This document shows positions 1 through 51,444 of a stretch of DNA of 51,444 nt, one piece after another; the first letter of the stretch is position 1; each line of letters opens with the position of its first letter. Below the pieces are notes generated by a model. The model did no database searches. It was not told the DNA's origin and was given only the letters and a program-made list of their open reading frames with translations. The position numbers and the translations under genes are program-made. The stretch is from Burkholderiales bacterium. GTDB lineage: Bacteria; Pseudomonadota; Gammaproteobacteria; Burkholderiales; Burkholderiaceae_C. Location of the stretch: the NCBI GenBank assembly GCA_019510465.1, contig JAEKKH010000147.1, forward strand, positions 1 through 51,444, read 5' to 3'.

Positions 1-2
1 GG

Positions 3-221
3 GGCCTGGGCAGCTACTGCTACTTCGCGATCGACCACCGCGACACCCACGTCGTCGCGGCACGCGCGTTCGAAGTGCCCGCGACGCCGGGCGTGCGGCT
101 GCACAGCCTCGTCACCGTCTCGCTGGGGGGCAACGGCACCATCCGCCACATCGTCAACGACAGCGGCCCGTCGACGGAGCCGGCCGGGGCGGCGGCGATG
201 ACCTTGCGGGCGTGGCCGTGA
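3..221 (+). CDS. C-terminal fragment of secreted beta-helix protein (paralogue of the next gene)
   Basis: Only the last 72 codons lie in the window; the gene continues upstream of position 1. Read from base 3, the peptide starts GLGSYCYF and ends at the TGA at 219-221. It aligns without gaps, to the same stop position, with the last 72 residues of the protein at 569-2914: GLGSYC, the block ending VTVSLGGNGTI or LTVSLGGNGTI, and HIVN/HVVN are shared, while the final 20 residues diverge. I infer a tandem duplication of a beta-helix exoprotein, with the same kind of function (binding or cleavage of extracellular glucan). The domain content upstream of the window cannot be seen. Confidence 0.8.
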   Translation, partial: GLGSYCYFAIDHRDTHVVAARAFEVPATPGVRLHSLVTVSLGGNGTIRHIVNDSGPSTEPAGAAAMTLRAWP

Positions 222-568
222 CGGACACGGCGAATCTCCATGAGCGAGTCGGCGCCATACCCGGTCCAGGGTATTCGATTGACGTTTCTGGAAATACCCT
301 TCGCGCTCCAGGACGTGCGGCTTGGCACCGTCTTCTCGATATTCGCAAATCCCTGACGATTCACGTTTTCATCAGCAAATGAAACGTGAATACGTCTTGC
401 CGGCAAACACATTCCATCGCGTTCCATCGCACGCTGATTGGTAGCGCTTTCAGAAAGCATCTCCGCAGCGGCATGCTCGCTCGAGAACATCCTGTTTCAA
501 GTCATCCACATACTCCGACCAGCCTATTCACAATCCGGTCTCCATTCCGACGAACCGGGAGAACAAGC
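222..568. other. Intergenic region with two inverted repeats
   Basis: This 347-bp stretch is more AT-rich than its surroundings. It contains two inverted repeats: AGGGTATT at 268-275 with AATACCCT at 293-300, and a longer imperfect one, 359-372 with 379-391 (arms ATTCACGTTTTCAT and ATGAAACGTGAAT, one bulged T, 6-nt loop). Neither is followed by a T-run on the + strand, so operators or mRNA structure are as likely as terminators for the upstream paralogue. An open frame in phase with the next gene extends back to 386, but its codons do not look like a signal peptide. Confidence 0.5.
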
Positions 569-2914
569 ATGCTGGAGACAGGATTCAAGAGCTCGCCCTG
601 GGTGGTTTTCGCCGCCCTGCTGACATTCGGCGCCCAGGCCCATGCAGCGGATTTCACGCAGGGGGTGACGGTTTCGGGCCCCACGGCCACGATCTGGTTC
701 AAGTCCAACGTCGACACGACCTGGGTCGACGTGCATTACCAGGTCAACGGCGGGCCGCAGCAGAACCTGCGCATGACCTACGACACCGCGACGGCGCGCG
801 ACGAGCAGCCTGTCGGCGTGTCCAGCGGCAACGTGCTCAGCTACTGGTTCACGTACAACAACGGCAGCCCCGCCTACGACTCCTCGACCTTCACCTACAC
901 CGTCGGCTCGGCCCCACCGCCGCCTCCTCCTCCGCCGCCGCCACCGCCTCCCAGCGGCCCGGTCTGCTTCCACGCCGACGCGAACTACACCGGCGACTCG
1001 TTCTGCGCCGGCGCCGACTCGAGCTGGGTCGGCAGCACCTGGAACGACCGCATCTCGTCGGTGCAGGTGCAGCCCGGCTACGAGGTCGACCTGTACGCCG
1101 ACATCAATTACGGCGGCGGCGTGCTGAAGCTGACGTCGAACAACGCCAACCTCGGCGCGAACAACTTCAATGACGCCGCGTCGTCGTTCCGGGTGATCAG
1201 GCTCGGCACGATCCCGACGTCCGACACGCCGGACTTCGGCGCGAACGTGAAGATCTTCGACCCGTCGATGTCGGCCGCGACGATCCAGTCGGCGCTCGAC
1301 AGCGCGTTCAACTCCGAGTTGCTGAGTCCCACGGCGCAATTCGGCAGCCAGCGCTTCGCGTTCCTGTTCAAGCCGGGCACCTACGGCGTGACGGCCAGGC
1401 TCGGCTTCTACGAGGCCGTCCAGGGCCTGGGCCAGAACCCGGGCGACGTGCAGCTCAACGGCGGCGTCACCGTCGACAGCGGCTGGAACGACGGCGACCA
1501 GACCAACGCCACGCAGAACTTCTGGCGCTCCGTCGAGAACCTGGCCATCGTGCCGGGCGGCGGCACCACCGAATGGGCGGTCTCGCAGGCTGCGCCGATG
1601 CGCCGCGTGCACATCATCGGCAACCTGCACATGGGGCCGACCAACCAGGGCACGGGACAGGGCTATTCGAGCGGCGGCTTCATCGCCGACAGCCGCATCG
1701 ACTCCATCGTCTCCACCGGCTCGCAACAGCAGTGGTACACGCGCGACTCCAACGTGGGCGTCTGGTACGACGGCGTCTGGAACACCGTGTTCTCGGGCGT
1801 GGGCGGCGCGCCGGCGCAGACGTTCCCCTCGCCGCCGTACACGACGGTCGCGACGACGCCGGTCTCGCGCGAGAAGCCGTACCTGTACGTCGACTCGAGC
1901 GGCAAGTACCGCGTCTTCGTGCCCTCGCTGCGCACGAACTCGTCGGGCGCCAGCTGGAGCAACGGCGTGGCCACCCCGGGCACGTCGATCCCGATGAGCC
2001 AGTTCTACGTCGTCAAGCCGGACGACGGCGGCGCCACGATCAACGCCGCGCTGGCCGCGGGGCTGAACCTGTTCTTCACGCCGGGCGTCTATCCGATCGA
2101 GCAGACGATCAACGTCACGCGCGCCAACACCGTGGTGCTGGGCATCGGCTTCCCGACGCTGCAGCCCACCGGCGGCGTGACGCCGATGGCGGTGGCCGAC
2201 GTCGACGGCGTCAGGATCGCGGGCCTGCTGTTCGACGCCGGCACCACCAACAGCACGTCGCTGCTGACGGTGGGCCCCGCCACCTCCGCGGTCAGCCACG
2301 CAGGCAATCCGACCACCGTGCAGGACGTGTTCTTCCGCGTGGGCGGCGGCGTCGCCGGCAAGGCCACCAACAGCCTGGTCGTCAACAGCAACAACGCGAT
2401 CGTCGACGACATCTGGGCCTGGCGCGCCGACCACGGCAGCGCCCCGACCGGCTGGACGGTCAACACCGGCGACACCGGGCTGCTGGTCAACGGCGCCAAC
2501 GTGCTGGCCACGGGCTTGTTCGTCGAGCACTACCAGAAGTACCAGGTGCTGTGGAACGGCGAGAACGGCAGGACGCTGTTCTTCCAGAACGAGATGCCCT
2601 ACGACGTCCCGAGCCAGGCCGCGTGGACCAGCGGCAACGGCAACGGCTGGGCCGCGTACAAGGTGGGCGCCAACGTGAAGAACCACGAGGCGTGGGGCCT
2701 GGGCAGCTACTGCTTCTTCAACATCGGGGGCAGCAACACCAACATCAACGCCGCGCGCGGCTTCGAGGTGCCCGACACCGCCGGCGTGAAGCTGCACGAC
2801 ATCCTGACCGTCTCCCTCGGCGGCAACGGCACGATCAGCCACGTGGTCAACAACACCGGCGCGGCTGCGCAGGGAACGGCCACCGTGCCGGTCGACCTGG
2901 TCAGCTATCCCTGA
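569..2914 (+). CDS. Secreted CBM56-like / beta-helix protein, putative beta-1,3-glucan-active
   Basis: 781 residues. I chose the ATG at 569 because GGGAGA lies about 8 nt upstream and it begins a good Sec signal peptide (hydrophobic VVFAALLTFGAQAHA, cleavage near residue 26). Domains: residues 27-112 resemble the CBM56 beta-1,3-glucan-binding module (TATIWFKSNVDTTWVDVHY); 115-131 are a proline-run linker; about 132-212 resemble a beta/gamma-crystallin fold (two YxGxxF-like repeats, Cys pair); about 215-781 form a Ser/Thr/Gly/Asn-rich parallel beta-helix of the pectate-lyase/GH55-like type. Such proteins often carry the misleading label adenylyl cyclase. I infer extracellular binding, perhaps hydrolysis, of laminarin-like glucan; catalytic residues cannot be assigned. 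A paralogue ends just upstream. Confidence 0.75.
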   Translation: MLETGFKSSPWVVFAALLTFGAQAHAADFTQGVTVSGPTATIWFKSNVDTTWVDVHYQVNGGPQQNLRMTYDTATARDEQPVGVSSGNVLSYWFTYNNGSPAYDSSTFTYTVGSAPPPPPPPPPPPPPSGPVCFHADANYTGDSFCAGADSSWVGSTWNDRISSVQVQPGYEVDLYADINYGGGVLKLTSNNANLGANNFNDAASSFRVIRLGTIPTSDTPDFGANVKIFDPSMSAATIQSALDSAFNSELLSPTAQFGSQRFAFLFKPGTYGVTARLGFYEAVQGLGQNPGDVQLNGGVTVDSGWNDGDQTNATQNFWRSVENLAIVPGGGTTEWAVSQAAPMRRVHIIGNLHMGPTNQGTGQGYSSGGFIADSRIDSIVSTGSQQQWYTRDSNVGVWYDGVWNTVFSGVGGAPAQTFPSPPYTTVATTPVSREKPYLYVDSSGKYRVFVPSLRTNSSGASWSNGVATPGTSIPMSQFYVVKPDDGGATINAALAAGLNLFFTPGVYPIEQTINVTRANTVVLGIGFPTLQPTGGVTPMAVADVDGVRIAGLLFDAGTTNSTSLLTVGPATSAVSHAGNPTTVQDVFFRVGGGVAGKATNSLVVNSNNAIVDDIWAWRADHGSAPTGWTVNTGDTGLLVNGANVLATGLFVEHYQKYQVLWNGENGRTLFFQNEMPYDVPSQAAWTSGNGNGWAAYKVGANVKNHEAWGLGSYCFFNIGGSNTNINAARGFEVPDTAGVKLHDILTVSLGGNGTISHVVNNTGAAAQGTATVPVDLVSYP

Positions 2915-3066
2915 AATTGCGGCGGACACGGGCCGCGGCGCCGGATCCACGCATCGCGAGACCTGCCGCCTGGCGAGATCCCGGGGCGTCGCCCGCCGTG
3001 CGCGGGATGACGGCGTGCGGGCAATGGCGGCCCTGCACCGCCGCGCTGGACGACGCGCGGAATGTG

Positions 3067-3148
3067 TATGATGTTTCGCATGCCCGTGGACCTCGAACGC
3101 GCACTTCCAAACGACCAAAGCCGCCCAGGTGACTGCGCGGCTTTTTTG
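3067..3148 (+). promoter_or_regulatory. Promoter, short leader and intrinsic terminator upstream of phoH (putative attenuator or sRNA)
   Basis: A -10-like TATGAT lies at 3067-3072; no strong -35 is seen. From about 3079 a transcript of roughly 70 nt would end at a hairpin with stem AAAGCCGC (3117-3124) and GCGGCTTT (3137-3144), running into six T. An ATG lies at 3080, so a nearly leaderless frame (MPVDLERALPNDQ...) would run through the terminator into the phoH region. This is terminator-shaped DNA directly before a downstream gene, hence an attenuator or small RNA. No known family is recognised. Confidence 0.45.
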
Positions 3149-3188
3149 TTTGTTCATTTCCCAACCTCCGCGACTCGTACGCCCCTAC

Positions 3189-4898
3189 ATGCCACTTCCG
3201 AAGCCTCCCGCCACTCGCGCAGCTCTTCTGTCGGCTGCTGACTACGAATCGCAATCGGCTCCAAAGACGAGCCGCCGCAGCCAGAAGGCCGCGGAACCGA
3301 AGCAGAAATTGCTGGATCTCCATGACGACCGTGCTGAGACGGGCGTCGCCAAGGCGGCTCCGCGCCCCGCCGCGGCGCCCGCGGCCCGCGCCCCGGCATC
3401 GTCGCCCGGCCTGCCCGTGAAGGCGCCCGCCGCCTACCCGATCGCCCCGGCGCCGGCCGCCAAGCCCAAGGCCTCGTCGGGCGGCGCCCGCCGACGCGCC
3501 CGCGCCGGCGGCCCGCCCAAGCTGTTCGTGCTCGACACCAACGTGCTGCTGCACGACCCGACCTCGCTGTTCCGCTTCGAGGAACACGACATCTACCTCC
3601 CGATGATCACGCTCGAGGAGCTCGACAACCACAAGAAGGGCATGACCGAGGTCGCGCGCAACGCGCGCCAGGTCTCGCGCGACCTCGACGGCCTGGCCAC
3701 CGAGGGCTCGCTCGACCCGGTGGCCGGCATTCCGCTGTCGAAGACCGGCCATCGCGAGGCCGCCGGCAAGCTGTTCTTCCAGACCCAGTTCCTGGACGCC
3801 AAGGCGCCGTCGGGCCTGCCGCAAGGCAAGGCCGACAACCAGATCCTGGCGGTCGTGCAGGCGCTCGTCGAGCGGCACGCGCCGCGCGAGGTGGTGCTGG
3901 TGTCCAAGGACATCAACATGCGCGTCAAGGCACGCGCGCTGGGCCTGCCGGCCGAGGACTACTTCAACGACAAGACGCTCGACGACGCCGACCTGCTCTA
4001 CACCGGCGTGCTCGCCCTTCCTGCCGACTTCTGGGACAAGCACGGCAAGACGATGGAGAGCTGGAACCAGGGCGGCCATACGTTCTACCGTATCGTCGGA
4101 CCGCTGGTGCCGTCGCTGCTGATCAACCAGTTCGTCTACCTCGAGACCCCCGGCGAGGCGCCGCTGTATGCGCGCGTCACCGAGATCACCGGCAAGTCGG
4201 CCGTGCTCAAGACGCTGCGCGACTTCACGCACGCGAAGAACGCCGTGTGGGGCATCACCGCGCGCAATCGCGAGCAGAACTTCGCGCTGAACCTGCTGAT
4301 GGATCCGGAGGTCGACTTCGTCACGCTGTCCGGCACCGCGGGCACCGGCAAGACGCTGGCGACGCTGGCCTGCGGCCTGGCCCAGGTGATGGACGACCGC
4401 CGCTACAGCGAGATCATCGTCACGCGCGTGACCGTGCCCGTGGGCGAGGACATCGGCTTCCTGCCCGGCACCGAGGAGGAGAAGATGGGCCCGTGGATGG
4501 GCGCCCTCGACGACAACCTCGAGGTCCTGTCCAAGGGCGACGGCGGCGCCGGCGAATGGGGTCGTGCGGCGACGCAGGATCTCGTGCGCTCGAAGATCAA
4601 GGTCAAGAGCCTGAACTTCATGCGCGGGCGCACCTTCCTCAACAAGTTCGTCATCATCGACGAGGCGCAGAACCTGACGCCCAAGCAGATGAAGACGCTG
4701 GTCACGCGCGCGGGCCCCGGCACCAAGATCGTCTGCCTGGGCAACCTCGCGCAGATCGACACGCCCTACCTCACGGAAGGCAGCTCCGGCCTGACCTACG
4801 CGGTCGACCGCTTCAAGGGCTGGCCGCACGGCGGGCACATCACGCTGGCGCGCGGCGAACGCTCGCGCCTGGCGGACTTCGCGTCCGACGCCCTGTAG
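3189..4898 (+). CDS. PIN domain-PhoH ATPase fusion (PhoH2-like)
   Basis: 569 residues with the ATG at 3189; a GTG at 3129 in frame lies inside the terminator hairpin and is less likely. A low-complexity Ala/Pro/Lys N-terminus (1-105) precedes a PIN ribonuclease domain (about 110-245; LFVLDTNVLLHD with the first acidic residue, later LVSKDINMRVKA). The PhoH AAA-type ATPase domain follows: Walker A GTAGTGKT near 382-389 and Walker B FVIIDEAQN near 486-493. Proteins of this architecture (mycobacterial PhoH2, Bacillus YlaK) couple ATP-dependent RNA unwinding with RNA cleavage; that role is from the family, not shown here. It is the only gene in its unit and converges with the M3 peptidase gene. 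Confidence 0.9.
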   Translation: MPLPKPPATRAALLSAADYESQSAPKTSRRSQKAAEPKQKLLDLHDDRAETGVAKAAPRPAAAPAARAPASSPGLPVKAPAAYPIAPAPAAKPKASSGGARRRARAGGPPKLFVLDTNVLLHDPTSLFRFEEHDIYLPMITLEELDNHKKGMTEVARNARQVSRDLDGLATEGSLDPVAGIPLSKTGHREAAGKLFFQTQFLDAKAPSGLPQGKADNQILAVVQALVERHAPREVVLVSKDINMRVKARALGLPAEDYFNDKTLDDADLLYTGVLALPADFWDKHGKTMESWNQGGHTFYRIVGPLVPSLLINQFVYLETPGEAPLYARVTEITGKSAVLKTLRDFTHAKNAVWGITARNREQNFALNLLMDPEVDFVTLSGTAGTGKTLATLACGLAQVMDDRRYSEIIVTRVTVPVGEDIGFLPGTEEEKMGPWMGALDDNLEVLSKGDGGAGEWGRAATQDLVRSKIKVKSLNFMRGRTFLNKFVIIDEAQNLTPKQMKTLVTRAGPGTKIVCLGNLAQIDTPYLTEGSSGLTYAVDRFKGWPHGGHITLARGERSRLADFASDAL

Positions 4899-4917
4899 GA
4901 GGCGCCGAACTCCGCTG

Positions 4918-4941
4918 CAAGGGCTGCCTCGGCGGCCCTTG
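4918..4941. terminator. Hairpin between convergent phoH and M3 peptidase genes
   Basis: An 11-bp stem, CAAGGGCTGCC paired with GGCGGCCCTTG (one T-G wobble), closes on a 2-nt TC loop. There is no clear T-run on either strand. The position between two convergent stop codons suggests a shared terminator. Confidence 0.55.
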
Positions 4942-4991
4942 CCGTTGGCGAGACGGGCGCCGACAGCGCGCCGTCGACGGCCAGGGCCGGG

Positions 4992-7061
4992 CTACTTCTT
5001 CAGCCAGTCGAAGAACGCCTGCGCGTTGCCGTCGCGGCCCAGGAACTCCTTGACGACCTGCTGCGGCGGCTTCTGGGCGCCCTCGGCCAGGACGGTGGCG
5101 CGCAACCGCGCGCCGGCCTTGGGGTCGAGCTTGTCGGCCGCGAAGGCGGTGCGCATGTCGGCCGCGACGGCCTGGCTCCAGAGATAGCCGTAATACCCGG
5201 CACCGTAGCCACCGGCGATGTGCGCGAAGCCGCTCGGGAACGTCGTGCCCGGCACGTAGCCCAGCGACGTGGCCGCCTCCATCTTCTCCCACGTCTCCAT
5301 CGGATCGGGTGCGGACGGGCCGTGCAGGGCGAGGTCGTAGGCGGCGTACAGCTGCTGCCGTGCGACCTGCATGCCCTTGCCGAAGTCGCGCGCGGCACGC
5401 GCCTTGTCGACGAGTTCGTCGGGCACCGGCTTGCACGCGGGGCAGACTTCCTGGAAGACCTTGAGCACCTTCTTGTCGTAGACCCAGTCCTCCAGCATCT
5501 GCGAGGGCGCCTCGGCGAAGTCCTGCGCCACGTTCTCGCCGGCGTCGCTCGCATAGCGCGTGGCCGAGAGGTTGTTGCGCAGCGTGTGGCCGAACTCGTG
5601 CATCAGCGTCTCGAGCTCGCGCAGCGTGAGGCCGCGGCGGTCGAAGTTGACGACCAGCGCCGACTGCGCCTGGCGCGGCACGCTGGTGGCGGCATTGCGG
5701 AAGTTCCAGGTGGCCGCGTGGCCGTACTTGCCCTCGCGCGGGTACGGGTCGACGAACAGCGTGGCGATCTTCCGGTTGCTGGCCACGTCGGTGACGGCCC
5801 AGGCCTGGACGTCGGGCGCCCACGCGTTGGCGTTGTCGACCTTGTCGTAGCGGATGCCGAACATCTTCTCGGCGACGCGCATCACGAAGCGCAGGCTCTC
5901 CTGCGGCGGGAAGTACGGTCGGAACGCCTCGTCGTCGAGGCCGATGCGCTCGCGCTCGATGCGCTCGGCGTAGTACATGCTGTCCCAGCGCTGCAGCTTC
6001 GTGCCGTCCAGTGTCTGGCCGAGGTGGCGTGCCTTGGCCTGGCGCAGCTCGATGACGTTGCGCCTGTCCTCGTCGGCCGCAGCGGCACGCACCTCGTCGA
6101 GGAACTTCGTGGCCTGCGCACTGGACTCGACCATCCGGCGCCGCAGCACGAAGTCGTCGTAGCTGGACAGGCCGAACAGCCTGGCCTGCTCGAGGCGCAG
6201 CTGCTCGATCTGGGCCAGCACCTTGAGGTTGTCCGGGCCGCCCTCGTTCGTCTTCGCGCGCCAGAGGCGCTCGCGCGCACCGGCGTCGTCGGCGGTCTGC
6301 ATGACGGCGGTGTAGGCCGGGCCGTCGATGGGCAGCGCGATCCTGCCGTCGGCGTCGCGCGGCTGGTCCTTCCACAGCGACTCGGGGACGCCCTTGAGCT
6401 CGGCTTCCGTGAACGCGACGCGCACATGGGCGCCGTTGATGTTCTGGTTGAACTGCTGGCCGAGCGCCGCCAGCTTGTCGGCGATCGCCTTGGCGCGCGC
6501 CTGCTTGTCCCGGGACAGGCCGACGCCGGCGTCCTCGAAGCCCTCGAGCGCGCGCTGGGCGGCACGCTTGTCGACGGGGTCCTTCAACAGCGCCGCCGTC
6601 TGGCGGGCGCCCTGGAACACCAGCTCGTTCATGCCCAGCGCCGTCTGGAATGCCGTCCAGCGCTGCTCGCACTTCGCGGATTCCATCCGCACTTCGGCGT
6701 TCGGGTGCACGTTCTGCAGGAAGATCAGCGCGCCGCTCTGGTCCTCCTGCCAGTCGTACAACGCCTCCCAGCCCTTGAGCCAGTCGGCGCCGGGCTTGCG
6801 CTTCTCGAGTTCCTTCAGGCGCAGCATCGCGCCCTCCAGGCCGGTGGTGCAGGTGGACGCCACTTGCGGGCCATGATCGAACTTCGGGAACGGGAGGTCG
6901 GCGATCGGATTTTCGACGACGGGCTTGACCGGGATCGGCTTCGGATGGACCTGGCGCGCCGGCGCGCGCTTGCGCTGGGGAGCGGCATCCGCGGACGTCG
7001 CGGCGAGCGCCAGGGCGGCCGCCACGGCCAGCGCGGCGGGAATCACGGTCGATCTCTTCAT
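4992..7061 (-). CDS. M3 family zinc metallopeptidase, exported
   Basis: 689 residues. The ATG at 7061 has GGAGA about 5-8 nt upstream and begins a signal peptide (MKRSTVIPAALAVAAALALA, then ATSADAA), so the protein is probably periplasmic. It has the M3 thimet/oligopeptidase signature: HEFGH at residues 488-492, zinc-binding and with the catalytic Glu, and downstream AEAPSQMLEDW supplying the third ligand. It also has the usual helical N-terminal half. M3 enzymes cleave short peptides. Family members such as E. coli Dcp and OpdA can be cytosolic or periplasmic; the signal peptide here favours periplasmic peptide turnover. The gene is transcribed alone, divergent from the NlpC/P60 gene. Confidence 0.93.
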   Translation of the reverse strand: MKRSTVIPAALAVAAALALAATSADAAPQRKRAPARQVHPKPIPVKPVVENPIADLPFPKFDHGPQVASTCTTGLEGAMLRLKELEKRKPGADWLKGWEALYDWQEDQSGALIFLQNVHPNAEVRMESAKCEQRWTAFQTALGMNELVFQGARQTAALLKDPVDKRAAQRALEGFEDAGVGLSRDKQARAKAIADKLAALGQQFNQNINGAHVRVAFTEAELKGVPESLWKDQPRDADGRIALPIDGPAYTAVMQTADDAGARERLWRAKTNEGGPDNLKVLAQIEQLRLEQARLFGLSSYDDFVLRRRMVESSAQATKFLDEVRAAAADEDRRNVIELRQAKARHLGQTLDGTKLQRWDSMYYAERIERERIGLDDEAFRPYFPPQESLRFVMRVAEKMFGIRYDKVDNANAWAPDVQAWAVTDVASNRKIATLFVDPYPREGKYGHAATWNFRNAATSVPRQAQSALVVNFDRRGLTLRELETLMHEFGHTLRNNLSATRYASDAGENVAQDFAEAPSQMLEDWVYDKKVLKVFQEVCPACKPVPDELVDKARAARDFGKGMQVARQQLYAAYDLALHGPSAPDPMETWEKMEAATSLGYVPGTTFPSGFAHIAGGYGAGYYGYLWSQAVAADMRTAFAADKLDPKAGARLRATVLAEGAQKPPQQVVKEFLGRDGNAQAFFDWLKK

Positions 7062-7271
7062 CGGGTCTCCGGGCATCGGTTCCTGCTCGACAGGACGCCC
7101 CGGGCGCCCCGCCTTGCGGACGGCGATTGTCACTGGGCGTGGAGGGAAATTCCGGTCTCGTTGTGACGAGTTGCAGATTTACCGTCGCGAAACGTTCCGA
7201 AGGGCGCCCCTCCCGAGCACGTAACCGCATGCAAGTCTTTGTATTTGCTCGCTTTTTGCCGCGCACCCTGG

Positions 7272-7301
7272 TTGACCCCAAAAGCTGGCATCCGTTATGC
7301 T
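7272..7301 (+). promoter_or_regulatory. Sigma-70-type promoter for the NlpC/P60 gene
   Basis: TTGACC (7272-7277) and TATGCT (7296-7301) are separated by 18 bp, giving a start near 7308 and a leader of about 33 nt. This is the clearest -35/-10 pair in the window. The 279-bp gap also must hold the divergent promoter of the M3 peptidase, which I could not place. Confidence 0.7.
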
Positions 7302-7340
7302 CGCCGCGTGCGAATCAGCAATCGTCGAGGGGCAGCGGCC

Positions 7341-8165
7341 ATGCGGCCGTCCCGCCACCTCCCCCGAATCGTTGGGCTCCTGGCCGTCTCCACCGCGCTC
7401 CTGGCGCCGGTCGGCAGCGCCCTGGCCGCCCCGCAATCGGTTCGCCAACCCGCCATGCGCCCGGTCGACGACCAGGGCCTGCTCGATTCGGTGGCCACCT
7501 CGGTCGCCAGCAAGAGCACCCAGCTGATGTCGACGGTCCGCGACGGCACGTCCAACCTGCTCGACTCGGCCATGAATTTCCTGGGCGTGCGCTACAAGCT
7601 GGGCGGCAACACCGCGGAGACGGGCTTCGACTGCTCGGGCTTCACCCGCTACGTCTTCGAGAACAGCCTGGGCCGCGTGCTTCCGCACCGTGCCGACGAG
7701 CAGGCCAACGCACCGGAACTCGCCAAGGTCGACCGCAAGGACCTCAAGCCCGGCGACCTGGTCTTCTTCGACACCATGCGCCGCACGTTCTCGCACGTGG
7801 GCATCTACCTGGGTGACGGCAAGTTCATCCATTCTCCGCGCACCGGCGAATCCGTGCGCATCGAGGATCTGAACGTCTCGTACTGGGCGCGCCGCTTCAC
7901 CGGCGGGCGCCGCGTGCCCGAGCTGGCCGATGCCGGCGGCAATCCGGGCGTGGCCGGCACGTCGATGCTGGCCTCCCTCACCGCGCGCCTGCCGGGCTTC
8001 GGCGGGTCGGGCGGTGCCGGCGGCGCGCCGGTGCTGGCACCGGCCCTCGTGTCGACCGCGCCCGCCATGCGCCTGGCCGGCACGCCGGTCGCGCTGCCCT
8101 CGGCCGCGCCCAGCACGCTGGGTCCCACGCACGATCCCTTTGCGCGCGCGCTGACCGATCGCTGA
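7341..8165 (+). CDS. NlpC/P60 (C40) peptidoglycan endopeptidase
   Basis: 274 residues from the ATG at 7341, 33 nt after the predicted transcription start; GAGGGG lies upstream. A signal peptide ([19 protein letters not shown]) leads to a C40 domain: the catalytic Cys in GFDCSGF, the His in [18 protein letters not shown], and the typical [10 protein letters not shown] stretch. The C-terminal ~75 residues are Gly/Ala/Pro-rich and low complexity. C40 hydrolases cut the gamma-D-Glu-meso-DAP bond of peptide stems in cell wall remodelling. The protein resembles the Spr/MepS type but lacks an obvious lipobox. Confidence 0.92.
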
Positions 8166-8185
8166 GCGCGCTTGCGCGCCCGCGC

Positions 8186-8210
8186 CACGGCCCGCCGCGC
8201 GCGGGCCGTG
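8186..8210 (+). terminator. Terminator after the NlpC/P60 gene
   Basis: The perfect 10-bp stem CACGGCCCGC / GCGGGCCGTG with a 5-nt loop is followed by TCGTTT, 20 nt after the stop codon. It separates the hydrolase gene from moaA. Confidence 0.7.
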
Positions 8211-8268
8211 TCGTTTCCGCGATGACCCGGCGCCGCTGCGATGCCGGCCGGCCGGGCACAATCGGGCC

Positions 8269-9399
8269 ATGGGCAAGACCATCGCCATCCACGACCTGCG
8301 ACGCGGCCGCGCGCCCGCGGGCGCCTCCGTGCTCGCGCCCGGCGCCGATCGACTCGACACCTTCGCCCGCCCGCTGCGCGACCTGCGCATCTCGGTCACC
8401 GATCGCTGCAACTTCCGCTGCAGCTACTGCATGCCCAAGGAGGTGTTCGACAGCCGCCACGTGTTCCTGCCGCACGCCGAGCTGCTGAGCTTCGAGGAGA
8501 TCACCCGGCTCGCGCGCCTGTTCGCCGACGCCGGCGTGCGCAAGCTGCGCCTGACCGGCGGCGAGCCGCTGCTGCGCAAGAACATCGAGCATCTGGTCGC
8601 GCTGCTGGCCGCGCTGCGCACGCCCGACGGGCGGCCGCTGGACATCACGCTGACCACCAACGGCTCGCTGCTCGCCCGCAAGGCCGCCGCGCTGAAGGCG
8701 GCCGGCCTGGGCCGCCTCACCGTGAGCCTGGACGCCATCGACGACGCCGTGTTCCGCCGCATGAACGACGTCGGCTTCGCCGTCGAGGACGTGCTCGGCG
8801 GCATCGACGCCGCGCTGGCCGCCGGCTTCGGTCCGGTCAAGGTCAACATGGTCGTCAAGAAGGGCACGAACGACGACCAGGTGGTGCCGCTCGCGCGCGC
8901 CCTGCATGCGCGCTACGGCAACGCCGCCGTGCTGCGCTTCATCGAGTTCATGGACGTCGGCTCGACCAACGGCTGGCGGCTGGACGACGTGCTGCCCTCG
9001 CGCGCGGTGCTGGAGCGCCTGCGCGAGATCGGGCCGCTGACCGCCCTGCCCGCCAGCGCCGCGGGCGAGACGGCGCAGCGCTGGCGCTTCGACGCCACCG
9101 GCCAGGAGATCGGCCTGGTCTCCAGCGTCACGCAGGCCTTCTGCGGCGACTGCAACCGGGCGCGGCTGTCCACCGACGGACAGCTCTACCTGTGCCTGTT
9201 CGCCACGCATGGCCACGACCTGCGCGCGCTGCTGCGCGGGGGCGCCGAGGATCGCGCCATCGCGGGCGCGATCGACCAGCTGTGGGCGGCGCGCGACGAC
9301 CGCTACTCGGCGCTGCGCACCGCCGCCACGCCCGGCGTCGACGCCGGACCGGCGCAGGCCGGCGAGCGTCGCGTCGAGATGCACTACATCGGCGGCTGA
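8269..9399 (+). CDS. moaA: GTP 3',8-cyclase MoaA (molybdenum cofactor step 1)
   Basis: 376 residues. A radical-SAM enzyme: the N-terminal CxxxCxxC at C47, C51 and C54 (RCNFRCSYC) binds one 4Fe-4S cluster with S-adenosylmethionine, [10 protein letters not shown] follows, and the C-terminal [19 protein letters not shown] binds the second cluster and substrate. The C-terminus ends in Gly-Gly, as required in MoaA. With MoaC it converts GTP to cyclic pyranopterin monophosphate. The start codon has no Shine-Dalgarno; CACAAT lies exactly 6 nt upstream, so the mRNA may be leaderless. The stop overlaps the mobA start by one base (TGATG), indicating translational coupling. Confidence 0.97.
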
Positions 9400-9995
9400 T
9401 GACCGCGCCGCCGTCCCGCGCGGCCATCACCGGCCTGGTGCTGGCCGGCGGCCGCGGGCAGCGCCTGGGCGGCGTCGACAAGGGACTCCAGCCCTGGCGC
9501 GGCCGGGCGCTGGTCGACCATGCGATCGAGCGGCTCGCGCCACAGGTCGGCGCGGTATTGATCAGCGCGAACCGCAACGCAGCCGACTACGCCTCGCGCG
9601 GCGCGCGCGTGCTGGCGGATGCGCGCGACGACTTCCCCGGTCCGCTCGCGGGCATGCTGGCAGGCCTGCGCGCCGCCGGCTCGCCCTGGCTCGCGGTGGT
9701 GCCGTGCGACGCGCCGTGCCTGCCGATCGACCTCGTGGAGCGCCTGGCCCGGGGCCTGGCCGGCCGCGACGGCGCCGTCGTGCAGCGCGACCTCGGCCCC
9801 GCCGGCGTGCGCCTGGAGCCGGTGTGCTGCCTGCTGTCGACCGCGCTCGCCGACGACCTCGCGCGCTACCTGGACGACGGCGGCCGCAAGGCCGAGGCCT
9901 GGCTCGTGCGCCACGCGGCGCCGGTGCGCTTCGACCGGCCCGCGGACGCCGCCGCGTTCGCCAACATCAACACGCCGGACGACCTCGTCCGCTGA
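9399..9995 (+). CDS. mobA: Molybdenum cofactor guanylyltransferase MobA
   Basis: 198 residues starting in the TGATG overlap with moaA. The nucleotidyltransferase signature LVLAGGRGQRLGGVDKG is near the N-terminus, and PCDAPCLPIDLVERL supplies the metal-binding Asp region. MobA attaches GMP to molybdopterin to make the bis-MGD cofactor used by the DMSO reductase family, so this organism probably carries such oxidoreductases elsewhere. Length is normal for the family. It converges with rnhA, 30 bp away. Confidence 0.95.
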   Translation: MTAPPSRAAITGLVLAGGRGQRLGGVDKGLQPWRGRALVDHAIERLAPQVGAVLISANRNAADYASRGARVLADARDDFPGPLAGMLAGLRAAGSPWLAVVPCDAPCLPIDLVERLARGLAGRDGAVVQRDLGPAGVRLEPVCCLLSTALADDLARYLDDGGRKAEAWLVRHAAPVRFDRPADAAAFANINTPDDLVR

Positions 9996-10025
9996 CGGGC
10001 GCGCCCGACGGCCCTGCCGCGCCCG

Positions 10026-10487
10026 TCAGGCCTGCCCGTTCAGCGCCGCCTGCACGCCCTTGTTGGCCAGCAAGTCCGCCCGTTCATTGCCCGGATCGCC
10101 GGCGTGGCCCCTGACCCAGTGCCACTGCACCTCGTGCGCGTTGGCCAGCGTCTCGAGCTGCTGCCACAGCTCCACGTTCTTCACCGGCTTGCCGTCGGCG
10201 GTGCGCCAGCCGCGCTTCTTCCAGCCGTGGATCCACGACGTGATGCCGTTGCGCACGTATTCGCTGTCGGTGTAGATCGCCACCGAGCAGCGCCGCGTGA
10301 GCACCGACAGGCCCTTGATCACCGCCGTGAGCTCCATGCGGTTGTTGGTCGTCTGCGTCGCGCCGCCGAACAATTCGCGCTCCTTGCCGCTGGCCGAGAG
10401 CCAGCAGCCCCATCCGCCTGGCCCGGGATTGCCCTTGCAGGCCCCGTCCGTGTAGATCGTCACTTCGGTCGTGGAAACATCTGTCAT
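10026..10487 (-). CDS. rnhA: Ribonuclease HI
   Basis: 153 residues, ATG at 10487. The four RNase H carboxylates are visible: Asp in [16 protein letters not shown], Glu in NNRMELTA, Asp in [10 protein letters not shown] and Asp in GNERADLLA, with the catalytic-loop His in VRGHAGDPG and the basic handle [10 protein letters not shown]. It cleaves the RNA strand of RNA-DNA hybrids in replication and R-loop removal. TACGAT lies 7 nt before the start, and no Shine-Dalgarno is evident. The methyltransferase gene upstream is on the same strand, 151 bp away, with nothing recognisable between. Confidence 0.97.
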
Positions 10488-10638
10488 GGGCGGCATCGTA
10501 CCCAACACCAGCGAACGGGGTGGCGTGGCACCGGCGCCGGAAGCCATCGACAGCGCGGCCAGGCACGACGGCAAGATGATCGGCGACGGGTCAAGCGATC
10601 CTGTGGCGATCGACGCCGTGCTCGGGGCGAGGCGACCC

Positions 10639-11460
10639 TCAGCGTCCCCGATTGATCGTCGCCACCGCCGGCGCCGTCGCGGCCTTGACGGGCGCCTTGC
10701 GCACCTTGCCCACCAGGTGCATGCCGCGCACGCGCCGCACGGCCACTAGGAAGTAGACGGCGCCCAGCACCGGCCACCAGCGCTCGCCCACGGGTTCCAT
10801 CCAGCCGTAGCGGGCCAGCCATTTCTGCGTGCTCCAGGGCGGCCGGTAGCAGCCGAACTTGCCGACCTCGATCTCGAAGCTCAGCAGCCGCAGCCAGTCG
10901 CGCAGCCGCCAGTAGCCGATGAACTCGCCGGCGCTCGGCAGGAACAGCGTCTCGTCGGCCATGCGCATGCGGTGGCCCGTGCGGCCGAGCCGCTGGCGCA
11001 GCGCCCACAGGCTCATCGGGTTGAAGCCGAAGATCACGAGCTTGCCGTCCGGCACGAGGCAGCGCGTGGCCTCGGCCAACGCCTGGTGCGGGTCGGAGGA
11101 CATCTCGAGCGTGTGCGGCATGACCACCAGGTCCAGGCTGTTGGAGGCGAACGGCAGCGCCTCGGCACAGCAATGGAGCGCGACCGGCACCTTCAGCGGC
11201 GAGGTCGAGAAGCCGAGGTCGGGCGCGGGGGCGATCGGTTCGGGCTCCGGGTTGACCAGGCTGGGGCTCGCGAGCCAGCGGTGCGGCATGCGGTTGGCGC
11301 GCAACCCGTCGAGCGAGGGCAGGCCCATCTGCAACGCGTGATAGCCGAAGATGTCGAACACGGCGCGGTCGATGCGCTCCTGTTCCCAGGCGAGCAGCAC
11401 CCGGCCGGGCGGTGTCTTCAGCCACTCGCCCAACTCTATAATCGCTGCGCCTGTCTCCAT
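10639..11460 (-). CDS. Class I SAM-dependent methyltransferase
   Basis: 273 residues from an ATG at 11460 inside the palindrome CCATGG. Residues after about 100 show a methyltransferase fold: [25 protein letters not shown] matches motifs II to IV of the Methyltransf_11 family, and [18 protein letters not shown] is the post-strand segment. The glycine-rich motif I is degenerate or absent at its expected place before [10 protein letters not shown], where the sequence is [13 protein letters not shown]. The substrate is unknown. The gene is conserved beside gloB and rnhA in related bacteria, as I recall. The start is uncertain because it overlaps the divergent gloB start by two bases. Confidence 0.8.
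11437..11442 (+). promoter_or_regulatory. Consensus -10 element for gloB, inside the methyltransferase gene
   Basis: A perfect TATAAT stands 16 nt before the gloB ATG, predicting an RNA start near 11449 and a leader of about 10 nt without a Shine-Dalgarno. It lies within the first codons of the divergent methyltransferase. No strong -35 is visible. Confidence 0.6.
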
Positions 11461-12226
11461 GGATCTGCTCGCCCTACCCGCCTTCGCCGACAACCTCATC
11501 TGGATGCTGCACGACGACGTCAACGCCATCGTGGTGGATCCCGGGGCAGCATCGCCCGTGAAAAACGCGTTGCGCGAACGGGGACTGCGGCTCGCGGCCA
11601 TTCTAGTGACCCACCACCATCCGGACCACGTCGGCGGCCTGGCCGAGTTGCAACCGCTGGTCCAAGGCCCGATCTACGGCCCGGCGCGCGAGGCGATGCC
11701 GGTGACGGTCGAGAAGTTGTCGCACGGCATGGCGTTCGAGCTGCCCGGCCTGCACGTGCGGGTGCTGGACGTGCCCGGCCACACCGCGGGCCACATCGCG
11801 TATGTCGCGACCGAACCGGGCCGCGCGCCGTGGCTGTTCTGCGGCGACACGCTCTTTTCCGCCGGCTGCGGCCGGCTGTTCGAGGGAACTCCGGCGCAGA
11901 TGCAGCACTCCCTCTCCGAGCTGGCCGCGCTGCCGGACGCGACGAGCGTCTGCTGCGCACACGAATACACGCTCTCGAACCTGCGTTTCGCGCGCACGGT
12001 CGAGCCCCACAACACGGCCCTGGCCGAGTACGAGACCCGCTGCAAGGCCCTGCGCGCCGAGGGCGCCTGGACCCTGCCGTCGACCATCGCCACCGAACGC
12101 GCCGTCAATCCGTTCCTGCGGGTGCGCGAGCCCGAGGTGGTGGCGTCGGCGCGGGCCCATGGCGCCGCCTCCACGGACCCGGTCGACGTCCTCGCCGCCC
12201 TGCGTGAATGGAAGAACACGTTTTGA
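11459..12226 (+). CDS. gloB: Hydroxyacylglutathione hydrolase (glyoxalase II)
   Basis: 255 residues starting [17 protein letters not shown], the usual N-terminus for this enzyme. The metallo-beta-lactamase metal motif is intact (THHHPDHVGG), followed by PGHTAGHI, the FCGDTLFSAGCGRLFEG loop with the bridging Asp, and CCAHEYTLSNLRFA. The C-terminal HAGH domain includes NPFLRVREPEV. It hydrolyses S-D-lactoylglutathione to D-lactate and glutathione in methylglyoxal detoxification. The end overlaps the mltD start. Confidence 0.96.
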   Translation: MDLLALPAFADNLIWMLHDDVNAIVVDPGAASPVKNALRERGLRLAAILVTHHHPDHVGGLAELQPLVQGPIYGPAREAMPVTVEKLSHGMAFELPGLHVRVLDVPGHTAGHIAYVATEPGRAPWLFCGDTLFSAGCGRLFEGTPAQMQHSLSELAALPDATSVCCAHEYTLSNLRFARTVEPHNTALAEYETRCKALRAEGAWTLPSTIATERAVNPFLRVREPEVVASARAHGAASTDPVDVLAALREWKNTF

Positions 12227-14019
12227 ACACTGCTGCTCCCCCGACGCGCCTGTCGCTGCCGACCGTCCTGTCCCTCGCCCTCGCGCTGACGCTCGCGGCC
12301 TGTTCCACCGTCGACCTCGCGTCCGCACCGCCCGCCGGCCCCGCGCCGGTCGTTGCCGCGGCGGTGCAGCCGGCCGAGGCGGCTTCCGCGTCCGCGGCGA
12401 CGGCATCGCCACAGGCGGTCGCCGTTGCTGCCGCCGGCTCCGCGAGCGCGCCGGCCGCTCCCGCCTCGGACGCCGAGGCGATGGACGCCGACGACGAGGA
12501 CGACGGCGACACGGCCAAGACGGGCAGCGCGCCGGCGGTGCTGCCGCCGTACGACCCGCTGCAGCCCGACACGCGCGTCAACCTCGACGACAGCGCCGCC
12601 CGGTCCGACCTGTGGCACCGCGTGCGCGACGGCTTCGCGATTCCCGACATGGACACCCCCGCCGTCAAGCAGTGGGAGCAGTGGTATTCGTCGCGCCCCG
12701 ACTACGTGGCCCGCATGACCGCCCGCGGCGCGCGCTACCTGTACCACATCACCCAGGAGGTCGAGCGCCGCCACATGCCCACGGAGCTGGCGCTCCTGCC
12801 CTTCACCGAGAGCGCGTTCAACCCGCAGGCGATGTCGGTGGCCAAGGCCTCGGGCATGTGGCAGTTCGTGTCGGCCACCGGCAAGGACTTCGACCTCAAG
12901 CAGAACATCTTCCGCGACGACCGGCGCGACGTCCTGTCGTCCACCCGCGCCGCGCTCGACTACCTGCAGCGCCTGCACGACATGTTCGGCGACTGGCAGC
13001 TCGCGCTGGCCGCGTACAACTGCGGCCAGGGCAACGTGCAGCGCGCCATCGCGCGCAACCAGAAGCGCGGCCTGCCGACCGACTACGCGAGCCTGAACCT
13101 GCCCAGGGAGACCAGCGAGTACGTGCCGAAGCTGCAGGCGGTCAAGAACATCGTCCTGCACCCCGAGGCGTATTCGCTGACCCTGCCGCCGGTGGGCAAC
13201 CACCCGTATTTCCTCAGCGTGCCCATCGAGCGCGACATCGACGTCGACACCGCCGCCAAGCTGGCCAACGTGCCGATCGACGAGTTCCGCATGCTCAATC
13301 CTCAACTGGACAAGCCCGTGATCCTGGCCGCCGGCACGCCGCAGGTGCTGCTGCCCTACGACAACGCCGACGACTTCGTGCGCGCCGTCAAGGCGCATCC
13401 GGGCGCGCTGGCGACGTGGACGGTGTATTCGGTCGGCAAGACGATCCGCCCCGCCGACGCCGCCAAGCTGGTGGGCATGAGCGAGACCGAGCTGCGCGAG
13501 GTCAACCACATCCCGGCACGCATGCTGGTCAAGGCCGGCTCGACGCTGCTGGTGCCGCGCTCGGCGCAGCACAAGGCCGACGTCTCGGAGACCGTCGCCG
13601 ATTCCGCCGCGATCTCGCTGGCGCCCGACCTGCCGCCCACCCGCCGCGTCAACATGCGCGTCGGCAAGGGCGGCGAGACGGTGGCCTCGGTGGCGCGCCG
13701 CTGGCGCGTCAGCACCACGCAGGTGGCCGCCTGGAACCACGTGTCTGCCAGCGGGAAGTTCGCCGCGGGCTCGACGGCCGTGCTGTTCCTGCCGCGCTCC
13801 ACGTCGCTGGCCCGCGCCTCGTCGCATCCGGCCGCCACCCGCGTGGCCAAGGGCAAGGCCGCCGCCAGGACGCATGTCGCGCAGGCGCCTAACGCGCGCA
13901 GCGGCACGCACGTCGCCACGTCGAAGGCCCCGCCGCGCAAGGGCAAGGCGGTGGTCGCGCACAAGGGCGGCACGCCCGGCAAGACGGTGGTCACCAAGAC
14001 GCGCGTCGCGCAGCCCTGA
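12223..14019 (+). CDS. mltD: Membrane-bound lytic murein transglycosylase D, lipoprotein with LysM repeats
   Basis: 598 residues if translation begins at the TTG at 12223, which overlaps the gloB stop (TTGA) and has GGAAG 8 nt upstream; an ATG at 12208 lacks such a site and adds five residues. The lipobox LTLAAC ends the signal peptide. Pro/Ala-rich spacer to about residue 120. The SLT domain has the catalytic Glu near residue 196 in LPFTESAFNPQAMSVAKASG and then AAYNCGQGNVQRAI. Two LysM-like modules follow, ending in STLLVPRS and STAVLFLPRS, then a Lys/Ala-rich tail. It cleaves the MurNAc-GlcNAc bond, forming 1,6-anhydroMurNAc, at the outer membrane. Confidence 0.93.
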   Translation: MNTAAPPTRLSLPTVLSLALALTLAACSTVDLASAPPAGPAPVVAAAVQPAEAASASAATASPQAVAVAAAGSASAPAAPASDAEAMDADDEDDGDTAKTGSAPAVLPPYDPLQPDTRVNLDDSAARSDLWHRVRDGFAIPDMDTPAVKQWEQWYSSRPDYVARMTARGARYLYHITQEVERRHMPTELALLPFTESAFNPQAMSVAKASGMWQFVSATGKDFDLKQNIFRDDRRDVLSSTRAALDYLQRLHDMFGDWQLALAAYNCGQGNVQRAIARNQKRGLPTDYASLNLPRETSEYVPKLQAVKNIVLHPEAYSLTLPPVGNHPYFLSVPIERDIDVDTAAKLANVPIDEFRMLNPQLDKPVILAAGTPQVLLPYDNADDFVRAVKAHPGALATWTVYSVGKTIRPADAAKLVGMSETELREVNHIPARMLVKAGSTLLVPRSAQHKADVSETVADSAAISLAPDLPPTRRVNMRVGKGGETVASVARRWRVSTTQVAAWNHVSASGKFAAGSTAVLFLPRSTSLARASSHPAATRVAKGKAAARTHVAQAPNARSGTHVATSKAPPRKGKAVVAHKGGTPGKTVVTKTRVAQP

Positions 14020-14168
14020 AGCCGTCGAGCGGGGTCCGCGCCACGGCCGAGCGGCTCGCGGCGCCGCGTTCGTCGGTCCGGTGAACGATGTCTCATCCTG
14101 TGCCCTGCGCGCCGCGCAACGGGCGCGGTCGCGATGGCAACATGCGCAGGCATCCACCACGCGCCATC

Positions 14169-14798
14169 ATGACGTTCCCCACCCGCATCCGTCCCTCGCT
14201 CCTCGCCGCCGGCCTGGCGCTCGCCCTGGCCACCGGCTGTGCCGTGAACCACAGCGACAACTTCGTCTCCCTGGTGATGACGCAGGAGGTCGGCCCCGCC
14301 CCGGCGCCGCTCGGCAACGTGGAGGTACGGGTGCTCGACGGCCGCTTCGGGGAGATCACCACCAAGGGCAAGTCGGTGCCCGGCCTCGAGATGGTGGCCA
14401 ACCGCCAGGTCGCCACGCTGCTGCCGGCGCTGCGCACGCAGCTCCCTGCCGTCCTGCGGCGCAACGGCATCCCGGCGCAGGCGGGCCGCCCGGACACGCC
14501 GTCCGATGCCGACCAGATCATCACCGTGCGTCCGCAGATGGCGCGCGAGCAGTTCGACAACGGCTACAGCGTCCAGAACGGCAATTGGGTGGGCGTGCAG
14601 TTCGCGATCGAGATCCGCCAGCGCGCGGGCGCCCTCGTGTGGCGCGGCACGGCGCTCGAACGGGCCACCCCGGCACGCTCCGACTCGATGGCGTGGAGCG
14701 ACGCGATGGCCGAGGACCTGGCCCGCACGCTGCTCGTGCGCCTGCGCAAGGAAGGCGTCGCCAGGTTCGGCGCTGGCGGCGACGCTGATCCGGTCTGA
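14169..14798 (+). CDS. Putative lipoprotein of unknown function
   Basis: 209 residues from the ATG at 14169; an in-frame ATG at 14142 is an alternative. A short hydrophobic stretch (LLAAGLALALATGC) ends in a plausible lipobox, so the mature protein would be lipid-anchored at Cys. The rest is a soluble domain with alternating hydrophobic strands (QIITVRPQMAREQFDNGYS, WVGVQFAIEIRQRAGALVW) that recalls small envelope lipoproteins with an LptE- or DUF4136-like alpha/beta fold, but I do not recognise the family. Not clearly part of an operon; mltD ends 149 bp upstream. Confidence 0.75.
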   Translation: MTFPTRIRPSLLAAGLALALATGCAVNHSDNFVSLVMTQEVGPAPAPLGNVEVRVLDGRFGEITTKGKSVPGLEMVANRQVATLLPALRTQLPAVLRRNGIPAQAGRPDTPSDADQIITVRPQMAREQFDNGYSVQNGNWVGVQFAIEIRQRAGALVWRGTALERATPARSDSMAWSDAMAEDLARTLLVRLRKEGVARFGAGGDADPV

Positions 14799-14854
14799 TC
14801 CCGCCGCGCCGGGCGTCGCTACACTGGCGCACCCGCACGAGCCGAAGGACCGAC

Positions 14855-15256
14855 GTGAGCTCTCCCGCCCTCGAGACCTGGCACCGCCTGGTGCGCAGCA
14901 ACGACGCCTCCGGACTGCCGGCGCTGATCGCGGAAGGCGCCACCTTCCATTCGCCGGTCGTGCACGCGGTGCAGCAGGGCCGCCAGCTGACGGTGATGTA
15001 CATGTCGGCCGCGTTCAAGGTGTTCTTCAACCCGAGCTTCCGCTACGTGCGCGAGATCGCCGGGCCGAACGACGCGATGCTCGAGTTCGAGACCGAGATC
15101 GACGGCCTCCTCGTCAACGGCGTCGACATCATCACTTGGAACGACGCCGGGCAGATCGTCGACTTCAAGGTGATGCTGCGCCCGCTCAAGGCCATCCACC
15201 TCATTCACCAGAAGATGGGCGAGTTGCTGGCGGCGGCGCAGAAGCCGGCCGCCTGA
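14855..15256 (+). CDS. SnoaL-like/NTF2-fold protein
   Basis: 133 residues from a GTG at 14855, chosen because GAAGGA lies 5 nt upstream. A possible -10 (TACACT) is at 14820-14825. Sequence features fit a nuclear transport factor 2-like cone: helical LETWHRLVRSNDASGLPALI, then FHSPVV, YVREIAGPNDAMLEFETEIDGLLVNGVDIITWNDAGQIVDFKVMLRP as successive strands. Members are binding proteins or small enzymes; no catalytic residues can be assigned. It ends 4 bp from the convergent GFA gene. Confidence 0.8.
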   Translation: MSSPALETWHRLVRSNDASGLPALIAEGATFHSPVVHAVQQGRQLTVMYMSAAFKVFFNPSFRYVREIAGPNDAMLEFETEIDGLLVNGVDIITWNDAGQIVDFKVMLRPLKAIHLIHQKMGELLAAAQKPAA

Positions 15257-15260
15257 AGCG

Positions 15261-15680
15261 CTACCCGGGATCCTTCTCGAACGCCATCACGCCGGGCGGC
15301 AGCGTCACCCACGGGTGGCGCCGGCAGTCGTAGACCGACACCTCGGGCGCCGGGAAGGACGGGTCGCCGAAGGCGCCGACGGCCACGCCCACCGCGTCGT
15401 CGACGCCCTCTTCCGTGTGGAACACCGTCGAGCCGCAGACCGGACAGAACCGGAAGCGGAACCGCGCGCCCGCGTCGCCGGCGCGCACGTGCTCGGTGGC
15501 CCGGCCGGTGACCGCCCACGGCGCGCGAAAGCTCGCGAGCGCGGCGAACACGCTGCCCGTGCGGCGCTGGCATGCCAGGCAATGGCAGACCCCGACGCCG
15601 CGCGGCTCGCCCCGCACCTCGATGCGCAGCTGGCCGCAGGAACACGATGCGGTTCGCACCGTCGGGATCGGGTCGGTCAT
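15261..15680 (-). CDS. GFA family (glutathione-dependent formaldehyde-activating-like) zinc protein
   Basis: 139 residues. The GFA/CENP-V zinc-binding cysteines are in place: CSCGQLRIEV, CHCLACQRRTGSVF and FCPVCGSTVF. The Mss4-like fold binds structural zinc. Despite the family name, most members lack a proven role in formaldehyde metabolism. The gene diverges from the DTW-domain gene, 47 bp away. Confidence 0.9.
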   Translation of the reverse strand: MTDPIPTVRTASCSCGQLRIEVRGEPRGVGVCHCLACQRRTGSVFAALASFRAPWAVTGRATEHVRAGDAGARFRFRFCPVCGSTVFHTEEGVDDAVGVAVGAFGDPSFPAPEVSVYDCRRHPWVTLPPGVMAFEKDPG

Positions 15681-15727
15681 CGCTGGCGTCCTTCGAGTCG
15701 AGGCAGTGTGTCGGGCATGATGCCGGC

Positions 15728-16504
15728 GTGAACGACCAAGTCAAGCAAGCCCCGGCGCCGCACGCGGTGGCCCGGCTGCGCGCCACCTGTCTCGCCGAAG
15801 ACGGGCAGCGCCCGCGCCTCGATCGCGGCGAGCCGCGAAAGCCGCGCTGCGACCGCTGCCGGCTCGCGCCGACGCATTGCGCGTGCGCGCTGCGGCCGCG
15901 CGTGCCCACGCATGCGGGCGTGTGCCTGCTGATGGCGCCGTTCGAAGCGCTCAAGCCCAGCAACACCGGCTGGCTGGTGGCCGACGTCGTGCCCGACACG
16001 CATGCGTTCGCGTGGTCGCGCACGCGGGTCGACCCGGCGTTGACGGCGCTGCTGGACGATCCGCGCTGGCAGCCGTTCGTCGTGTTCCCGGGCGAATTCG
16101 CGGCCCCCGGGCGCGTCGTCGCGGACCTTCCCGTTCGCGCGCCCGGCGATGCCCGCCGACCGCTGTTCATCCTGCTGGACGGCACCTGGGCCGAGGCGCG
16201 CAAGGCCTTCCGCAAGAGCCCCTACCTCGACCGCTTCCCGGTGCTGGGCCTGGATCCGGCGGCGCTCTCGCGCTATCGCCTGCGCAGCGCCTGGCACGAG
16301 CACCACCTGTGCACGGCGGAGATCGCCGCGCTGTGCCTGGCGCTGGCCGGCGACGTCGGCGCGGCGCGCACGCTGGAGGCCTGGCTGGACGTGTTCAGCC
16401 AACGCTACCTGTGCGCCAGGCAGAGCGTGCCGGCCGACGGGTCGGACGACGCGCACCGCCGGCTCGCCGGGTTGTGCGCGGCCGCGCAGGACGCAGGCGG
16501 CTGA
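15728..16504 (+). CDS. DTW-domain tRNA-uridine aminocarboxypropyltransferase
   Basis: 258 residues from a GTG at 15728; CATGAT stands 6 nt before it, with no Shine-Dalgarno. The N-terminal zinc-type cluster RCDRCRLAPTHCACAL and the family signature LLDGTWAEARKAFRKSPYL are present, with LSTAEIAA-type HHLCTAEIAALCLAL near the end. Proteins of this family (TapT/YfiP, TuaA) transfer the 3-amino-3-carboxypropyl group from SAM to uridine, giving acp3U in tRNA. I assign it by family; which paralogue cannot be told. Confidence 0.87.
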   Translation: MNDQVKQAPAPHAVARLRATCLAEDGQRPRLDRGEPRKPRCDRCRLAPTHCACALRPRVPTHAGVCLLMAPFEALKPSNTGWLVADVVPDTHAFAWSRTRVDPALTALLDDPRWQPFVVFPGEFAAPGRVVADLPVRAPGDARRPLFILLDGTWAEARKAFRKSPYLDRFPVLGLDPAALSRYRLRSAWHEHHLCTAEIAALCLALAGDVGAARTLEAWLDVFSQRYLCARQSVPADGSDDAHRRLAGLCAAAQDAGG

Positions 16505-16528
16505 CGTCGACGACGCGACGCGATGCGA

Positions 16529-16921
16529 TCAGAGCTGCGCCTCGATCGCCGCCTTGTCGATGGCCGACCACACCGTGGTGATGCGGCGGTCGCTGATCTC
16601 GTAGAACACCGTCTCGGTGAACTTCACCTGCTTGCCGTTGACCGCCAGGCCCTGGAACTCGCCCGTGGGCGTGCAGTCGAAGGCGAGCCTGGCCGCGACG
16701 TTGGGCGGATCGCAGGTCATCATCTCGACGTTGAAGTTCAGGTCGGGAACCGCCTCGACGTCCTTCTCGAGCATCGCCCGATAGCCGGACAGCCCCAGCG
16801 GACGGCCGTTGTGCATGACGTCGTGCGAGACGAATTGCGCGAGCGCAGGCCAGTCGCGCCGATTGAGGCAGGCGATGTAGTCGCGGTAGAGATCGGCCAG
16901 TTCGGCGTCGGTCATGGGCAT
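16529..16921 (-). CDS. SnoaL-like ester cyclase family protein
   Basis: 130 residues. The pattern LYRDYIACLNRRDWPALAQFVSHDVMHNGRPLGLSGYRAML and the later GKQVKFTETVFYEISDRRITTVWSAID matches the SnoaL-like polyketide cyclase branch of the NTF2 fold. The His/Asp pairs used in true cyclases cannot be confirmed. A -10-like TACGAT on the minus strand (16946-16951) would give a 15-20 nt leader. It converges with the DTW gene, 24 bp away. Not related in close sequence to the other NTF2-like protein at 14855. Confidence 0.8.
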   Translation of the reverse strand: MPMTDAELADLYRDYIACLNRRDWPALAQFVSHDVMHNGRPLGLSGYRAMLEKDVEAVPDLNFNVEMMTCDPPNVAARLAFDCTPTGEFQGLAVNGKQVKFTETVFYEISDRRITTVWSAIDKAAIEAQL

Positions 16922-17093
16922 GGCGGTGCTTTCGTCAGGGATGCGATCGTAGCGCGAAGTGCGAGGGCTGCCGCGACATTCGACCGCCTGTCAGCCCGGG
17001 CGAAGACCCGCCCGAATGGCCTTGGCTTGTCGCTCGGACAGGCGCGGCGCGCTCATGTCGGGCTCGCGGCCGGACTCCCGGGATGAATGCTGC

Positions 17094-17522
17094 TCACCGT
17101 CCCGCCCGCGTCCTCAGCGCCACGCGGGTCAGTCCCTCGAACTCGCACAGGTCCAACAGGTGCACCACGTCCTGGTACGGCACCCGGGTATCGCCATCGA
17201 TGCGCACGGCGCGGTTCGGATCCTTCCGCGCCTCGGCGTGCAGGCGGTCGCGCAGTTCCACCGTCGACACCGGCTCGCGGCCCCAGTACAGGCCGCCCTT
17301 GACGTCGACGCCGATCACGAGCGGGCTCGCATCGGCCTCGGCCTGGTCCAGGGACGCCTCGGACCGCGGCAGCGTGATCGGCAGCTGCTTCGCGGCCCGG
17401 CCCTCGGCCTGCTTCTGGAAGCTGGTGGCCACCATGAAGAACATGAGCAGGAAGAAGATGCAGTCGATCAGCGCGATCAGGCTGATCTCCGGCGGCTCGT
17501 CCTCGCCGACGGCGATCCTCAT
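17094..17522 (-). CDS. ExbD/TolR-type biopolymer transport protein
   Basis: 142 residues. One N-terminal membrane segment (LIALIDCIFFLLMFFMVATSF) contains the conserved proton-carrying Asp, preceded by the cytoplasmic PEISL. A periplasmic ExbD domain follows (LVIGVDVKGGLYWG, VRIDGDTRVPYQDVVHLLDLCEFEGLTRVALRT). It starts in an ATGA overlap with the ExbB homologue, so the two are translationally coupled. ExbD with ExbB forms a proton-motive-force-driven motor; partner choice here is probably the protein encoded at 18160-19797, not a classical TonB. Confidence 0.92.
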   Translation of the reverse strand: MRIAVGEDEPPEISLIALIDCIFFLLMFFMVATSFQKQAEGRAAKQLPITLPRSEASLDQAEADASPLVIGVDVKGGLYWGREPVSTVELRDRLHAEARKDPNRAVRIDGDTRVPYQDVVHLLDLCEFEGLTRVALRTRAGR

Positions 17523-18151
17523 GCGCGGCCTCCGTCGCGCACGCAGGCGTCCATCACGCGTTCCAGCTGCTCCTCGAGCGCCAGGCCACCCAGCGTCAGC
17601 CGATGGCGGAAGAAATGATGCAGCGCCAGCGCGGGCAGCGCCACGCTGAGGCCGGCGGCGGTGTTGACCAGCGCCTTGGAGATGCCGCCCGCCAGCAGCG
17701 ACGCGTCGCCCATGCCGCCCGTGAACGCGATCACGTGGAAGGCCTCGATCATGCCGACCACCGTGCCCAGCAGGCCCACGATCGGCGCCACGGTGGCCAC
17801 GACCGCCAGCGGATAGGCGCGCTGATGGTGCTGGCGCAACGCGCGCGACGCGAGTTCGCCGGCGCGCTCGTCGAGCACCTCGGGCGTCCAGCGCGCGCGG
17901 TTCGCGACGATGAAGCGGATCGCCTTGGCGAGCACGCTCTCGCGTCGCGCCAGCACCTGCTGCAACTCTTCGAGCCGGCCGGCCTGCCACAGCGGCACGA
18001 CCTCGTCGACCAGCCCCGGCGGCACGATGGCCGACAGGCGGAAGCGATGGAAGCGCTCGATCGCCACGGCGACCATCAGCAGCGACAGCGCCGCGATCAC
18101 CCAGATGCCGGCGCCGCCGGCGGCCAGTTGCTGCAGGAGGTTCAATTGCAT
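17519..18151 (-). CDS. ExbB/TolQ/MotA-type proton channel protein
   Basis: 210 residues from the ATG at 18151; a GTG at 18163 overlapping the upstream stop (GTGA) is an equally coupled alternative of 214 residues. Three membrane segments are visible: WVIAALSLLMVAVAIERF, AYPLAVVATVAPIVGLLGTVVGMIEAF and ALVNTAAGLSVALPALALHHFF, with the typical GLLGTVVGMI and TAAGL motifs containing the pore-lining Thr residues. A cytoplasmic helical region lies between the first and second. Together with ExbD it would form the 5:2 motor complex in the inner membrane. Confidence 0.92.
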   Translation of the reverse strand: MQLNLLQQLAAGGAGIWVIAALSLLMVAVAIERFHRFRLSAIVPPGLVDEVVPLWQAGRLEELQQVLARRESVLAKAIRFIVANRARWTPEVLDERAGELASRALRQHHQRAYPLAVVATVAPIVGLLGTVVGMIEAFHVIAFTGGMGDASLLAGGISKALVNTAAGLSVALPALALHHFFRHRLTLGGLALEEQLERVMDACVRDGGRA

Positions 18152-18159
18152 GATGACGT

Positions 18160-19797
18160 TCACTTGGACAGGACGACGGAGAAGAAGGGATGCCCGTCCG
18201 CGTTGCACAGCTTGAACAGCAGGCGGTGCACGCCGGCCGCCAGGTGCACGCGGCGCCGGCCTTCGGTGAGCGAGAGGCTGCCGACGAGCTCGTCGCGGGC
18301 GTAGTACGGCGGGTGGTACCAGGGCTTGTCGCCCGGCGAGCTGACCCACACCAGGCGCTCGTCGAGCCACATCGTCGATTCGTCGTCGGCGGCGAACGAG
18401 AACCACACGTCGCGGTCATCGTCGAGGCGGATCTCGGTGAAGGCGTAGTACACGGCGTCCATGCGCCGGTCGGGCGGCACGAACGGATAGAAGCCGCGGC
18501 TGGTGAACTGCCACGTGAGCGTGCGACCCTCCGGGCCCGGATACGCAGCGTCGAGGTCGACGTCCTCCTCGGGTGGATAGCCTGCCTGCTGCGACTCCGC
18601 CCCCCTGCCGGCGAACGGCCCGATGACGTACCAGGTGTCGAGATAGACGCGCTGCGCGAACGTGCCGCCGGCGCCGAACACGCGGCCCGCCGCGGTGCGC
18701 AGCGTGGCGAGGTCCACGGCCGGCGGGGCGGCATAGCGCACGAAGGCGTGCCGGCCGTCCTCGGCATGGCCCGTCAGGTCGAGGCTGCTGCCGGGGATGC
18801 GCACCGCCGCGAGGCCACGCAGGCTCGCGTCGTCGCTGGTGGACGGGGCACTGCCCTGCTTCACCGAGCCCGGGCCGTGGTCGCCGATGCCGCCGCCCTG
18901 CCCGGGCCTTTCGCGCCGGCCCTCGAGCACGACCTGGCGCCCCTGGCTCGCCATGTCGGCGTCGCGCCCGAAGTCTTCCGCCTTGGCGTTGCGGCCGCCG
19001 GCGACGCCCTTGACGTGCTCGCGATTGACGGAGCGTCCGGCCTGCGTGCCGACGACGCCGACGCGCCCCTGCGGCCCGCCCAGCCGCACCATGGACCTGA
19101 ACTGCTCCGCCATCGAGCGCGGGATGCCGTCGGCCACGTGCGCCTGGCCCGTCGAGCCCGCGGCCGGCGCCGAGGACGCCGGCGCGGCGTCGGCGTCCCG
19201 GAGACGCTGCGCGTTCGCGTGCGCGCGCGTCACGCGCACGCCCTCGCGCTGCGCGTCCAGGCGCGCCCGGCGGGCCTCGGCCAGGTCGCGGGCATGGCGC
19301 TCGAGGCGAGCGATCTTGTCCGGCGCCGACTCGGGCGGCGGCGGCAGGCGGTGCGCGGCGTCGTCCGCGTCGATCTTGCGGCGCGCCTCGGCCAGGGGAA
19401 TCGCCGTGAGCCGCGCGAGCTCCTGCGCGCGCAGCTCGCGGTCGGCGGCGTCGATGGCGTCGGCCAGCGCCTGTGCGCGCGACGCCAGCGCGGCGGTCGA
19501 GCCGTCGCCGGTGCCGGGCAACGGCGCTGCTCCGGGGTCGAGCTCCTCGAGGACGGATCGCATGCGGTCGACGCGGCGCCGCAGGTCGCGCGCGCGCGTC
19601 GCCTCGACGCGCCGCGCGGCCTCGCTCGCCTCGGACGCGGCCACGCGTGCGTCCTGGCGCGTGCCCAGGCCCGCCAGGTTCAGCAGCAGCAGCGCCAACA
19701 GGCCGTGCGCGACGACCGAGCCGGTGACGTAGGGGCGAGCCGCCACGAAGCGGCGCAGGCGCTGCAGCAGGCGATCGCTGAGACGGATCGCGGGCAT
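18160..19797 (-). CDS. Membrane-anchored protein with C-terminal PA14-like domain, partner of ExbBD (unknown)
   Basis: 545 residues, first gene of the ExbB/ExbD operon (8 bp before exbB). I chose the ATG at 19797; a GTG at 19866 would add 23 residues without helping the topology. Residues 1-22 are basic and cytoplasmic, 23-43 form one membrane span (TGSVVAHGLLALLLLNLAGL). About 50-205 are charged, Arg/Ala/Glu-rich helix with coiled-coil character; 206-320 are low complexity. About 382-545 look like a beta-jelly-roll close to PA14 (LDTWYVIGPFAG, FAADDESTMWLDERLVW, VHLAAGVHRLLFKL). The layout (anchor, long spacer, periplasmic domain) mimics TonB or TolA, but there is no TonB C-terminal domain. 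I infer a motor-driven periplasmic effector or binder. Confidence 0.8.
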   Translation of the reverse strand: MPAIRLSDRLLQRLRRFVAARPYVTGSVVAHGLLALLLLNLAGLGTRQDARVAASEASEAARRVEATRARDLRRRVDRMRSVLEELDPGAAPLPGTGDGSTAALASRAQALADAIDAADRELRAQELARLTAIPLAEARRKIDADDAAHRLPPPPESAPDKIARLERHARDLAEARRARLDAQREGVRVTRAHANAQRLRDADAAPASSAPAAGSTGQAHVADGIPRSMAEQFRSMVRLGGPQGRVGVVGTQAGRSVNREHVKGVAGGRNAKAEDFGRDADMASQGRQVVLEGRRERPGQGGGIGDHGPGSVKQGSAPSTSDDASLRGLAAVRIPGSSLDLTGHAEDGRHAFVRYAAPPAVDLATLRTAAGRVFGAGGTFAQRVYLDTWYVIGPFAGRGAESQQAGYPPEEDVDLDAAYPGPEGRTLTWQFTSRGFYPFVPPDRRMDAVYYAFTEIRLDDDRDVWFSFAADDESTMWLDERLVWVSSPGDKPWYHPPYYARDELVGSLSLTEGRRRVHLAAGVHRLLFKLCNADGHPFFSVVLSK

Positions 19798-19923
19798 GCG
19801 CGCGCCCGCGGTCGCGGGCAAGGACAGGGTCGGGGTCAACGACGGAGGCGCTCCGGACAGGCCCACCGCGGCAGTCAGCGGTGCGCATCGATTCTGTCCA
19901 GGCGCCGCGCCGCGCGCAGCGCG

Positions 19924-19943
19924 GGTGTCCGCTATCGGACACC
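19924..19943. repeat. Perfect palindrome between recR and the ExbBD operon
   Basis: GGTGTCCG (19924-19931) and CGGACACC (19936-19943) flank CTAT. It lies 22 bp after the recR stop and about 125 bp before the anchored-protein start on the minus strand. No T-run follows, so an operator for the downstream operon is as likely as a terminator. Confidence 0.55.
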
Positions 19944-19965
19944 TCGGCCCGTCGGCCGCGTGGTC

Positions 19966-20553
19966 TCAGCGGCGGTCGGCCAGCGCGTGCGCGATCGTCG
20001 AGAGATCGACATATTCCAGCTCGCTGCCGGCCGGCACGCCGCGCGCCAGGCGCGACACCGTCAGCCCGCGCGCCTTCAGCGCCTCGCCGATCACGTGCGC
20101 GGTGGCCTCGCCCTCGGCGGTGAAGCTGGTGGCCAGGATCACCTCGTTGACGGGCTCGCGCTCGATGCGTTCCAGCAGGGGGCCGACGCCGATGTCGCGC
20201 ACCCCGACGCCGTCGAGCGGGCTCAGCCGGCCCATCAGCACGAAGTACAGCCCCTTGTAGCTGCCGGTGCGCTCGAGCGCCGACTGGTCGGCCGGCGTCT
20301 CGACGATGCACAGCACGTTCGCGTCGCGCTCGGGGTCGGCGCAGACGTCGCACAGCCGGTGCTCGGTGAACGTGTGGCAGCGCTCGCAATGGCGCACGTC
20401 GTGCACCGCGCCGTCGAGCGCCGCGGCCAGGCGCAGCGCGCCGTCGCGGTCGTGCTGCAGCAGGTGGAACGCCATGCGCTGCGCCGACTTCACGCCCACG
20501 CCGGGCAGGATGCGCAGCGCTTCGACGAGCGAGAGCAGGCGTGGCTCACTCAT
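19966..20553 (-). CDS. recR: Recombination mediator RecR
   Basis: 195 residues, usual length. It has the helix-hairpin-helix ([20 protein letters not shown]), the four-cysteine zinc finger ([20 protein letters not shown]) and the Toprim domain ([48 protein letters not shown]). RecR acts with RecO and RecF to load RecA on gapped DNA. It is third in the dnaX-ybaB-recR order. A repeat element sits between it and ybaB. Confidence 0.97.
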
Positions 20554-20600
20554 GGATGTTCCATCGTGACCGGCGCTGCCGCTCGGACAGCGGCCGGAAG

Positions 20601-20688
20601 AGTCAAGGGAGCGCGGGAACCGGCTCTGCCGGGCCCGTCGCGGCCGGCCCCCTCGGGGGGCAGCGACCAGCGGGAGCGTGGGGCTCTA
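20601..20688 (-). repeat. Dispersed GC-rich palindromic repeat, copy 1 (supplies ybaB stop codon)
   Basis: Read on the minus strand it begins with TAG, the ybaB stop codon, then GCCCCACG, the core TCGCTGCCCCCCGAGGGGG, CCGGCCGCGA and GAGCCGGTTCC, and fades near CTCCCTTGACT. It matches copy 2 at 23069-23155 over nearly the whole length. The inner palindrome CCCCC/GGGGG would form a hairpin in mRNA. Confidence 0.75.
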
Positions 20689-21012
20689 GAACGGCATCTT
20701 CATGCCCGGGGGAAGCGGCATGCCCTGCGTCACCTTGCTCATCTTGGCCGAGCTCAGCTCCTCGGCGACGCGCAGCGCGTCGTTGAACGCGGCAGCCACC
20801 ATGTCCTCGAGCATGTCCTTGTCGTCGGCCAGCAGGCTCGGGTCGATGGTGACGCGGCGCACCTCGTGCTTGCAGGTCATCGTGACCTTGACCAGGCCAT
20901 TGCCGGCCTGGCCGTCGACTTCGATCGTGGCGAGCTCGTCCTGCACCTTCTTCAGGTTGTCCTGCATCGCCTGGGCCTGCTTCATCAGGCCGGCGAGTTG
21001 GTTCTTCATCAT
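20686..21012 (-). CDS. ybaB: YbaB/EbfC nucleoid-associated protein
   Basis: 108 residues. Typical Yba[57 protein letters not shown]. Family members form dimers that bind DNA and are almost always encoded between dnaX and recR, as here (51 bp after dnaX, 132 bp before recR). An alternative ATG one codon downstream (21009) exists. The last residues KMPF and the TAG stop abut repeat copy 1. Confidence 0.96.
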
Positions 21013-21063
21013 GGGGTGGGCCTTTCGGGAACGTTGGGCCGCTGGCGCGGCGCCGGAGTGGGT

Positions 21064-23058
21064 TCAGAGGGGCTTGACCGAGCCCGGCAGGATGCGGGCG
21101 GTCTGGAACTGGGCAAGCAGCGCGCGCACCGTGGCGTCGGACTGGATCTCGTCGATCGCGGCGCGCTGGCGGCGGTCGGCCTCCGCGGCGTCGCGCTTGA
21201 GCGGGGTGTCCTGCGGCTCGCCCATCTCGACGGCCAGTTGCAGGTTCTGGCCCGTCAGCTCGCGCAGGATGGCGCCCAGCTTGTCGGCCAGCGCCGGGTT
21301 GCGCAGCGTCTCGAGGGCCACGCGCAGGCGCCAGGTGGGCGCCTCGCCGGCGGGGTCGCAGTGCACGAGTTCGGCCTGCATCGCCAGCGCGCGCACCATC
21401 GCGACCAGCTTGCCGGCGGCGGCGCACTGGCTGATCAGGTCGTACCAGCGCGTGCCGAGTTCGGTGCGCTCGAACGGCGGCAGCGCGGTCGGCGGCGCGA
21501 CGCCCTGCGGCGCGGGCGCCGCGCCGCCGGGCTCGTCGTCGTACGCGGGCTCGAGCTCGTGCAGGCCGGGACGGGCGCGCTGCACCGGTGGCGGGCCGCC
21601 GCCGTTGCGCCCGCGCGTGGGCGCAGGCAGGTCGTCGAGCAGCTCGTCCGGCTCCTCGTCGATCCAGGGCGGGCCGTCGACCTCGGCCACGGCGGCCGTC
21701 GCGACCGCGCGCGCCGGCGGCGTGCGCAGCAGGGGCGCCGCGGGCGCCTGCACGGGCGACGGCAGGGGCACGGGACGCTGTGCCGCCACGGGCGCAGGCG
21801 CCGCGGCGATCGGCGCGGCAGCCAGCGGCGCCGGGGCGGGCGCCGCAGCGGGACGCGGCGCGGCGGCCGGGCCGGCCGTCAATGCGCCGGACGCTCGTGC
21901 CCCATCGGGCTGGCGGGCAGCCGGCGGGACGGAACCGCCACCACCGGAGCCGCCACCGCCGTCGGACGGAAAGGCCATGAAGCGCAGCAGCACCATCACG
22001 AGGCCGGCGTATTCATCGGGTGCGAGGCTCAGCTCGGCGCGGCCGTGGACGGCGATGCTGTACAGCAACTGCGTCTCGTCGGCCGCCATCGCCGCGGCGA
22101 GCGTGCGGGCGGCCTCGGTGTCGGAGTCGCTGGCGTCCAGCGACCCCGGCAGCGCCTGCTCGACGGCCATCTGCTGCAGCAGCCGGGCCACCTCCTCCAG
22201 CGTGCCCGCCGCGGACAGGCCCAGGCCGCGCAGCGCGTTGACCTCGGCCAGCATCGCACCGGCGTCGCGCCGCGCGAGCGACTCGACGATGCGGTTCGCG
22301 TGGCTGCGATCCACCGTGCCCAGCATCGCGCGCACGGCCGACTCCTCGAGCGCGCCCGCGCCGTACGCGATGGCCTGGTCGGTCAACGACAGTCCATCGC
22401 GCATCGAACCGCGGGCGCCGCGCGACAGCAGGCGCAGCGAGCCGGCGTCGAACGGGATGTTCTCGGCGCCCAGCACACGCTCCAGGTGCGCCGCGACTGT
22501 CTCCGGCGCCATCGGGCGCAGGTTGAACTGCAGGCAGCGGCTGAGCACCGTCGGCAGCATCTTCTCGGGGTCGGTCGTGGCCAGCACGAACTTCAGGTAC
22601 TCGGGCGGCTCCTCCAGCGTCTTCAGCAGCGCGTTGAAGGCGTCCTTCGTGAGCTGGTGCGCCTCGTCGATCATGAAGACCTTGTAGCGGCCCACGCTCG
22701 GCTTGTAGGCGGCGCGCTCGATCAGGTCGCGGATCTCGTCGATCGAGCGGTTGGACGCGGCGTCGAGCTCGATGTAGTCGATGAAGCGATCGCCGTCGAT
22801 CTCGGTGCACGCCGTGCATGCGCCGCACGGGTGCGCCGTGATGCGGCCCTGGCCGTCGGCGCCCGTGCAGTTCAGGCTCTTGGCCAGGATGCGCGACACC
22901 GTCGTCTTGCCGATCCCGCGCGTGCCGGTGAACAAGTAGGCGTGGTGGAGGCGGCCCTGCTCCAGCGCATGCGTGAGCGCGCGCACGACGTGATCCTGCC
23001 CCACCATCTGCTCGAAGGTGCGCGGGCGGTACTTGCGTGCGAGGACGACGTAGCTCAT
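21064..23058 (-). CDS. dnaX: DNA polymerase III subunits gamma/tau
   Basis: 664 residues from the ATG at 23058. The clamp-loader ATPase is complete: Walker A GTRGIGKTTVSRIL, the zinc finger CGACTACTEI after LNCTG, the Walker B/DEAx LIDEAHQLTKDAFNALLKTLEEPP, and the sensor-1 region FVLATTDPEKMLPTVLSRC. A Gly/Ser/Pro/Ala-rich linker (about residues 360-500) starts with SDGGGGSGGGGS, then a C-terminal tau domain follows. I saw no A-rich slippery heptamer for making gamma by frameshift. TAAAAT stands 6 nt before the start and there is no Shine-Dalgarno, suggesting a leaderless transcript. Confidence 0.96.
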   Translation of the reverse strand: MSYVVLARKYRPRTFEQMVGQDHVVRALTHALEQGRLHHAYLFTGTRGIGKTTVSRILAKSLNCTGADGQGRITAHPCGACTACTEIDGDRFIDYIELDAASNRSIDEIRDLIERAAYKPSVGRYKVFMIDEAHQLTKDAFNALLKTLEEPPEYLKFVLATTDPEKMLPTVLSRCLQFNLRPMAPETVAAHLERVLGAENIPFDAGSLRLLSRGARGSMRDGLSLTDQAIAYGAGALEESAVRAMLGTVDRSHANRIVESLARRDAGAMLAEVNALRGLGLSAAGTLEEVARLLQQMAVEQALPGSLDASDSDTEAARTLAAAMAADETQLLYSIAVHGRAELSLAPDEYAGLVMVLLRFMAFPSDGGGGSGGGGSVPPAARQPDGARASGALTAGPAAAPRPAAAPAPAPLAAAPIAAAPAPVAAQRPVPLPSPVQAPAAPLLRTPPARAVATAAVAEVDGPPWIDEEPDELLDDLPAPTRGRNGGGPPPVQRARPGLHELEPAYDDEPGGAAPAPQGVAPPTALPPFERTELGTRWYDLISQCAAAGKLVAMVRALAMQAELVHCDPAGEAPTWRLRVALETLRNPALADKLGAILRELTGQNLQLAVEMGEPQDTPLKRDAAEADRRQRAAIDEIQSDATVRALLAQFQTARILPGSVKPL

Positions 23059-23064
23059 CAAAAG

Positions 23065-23070
23065 ATTTTA
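23065..23070 (-). promoter_or_regulatory. -10-like element of dnaX, 6 nt before the start codon
   Basis: TAAAAT on the minus strand, followed by six bases and the dnaX ATG, predicts an RNA start at or next to the ATG. No clear -35 is seen, and the upstream sequence is repeat copy 2. Confidence 0.45.
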
Positions 23071-23155
23071 GCCCCACGGTCGCTATCGCTCCCTGCCCCC
23101 GAGGGGCCGGCCGCGAGCGGGCCGGCATCGCCGGTTCCGCCGCTCCCTCGAACTT
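23069..23155 (+). repeat. Dispersed GC-rich palindromic repeat, copy 2
   Basis: Begins TAGCCCCACGGTCGCT, then CCCTGCCCCCGAGGGG, CCGGCCGCGA, GCCGGCATCGCCGGTTCC and CGCTCCCTCGAACTT. It is in the same order as copy 1, with a shortened core. It fills half of the gap between the divergent dnaX and PurM-like genes, directly upstream of the dnaX -10 element. Confidence 0.75.
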
Positions 23156-23214
23156 CATGCCCAGGCCCGAGCGCCGGCGGCGGGAACGCCCAGCTTTCCT
23201 GCCGACGGAGCGGC

Positions 23215-23220
23215 GATAAT
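23215..23220 (+). promoter_or_regulatory. -10-like element of the PurM-like gene, 6 nt before the start codon
   Basis: GATAAT, then CCCGGA and ATG. The predicted transcription start coincides with the A of the start codon, and no ribosome binding site precedes it. Confidence 0.5.
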
Positions 23221-23226
23221 CCCGGA

Positions 23227-24351
23227 ATGTCCTCGCATTCCTCCTCCCATCCCGACACGCTCAGCTACGAACAGGCCGGCGTCAACTACGACCTGATCGA
23301 CCCGCTGAAGGTGGCCGCCCAGCGCGCCGCCGCCGCCACCGCCCCCCACCTGTCGGGCCACGGCTTCACCGAGGTCGCCGCGTCGCGCGGCGAGTCGGCC
23401 TACGTCGTCGACGTCGGCCCGTTCTACATCGCGAGCATCGTCGAGTGCCTCGGCTCCAAGGCGCTGGTGGCCGACGAGATGGCCGAGCTCACCGGCCAGA
23501 GCTACTACGCCGGCATCGCCCAGGACACCATCGCGATGTCGATCAACGACCTGATCACCGTCGGCGCGACCCCGCTGGTCGTCCAGGCCTACTGGGCCGC
23601 CGGCGGCAGCGACTGGTTCGGCGACAAGCTGCGCGCCAAGGCGCTGGTCGACGGCTGGAAGGCCGCGTGCGACACCTGCGGCGTCGCCTGGGGCGGCGGC
23701 GAGACGCCGGCGCTGGCGGGCATCGTCGAGGCCGGCCGCATCGACCTCGCGTCGTCGTGCACGGGCATCGTCAATCCGAAGTCCCGCCTGTCGGTCGGCG
23801 ACCACCTGCAGGCCGGCGACGCGATCGTGCTGCTGAGCTCCAGCGGCATCCATGCCAACGGCCTGAGCCTGGCGCGCAAGCTCGTCGAGCGGCTGCCCAA
23901 CGGCTACATGACGCCGGTGGCCCCCGGCCTGAGCTACGGCGAAGCCCTGCTCGCCCCGACCACGCTGTACTCGCCCGTCACCGAGGGCCTGGCCCAGGCC
24001 GGCCTCACCGTGCACTACAGCGCCAACATCACCGGCCACGGCTGGCGCAAGCTGCTGCGCCACCCGAAGCCGTTCACCTACCGCATCACCCGGGTCCCGT
24101 CGGTGCCGCCGGTCCTGAAGTTCATCCAGCAGTGGGCCAGGCACGACGACCGCGAGGCCTACGGCACGCTCAACATGGGCGCCGGCTTCGCGCTGTTCAT
24201 GCCCGCCGACCAGGCCGCGCAAGCCTGCCAGATCGCCGAAGAGCTGGGCATCGGCGCCTGCATCGCGGGCACGGTCGAGGACGGCCCCAAGCAGCTGCTC
24301 ATCGAGCCGCTGAACGTCCGATTCGGCGACGACGACCTGCAGCTGCGCTGA
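23227..24351 (+). CDS. AIR synthase (PurM)-related protein
   Basis: 374 residues from the ATG at 23227. The fold is that of PurM: YEQAGVNYDLIDPLKVAAQRAA, DTIAMSINDLITVGATPLVV (PurM-type MxxNDxxxxGAxPL), GVAWGGGETPAL, VLLSSSGIHANGLSLARKL and ANITGHGWRKLLR, ending with NMGAGFALF. However, the N-terminal region has VGPFYIASIVECLGSK where canonical PurM has a GVGTK motif, so it may be a divergent paralogue rather than the housekeeping phosphoribosylformylglycinamidine cyclo-ligase. The protein belongs to the superfamily of ATP-dependent AIR synthases; the exact substrate is open. It is divergent from dnaX; the 4.5S RNA follows. Confidence 0.8.
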   Translation: MSSHSSSHPDTLSYEQAGVNYDLIDPLKVAAQRAAAATAPHLSGHGFTEVAASRGESAYVVDVGPFYIASIVECLGSKALVADEMAELTGQSYYAGIAQDTIAMSINDLITVGATPLVVQAYWAAGGSDWFGDKLRAKALVDGWKAACDTCGVAWGGGETPALAGIVEAGRIDLASSCTGIVNPKSRLSVGDHLQAGDAIVLLSSSGIHANGLSLARKLVERLPNGYMTPVAPGLSYGEALLAPTTLYSPVTEGLAQAGLTVHYSANITGHGWRKLLRHPKPFTYRITRVPSVPPVLKFIQQWARHDDREAYGTLNMGAGFALFMPADQAAQACQIAEELGIGACIAGTVEDGPKQLLIEPLNVRFGDDDLQLR

Positions 24352-24452
24352 GCGTCGGCCGCCGGGCCATCCGCCCCATGGACCGCACGCCGTCGGCCTG
24401 CGATCGACGGGGCGATTTCATCGGCGCGGACGACTCGCCGCCCCGCCTCGGC

Positions 24453-24458
24453 TACAAT
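24453..24458 (+). promoter_or_regulatory. -10 element of the 4.5S RNA gene
   Basis: TACAAT, 7 bp before the RNA 5' end as fixed by its terminal helix. The 101-bp gap after the PurM-like gene shows no terminator. Confidence 0.7.
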
Positions 24459-24465
24459 CATTCGT

Positions 24466-24560
24466 GACGGGCCTCCTCGCATGGAAGCACGGCCAACCGG
24501 GTCAGGTCGGGAACGAAGCAGCCCTAACTGTTGTGACCAGTGCCGGGGTCAGGCTCGTCA
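24466..24560 (+). ncRNA. ffs: 4.5S signal recognition particle RNA (small bacterial type)
   Basis: About 95 nt. The highly conserved apical loop of SRP RNA is present: GGTCAGGTCGGGAACGAAGC, then AGCCCTAAC, and the returning strand GTGCCGGGGTCAGGCTCGTC. The ends pair (GACGGGCC at the 5' side with GGCTCGTC at the 3' side) into a single long hairpin. It binds Ffh and guides nascent membrane proteins to FtsY. It carries its own TACAAT promoter and a terminator 17 nt downstream. Confidence 0.95.
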
Positions 24561-24576
24561 CCCGATTCGACCCGTG

Positions 24577-24602
24577 AAAGACCGCCCGCGTGGCGGTCTT
24601 TT
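24577..24602 (+). terminator. Terminator of the 4.5S RNA gene
   Basis: Stem AAAGACCGCC / GGCGGTCTTT with a 5-nt CGCGT loop, ending in TTTT. A strong intrinsic terminator. Confidence 0.9.
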
Positions 24603-24653
24603 CGTTGGCGGGTCGGTGCCCGTTCGAGGCGGCACGGGCCGGCGTTCGCGTCG

Positions 24654-25142
24654 TCAACCTGGCTCGCGCAGCCACTTCTCCAGCCGCACGCCGTCCAGCG
24701 TCCCGCTGTACATGCGCCCGACGATCTCGCCTTCGTGGTAGCCGTGCTCGTTGTAGAAGCTGCGCGCGGCCTCGTTGTCCAGGCGGGCCTCCACGCGGAT
24801 GCGTGAAGCGCCAGCGGCGCGCGCGGCGTCCTCCAGCCATTGCAGCAGCGCGCTGCCGATGCCTCGTCGCTGCTGCGAGCGGTGCACGGCGAACAGCAGC
24901 AGGTGCGCGTCGTCGTCGGCGTAGTACATGAGGCCGAACGCCGTCACGGCGCCTGGCCGGCCGACGACGATGACGTTGGTGTCGGGGTCGGCGATGGCGG
25001 CGCGCACGCGCGGCTCGCGCCACGTCCATGGCAGGCCATGCTCGATCTGCGCGCGCGACAGCGCGGCGATCGCGACGGCGTCGGCGGGCGTGGCGAGGCG
25101 GATGGTCAGGTGCGAGATCACGGCGGCTGGCGGGTTGGGCAT
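24654..25142 (-). CDS. GNAT family N-acetyltransferase
   Basis: 162 residues from the ATG at 25142. GNAT fold: LTIRLATPADAVAIAALSR at the start, the acetyl-CoA-binding motif A VHRSQQRRGIGSALLQWL (Q/RxxGxG/A), and motif B-like RIRVEARLDNEAARSFYNEHGYHEGEIVGRMY near the end. The acceptor substrate is unknown. It is divergent from the MFS gene with 96 bp between starts. Confidence 0.9.
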   Translation of the reverse strand: MPNPPAAVISHLTIRLATPADAVAIAALSRAQIEHGLPWTWREPRVRAAIADPDTNVIVVGRPGAVTAFGLMYYADDDAHLLLFAVHRSQQRRGIGSALLQWLEDAARAAGASRIRVEARLDNEAARSFYNEHGYHEGEIVGRMYSGTLDGVRLEKWLREPG

Positions 25143-25238
25143 CCAGCGTAGCCCAAGCCGGGCGTCGTGTCCCCGGCCGGAGGCGCGGACGCGGCCCCCG
25201 GACAAGGCGTGACGTCCGCCGACGACCGCGCAGCGACT

Positions 25239-26651
25239 ATGCTCTGCGGCCACCCTCGCCCGCGCCGGAGCCTCGCCCTGACCCCCACCATCCATTCCGA
25301 CGGCCTGCCCTTGCCGCAGCGGCGCTGGGCCATGCTCGCGATCGCGGTCGCGGTGACGATGGCGGTGCTCGATTCGGCGGTGGCCAACATCGCGCTGCCG
25401 GCGATCGCGCGCCAGCTGGGCGTCGCGCCGGCGGCGTCGGTGTGGGTCGTCAACGCCTACCAGTTGGCGATCGTGGTGCTGCTGCTGCCGCTGGCCACGC
25501 TCGGCGAGCGCATCGGCTACCGGCGCGTCTACATCGGCGGGCTCGTCCTGTTCACGCTCGGCTCGCTGGCGTGCGCGATGTCGGGCTCGCTCGCGGCCCT
25601 GATCGCCGCGCGCGTGGCGCAGGGGCTCGGCGCAGCGGGCATCATGGCCGTCAACGGCGCGCTGGTGCGCTTCACCTACCCGCAGAAATCACTGGGGCAC
25701 GGCGTCGGCCTGAACGCGCTGGTCGTGTCGGTCGCGGGTGCGGTCGGGCCCACGGTCGCCTCGGGCATCCTCGCGGTCGGGCCGTGGCAGTGGCTGTTCG
25801 CGGTCAACGTGCCGATTGGCGTGGCCAACATCGTGTTCGCCGCTCGCGTCCTGCCGTGGTCGACGCTGTCGGACAAGGCTCTCGACTGGCGCAGCGCCGG
25901 GCTCAGCGCGCTGGCGTTCGGGCTGTTCTTCATCGGCGCCGACACGCTCACGCACGGCGCGCCGGCCCTGCTGGGCGCGCTCGAGGTCGCCACCGGCGTG
26001 CTCGCGGGGGCCGTGCTGGTCCTGCGCGAACGCCACGACGCGCGCCCGTTGATCCCGATCGACCTGCTGCGCATTCCCGTGTTCGCGCTGTCGACGCTGA
26101 CGTCGATCTGCTCGTTCGCGGCCTACACGCTGGCGTTCATCGCGCTGCCGTTCTGGTTCCAGGCGGCGCTGCATCGCGACCAGGTGCAGACCGGCCTGCT
26201 GATGACACCCTGGCCCGTCGGCGTGGGCCTCGTCGCGCCGCTCGCCGGGCGCCTGGCCGACCGCGTGCCCGCGGCCATCCTGGGCACCGCGGGGCTGCTG
26301 GTGCTGGCCTGCGGGCTGTGGCTGATGTCGCGCCTGCCAGCGGACGCGTCGACGACGTCCATCCTCTGGCGCATGGGGCTGTGCGGGCTGGGTTTCGGCT
26401 TCTTCCAGGCGCCCAACAACCGCACGATGCTGGGCAGCGCCCCGCGCGAGCGCGCCGGCGCGGCGGGCGGCATGCTTGCGACGGCGCGGCTGACCGGCAT
26501 GACGGTGGGCGCCTCGCTCACCGCGCTGGTGTTCCACACCGTGCCGAACGACGGCGAGCACCTGTGCCTGCTGATCGGCGTGGGCATCGCGCTCGCGGGT
26601 GCCGCGGTGAGCGCGTCGCGGCTGCGGCACGGTGTCCGGGCGATGGCCTGA
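25239..26651 (+). CDS. MFS transporter, DHA2 (14-TM drug:H+ antiporter) type
   Basis: 470 residues if started at the ATG at 25239. About 14 hydrophobic segments; the first is MLAIAVAVTMAVLDSAVANIALP, with the DHA2 signature of an Asp in helix 1. Motif A follows helix 2 (LATLGERIGYRRVYIGG) and motif C-like GAVGPTVASGIL is present. Related proteins export drugs or dyes; no regulator is nearby. The start is doubtful: TATGCT at 25238-25243 overlaps the ATG and resembles a -10. A CTG at 25281 with GGAG upstream, or the ATG at 25332 just before helix 1, could be the real start. Confidence 0.88.
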   Translation: MLCGHPRPRRSLALTPTIHSDGLPLPQRRWAMLAIAVAVTMAVLDSAVANIALPAIARQLGVAPAASVWVVNAYQLAIVVLLLPLATLGERIGYRRVYIGGLVLFTLGSLACAMSGSLAALIAARVAQGLGAAGIMAVNGALVRFTYPQKSLGHGVGLNALVVSVAGAVGPTVASGILAVGPWQWLFAVNVPIGVANIVFAARVLPWSTLSDKALDWRSAGLSALAFGLFFIGADTLTHGAPALLGALEVATGVLAGAVLVLRERHDARPLIPIDLLRIPVFALSTLTSICSFAAYTLAFIALPFWFQAALHRDQVQTGLLMTPWPVGVGLVAPLAGRLADRVPAAILGTAGLLVLACGLWLMSRLPADASTTSILWRMGLCGLGFGFFQAPNNRTMLGSAPRERAGAAGGMLATARLTGMTVGASLTALVFHTVPNDGEHLCLLIGVGIALAGAAVSASRLRHGVRAMA

Positions 26652-27071
26652 GCGCCGGCTGCTCCGCATTCCAACCGTCGAGCGGCAAGCCATCCTTGTC
26701 CAGCGCGGACCGCGGCCGGGAATGTCCCACTCATCCGGATGTTAGATCGCGCATCCTGTCGCTGATCGGCGACAGGATTCGTGGTTAGCGCTCGCACGAT
26801 CCGCGGCACGCATTGGATCGGTATCGAATCGTCACCGGCGAGGCCGACGATGGAACGCCCGAATCGCGCGTGGGCGCGACGTTTGCCATGACTTGTGGAC
26901 TGCGACGAACGCACCATCGGAGTCGCCGAATTCGCTCGCGCGACAGGAAAAAACTTCCGCATGTGGAAGTCCGCAACCTGTCAACGCAGCCCCCGGCCTT
27001 CCGCGTTGCAGGCACATGGACTCGATCGATGGTCGGTCGGTGCTCCACACCAACCCATGAAGGAAATGACA
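26652..27071. other. 420-bp gap with two hairpins
   Basis: Holds a perfect 10-bp stem ATCCTGTCGC (26753-26762) / GCGACAGGAT (26769-26778) with a 6-nt loop and no T-run, about 100 bp after the MFS stop, and a smaller hairpin ACTTCC (26953-26958) / GGAAGT (26965-26970). The AT content rises before the Lys-rich gene, but no -35/-10 pair stands out. No convincing coding frame. Confidence 0.5.
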
Positions 27072-27560
27072 ATGAGCAAGCTCCTCGCCGCCCTGATCGC
27101 CTCCCTGTTCGCTTCGATGGCGATGGCCCAGGCCAGCGCGCCCGCCATGAGCAAGGACGTCCAGAAGGCCGAATCCAAGGCTGAAAAGGCCGACGCCAAG
27201 GCCGCCAACTCCGAAGCCAAGGCCGACACCAAGGCCGACGAGAAGGTGAACAAGGCCGAGGCCAAGGCCTCCAAGAAGAAGACCGAAGCGCACAACGACG
27301 CGATGAAGGACAAGTCCAAGGCGCAAGCCAAGGTCGACAAGGCCGATCCGGAAGACAAGGCCAAGCAGCAGGCCAAGGCCGAGAAGACCGCCGCCGACGC
27401 CAACGCCGACGAAGCCAAGGCCGACGTGAAGGCCGACACCAAGGTGTCCAAGACCAAGGCCGAAGCGCACAAGGACAAGGCCAAGGCCGCCATCAAGACC
27501 GAGAAGACCAAGGCCGAAGGCCAGGCCGACGTCGACAAGGCGGCCGCCAAGGGACAGTGA
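27072..27560 (+). CDS. Secreted Lys/Ala/Asp/Glu-rich repetitive protein
   Basis: 162 residues. The ATG at 27072 has AAGGAAA 5 nt upstream; two earlier in-frame ATGs (27057, 27066) are less likely. A short signal peptide (LLAALIASLFASMAMAQA) precedes about 140 residues made almost only of Lys, Ala, Asp, Glu, Thr and Asn, in irregular KAEAKADxK-like heptads that should form one long charged helix. Similar proteins are sometimes annotated as histone H1-like or TolA-like from composition alone. I infer a periplasmic or surface protein of unknown role. The gene has its own strong terminator. Codons AAG and GCC dominate. Confidence 0.8.
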   Translation: MSKLLAALIASLFASMAMAQASAPAMSKDVQKAESKAEKADAKAANSEAKADTKADEKVNKAEAKASKKKTEAHNDAMKDKSKAQAKVDKADPEDKAKQQAKAEKTAADANADEAKADVKADTKVSKTKAEAHKDKAKAAIKTEKTKAEGQADVDKAAAKGQ

Positions 27561-27589
27561 TCCAGCTGATCCGGTCAGCGCATGACCGA

Positions 27590-27617
27590 AAGGCGCCTCG
27601 TTCGCGAGGCGCCTTTT
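27590..27617 (+). terminator. Terminator of the Lys/Ala-rich gene
   Basis: 11-bp perfect stem AAGGCGCCTCG / CGAGGCGCCTT around a TTCG loop, followed by TTCTC; 29 nt after the stop. It can also act on the convergent gene at 27657-28799. Confidence 0.9.
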
Positions 27618-27656
27618 CTCATCGGGGCCGGATACGGGTGACCGTATGCAGCGCGG

Positions 27657-28799
27657 TCAAGGGGCGGGCTTGCCCTCGGTCGGCGCCGGCGCGGAGGGAC
27701 CGCCCCGGTTGGACGACAGGAAGCGATCCGCCCTGGCCTGCGCGTCGGCGACGGCGGCGGCCACGCTGGCCTTGCCGTGCACCGCGGGCGCCGGCATGCT
27801 GGCGGCCGCCGGAGCGACCGCTGCGGGCGCTTGCGGCCGCACCATCGATGCCGGATCCACGGCGCGCACCGACGCCGCCGGCACCGCGGCGGCGCGGGCG
27901 GCGGCGGCCAGCGCCGCATCCGTTTCGGCCTCGCTGCGCGGCGGCGTGAGGCCGGCGGCGGGCATGACGGGAATCTCCTGCGGCGCCGCCGGGGACAGCA
28001 CGCGTGCAGCCTCGGCCTGCGCGGCCACCGTGGCGGGCGACGCGAGCGGGGTCGTCGGCGTGGCGGGTGCTGCTGCCGCCGTCGCGGGCGCCGCACCGTG
28101 CGACAGCAGGCCCCCGCGCCACGCCAGGCCGCCGCCCGCCAGGACGACCACGCCGCCGAGGCCGGCCGCCAGCACGAAGCGCAGCCCGTTGCGCGCGGGC
28201 GTCCGGGCGGGCGCCTTCGCGCGCGACGGCGCGGCCGCCTGCGACGGCGTCACCACCGGGCGCGCGGGATGGCCCGTGGGCGCATGCGCCGGTTCCGTCC
28301 TCGGCGCATGCCGGGCCTCGTGGTGGAACTGTGCCTGCGCGCCGGTGCGCGTCTTCGGCGACGCGTCGGCCATCGAGGCGCCAGGGAAGCCGCGGCCCCG
28401 CGGCGCGGCGATGCCGGGATTGAAGCCGCCGCCCGCCGGCGTGCGCGGGACGGCGTCGCGGCGCGCGTCGTCGTCCGGCGGCAGCGTCTGCTCGAGCGCG
28501 ACGTATTCGGTGCGGACCCATTCGCTATCGATGGCGTCCTCGGCAGCTTCAGCGGCGACGGCCGCGGCATCGTCGGCGGCCAGCTGCGAATCGGTGAAGG
28601 CGGCGCGCGCGAGGGCCCGGGTGGCCGCCAGCGCGGCCGAGGCGCGTTCGGACCGCGCGATCTCGCGCTCGATCGACGACTGCGGCGACTGCGGCGACGA
28701 GGGGACGCCCGGATCGTGCGCGACGAACTCGGTGATCGGCTCCTCGGGGCCCGGGACAGCCTCGGGGGCTGACGACGGCCGGGAAACTGGCTGGGTCAT
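27657..28799 (-). CDS. Hypothetical protein with one central membrane span
   Basis: 380 residues from the ATG at 28799 (MTQPVSRPSSAPE). I do not recognise the family. Residues 1-about 205 are acidic then Pro/Arg/His-rich and low complexity. One membrane span lies near the middle (LRFVLAAGLGGVVVLAGGGL), after a basic ARTPARNG stretch, so the N-terminus is predicted cytoplasmic. The remaining ~150 residues are Ala/Pro-rich and likely periplasmic. The layout resembles single-span scaffold or secretion-associated proteins but no domain is evident. The reading frame is supported by length, start context and the terminator on its 3' side. Confidence 0.6.
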   Translation of the reverse strand: MTQPVSRPSSAPEAVPGPEEPITEFVAHDPGVPSSPQSPQSSIEREIARSERASAALAATRALARAAFTDSQLAADDAAAVAAEAAEDAIDSEWVRTEYVALEQTLPPDDDARRDAVPRTPAGGGFNPGIAAPRGRGFPGASMADASPKTRTGAQAQFHHEARHAPRTEPAHAPTGHPARPVVTPSQAAAPSRAKAPARTPARNGLRFVLAAGLGGVVVLAGGGLAWRGGLLSHGAAPATAAAAPATPTTPLASPATVAAQAEAARVLSPAAPQEIPVMPAAGLTPPRSEAETDAALAAAARAAAVPAASVRAVDPASMVRPQAPAAVAPAAASMPAPAVHGKASVAAAVADAQARADRFLSSNRGGPSAPAPTEGKPAP

Positions 28800-29050
28800 G
28801 ACGGTGCTCGCTACCCTGGGGGATTCGACATCGGCCGCCAGGTCGGAACGAGCAGAACGACTCGCCGGACACCCGACGCCAACACCGCTCCCCCACGCAC
28901 CCTCCCGTCGAGCGGCCAGCCGGCGGGAATTCTTCTGATCCGCCAAATTCTCCATGGAATCGCCAGGTTGGCAACAGATATTTACACCCCCTCCCGAGGG
29001 GCCCGCGCCCCCTTCTTGCCGCCTGCCTGCCCGATGCTAAACTGCCGGCT
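28800..29050. other. Gap before the glycine riboswitch, with partial repeat and promoter
   Basis: Contains a weak copy of the palindromic repeat near 28986-29003 (CCCCTCCCGAGGGGC) and a probable promoter for the gcv operon: TTGCCG (29016-29021), 16-bp spacer, TAAACT (29038-29043). The RNA would start near 29050, at the first aptamer. Nothing else is seen. Confidence 0.5.
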
Positions 29051-29292
29051 TGTCAGGAGAGAGTTGGCTGCCCGCGTTCGCGCGTCGCGGCCAGCCGCCG
29101 AAGGCGCAGGGGCCACCACCCCGAACGCTCAGGCAAAAGGACTGACGAGACGCCTGTCGAAAGCAGGCGTTCCTCACTGGAGAGAGACGATGCGGTCGAC
29201 GGCCATCCAGCCGGCGGCGAGATCGTCCACCGAAGGGGCAAGCGGGGTCGGCACACCGGCGCTGCAATCTCTCAGGTAAAGCGGACAGCGAG
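29051..29292 (+). promoter_or_regulatory. Tandem glycine riboswitch controlling gcvTHP
   Basis: Two aptamers in series, recognised by the recurrent motifs of the glycine riboswitch. Aptamer 1 (about 29051-29148) has GTCAGGAGAGAG at its 5' side and ends CTCAGGCAAAAGGACTGACG. Aptamer 2 (about 29173-29292) has CTGGAGAGAG, CACCGAAGGGGCAA and ends TCTCAGGTAAAGCGGACAGC. The linker holds a hairpin (CGCCTG/CAGGCG, 29150-29169). Glycine binding is known to raise gcv expression in this family. Only about 55 nt separate aptamer 2 from gcvT, so control probably acts on translation initiation or on a short terminator here. Confidence 0.95.
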
Positions 29293-29347
29293 GGCATTGA
29301 GCCGCCCATACGATGGGGCGGGACCGACTGCCCTCGAAGGAACAACG

Positions 29348-30478
29348 ATGTCCGCTGAAACCGCCTCCGCCCCGCTGCTGCAGACTCCGCTGCACGCCCT
29401 GCACCTCGAACTCGGCGCCCGCATGGTGCCGTTCGCCGGCTACTCGATGCCCGTGCAGTACCCGGCCGGCATCCTGGCGGAGCACCGCCAATGCCGCCAC
29501 GAGGCCGCGCTGTTCGACGTCTCCCACATGGGCCAGCTCCTGCTCAAGGGCGACGACGCCGCCCGGGCGCTGGAGACGCTGGTGCCGGTCGACATCGTCG
29601 GCCTGGGCCTCGACAAGCAGCGCTACGCCCTGTTCACGAACGCCCAGGGCGGCATCATGGACGACCTGATGGTCACGCACCGCGACGACGGCCTGCTGGT
29701 CATCGTCAACGCCGCGTGCAAGGACGCCGACCTGCGTCACCTGCGCGAGCGCATCGGCAGCCGCTGCGACATCGTCACGATGTTCGACCGCGGCCTGCTG
29801 GCGCTGCAGGGCCCGATGGCCGTGCACGCGATGGCGCGCCTGTCGCCCGGCATCGAGAAGCTCACCTTCATGACCGGCGGCTTCTTCAAGGTCGGCGGCG
29901 TGCCCTGCTACGTCACGCGCTCGGGATACACCGGCGAGGACGGCTTCGAGATCTCCGTGGCCGCGGCCGACACCGACACGCTGGCGCGCAAGCTTCTCGA
30001 GCAGCCCGAGGTCAAGCCCGTCGGCCTGGGCGCACGCGACTCGCTGCGCCTGGAAGCCGGCCTGTGCCTGTACGGCAACGACATCGACACCACCACCACG
30101 CCGGTCGAGGCCGCGCTCACCTGGGCCATCCAGAAGGTGCGCCGCCCGGGCGGCGAGCGCGAGAACCACTACCCCGGCGCGGACATCATCGGCAAGCAGC
30201 TGGCCGTGGGCGCGCGCACCAAGCGCGTCGGCCTCGTCGGCCTCGAGCGCGCGCCGGTGCGCGAAGGCACCGTCATCGTCGACCACCAGGGCCACAAGCT
30301 GGGCGTCGTCACCAGCGGCACCCTGGGCCCGACGGTGAACCAGCCGGTGGCCATGGCCTACCTGCCCGTCGACCACGCCATCGTCGCGCACGAGGTCTAC
30401 GCCGAGGTGCGCGGCAAGCGCCTGCCGATGCGCGTGACCCCGATGCCCTTCACGCCGAACCGCTACTACCGCGGCTGA
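29348..30478 (+). CDS. gcvT: Glycine cleavage system aminomethyltransferase (T protein)
   Basis: 376 residues from the ATG at 29348, with GAAGGAA 6 nt upstream. Typical GcvT: MVPFAGYSMPVQYPAGI near the start, FDVSHMGQLLLKG, then SGYTGEDGFEI and GLGARDSLRLEAGLCLYGNDID (folate-binding and catalytic Asp region). It transfers the aminomethyl carbon from lipoyl-GcvH to tetrahydrofolate with release of ammonia. First gene after the glycine riboswitch; gcvH follows 59 bp later. Confidence 0.98.
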   Translation: MSAETASAPLLQTPLHALHLELGARMVPFAGYSMPVQYPAGILAEHRQCRHEAALFDVSHMGQLLLKGDDAARALETLVPVDIVGLGLDKQRYALFTNAQGGIMDDLMVTHRDDGLLVIVNAACKDADLRHLRERIGSRCDIVTMFDRGLLALQGPMAVHAMARLSPGIEKLTFMTGGFFKVGGVPCYVTRSGYTGEDGFEISVAAADTDTLARKLLEQPEVKPVGLGARDSLRLEAGLCLYGNDIDTTTTPVEAALTWAIQKVRRPGGERENHYPGADIIGKQLAVGARTKRVGLVGLERAPVREGTVIVDHQGHKLGVVTSGTLGPTVNQPVAMAYLPVDHAIVAHEVYAEVRGKRLPMRVTPMPFTPNRYYRG

Positions 30479-30537
30479 GCGCGGGCCGATCCCCCGTTTC
30501 CTTTCCCGACCTTCAGACCTTTTGCCAGGAGCCCTGC

Positions 30538-30912
30538 ATGACGACCAAGTTCACGACCGACCACGAATGGATCAACATCGAAGATCATGACGCCGCCGTC
30601 GTGGGCATCACGCTGCACGCCCAGGACGCGCTCGGCGACGTCGTGTTCGTCGACCTGCCCGCCGTCGGCCGCTCGTTCGCCAAGGGCGAGATCGCCGGCG
30701 TCGTCGAGTCGGTCAAGGCCGCCGCCGACATCTACATGCCGGTCTCCGGCGAGGTCGTCGAGGTCAACGAGAAGCTGCGCGACGAGCCCGCGCTGGCCAA
30801 CACCGATCCGCTGGGCGAAGGCTGGTTCTTCAAGGTGAAGATCGCCAACATGGCCGAGTTCGACGAGCTGATGGACGCGCCGGCCTACGACGCGCTGCTC
30901 AAGACGCTCTGA
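30538..30912 (+). CDS. gcvH: Glycine cleavage system H protein
   Basis: 124 residues, ATG at 30538 preceded by CCAGGAG. The lipoylation site is Lys60 in [26 protein letters not shown] is typical of the N-terminus. Lipoyl-GcvH shuttles the aminomethyl group between P and T proteins and electrons to the L protein (gcvL/lpd is not in this window). Confidence 0.98.
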
Positions 30913-31036
30913 TCCGTTCCCGCTCCTGCCCGCGCGCGACGTGACCGCGCCGCGCCGCCACAGCGCCTGGCCGGCCGCCTCCACCCGACGCGCGCCGGGC
31001 GCTTCCTGCCCTGACCCCGCACGCCTGGAATTGCCC

Positions 31037-33919
<2,883 letters not shown>

Positions 33920-33922
<3 letters not shown>

Positions 33923-33962
33923 GCCCCCACGATCACGCTGGTCGCTGGCCCCCGAGGGGGGA
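33920..33962 (+). repeat. Dispersed GC-rich palindromic repeat, copy 3 (supplies gcvP stop codon)
   Basis: Starts with the gcvP stop TAG, then GCCCCCACGATCACGCTGG and TCGCTGGCCCCCGAGGGGG. The 5' half matches copies 1 and 2 closely; the 3' half diverges after the core. The core can fold into a hairpin just after gcvP, before sdaA. Confidence 0.7.
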
Positions 33963-34074
33963 GTTCGGATCGTCTCGGATGCGATCCTCGCCCCCCTCTT
34001 CCTGGTTGGCCCTGCCGGCGGCCGCGCTCCGCGCATGCCGCATGCCGGTACACGAATATCTCTGAAGGGTACCC

Positions 34075-35547
34075 ATGGCAGTCTCGGTTTTCGACCTCTT
34101 CAAGATCGGCATCGGCCCGTCGAGCTCGCACACGGTGGGTCCGATGCGCGCCGCGCGCATGTTCGTCGCCCGCCTCGCGCACGAGGGCGCGCTCGCGCGC
34201 ACCGCGCGCGTGAAGGCCGACATGTACGGCTCGCTCGGGGCCACCGGCAAGGGCCACGGCAGCGACAAGGCCGTGCTGCTGGGCCTGGCTGGCCACGAGC
34301 CGGACACGGTGGACATCGAGCAGGTGCCCGCCCTCCTCGAGGCCATCCGCACGCAGCATCGCGTGACGCTCAACGGCAGCCGCGAGATCGCGTTCGACGA
34401 ATCCGCCGACCTCGTGATGCACCGGCGCGAGACGCTGCCGTTCCATGCCAACGGCATGCGCTTCACCGCGTACGACGACCAGGGCGCCGAGCTGGAGAAT
34501 CGCGTGTACTACTCCGTGGGTGGCGGCTTCGTCGTCAGCGACGAAGTGGCGGCCGACGGTTCGCGGCAGAAGGTGGTCGCGCCCGACACCACCGTCCTGC
34601 CCTACCCGTTCCACAGCGGCGACGACCTGCTGCGCCTGTGCGACGAGCACGGCATCGGCATCGCCGAGCTGATGCGCCGCAACGAGCGCCACTGGCGCAC
34701 GGACGCCGAGATCGACGCCGGCCTGATGAAGATCTGGAAGGTGATGCAGGAGTGCGTGGCGCGCGGCTGCCGCACCGAGGGCGTCCTGCCGGGCGGCTTC
34801 AAGGTCAGGCGCCGCGCGGCGCAGTTGTACCGCGACCTCACCGTCAACCCCGAGGCCGATTCATTTGCGCCCCCTGGCGAAGGCAGGCCTTCGCTGCCCC
34901 CCGAGGGGGGTGGCCCCGCTTGGGGCGGCCCGGCGCTGGGGCCGCGCGACCCGCTGATGGTGATGGACTGGGTCAACCTCTACGCGCTGGCCGTCAACGA
35001 GGAGAACGCCGCCGGTGGCCGCGTCGTCACCGCGCCCACCAACGGCGCGGCGGGGATCGTGCCGGCCGTGCTGCACTACTTCACGCGCTTCGTGCCGGGT
35101 GCCGACGACAAGGGCGTCGTCGACTTCATGCTCACCGCCGCGGCGATCGGCATCCTCTACAAGGAGAACGCGTCGATCTCCGGTGCCGAGGTCGGCTGCC
35201 AGGGCGAGGTGGGCGTGGCGTGCTCGATGGCCGCCGCCGGCCTGGCCGCCGTGATGGGCGGCTCGCCGCGCCAGGTGGAGAACGCCGCGGAGATCGGCAT
35301 GGAGCACCACCTCGGCCTGACCTGCGACCCCGTGGGCGGCCTCGTGCAGATCCCCTGCATCGAGCGCAACGCGATCGCCTCGGTCAAGGCGATCAACGCG
35401 GCGCGCATGGCGATGCGTGGCGACGGCACGCACCACGTGAGCCTGGACAAGGTCATCAAGACGATGCGCGAGACCGGCGCCGACATGCAGACCAAGTACA
35501 AGGAGACCGCGCGCGGCGGGTTGGCCGTCAACATCGTCGAATGTTGA
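34075..35547 (+). CDS. sdaA: L-serine ammonia-lyase (serine dehydratase), with an in-frame repeat insertion
   Basis: 490 residues from the ATG at 34075, with GAAGGG upstream. Single-chain iron-sulfur serine deaminase: [21 protein letters not shown] at the start, [47 protein letters not shown] and [19 protein letters not shown], which carry the cluster cysteines. It converts serine to pyruvate and ammonia, completing the route from glycine via gcvTHP and GlyA. Residues 263-291 (34861-34947) are a translated copy of the palindromic repeat placed between NPEAD and [10 protein letters not shown]; the reading frame is kept. Confidence 0.95.
34861..34947 (+). repeat. Palindromic repeat inserted in frame within sdaA (copy 4)
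   Basis: 87 nt (29 codons) reading [10 protein letters not shown]...GGPALGPR. It contains the core TCGCTGCCCCCCGAGGGGGG shared with copies 1-3, then GGCCCCGCTTGGGGCGGCCC. Serine dehydratases, as I know them, have no residues here. Confidence 0.8.
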
Positions 35548-35581
35548 GCAACCCGCGAAAAATGCGCGACACTGGCCGACC

Positions 35582-35983
35582 ATGCGACATCCCCTGTTCC
35601 TGGCGGCTCCCCTCCTCGCCCTCGCCCTCGCGGGCTGCGCGACGGCGCCGCCGATGGGGGCCGCGCTCGACGAGGTGCGCATCGACTCGCGCGGGGCCGA
35701 GGCGGGCGGCGATTTCTGCGCCGACTTCGCGCTGACCGCCGCCCAGGCGCGCTACTTCCTGGCGCGCTCCGTGGTGGTCACCGCACGCCAGCAGCACGAC
35801 AACTGGGACATCCTGCCCTGCTACGTGCGCGGCACCGCGCGCTCGGCGAGCGGCGTCTGGCACTGGGAGATCCGCGCCGGCGCCACCGCCACGCTCGAGA
35901 CGCCGGCCGGCGACACCGAGCTGCGCGCGTGCAGCGACTGCGACGCCGTGCTGGGTCGCCCCGCAGGTCGGCGCCGCCTCTGA
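35582..35983 (+). CDS. Small putative lipoprotein, unknown
   Basis: 133 residues. Signal peptide with lipobox LALAGC (Cys at residue 19). The mature part has five Cys after the lipid Cys, notably FCADFALTAAQARYFLARSVVV and LRACSDCDAVLG, and a strand-rich stretch VWHWEIRAGATATLETPAG. I do not recognise a family. TTGAGC (35544-35549), 18-bp spacer, GACACT (35568-35573) form a possible promoter ending 8 nt before the ATG. It converges with the DUF4124 gene, 28 bp away. Confidence 0.75.
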   Translation: MRHPLFLAAPLLALALAGCATAPPMGAALDEVRIDSRGAEAGGDFCADFALTAAQARYFLARSVVVTARQQHDNWDILPCYVRGTARSASGVWHWEIRAGATATLETPAGDTELRACSDCDAVLGRPAGRRRL

Positions 35984-36011
35984 AGCGCGGCGCCACCGGG
36001 CGGCCGCGAGC

Positions 36012-36539
36012 CTAGCGGGCCTTGTCCCAGTCGTCGAGCGCCTTGCGCGCGGCCTGGATGCGACTGTCGTCCAGTTCCGCCAGCGCCCGGTAGCGGCTGT
36101 CGATGGACGCCAGCGCGTCGCGCAAGGCCTGTGCGTTGGCCGGATCGTCGCCGAACTGGCGCTTCGCGCCGGCGATGTCCTGCAGCCGCGCGCTGGCGCG
36201 GTTGTCCTTGTCCGCCTGCGCACTCTGCACCGCCTTCTCGAGCGTGTCGCGCTGGCGCTGGCGCTCGTACCTGGCCAGCATGCGCTTGTCGACGCTCTCG
36301 GTCGGCACGGCCGGCGCCGGCGCGGGCGCCGCTGCCCTGGCGGCGCCCGACGCCGCCGAGGCGCCGGAGGCCGGCGGTGGGTGGCCGTTGGGGATCACGG
36401 TCAGCTTCTGCTCCGTCTGCGAGCTCGGACACGGCGTCTGCTGGAACGTGACGGCGCCGCTGGCCGCGGTGCACTTGTACTGCGCGAACGCCGCCGTGGC
36501 AGGCACGGCGAGCAGCAGGAGGATCAGGCGGGACTTCAT
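36012..36539 (-). CDS. DUF4124-domain secreted protein
   Basis: 175 residues. Signal peptide (ILLLLAVPATAAFA) followed by a DUF4124-like motif: QYKCTAASGAVTFQQTPCPSS, with a Cys pair. A Pro/Ala linker leads to a charged helical C-terminal half (VDKRMLARYERQRQRDTLEKA and onward) with coiled-coil potential. Function unknown; family members are common small envelope proteins in beta- and gammaproteobacteria. Transcribed alone. Confidence 0.85.
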   Translation of the reverse strand: MKSRLILLLLAVPATAAFAQYKCTAASGAVTFQQTPCPSSQTEQKLTVIPNGHPPPASGASAASGAARAAAPAPAPAVPTESVDKRMLARYERQRQRDTLEKAVQSAQADKDNRASARLQDIAGAKRQFGDDPANAQALRDALASIDSRYRALAELDDSRIQAARKALDDWDKAR

Positions 36540-36630
36540 GCCGCCACCTTAGCACCGATGCGCGCGACCGCCGCCGTGGGGGTCGACGGATGGCGACGGG
36601 CGGCCGTCGAGCGGCGCCGGCCATGAACAA

Positions 36631-36661
36631 GCCGCCGGACGCGAAATTCGTGACCGGCGGC
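36631..36661 (-). terminator. Probable terminator of the RND efflux operon
   Basis: 8-bp stem GCCGCCGG / CCGGCGGC with a 15-nt loop, followed on the minus strand by TTGTTC, 23 nt past the RND stop codon. Confidence 0.6.
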
Positions 36662-36683
36662 TCGGGGCCCGGAGGCCGCGGCG

Positions 36684-39600
36684 TCAGGCCATCACGGAGT
36701 CGGCCTCGGGCTCGGAATCGGGCTGCGAATCGGGCGCCATCGTGTTGGGCGGCGCCATCGACAGTTCTTCCGGCGGGCCACCGTCCTGGATCGGGCGCAG
36801 GAAGGCCAGGATCATGAAGCCCAGCATGCCCAGCAGGCCCATGGCGGCCCAGCCGCGGTGGTACGCGTTGGCCGCTGCGTATGACCAGCAGGCCCACACG
36901 CTCAGGCCGATCGCCACCGCCATCACGGCGCCGACGCCGGCCATCGGCACGCCGGTCATCATCAGCACGACGCCCACCAGGCCCGACAGCACCGCGCCGA
37001 CGCAGGCGCCGCGCGAACTGGCGTCCAGGCGATGCTTGAAGAAGCCCACCCACTGCTCGATGTACGCGTAGATCACGGGCACCACCACCAGCGTCAGCAA
37101 CGTCGAGGTGATGACGCCGCCGATGATGGCGCGGCCCATCGGCGCCTGCAGTTCGCCGCCCTCGTCGAGCGCGAGCGCGAGCGGGAACATGCCGAACACC
37201 ATCGCGGCCGTCGTCATGATGATCGGGCGCATCCGGATCTGGCCGGCGGTCAGCACGGCCTCGGCCAGCGTCGCACCGGCCTTGCGGGCATGGTTGGCGA
37301 AGTCGACGAGGAGAATGGCGTTCTTCGTCACCAGGCCCATCAGCATGATCAGGCCGATCAGCGAGAACAGGTTGATGGTGGAGTGGAACGCCTTCAGCGA
37401 GATCATCACGCCGATCAGCGACAGCGGCAGCGAGGCCATGATCGCCAGCGGCTGCAGGAAGCTGCCGAACTGGCTGGCCAGCACGATGTAGATGAAGATC
37501 AGCGCCAGGCCCAGCGCCGAGCCGATGTTGCCGAAGATGTCGTCCTGGTCCTGCGCGGCGCCGCCCACGTCGAAGCGATAGCCCGGCGGCAGCACGGTGG
37601 CCTTGACGATCTTGTCGATGTCGGCGTTGACCTGGCCCACCGTGCGGCCCGACTTCACGTCCACGCCGGCGTACACCGCCTGGCGGCGCTGCAGGTCCTG
37701 GCGCTTGATCACGTCCGGGTTGGTGACGGGCTCGATCGTGGCGACGCTCTCCAGCGGCACCGGCGTGCCGTCGGCGGCGAAGGCCACCGGCAGCTTGTTG
37801 AGCTGCGCGACGGTCTCGCGGCTGGCCTGCGGCAGGCGCAGCTGCACCTCCACCTGCTGGCCGTCGGGCGTCGTCCAGTAGGTCGACACGTCGCCCTGCA
37901 CGTAGGCGCGCAGGCTGGCCGACAGCTGCTGCGGCGTCATGCCCAGCTGGCGCGCGGCGTCCGGGCGCACGCGCACGGCGTATGCGGGCAGGCCGGGCTT
38001 GACCGAGGACTCGAAGTCGGTCACGCCCTTGACCTTCTTGATCTTGGCACCCAGGTCGGCCGTGATCTGGTCGAGCACGGTCGGATCGGGGCCCAGGATC
38101 GAGATGAAGATCGGCCGGTTGCCGAGCGCCACCGAGATGCCCGGCAGGCCTTGCAGGCGCTTGCGGATCTCGTCCTCGACCTGGAACTGGTTGAGCTTGC
38201 GCTGGTGGCGCGGCGTCAGGCCGATGCCGATGTAGGCCGTGTTGTGGCCGTTGTCGCCGCCGACCTGCGTCGACAGCGAGTCGATCTCGGGCATCGAGCC
38301 GATGATGGCCTCGACCTGCTTCATCTTCTCGTCGGCGCGCGCCAGGCTGGTGCCCACCGGCATCGTGATGTTCAGGTTGGTGTAGCTCTGGTCGGTCTGC
38401 GGGATCGCTTCCGCGCCGATCGTGGTGGCCAGCGCGATGGCCGCGAAGAACGTGGCCACGGCCGACCACAGCACGATGCCGCGCGGGGTCAGCGTCGCGA
38501 AGCGCAGCTGGCGCCTGCCGTGCACCAGGCGGCGGCCATCGGCGCCGAAGCCGAAGCCGTACGCCGGCACCGGCGGCACGAACATGCGGTAGCGGCGGCC
38601 GCTGAAGGCCCACGTGATCAGTCGTTCGTAGGTGTGGTGCAGCTTGGCCATGCCCCAGTCGACGGCCCGCATCATGTGGCCCACGCCCCAGATGCGCTGC
38701 ATCGTGACGGCCGGCGGATCCTTCCAGATCGACGACAGCATCGGGTCGAGCGTGAAGCTGACGAACAGCGACACGACCACCGCGGACACCACCGTGATGC
38801 CGAACGGGAAGAAGAACTTGCCGACGATGCCCTTCATGAAGGCCACCGGCACGAAGACCGCGCAGATCGCGAACGTGGTGGCCATCACCGCCAGGCCGAT
38901 CTCGTCGGTGCCGCGGCGCGCGGCGGTGTGGTGGTCCTGGCCCATGCCGACGTGGCGCACGATGTTCTCGCGCACCACGATCGCGTCATCGATCAGCAGG
39001 CCGATGCACAGCGACAGCGCCATCATCGTCATGAAGTTCAGCGTGAAGCCGAAGGCATTGATGGCGATGAACGAGGCGATGACCGAGATCGGCAGCGTCA
39101 GGCCGGTGATGATCGTCGAGCGCCAGCTGTGCAGGAACAGGAACACGATGGCGATGGTCAGCAGCGCGCCCTCGCCCAGCGTCTTCTTCACGCCGTCCAG
39201 CGACTGCTCCACCCAGTCGGAGCTGGCGTAGATCAGCTTGAGCTCGACGCCCGGCGGCAGCGACTTGCGCATTTCTTCGGCCGCCGCCTTGATCGCGGCG
39301 CCGGTGCGCACGATGTTGGCGTCCTGCTGCTTGAAGATGTTGAACGTGACGGCCGCCCTGCCGTTGATGCGCGACAGCGAATCGGGCTCCTGCTCGCGCT
39401 CGACCAGCTTGCCGACGTCGCCCAGCAGCACCACGCCGCCGCTGGCGTTGCGCGAGACGACCACGTTGGCGAACTGCTTGGGATCGAGCACGCGGCCCTC
39501 GACGCGCACCAGCGAATCCTCGTTCCTGTTCTGCAGCAGGCCCACCGGCTGGTCGGTGTTGGCACGCACGAGCGCGGCGCTGACGTCGGCCGGCGTGAGG

Positions 39601-40193
39601 CCGAAGCCGCGCAGGCGCTGCGGGTCGAGGTCGATGCGCACCTGGCGCGTGACCAGGCCCAGCGGCGTGACGCGCGCGACGCCCTCGACGCTGGTCAGGC
39701 GCTTCTGCACCGTCTGGTCGGCGATGAGCGACAGCTCGCGGTCGCTGCGGCCGTTGGCCATCAGCGCGAGCACCACGGTGGGCTGGGAATTTTCACCGTC
39801 GAAGCGGCTGACGAACGGCGGCTTGACATCCCGGTTGAAGCCGGACTGCACGACCGAGACCTTGTCGCGCACTTCCTGCGTGGCGCGCGTCATGTCGACC
39901 GACAGCTTGAACTCGACGACCGTCTCGCTGCGGCCCTCGTAGCTGTTGGAACGGATCATCTTGACGCCGGCGATGCCGTTCAGGGCATCTTCCAGCGGCT
40001 TGGTGATCTCGGTCTCGACGGCGCCGGGCGACGCGCCCGGATACTGCACCGCGATGAAGACGATCGGCGGCGAGATGTCGGGCATCTGCTCGACGCCCAG
40101 CCGCTGGTACGAGAACAACCCGAGCACGCACAGCGCCACCATGACCATGGTCGCGAAGACGGGGTTGTTGATGGAGACACGCGTCATCCACAT
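36684..40193 (-). CDS. RND (HAE1-type) multidrug efflux permease with extended C-terminus
   Basis: 1169 residues from the ATG at 40193 (GAGGAGA 6-8 nt upstream). Typical inner membrane RND pump: N-terminal SINNPVFATMVMVALCVLGLF; periplasmic porter domains; the proton-relay pair in GLLIDDAIVVRENI and the Lys in LMGLVTKNAILLVDFANHARKAG. It is about 120 residues longer than usual (family about 1040). After the last RND helix (ITSTLLTLVVVPVIYAYIEQ) come about three more hydrophobic segments and an acidic tail; the loop after helix 6 is also enlarged. Partner of the adaptor gene 40 bp upstream. No outer-membrane channel gene is here. Substrate unknown. Confidence 0.93.
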   Translation of the reverse strand: MWMTRVSINNPVFATMVMVALCVLGLFSYQRLGVEQMPDISPPIVFIAVQYPGASPGAVETEITKPLEDALNGIAGVKMIRSNSYEGRSETVVEFKLSVDMTRATQEVRDKVSVVQSGFNRDVKPPFVSRFDGENSQPTVVLALMANGRSDRELSLIADQTVQKRLTSVEGVARVTPLGLVTRQVRIDLDPQRLRGFGLTPADVSAALVRANTDQPVGLLQNRNEDSLVRVEGRVLDPKQFANVVVSRNASGGVVLLGDVGKLVEREQEPDSLSRINGRAAVTFNIFKQQDANIVRTGAAIKAAAEEMRKSLPPGVELKLIYASSDWVEQSLDGVKKTLGEGALLTIAIVFLFLHSWRSTIITGLTLPISVIASFIAINAFGFTLNFMTMMALSLCIGLLIDDAIVVRENIVRHVGMGQDHHTAARRGTDEIGLAVMATTFAICAVFVPVAFMKGIVGKFFFPFGITVVSAVVVSLFVSFTLDPMLSSIWKDPPAVTMQRIWGVGHMMRAVDWGMAKLHHTYERLITWAFSGRRYRMFVPPVPAYGFGFGADGRRLVHGRRQLRFATLTPRGIVLWSAVATFFAAIALATTIGAEAIPQTDQSYTNLNITMPVGTSLARADEKMKQVEAIIGSMPEIDSLSTQVGGDNGHNTAYIGIGLTPRHQRKLNQFQVEDEIRKRLQGLPGISVALGNRPIFISILGPDPTVLDQITADLGAKIKKVKGVTDFESSVKPGLPAYAVRVRPDAARQLGMTPQQLSASLRAYVQGDVSTYWTTPDGQQVEVQLRLPQASRETVAQLNKLPVAFAADGTPVPLESVATIEPVTNPDVIKRQDLQRRQAVYAGVDVKSGRTVGQVNADIDKIVKATVLPPGYRFDVGGAAQDQDDIFGNIGSALGLALIFIYIVLASQFGSFLQPLAIMASLPLSLIGVMISLKAFHSTINLFSLIGLIMLMGLVTKNAILLVDFANHARKAGATLAEAVLTAGQIRMRPIIMTTAAMVFGMFPLALALDEGGELQAPMGRAIIGGVITSTLLTLVVVPVIYAYIEQWVGFFKHRLDASSRGACVGAVLSGLVGVVLMMTGVPMAGVGAVMAVAIGLSVWACWSYAAANAYHRGWAAMGLLGMLGFMILAFLRPIQDGGPPEELSMAPPNTMAPDSQPDSEPEADSVMA

Positions 40194-40232
40194 GGAAACT
40201 CTCCTCGAGTCGAGGCCGTGGGAACGGCGTGA

Positions 40233-41417
40233 TCAGCGGGTGGCGGTGGCGGACAGCGGCTTGGGGGTGGCGGCAGTGGCCACCGCGACCACGCGCGCCT
40301 TGGCGCCCTCGCGCAGGTTGTCGAAGCGCGCGCCCAGCACCGGGACGTCGGGCGTCAGCCCCTCGACCACTTCGGCGCGGCCCTTGACCGGGTCGCGGCG
40401 ACCGGTGATGACGGTGCGGCGCAGCAGCTTGCCCTTCTCCACCGTCCACACGTATTCCTGGCCCGACGCGGAGCTGATGGCGCTGATGGGCACCGTCAGG
40501 CGCGGCGTCGCGTCGCCGATCTGCACCTGCGCGACCGCGTACTGGCCGGCGCGCATCGTCTCCTTCGGGTTCTGCAGCTGCACGACGACGCCGATCGAGC
40601 GCGTGCCGGCCTCGGCGGCCGGCGCGATGCGTGCCAGCTTGCCGTCGATGGGCTTGTCCAGGCCCTCGATCTTCAGCGTGACGGGCATGCCGGTGGTCAG
40701 TTGCCCGACCTCCTGCGTGCCGACCGTGCCGGCCAGCTCCAGCAGGTGCAGGTCGACGATGGTGACCACCTGCTGTTCGGCGGAGACCTTCTCGCCCGAG
40801 ACGACATACTTCTTGGACACGATGCCGCTGATCGGCGCGATCAGGGAGGCGTCGCGCAGCGCGATGCGCGCCGAGTCGAGCGCCGCCTGGGCCGCCGCGA
40901 CCCCGGCCTTCGCGCTATCGAGCTGGGACTTCGAGTTGTCGAGGGCGATCGGCGAGATGAACTTGTCGTTGGCCAGGCCGATGTTGGACTCGTGGGTGCG
41001 CTGGGCCTGGTCGAGCGTCGTCCTGACGGCCGCCAGGTTCGCCGCGCGCTCGGCCACCTTGCTCTGCAGGTCGCTGACGTCGATGTGGCCGAGCGAGTCG
41101 CCGGCCTTCACGCGCTGGCCTTCCTGCACGTCCAGCGACAGCAGCGTGCCGGTGGCCTTGGCGCGCACGATGGCGGTGTTGGGCGCGACCAGCGGGCCCG
41201 AGAACTCGACGACCTGCGGCAGCGCGAGCTGCAGCGGCTTCGCGGCCTCGTTCGGCGTGAAGTCGAGCGGCACCTCGCTGGCGGCCGCGTCGGGCGCGTT
41301 GGCGGCCATCGCGGCGCTCGCCGGCACGGCGGCGGCACCCCGGCCGGCCTTGATCGCGAAACCACCTGCGATAGCGACGACGATCGCCGCCACTGCGAAT
41401 ACCAAGCGTTTGCGCAT
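40233..41417 (-). CDS. RND efflux periplasmic adaptor (membrane fusion protein)
   Basis: 394 residues from the ATG at 41417 with GGAAGAGG close upstream. One N-terminal anchor (LVFAVAAIVVAIAGGFAI). The beta-barrel/lipoyl order is typical: VVEFSGPLVAPNTAIVRAKATGTLLSLDVQEGQRVKAGDSLGHI, an alpha-hairpin of LDQAQRTHESNIGLANDKFIS type, then IAPISGIVSKKYVVSGEKVSAEQ and a barrel domain ending GLTPDVPVLGARFD. It links the RND pump to an outer membrane channel encoded elsewhere. First gene of the two-gene unit. Confidence 0.93.
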   Translation of the reverse strand: MRKRLVFAVAAIVVAIAGGFAIKAGRGAAAVPASAAMAANAPDAAASEVPLDFTPNEAAKPLQLALPQVVEFSGPLVAPNTAIVRAKATGTLLSLDVQEGQRVKAGDSLGHIDVSDLQSKVAERAANLAAVRTTLDQAQRTHESNIGLANDKFISPIALDNSKSQLDSAKAGVAAAQAALDSARIALRDASLIAPISGIVSKKYVVSGEKVSAEQQVVTIVDLHLLELAGTVGTQEVGQLTTGMPVTLKIEGLDKPIDGKLARIAPAAEAGTRSIGVVVQLQNPKETMRAGQYAVAQVQIGDATPRLTVPISAISSASGQEYVWTVEKGKLLRRTVITGRRDPVKGRAEVVEGLTPDVPVLGARFDNLREGAKARVVAVATAATPKPLSATATR

Positions 41418-41681
41418 GTCCTCTTCCTTCGTCTTCTTTTCAGGGCCATCCTGAATTTCGACGGAGTGTGGATCGGCTGGGTGGGACATGGGGGCGGATT
41501 GCGACGAAGTGCTGCTGGGTCAGGACGAGTTGCAGTGCGCCTGGACGAACCGGAATTCCGGCCGACGAACTGCGGGAGACGGCGCTCAGGCCGCCGGGGC
41601 GCGCGACGAACGGACGGCGCCCGCGCTCGACGACGGCCTCCGCGAGGATAAGCCGCCCGCGGCCGGACGCAAAGCCGTGCC

Positions 41682-41702
41682 GCACCCCCCGGACGGGGGT
41701 GC
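41682..41702. terminator. Hairpin downstream of aroC
   Basis: Perfect 8-bp stem GCACCCCC / GGGGGTGC with a 5-nt loop, 7 bp after the aroC stop codon. No T-run. The remaining ~265 bp to the adaptor start show nothing distinctive. Confidence 0.45.
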
Positions 41703-41708
41703 GCGCCG

Positions 41709-42824
41709 TCACGGGCGCGTCACGCGCGGGGCGGCAGCGGGGATGGCGGGCTGCTCGAGGTGGACGTCGCCGCACTGGGCGCGGTGCGCCAGCACGTGGT
41801 CCATCACCACCAGGGCGAGCATCGCCTCGACGATGGGCGTGGCGCGGATGCCGACGCAAGGGTCGTGGCGGCCGAAGGTCTCGACCATCGCCGGGTTGCC
41901 GGCACGGTCGATCGAGCGGCGCGGCGTGCGGATCGAGCTGGTCGGCTTGATGGCGATCGACACCCGCAGGTCCTGCCCGGTGGAGATGCCGCCCAGCACG
42001 CCGCCGGCGTTGTTGCCGACGAAGCCCGCGGGGGTCAGCTCGTCCCCGTGCTCGGTGCCGCGCTGGGCCACGCTCGCGAAGCCGGCGCCGATCTCGACGC
42101 CCTTGACCGCGTTGACGCCCATCATGGCGTAGGCGATGTCGGCGTCGAGCTTGTCGAACAGCGGCTGGCCCAGGCCCACGGGCATGCCGCGGGCGACGAC
42201 CTCGATGCGCGCGCCGCAGGAGTCGCCGGCCTTGCGCAGTTCGTCCATGCGCTCCTCGAGCGCCGGCACGATCGCGGCATCGGGGGCGAAGAACGGGTTC
42301 AGCGCGATCTGCGCCTCGTCGACGAACGGGATAGGGATGTCGCCGAGCTGGCTCATCCACCCGACGAAGGTGGTGCCGCGCTGCTCCTTGAGCCACTTGC
42401 GGGCGACGGCGCCGGCCGCCACCATCGGGGCGGTCAGGCGTGCCGACGAGCGGCCGCCGCCGCGCGGGTCGCGCAGGCCGTACTTGCGCCAGTAGGTGTA
42501 GTCGGCGTGGCCCGGGCGGAAGGTGTCCAGGATGTTGCCGTAGTCCTTGCTGCGCTGGTCGGTGTTGCGGATCAGCAGCGCGATCGGCGTGCCGGTGGTG
42601 ACGCCCTCGTATACCCCGGACAGTATCTCGACCGCATCGGGCTCGTTGCGCTGGGTGACGTGGCGCGAGGTGCCCGGCCGCCGCCGGTCGAGCTCGACCT
42701 GGATGTCCGCCTCGGCCAGCGCCAGGCCCGGCGGGCAGCCGTCGATGACGCAGCCGATCGCCACGCCGTGCGACTCGCCGAAGTTGGTGACGCGAAACAG
42801 TTCGCCGAAGGTGCTGCCAGACAT
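41709..42824 (-). CDS. aroC: Chorismate synthase
   Basis: 371 residues. All family signatures are present: [104 protein letters not shown] and [16 protein letters not shown]. It converts 5-enolpyruvylshikimate 3-phosphate to chorismate using reduced FMN, the last step of the shikimate pathway. Transcribed alone, divergent from the GGDEF/EAL gene with 204 bp between; no promoter stands out there. Confidence 0.98.
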
Positions 42825-43028
42825 GGCTCGATTCTAAAGGGAGGGACGCGGTGCGCCTTCGCGATGCGCGGCGCGGTGCTTCGCGGCGGCCGGCGCCGGC
42901 CCGGACGCGACGGCGGCCGGCCGCGACTGACCCCGGGCGCCGCGCCATCGTCGAGCAGCGTGAAATAGGGCACGTCCGCGCGGCTTATCAGCCCGACCTC
43001 GCGTGCCAATCCAGGGCAAAGTGCCGGG

Positions 43029-45323
43029 ATGCTGTCTTCCGGCCCTCGTTCACGCGTCAGGGGAGGCGCGATCGGCGAGCCGCTCGCGGATGCACCGATG
43101 CGCCCGGCGGCCGCCGCCCGCCTGCGCCCGGGCCGCCTCGTCCTCGTCGCGGCCACTGCGGCGGCCGCCGCCGCTCCCGTCCTCGCGGCGCCCGCTCCCG
43201 CCGGCGCCCTGGTCACCGTTCCGCTGTGGCTGTTCTGGCTGGCCGCCGTCGCCCTGCTGGGCCTGGGCGGCGCCCTGCTCGCCCAGACCGTGCGCACCCG
43301 CCGCTCGCTGCAGCGCGAGCGCCTGGCCAACCGGCTGATCGACCGCAGTCCGAACCTGGTGTGCGTGCTCGACCCCCACGGCGCCCTGCGCCACATGAAC
43401 GGCACCGGCCGCCACTGGCTGCGCGTCAGCCATGCGCAGATCGCCGGCCGCCGCCTCGACGAGATCCCCGAGCTGGGCCTGGACGCCGTCCAGGCACGCG
43501 CGATCCAGGGCGTGATCGAGCAGGCCGTCGGCGGCGCCGTGCTCACCCATGAGCTCACCGTGCGGCGCCTCGACGGCGCCGCGATGACGCTGGAACTGTC
43601 GATCCGCGCCATCCCGCGCAGCAGCGACGCACCGCCCAACCTGCTGGTCGAGGGACGCGACATCACGCAGCGCAAGTCGGTCGAGGACAAGTTGCAGCTG
43701 GCCGCCGCCGTGTTCGAGCAGGCGCGCGAGGGCTTCGTCATCGCCGACCGCAAGGGCCGCGTCGTCACCGTCAACCAGGCCTTCTGCGAGATCAGCGGCT
43801 ACGACGTCCAAGAGCTGCAGGGCCAGCAGGTGGCCGCGCTCGGCTTGGGCATCGGCCGCCGCGAGGTGCGTCGCCAGGTGCGCAGCGCGCTGCAGACCGC
43901 CGGCCACTGGCAGGGCGAGGTGCGCACCTCGCGCAAGGACGGCAGCCTCTACACGTGCTGGGCCGCCGTGACGCCGCAACGCGACGCCCACGGTGCCGTC
44001 ACGCACTACATCGGCATCCTGAACGACATCACGCAGTTCCGCGAGGTCGAGAGCAACCTGGTGCGCCTGGCGCACGTGGACACCCTCACCGACCTGCCCA
44101 ACCGCAGCCTGCTGGCGGACCGGGTCGGGCAGCTGACCAGCATCTCGCGCCGCGACCATCGGCCGTTCGCGCTGATGTTCATGGACCTGGACCAGTTCAA
44201 GAACATCAACGACACGCTCGGCCACAGCGTCGGCGACGCGCTGCTGGGCGAGGTCGCGCGCCGGCTGCAGGGCACCCTGCGCGAGGTCGACACGGTGGCC
44301 CGCCTGGGTGGCGACGAGTTCGCCGTCCTGCTGCCCGGCGCCGACGCTTCCGGCGCGGAGCTGGTGGCCTCCAAGCTGCTCGAGCGCCTGGCCGAGCCGT
44401 GCATGGTGCAGGGCCACGAGCTGAGCATGACGATGTCCATCGGCATCGCGTGCTACCCGTCCGACGGCGACGACTACGAGATCCTGTCGCGCAACGCGGA
44501 CACCGCCATGTACCGCGCCAAGCACGAGGGCAAGGCCACCTGGCGCTTCTTCGCCGCCGGCATGCAGCAGCGCTCGGCGCGCCAGCTGCAGCTGGAGTCC
44601 GCCCTGCGCCGCGCGCTCGAGCGGGGCGAGCTGCTCCTGCACTACCAGCCGCAGCTGGACGGCAACGGCCGGCAGCTGGTGGGCGTCGAGGCGCTCCTGC
44701 GCTGGAAGCATCCGGAGTTCGGCTTCGTCTCGCCTGCCGAGTTCATCCCGCTGGCCGAGACCAGCGGCCAGATCGTGGCGATCGGCGAATGGGTGCTGCG
44801 CACCGCCGTCGCCCAGCTCAAGGCCTGGATGGACGCGGGCGTGCCGCCGATGGTGGTGGCGGTGAACCTGTCGGCGGTGCAATTCCGCCACGTCGGCCTG
44901 CCCGATGCCGTGGCGCCGGCGAACCCGGCAGCCGCCATCTCGATGATGGACGCCCTGCATGCGCTCGGGGTGCGGCTGTCGCTGGACGACTTCGGCACAG
45001 GCTATTCCTCGCTGAGCTACCTCAAGCGCTTCCCGCTGCACACGCTCAAGATCGACCAGTCCTTCGTGCGCGACATCGACACCGACCCGGACGACCGCGC
45101 CATCGTGCAGGCCATCATCCAGATGGCGCGCGCGCTCGACCTCCAGACCATCGCCGAGGGCGTGGAGACCGACGCCCAGCACCAGTTCCTGCGCCGCGAG
45201 GGCTGCGACATGATGCAGGGCTACCGCTTCTGCCGCCCGATGGACGCGGCGGCGCTGGAGATGTGGATCGCCGGCCGCGAGCCGGCGTCGACGGACAACG
45301 TCGTGCCGATGATCGCTGCCTGA
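43029..45323 (+). CDS. PAS-PAS-GGDEF-EAL protein with truncated EAL domain
   Basis: 764 residues. One or two N-terminal membrane spans (about 37-84; the second is VPLWLFWLAAVALLGLGGALL), then two PAS domains (about 96-215 and 225-340; EQAREGFVIADRKGRVVTVNQAF), a GGDEF domain with an intact GGDEF at 427-431 (DGC activity likely), and an EAL domain with EAL at 554-556, N613, D653-D654, K674, E710 and Q730. Compared with active EAL enzymes, 22 residues are missing between N613 and D653, including the ELTES segment with a metal-binding Glu. I infer a diguanylate cyclase with a non-hydrolytic EAL domain. Input may be redox or small molecule through PAS. Confidence 0.92.
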   Translation: MLSSGPRSRVRGGAIGEPLADAPMRPAAAARLRPGRLVLVAATAAAAAAPVLAAPAPAGALVTVPLWLFWLAAVALLGLGGALLAQTVRTRRSLQRERLANRLIDRSPNLVCVLDPHGALRHMNGTGRHWLRVSHAQIAGRRLDEIPELGLDAVQARAIQGVIEQAVGGAVLTHELTVRRLDGAAMTLELSIRAIPRSSDAPPNLLVEGRDITQRKSVEDKLQLAAAVFEQAREGFVIADRKGRVVTVNQAFCEISGYDVQELQGQQVAALGLGIGRREVRRQVRSALQTAGHWQGEVRTSRKDGSLYTCWAAVTPQRDAHGAVTHYIGILNDITQFREVESNLVRLAHVDTLTDLPNRSLLADRVGQLTSISRRDHRPFALMFMDLDQFKNINDTLGHSVGDALLGEVARRLQGTLREVDTVARLGGDEFAVLLPGADASGAELVASKLLERLAEPCMVQGHELSMTMSIGIACYPSDGDDYEILSRNADTAMYRAKHEGKATWRFFAAGMQQRSARQLQLESALRRALERGELLLHYQPQLDGNGRQLVGVEALLRWKHPEFGFVSPAEFIPLAETSGQIVAIGEWVLRTAVAQLKAWMDAGVPPMVVAVNLSAVQFRHVGLPDAVAPANPAAAISMMDALHALGVRLSLDDFGTGYSSLSYLKRFPLHTLKIDQSFVRDIDTDPDDRAIVQAIIQMARALDLQTIAEGVETDAQHQFLRREGCDMMQGYRFCRPMDAAALEMWIAGREPASTDNVVPMIAA

Positions 45324-45483
45324 GCGCGCACGTCCAGGCATAAGATGACGTGATGTCCGTCCCCCGCGCGTCCCGCACCTGGCTGCCCTCGAGGCGGCGG
45401 CGCTTCATGGCACGCGTGCACCACTGCGGTCCCCCGACGGCCCCGGTTCGGTCCTCCACTGCACCCGTCGCCAGGATCGCCAC

Positions 45484-47163
45484 ATGCTTCCCCATCATCG
45501 TTTCAGACCGCGTCTGCTCGACACGCTGCGCGGCTACCGGCGCACGGATTTCCTCGCCGACCTCGGCGCCGGCCTGACCGTCGGCGTCGTCGCCCTGCCG
45601 CTGGCCATGGCCTTCGCCATCGCCTCCGGCGTGAAGCCCGAGCAGGGCCTGTTCACCGCCATCCTCGCGGGCCTGCTGATCTCGGGGCTGGGCGGCTCCA
45701 GCGTCCAGATCGGCGGGCCCGCCGGCGCGTTCATCGTCGTCGTCTACGGCATCGTCCAGCGCTACGGCGTGCCCAACCTGCTGGTGGCCACGATGATGGC
45801 CGGCGTGCTGCTGCTCGCGATGGGCTGGCTGCGCGTGGGCGCGCTGGTGCGCCAGATGCCCGTGTCCATCATTTCCGGCTTCACCAACGGCATCGCCGTG
45901 CTGATCGCGCTGTCGCAGCTCAAGGACTTCCTCGGACTGCCGATCGCCTCGATGCCGGCGGGCTTCTTCGGGCAGGTCGCCACGGTGGCCAGGCAGGCGC
46001 CGCACGCCAACCTGCAGGCCCTGCTGCTGGGCGCCGGGTGCCTCGCGGGCCTCATGTTCTGGTCGGGCCTGGGCGTGCAGAAGAACCTGCTGGGGGAGGA
46101 TCGTCGCACCAACCGCTGGCTCAGGTTCGCCGCCCGCATCCCGGGGCCCATCGTGGCGCTGGTCACGCTCACGGCGCTGGCCGGCGCGCTCGACCTGCAC
46201 GTGGAGACCATCGGCAGCCGCTTCGGCGGCATCCCGCGAACGCTGCCGGCGCTCCAGGCCCCCGCCGTGTCGTGGGACAGCGTGCAGCAATTGTTCGTGC
46301 CGGCGCTGACCATCGCGCTGCTGGGGGCCATCGAGTCGCTGCTTTGCGCGCGCGTGGCCGACGGCGTCGCCCCGGTCCGGCGCCACGACCCCAACCAGGA
46401 GCTGATGGCGCAGGGCGTCGCCAACCTTGTCGCGCCATTGTTCGGCGGCCTCCCCGCCACGGGGACGATCGCACGCACCCTGACCAACATCCGCGCAGGG
46501 GGCCGCACACCGGTCGCCGGCATCCTGCACGCGGTCACGCTGCTGCTGGTGATGCTGGCGGCCGCGCCGCTGGCCGCGCGCGTGCCGCTGGCGGCGCTGT
46601 CGGGCATCCTGCTGTACGTCGCCTGGAACATGCTGGAACCGCGCGAGTTCCTGCGCCTGCACAAGGACGGCGTCGAGTACGCCGCCAAGTTCCTTTGCAC
46701 CTTCGTGCTGACCGTGGTGCTGGACCTGACGGTGGCGGTGGAGGTGGGCCTCGCGCTGGCCTGCATGCTGTTCGTCTACCGCATGGGCACCCTGTTCGGG
46801 CTGGAGGCCGACACCGCCGCCGGCGCGGGCGGCGACGTGCGGGTGTTCCGGCTGTACGGCGCCCTGTTCTTCGGCGCCGCGGGCAAGGTGGAGTCGCTCG
46901 CCGACGAACTGCCCCCGGGCGTGCGCTGGGTGATCCTGGAGGCGAACTACCTGTTGTCGATCGACACCTCCGGCCAGAGCGCGCTCGAGACACTGGGCCG
47001 GGAGCTGGCGCGGCGCGACATCGGCTGGATCGTCTGCGGCCTGCATCGCCAGCCGCAGCAGCAGCTCGACCCCGTGACGACGGCGCACTGGGAGGCGCCA
47101 CCGGTCGTCCTGCCCGACCTGCCCGCCGCACTGCGCCGCGCCGAAGCGCCGGCGCCTGCTTGA
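45484..47163 (+). CDS. SulP family anion transporter with STAS domain
   Basis: 559 residues. About 12 hydrophobic segments with the SulP motifs LTVGVVALPLAMAFAIASGVKPEQGL and GGSSVQIGGPAGAFIVVVYGIV, and GLPATGTIARTLTNIRAGGRTPVAGI in the core domain. The C-terminus (about 440-545) is a STAS domain (FRLYGALFFGAAGKVESL, VILEANYLLSIDTSGQSALETLGRELARRDIGWIV). Family members carry sulfate, bicarbonate or dicarboxylates; the substrate is not clear. A TAAGAT 6 nt before an ATG at 45353 suggests a leader frame of 74 codons overlapping the start region. Convergent with the CBS gene. Confidence 0.93.
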   Translation: MLPHHRFRPRLLDTLRGYRRTDFLADLGAGLTVGVVALPLAMAFAIASGVKPEQGLFTAILAGLLISGLGGSSVQIGGPAGAFIVVVYGIVQRYGVPNLLVATMMAGVLLLAMGWLRVGALVRQMPVSIISGFTNGIAVLIALSQLKDFLGLPIASMPAGFFGQVATVARQAPHANLQALLLGAGCLAGLMFWSGLGVQKNLLGEDRRTNRWLRFAARIPGPIVALVTLTALAGALDLHVETIGSRFGGIPRTLPALQAPAVSWDSVQQLFVPALTIALLGAIESLLCARVADGVAPVRRHDPNQELMAQGVANLVAPLFGGLPATGTIARTLTNIRAGGRTPVAGILHAVTLLLVMLAAAPLAARVPLAALSGILLYVAWNMLEPREFLRLHKDGVEYAAKFLCTFVLTVVLDLTVAVEVGLALACMLFVYRMGTLFGLEADTAAGAGGDVRVFRLYGALFFGAAGKVESLADELPPGVRWVILEANYLLSIDTSGQSALETLGRELARRDIGWIVCGLHRQPQQQLDPVTTAHWEAPPVVLPDLPAALRRAEAPAPA

Positions 47164-47176
47164 CGGCTGCCGCCAC

Positions 47177-47196
47177 GCGGCCGGACGGCCGGCCGC
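47177..47196. terminator. Hairpin between convergent sulP and CBS genes
   Basis: 8-bp stem GCGGCCGG / CCGGCCGC around ACGG, lying in the 42-bp gap between the two stop codons. No T-run, so it may be only weakly terminating. Confidence 0.45.
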
Positions 47197-47205
47197 GGCG
47201 CGGAT

Positions 47206-47670
47206 TCAGAGCTCGGTCTGGACCTTGGCGTCTTCCTCGGACGGCCAGTCGCGGATGTAGGCCTTGAGCATGCGGTTCTCGAAGTCCTGCGCCTCGACCA
47301 CCGTGCGGGCCACGTCGTAGAACGAGATCACGCCCATCAGCGTCTGGCCGTTGAGCACGGGCATGTAGCGCGCGTGCCGGCCGAGCATCATGCGGCGCAC
47401 CTCGTCGATCTCGGTCTCGGGCGTGCAGGTGAGCGGCGCGTCGTCCATGACGGAGCGGATGGTGACGCTGCCCAGCGTGCCGCCCTGCCGGACGGTGGCG
47501 CGGATCACCTCGCGGAAGGTGAGCATGCCGATGAGATCGCCGTGGTCCATGACGACGAGCGAACCGATGTCGTGCTCGGCCATCGTGACGACGGCTTCGT
47601 GAAGCGGCTGGTCGGGCGAAACGGTGAACAAGGTATTGCCCTTGACACGCAGGATGTCGCTGACTTTCAT
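47206..47670 (-). CDS. CBS-domain pair protein
   Basis: 154 residues, ATG at 47670 with GAGGAGG 7 nt upstream. Two tandem CBS motifs: MKVSDILRVKGNTLFTVSPDQPLHEAVVTMAEHDIGSLVV (about 3-58) and VRDIM-like TIRSVMDDAPLTCTPETEIDEVRRMMLGRHARYMPVLNG (about 72-128). Such stand-alone pairs bind adenosyl nucleotides and are regulatory; the partner is unknown. Divergent from metY; the gap is only about 60 bp. Confidence 0.93.
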   Translation of the reverse strand: MKVSDILRVKGNTLFTVSPDQPLHEAVVTMAEHDIGSLVVMDHGDLIGMLTFREVIRATVRQGGTLGSVTIRSVMDDAPLTCTPETEIDEVRRMMLGRHARYMPVLNGQTLMGVISFYDVARTVVEAQDFENRMLKAYIRDWPSEEDAKVQTEL

Positions 47671-47730
47671 GGCAACGCCTCCTCGGGGAATCAGTGGGAA
47701 CAGGGCTTCAACATAGCACACAATCGTGGC

Positions 47731-49032
47731 GTTGGCGTCCCGTCCGACCCGTCCTTCGACACCCTCGCGCTGCACGCCGGCGCCGCCCCGGATCCCGCCA
47801 CCGGCGCGCGCGCCACGCCGCTGCACCTGACGACGTCCTTCGTCTTCGAGTCGAGCGAGCACGCCGCCTCGCTGTTCAACATGGAGCGCGCCGGCCACGT
47901 CTACAGCCGCATCTCCAATCCGACCACCGCCGTGTTCGAGGAGCGCGTGGCCGCGCTGGAAGGCGGCATCGGCGCGATCGCCACGGCCAGCGGCCAGGCC
48001 GCGCTGCACCTGGCCATCGTCACGATCGCCGGCGCCGGCTCGCACATCGTCGCCAGCTCGGCGCTGTACGGCGGATCGCACAACCTGCTGGCCTACACCC
48101 TGTCTCGCTTCGGCATCGAGACGACCTTCGTCAAGCCGCGCGACATCGACGGCTGGCGCGCCGCCATCCGGCCCGAAACGCGCCTGCTGCTGGGCGAATC
48201 GCTGGGCAACCCGGGCCTGGACGTGCTGGACATCCCGCGCGTGTCGGCCATCGCGCACGAGGCGGGCGTGCCGCTGCTGGTCGACGCCACCTTCACCACG
48301 CCGTGGCTGCAGCAGCCCTTCAAGCTGGGCGCCGACCTCGTGTTCCATTCGGCCACCAAGTTCCTGTCCGGCCACGGCACCGTCGTCGGCGGCGTCCTGG
48401 TGGACTCCGGCCGCTTCGACTGGGAACGCAGCGGGCGCTTCCCCGAGCTGACCGCGCCCTACGCCGGCTTCCACGACATGGTGTTCACCGAGGAGAGCAC
48501 CGTCGGCGCCTTCCTCCTGCGCGCCCGCCGCGAGGGCCTGCGCGACTTCGGCGCCTGCATGAGCCCGCACACGGCCTGGCTGATCCTGCAGGGGCTGGAG
48601 ACGCTGCCGCTGCGCATGGAGCGCCACGTCGCCAACGCGCGCAAGGTGGCGCGCTTCCTGGCGTCGCACCCGCTGGTGGCGCAGGTCGGCTACCCCGAGC
48701 TCGAATCGCATCCCGACCACGCGCTCGCGCAGGCGCTGCTGCCGCGCGGCTGCGGTTCGGTGTTCAGCTTCGACCTGCGCGGCTCGCGCGCGCAGGGCGT
48801 GGCGTTCATCGAGGCGCTGCAGCTGTTCTCGCACCTGGCCAACGTGGGCGACTGTCGCTCGCTGGTGATCCACCCGGCGTCGACGACGCACTTCCGCATG
48901 GACGACGCCGCGCTCGCGGCCGCCGGCATCGGGCCCGGCAGCATCCGGCTGTCGATCGGCCTGGAGGACGCGGACGACCTCATCGCCGACCTGAAGGGCG
49001 CGCTCAAGTCCGCCGAGAAGGCCGCCGCATGA
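47731..49032 (+). CDS. metY: O-acetylhomoserine sulfhydrylase (PLP, Cys/Met metabolism), no canonical start codon
   Basis: About 433 residues if translation begins near 47731. The enzyme begins in homologues at PSFDTLALHAGAAPDPATG. The PLP lysine is in FHSATKFLSGHG, and YGGSHNLL, VYSRISNPTTAVFEERVAALEGG and LVDATFTTPWLQQPF are family landmarks. It makes homocysteine from O-acetylhomoserine and sulfide. In frame there is no ATG, GTG or TTG between the divergent CBS gene and 47881; the first codons are GTT GGC GTC CCG. CACAAT stands exactly 6 nt before that GTT. A GTT or ATA start, or a sequence error for GTG, are possible. Ends in an ATGA overlap with the next gene. Confidence 0.85.
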   Translation, partial: VGVPSDPSFDTLALHAGAAPDPATGARATPLHLTTSFVFESSEHAASLFNMERAGHVYSRISNPTTAVFEERVAALEGGIGAIATASGQAALHLAIVTIAGAGSHIVASSALYGGSHNLLAYTLSRFGIETTFVKPRDIDGWRAAIRPETRLLLGESLGNPGLDVLDIPRVSAIAHEAGVPLLVDATFTTPWLQQPFKLGADLVFHSATKFLSGHGTVVGGVLVDSGRFDWERSGRFPELTAPYAGFHDMVFTEESTVGAFLLRARREGLRDFGACMSPHTAWLILQGLETLPLRMERHVANARKVARFLASHPLVAQVGYPELESHPDHALAQALLPRGCGSVFSFDLRGSRAQGVAFIEALQLFSHLANVGDCRSLVIHPASTTHFRMDDAALAAAGIGPGSIRLSIGLEDADDLIADLKGALKSAEKAAA

Positions 49033-49829
49033 AGCTCGACGTCCAGGGGCGCGCGGCCTACGCGTACACCGGCGGCAGGCCGTTCGCCGTCGACGGGCCG
49101 TGCGTCGTCTTCCTCCACGGCGCGCTCAACGACCACTCCGTGTGGACGCTGCTGGCGCGCTGGTTCGCCCACCACGGCCACCGCGTGCTGGCCGTCGACC
49201 AGCCGGCCCACGGCCGCTCCGAGGGCCCGGCGCTGGCCAGCATCGAGGCGCTGGCCGACTGGGTGCTGGCGCTGATGGACGCCGCCGGCGTCGACCGGGC
49301 CCACCTGGTGGGACACAGCATGGGCTCGCTGATCGCGCTGGAGGCCGCCGCGCGGGCGCCCGCGCGGGCGAGCAGCCTCGTGATGGTGGGCACCGCGTAC
49401 CCGATGAAGGTCAGCGAGGCCCTGCTGTCCACGGCACGCGACGATCCGGCGCGCGCGATCGCGATGGTCAACGCGTTCTCGCATTCGAGCCTGGCCAGCA
49501 AGCCCTCGTACCCCGGACCCGGCGCCTGGCTGCGCGGTGGCAACAGCGCCTTGATGCATCGCATACAAAGTGATGCCGATGGCAACCTGTTCGAGCACGA
49601 CTTCCGCGTCTGCGACGCCTACGCTGGCGGTGTCGAGGCGGCCGCGCGCGTCGCGTGCCCGGCCCACCTGATCGTGGGAACGCGCGACGCGATGACGCCC
49701 GCCAAGGCCACGAAGGAACTCGCGGGCATGCTGAATGCCGCGCTCACGCGCATCGTTTCAGGGCATGCACTGATGCAGGAAGCCCCCGATGCGGTGTTGA
49801 ATGCGATCCGTCAAGCCCTCAAGGCCTGA
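49029..49829 (+). CDS. Alpha/beta-hydrolase, translationally coupled to metY
   Basis: 266 residues; the ATG overlaps the metY stop (ATGA). Alpha/beta-hydrolase fold: oxyanion region VVFLHGALNDHSVW, strand-turn LAVDQPAHGRSEG, nucleophile elbow Ser in LVGHSMGSLIALEAA, acid region LIVGTRDAMTPAK and catalytic His in IVSGHALMQEAPDAV. Substrate unknown; the coupling to metY suggests a link to methionine or thiol-ester metabolism, but that is only context. Confidence 0.9.
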   Translation: MKLDVQGRAAYAYTGGRPFAVDGPCVVFLHGALNDHSVWTLLARWFAHHGHRVLAVDQPAHGRSEGPALASIEALADWVLALMDAAGVDRAHLVGHSMGSLIALEAAARAPARASSLVMVGTAYPMKVSEALLSTARDDPARAIAMVNAFSHSSLASKPSYPGPGAWLRGGNSALMHRIQSDADGNLFEHDFRVCDAYAGGVEAAARVACPAHLIVGTRDAMTPAKATKELAGMLNAALTRIVSGHALMQEAPDAVLNAIRQALKA

Positions 49830-49856
49830 GGGCGCATAACGAACGAGGGAACGACC

Positions 49857-50180
49857 ATGGCCAACGCAGTCACCGACATCGAATCGCTGCACAGCTTCGG
49901 CGAGTTCTATCCGTTCTACCTGAACGAGCACCGCAACGCCACCTGCCGCCGCCTGCACTTCATCGGCTCGACGCTCGCGCTGGTCTGCCTGTGGTCGCTG
50001 ATCTGGACGCACCGGCCGCTGTTCTTCGTCGCCGGCGTGCTGTTCGGCTACGGCTTCGCCTGGGTCGGGCACTTCGTCTTCGAGAAGAACCGGCCCGCCT
50101 CGTTCAAGCGCCCGCTCTGGAGCTTCATGGGCGACTGGCGCATGTACTTCGACATCTGGACCGGCAAGGTGCCGGTCTGA
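49857..50180 (+). CDS. Mpo1-like (DUF962) membrane protein
   Basis: 107 residues with GAGGGA upstream. Typical for the family: FYPFYLNEHRNATCRRLHFIGSTLA at the start, then about two hydrophobic stretches (ALVCLWSLIW and LFFVAGVLFGYGFAWVGHFVFEKNRPASFK) and ending WSFMGDWRMYFDIWTGK. Yeast Mpo1 is an iron-dependent dioxygenase acting on 2-hydroxy fatty acids; the His residues of the motif NEHRN and GHFVFE are present. The bacterial role is unclear. The final gene of its strand; convergent with tdh. Confidence 0.9.
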   Translation: MANAVTDIESLHSFGEFYPFYLNEHRNATCRRLHFIGSTLALVCLWSLIWTHRPLFFVAGVLFGYGFAWVGHFVFEKNRPASFKRPLWSFMGDWRMYFDIWTGKVPV

Positions 50181-50207
50181 GCGCCGACGACGCGGCCCTG
50201 GCGCCGC

Positions 50208-51170
50208 TCAGGCCGTCGCCTTGGCCTTCACGAGGGGCGCCAGCTGCGTCAGCATCTCGTCGACCATCTCGTCGAGGCCGAACCTGGCCTTCCAGCCCCA
50301 GTCCTTCGCGGCCTCGCTGTCGTCGATCGAGCGCGGCCAGTTGGCGGCGATGGCCTGGCGGAAGTCCGGCTGGCAGTCCATCGTGAAGCCGGGCACCCGC
50401 CGGGCGATCGCGTCGGCGATCTGGCGCGGCGTGAAGCTGATGGCCGACAGGTTGTAGCTGCCGCGCTGGCGGATGGAGCCGGACGGCGCCTCCATCAGCT
50501 CGATGGTGGCGCGCAGCGCGTCGTCCATCAGCATCATGGGCAGCGCCTGGTCCTCCTTCAGGAAGCAGGTGTAGCGGCCGTCGCGCAGCGCCGCATGGAA
50601 GATCTCCACGGCGTAGTCGGTGGTGCCGCCGCCCGGCGGCGTCTTCCAGCTGATCAGGCCCGGGTAGCGCAGGCTGCGCACGTCGACGCCGTGGTTACTG
50701 TGGTACCAGGCGCACCAGCGCTCGCCGGCCAGCTTGCTGATGCCGTAGATCGTGGTCGGGTCCATGACGGTGTCCTGCGGCGTGCCGTCGGCGGGCGTCG
50801 ACGGGCCGAAGGCGGCGATCGAGCTGGGCCAGAACACCTTGTCCAGCTTGTGCGTGCGCGCCAGTTCCAGCACGTTGAGCAGGCCCGTCATGTTCAGGTT
50901 CCAGGCCCACTGCGGGTGCTTCTCGCCGTTGGCCGACAGCGCGGCCGCCAGCAGGTAGACCTGCGTGACGTGGTGGCGCTCGACGACCGACGTCAGCGCC
51001 GCGGCGTCCGTGACGTCCAGCTGCTCGTGCGCCAGGCCCGGCGTGCGGCCCGTGGGCGCGACGTCGCTGGTGATCACCGCCTCGACGCCGGCGCGCTGGC
51101 TCAGGGCGCCCGCGAGTTCCGAGCCGATCTGGCCGTTGGCGCCGATGATGAGGATGCGGGCACCCGTCAT
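50208..51170 (-). CDS. tdh: L-threonine 3-dehydrogenase, short-chain (SDR epimerase-like) type
   Basis: 320 residues. NAD-binding Rossmann motif RILIIGANGQIGSELAGAL; active-site triad in IAAFGPSTPADGT (Ser/Thr region) and YGISKLAGE (YxxxK). ALSANGEKHPQWAWNLNMTG, RYPGLISWKTPPGGGTTDYAVEIFH and NLSAISFTPRQI are characteristic of the SDR-type TDH rather than UDP-sugar epimerases. It oxidises threonine to 2-amino-3-ketobutyrate. It starts in an ATGA overlap with kbl, and kbl makes glycine from its product, which fixes the assignment. Confidence 0.9.
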   Translation of the reverse strand: MTGARILIIGANGQIGSELAGALSQRAGVEAVITSDVAPTGRTPGLAHEQLDVTDAAALTSVVERHHVTQVYLLAAALSANGEKHPQWAWNLNMTGLLNVLELARTHKLDKVFWPSSIAAFGPSTPADGTPQDTVMDPTTIYGISKLAGERWCAWYHSNHGVDVRSLRYPGLISWKTPPGGGTTDYAVEIFHAALRDGRYTCFLKEDQALPMMLMDDALRATIELMEAPSGSIRQRGSYNLSAISFTPRQIADAIARRVPGFTMDCQPDFRQAIAANWPRSIDDSEAAKDWGWKARFGLDEMVDEMLTQLAPLVKAKATA

Positions 51171-51442
51171 TGCGCGGCTCCCACCAGGCCAAGCTCCTTG
51201 CCGGCCTGGGAGAACGCCTCGACGGCCTTCTCCAGGTGATGCCGGTCATGCACCGCCGACATCTGCACCCGGATGCGCGCCTGGCCCTTGGGCACGACGG
51301 GGAAAAAGAAGCCGACGGCGTACAGGCCCAGCTCCATGATGCGCTGCGACAGCTGCTGCGCCTTGACGGCGTCGCCGATCATGATGGGCACGATCGGGTG
51401 CTCGCCCGGCTTGATCTCGAAGCCCGCGGCGGTGATGGCCTG
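51167..51442 (-). CDS. kbl: 2-amino-3-ketobutyrate CoA ligase, C-terminal part
   Basis: The last 91 residues are visible; the gene enters from beyond position 51444. The piece AAGFEIKPGEHPIVPIMIGD, then LYAVGFFFPVVPKGQARIRVQMSAVHDRHHLEKAVEAF, matches the C-terminal domain of Kbl. The enzyme cleaves 2-amino-3-ketobutyrate with CoA into glycine and acetyl-CoA. Translationally coupled to tdh (ATGA overlap). Confidence 0.93.
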   Translation of the reverse strand, partial: QAITAAGFEIKPGEHPIVPIMIGDAVKAQQLSQRIMELGLYAVGFFFPVVPKGQARIRVQMSAVHDRHHLEKAVEAFSQAGKELGLVGAAQ

Positions 51443-51444
51443 GC

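Follow-up and report, generated by a model that had tools for sequence, protein, structure and literature searches.

Palindromic repeats that are read as parts of proteins are already known from Rickettsia and from some REP sequences. The RPEs of Rickettsia were described as elements of about 150 bp, each with a conserved encoded peptide, nearly half of which lie inside genes (PMC3733652; PMC10969869). GTAG/CGTC REPs are often found beside stop codons, which they sometimes supply, and some of them are located fully within ORFs, where they encode 20-30 amino acids (PMC3733652); a list published in 2013 included REPs within genes of several species (PMC3733652). In a review of 2024, a similar coding-palindrome process in other prokaryotes was called "conceivable" (PMC10969869). 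The BRE of betaproteobacteria has been reported as a high-GC unit of about 90 bp (75-91) in head-to-tail arrangement (PMC3110155).

The window, which is the whole stretch of 51,444 nucleotides analysed here, contains an sdaA gene, encoding a single-chain iron-sulfur L-serine dehydratase (TIGR00720), with a GC-rich repeat inside its reading frame (Table 1). This gene may be part of an operon leading from glycine through serine to pyruvate. At 29044-29298, ahead of gcvP-sdaA and on the plus strand, there are two glycine riboswitch aptamers (RF00504); along with an SRP RNA, these constitute the three Rfam matches of the window.

Table 1. Positions of sdaA, its insert and the repeat copies in the window
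Feature	Positions	Strand	Remarks
sdaA	34075..35547	+	490 aa, frame intact
Net in-frame insert of sdaA	34861..34941	+	81 nt / 27 aa, 79% GC, residues 263-289; none in 463-aa relatives, common to L071
Repeat core in sdaA	34869..34908	+	GCCCCC, inner hairpin (GGCGAAGGC / GCCTTCGCT), CCCCCCGAGGGG; genome-wide pattern
3' part of the sdaA element	34909..34937	+	end = CTTGGGGCGGCCCGGCGCT; also in tandem-array copies
Second family copy, same operon	33923..33959	+	directly after early TAG of gcvP
Family copy	23071..23106	+	pattern match
Family copy	20649..20684	-	pattern match and CTGCCCCCCGAGGGGG search

The sdaA insert and its distribution

The preliminary description of this DNA had reported the sdaA reading frame, the peptides flanking the insert and a repeat core inside the gene, and all three were found as described. 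An insert of 87 nt and 29 residues had been proposed; it is indeed in frame, its length being a multiple of three with the sdaA frame intact, and the net length was corrected to 81 nt (27 residues) by comparison with relatives of 463 residues, in which the last two codons of the claimed segment (P, R) have counterparts. Profile searches located the SDH_beta domain at residues 4-157 and SDH_alpha at residues 191-484, and it is within SDH_alpha that the insert lies. The sda_mono/TIGR00720 profile scored 709 bits (cut-off 345) and matched in two stretches, one of them from residue 291. The insert is richer in GC than the window (79% vs 71%), and five of the six reading frames are open across its 81 nt.

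A scan for SdaA confirmed 313 loci, of which 80 were kept and 72, besides the window, could be parsed. Only one of these 72, L071, carries the 27-residue insert at the same site. L071 corresponds to CAIMXF010000171.1, contig 171 of a sister species (G001); its SdaA is 87% identical overall to that of the window, with six amino-acid differences within residues 263-289. The eight unparsed loci gave match lengths of 1377-1389 nt, which leave no room for the insert. It is absent from two further genomes of the genus, G002/L072 and G003/L073 (Scleromatobacter humisilvae); these nearest insert-free relatives are 84-96% identical on its two sides, as the preliminary description had expected of an insertion. 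At this point the sequence in most relatives is NPEAA-[L or M]-[R or K]-DPL, with variants. The Pro/Gly stretch has no counterpart in the aligned, solved Legionella structure 4rqo, where the matching stretch, residues 269-281, falls between aligned blocks.

An unrelated insert of 11 residues, GGAKPRLIGGP, occurs at the same SdaA site in Rubrivivax sp. CAN_BIN27 (L128), which suggests that this loop is permissive. A 25-residue SdaA insert after residue 102 in L079 has no repeat features; the bin holding L079 has a second sdaA (L083) and is perhaps mixed. L088 was discarded as a case of an SdaA insert because it results from an N-gap artefact.

Residues 260-290 of the window SdaA have pLDDT values below 50 and no secondary structure in the AlphaFold model, itself a weak one (mean 68), so that the insert is predicted to form a disordered Pro/Gly loop. 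In the comparison between the window and the sister species, residues 263-289 gave a dN of 0.125 and a dS of 0.109 (nine nucleotide differences), and the remainder of SdaA a dN of 0.087 and a dS of 0.350 (ratio 0.25). With dN not below dS over nine differences, the insert may be only weakly constrained, a reading that is no more than suggestive. Within the repeat, the inner stem is formed by GGCGAAGGC/GCCTTCGCT in the window and by GGCGAAGGC/GCCTTCGCC in the sister species, where one pair at the stem end is G-C instead of the G-U of the window.

The target duplication suggested earlier, GAT at 34858-34860 with GAC at 34948-34950, found no support, as GAT is missing from the left side in the insert-free relatives. 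The insert is flanked, at 34854 and 34940, by the 5-nt direct repeat GGCCG, whose right copy is not kept in the sister species. No consistent target-site duplication was recognized by eye at sdaA or at eight other aligned sites.

The repeat family and its range

In layout, the repeats have in common GCCCC(C), then an inner segment, then CCCCCGAGGGG, with a 3' part that is rich in GC and often of the form ...CTTGGGGCGGCCCGGCGC. The pattern GCCCCN{12,38}CCCCCGAGGGG was matched 101 times in the window's genome (G000), 49, 12 and 48 times in G001, G002 and G003, respectively, and 74 times in the distant genome TGS_PRO28 (G040); the reversed control pattern gave no match in any of these five genomes. 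Against an expectation of 0.14, CTGCCCCCCGAGGGGG with up to two mismatches was found three times in the window (20648 minus, 33945 plus, 34894 plus), and none of 100 shuffles reached three copies. The short core CCCCCGAGGGG, with one mismatch, did not exceed chance when the window was considered by itself (six copies against 3.1 expected, 16 of 100 shuffles being as high). BLAST of positions 34850-34960 against the window's own genome returned 69 matches, the best non-self match having E 2.3e-8 (85% over query 48-97). The earlier proposal that a repeat of this intergenic family entered sdaA is supported by the match of the insert to the intergenic repeats of the genome, with the site filled in one sister species and empty in close relatives. 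Head-to-tail arrays are common among the copies, with periods, taken from coordinates, mostly of 68-96 bp.

The family was found in all 16 genomes of named Burkholderiales picked from among the 80 SdaA loci, with 3 to 85 matches each; the reversed control gave one match in each of two of them. In a class-wide draw of 274 genomes, none of which was labelled as the same order, matches were obtained in 23. These were G000, the two remaining members of its family (with 22 and 4 matches) and 20 genomes with just 1 to 5 matches each, which by eye look like chance, the reversed control reaching up to 3 in single genomes of this draw.

Within the 41-nt class (34 distinct sequences), covariation is seen in the inner hairpin, with 75.7% of cells paired against 56.4% after shuffling, and a covariation score of 0.411 against 0.122 in shuffles and 0.221 in the best slid version. 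Hairpins are not general among the inner segments, and over the 168 distinct cores the signal of folding is weak: z was < -1 in 66 of them (median z -0.27), and uninterrupted stems are only slightly longer than in shuffles (4.43 vs 4.01). No Rfam family reached its gathering score on the repeat. With permissive settings, Rfam yielded two matches below threshold in 33850-35050, of which whalefall-1 (15.8 bits vs 37) overlaps the repeat on the minus strand. In the open-licence literature, the core string appeared in one paper and one of four longer strings in two, all on other subjects, and no paper listed there appeared to deal with the family apart from that on BRE.

Mobilisation of the family by RAYT found no support: five RAYT loci (two in G000, one in G001 and two in G003) have no core within 3-3.3 kb, and a search for Y1_Tnp in G040 gave no match, although 74 repeat matches are present there. 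At the RAYT loci L151 and L283, the gene is surrounded instead by a different repeat family, GGGGTCAGGTCTTG, in direct and inverted arrangement.

Copies at stop codons and within genes

Repeat clusters are frequently located next to stop codons. In G000, 39 of 68 clusters start no more than 15 nt after a coding stop, all in sense orientation, compared with 4.1% of random positions in the same loci; by the same measure, the figure in G040 is 23 of 61 (22 sense, one antisense) against 2.9%, and 11 of the 12 G040 clusters at 16-60 nt from a stop are antisense. When distances were counted from both ends of the element, with 30 nt allowed for the 3' part, G000 showed 39 sense, no antisense, 26 neither and three in-gene clusters; G001 showed 12, 1, 13 and 2, respectively; and G040 showed 19 sense only, 11 antisense only, three both, 19 neither and nine in-gene. 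A strict sense-only rule, suggested by the ratios of 39 to 0 in G000 and 12 to 1 in G001, fails in G040. Nearness to stops is therefore common to the three genomes, with a sense bias that is strong in G000 and G001, the two of the window's genus, and weak in G040. Clusters inside genes account for 3 of 68 in G000 and 9 of 61 in G040.

The gcvP-sdaA operon holds one copy at a gene end and another that is read through. At 33899-33959, the gcvP product ends ...CSCIQ before its TAG, and those of L071-L073 go on ...CSCVPMS[ED]FA[DE]AAEAEA[EA]QA, which makes two residues after CSC in the window and 17 in these relatives. GcvP tails are also shorter in other relatives, so the length in the window is not in itself unusual.

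In-gene copies were recognized with a codon model trained on the window, demanding one open frame and coding character on both sides of the copy. The test covered 98 distinct copies in G000, where some of the 101 matches are nested, 30 of the 49 in G001, and 62 in G040, which has 74 matches. Three lie in genes in G000 (sdaA, an MdtB/MuxB-type RND permease and an acyl-CoA dehydrogenase), two in G001 (sdaA and a DinG/rad3-like helicase), and nine in G040 (DnaE, Rieske dioxygenase, TamB-like, TPR-like, SdaA, NudC, NtrB, NuoCD-like and GH94-like). For the count of nine, one copy preceding the start of its gene was removed and one that narrowly missed the cut-off was included; L257 was counted with a score of 0.24 despite a cut-off of 0.25. 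Copies in L276 (leucyl aminopeptidase), over the cut-off, and in L252 at 2036, before dnaE, were rejected because they lie upstream of the apparent starts. The names of the RND, acyl-CoA dehydrogenase, helicase, Rieske, NudC, NuoCD-like, NtrB and DnaE proteins come from Pfam and/or NCBIfam, and TamB-like, TPR-like and GH94-like are readings of the sequence only, the TPR-like protein having no NCBIfam match.

With the sdaA copies of G000 and G001 counted as one, the 13 insertions comprise five sense and eight antisense to the gene, in several frames, and 11 of them are outside SdaA in the three surveyed genomes (G000, G001 and G040). The encoded peptides vary, with PPEGG-, SPSGG- and PPRGA-type sequences in both orientations. 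Because the search demanded an open frame, a length that is a multiple of three is partly built into this set and does not measure selection. Same-strand clusters of the three genomes were divided into 13 same-frame and 21 different-frame cases. Three of the former (L231, L274 and L261 at 2041) failed the in-gene test and were left out of the in-gene count; in 19 of the latter the upstream gene ends before the element, and at most two, L275 at 6511 and L153 at 1501, where the upstream frame enters the element, are possible frame-shifting insertions.

SdaA was hit at a second site. In TGS_PRO28, a locus (L150) without the 27-residue insert of the window has 25 residues of the same repeat family after HYYTHFV; this site is empty in all four aligned relatives, with the flanks kept, and residues 316-340 are nearly all coil with pLDDT below 50 in a weak AlphaFold model (mean 63). 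As both the site and the host differ, this is an independent event.

Among the 11 non-SdaA genes, two show clean empty sites in all aligned relatives: the TPR-like protein, longer by 25 residues than four of four relatives, and the RND pump, longer by 26 than two of two (the G001 copy is split between contigs). The TamB-like protein has about 24-26 extra residues compared with two relatives, and the Rieske protein about 25 compared with one, with diverged flanks in both cases. The acyl-CoA dehydrogenase insert is common to G000, G001 and G002 and absent from G003, and the helicase segment is common to G001, G000 and G003 and absent from G002. The sites in NudC, DnaE, NtrB and NuoCD-like proteins vary in length among relatives, making a single insertion less clear, and for the GH94-like copy a search of 13 relatives gave no match to the flanks. 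In L193 (922-2679; C144 of G000), the acyl-CoA dehydrogenase insert is enlarged by an in-frame, repeat-derived duplication absent from G001 and G002. In L261 of G040, the repeat insert lies within the HisKA domain of an NtrB-like kinase, and PF00512 spans 85 residues for 59 profile positions.

Origin of the insert and comparison with known systems

Most probably, a copy of the repeat was inserted in sdaA in the ancestor of two species and now persists as a tolerated disordered loop. A GC-rich palindromic copy of roughly 75-90 bp would have entered the gene in the ancestor shared by the window's species and that of G001, landing in a loop of the catalytic domain of SdaA. Its survival could be attributed to a length that is a multiple of three and to a stop-free sequence in the frame used, and the repeat would now be translated as a disordered Pro/Gly loop of 27 residues, a passenger tolerated by the enzyme. 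The family, otherwise largely extragenic and often abutting stops, may act or persist as a transcribed hairpin at 3' ends, and the copies inside genes would represent a harmless minority.

It seems unlikely that the Pro/Gly segment is instead kept for a function, either in the protein, as a linker or contact, or as an RNA hairpin in the gcvP-sdaA mRNA. The segment has persisted through the split of the two species, with its inner stem kept (G-C in the sister and G-U in the window at one end), and the frequent location of the family at gene 3' ends, in sense in the window's genome, would fit an RNA role. However, dN in the insert is not below dS, compared with the ratio of 0.25 for the rest of the protein, albeit over a small number of changes; the insert is missing from two of the genus's three other genomes; it is predicted to be disordered; and in-gene copies elsewhere occur in both orientations and several frames. 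An ordinary length-variable loop, expanded by slippage and resembling the repeat by chance, is scarcely credible: the unrelated 11-residue insert of L128 at the same site and the location of residues 269-281 of 4rqo outside the stretches aligned here would agree with it, but the match to a genomic copy (E 2.3e-8) covers about 50 nt with the 3' part included, and the same family is found at another SdaA site. An artefact of assembly or binning is just as improbable, for although G000 is fragmented (516 contigs, completeness 88.96, contamination 4.41), the insert, with nine nucleotide differences, is also present in the separate assembly CAIMXF010000171.1, itself a metagenome bin, with the frame intact in both.

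Beyond the insertion of a family copy into the ancestral sdaA, it is possible, and is proposed here tentatively, that a RAYT-free, stop-associated palindrome of free-living Burkholderiales constitutes a recurring source of protein segments, entering conserved enzymes in either orientation and in several frames, SdaA twice among them, and resetting the C-terminus at gene ends, as in gcvP. Filled and empty sites make coding palindromes testable in free-living bacteria, and SdaA, hit twice, has a solved homologue. The frequent placement at stops suggests that gene ends determine where the element is kept, and a role at the RNA level may be envisaged at these places.

Judged by its description, the family is probably the betaproteobacterial BRE. 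The two agree in size (periods mostly of 68-96 bp), in GC content (79% in the insert), in tandem arrays, in host range (16 of 16 Burkholderiales here) and in the presence of some copies within coding sequences (PMC3110155). The part of the BRE account considered here (PMC3110155) gives no in-frame protein alignments, empty sites or counts of orientation at stop codons. Like the RPEs, described as palindromes in frame in unrelated genes and translated, the family contributes protein segments (PMC3733652; PMC10969869); it differs from them in its unit of about 80 bp, its several frames and both orientations, the small number of clusters in genes, and encoded peptides that are not conserved. It resembles the GTAG/CGTC REPs in lying near stops and in having coding copies within ORFs, with DnaE among the targets (PMC3733652), and differs from them in having no general tag (GTAG adjoins GCCCC on the 5' side, by eye, in one of 44 contexts, the copy at 33923), no RAYT association found, and a longer unit, in arrays with periods mostly of 68-96 bp. 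What is informative here beside the described systems is that one enzyme was hit twice, each time at another site, and that placement directly at stop codons is frequent and exists beside in-gene copies of mixed orientation.
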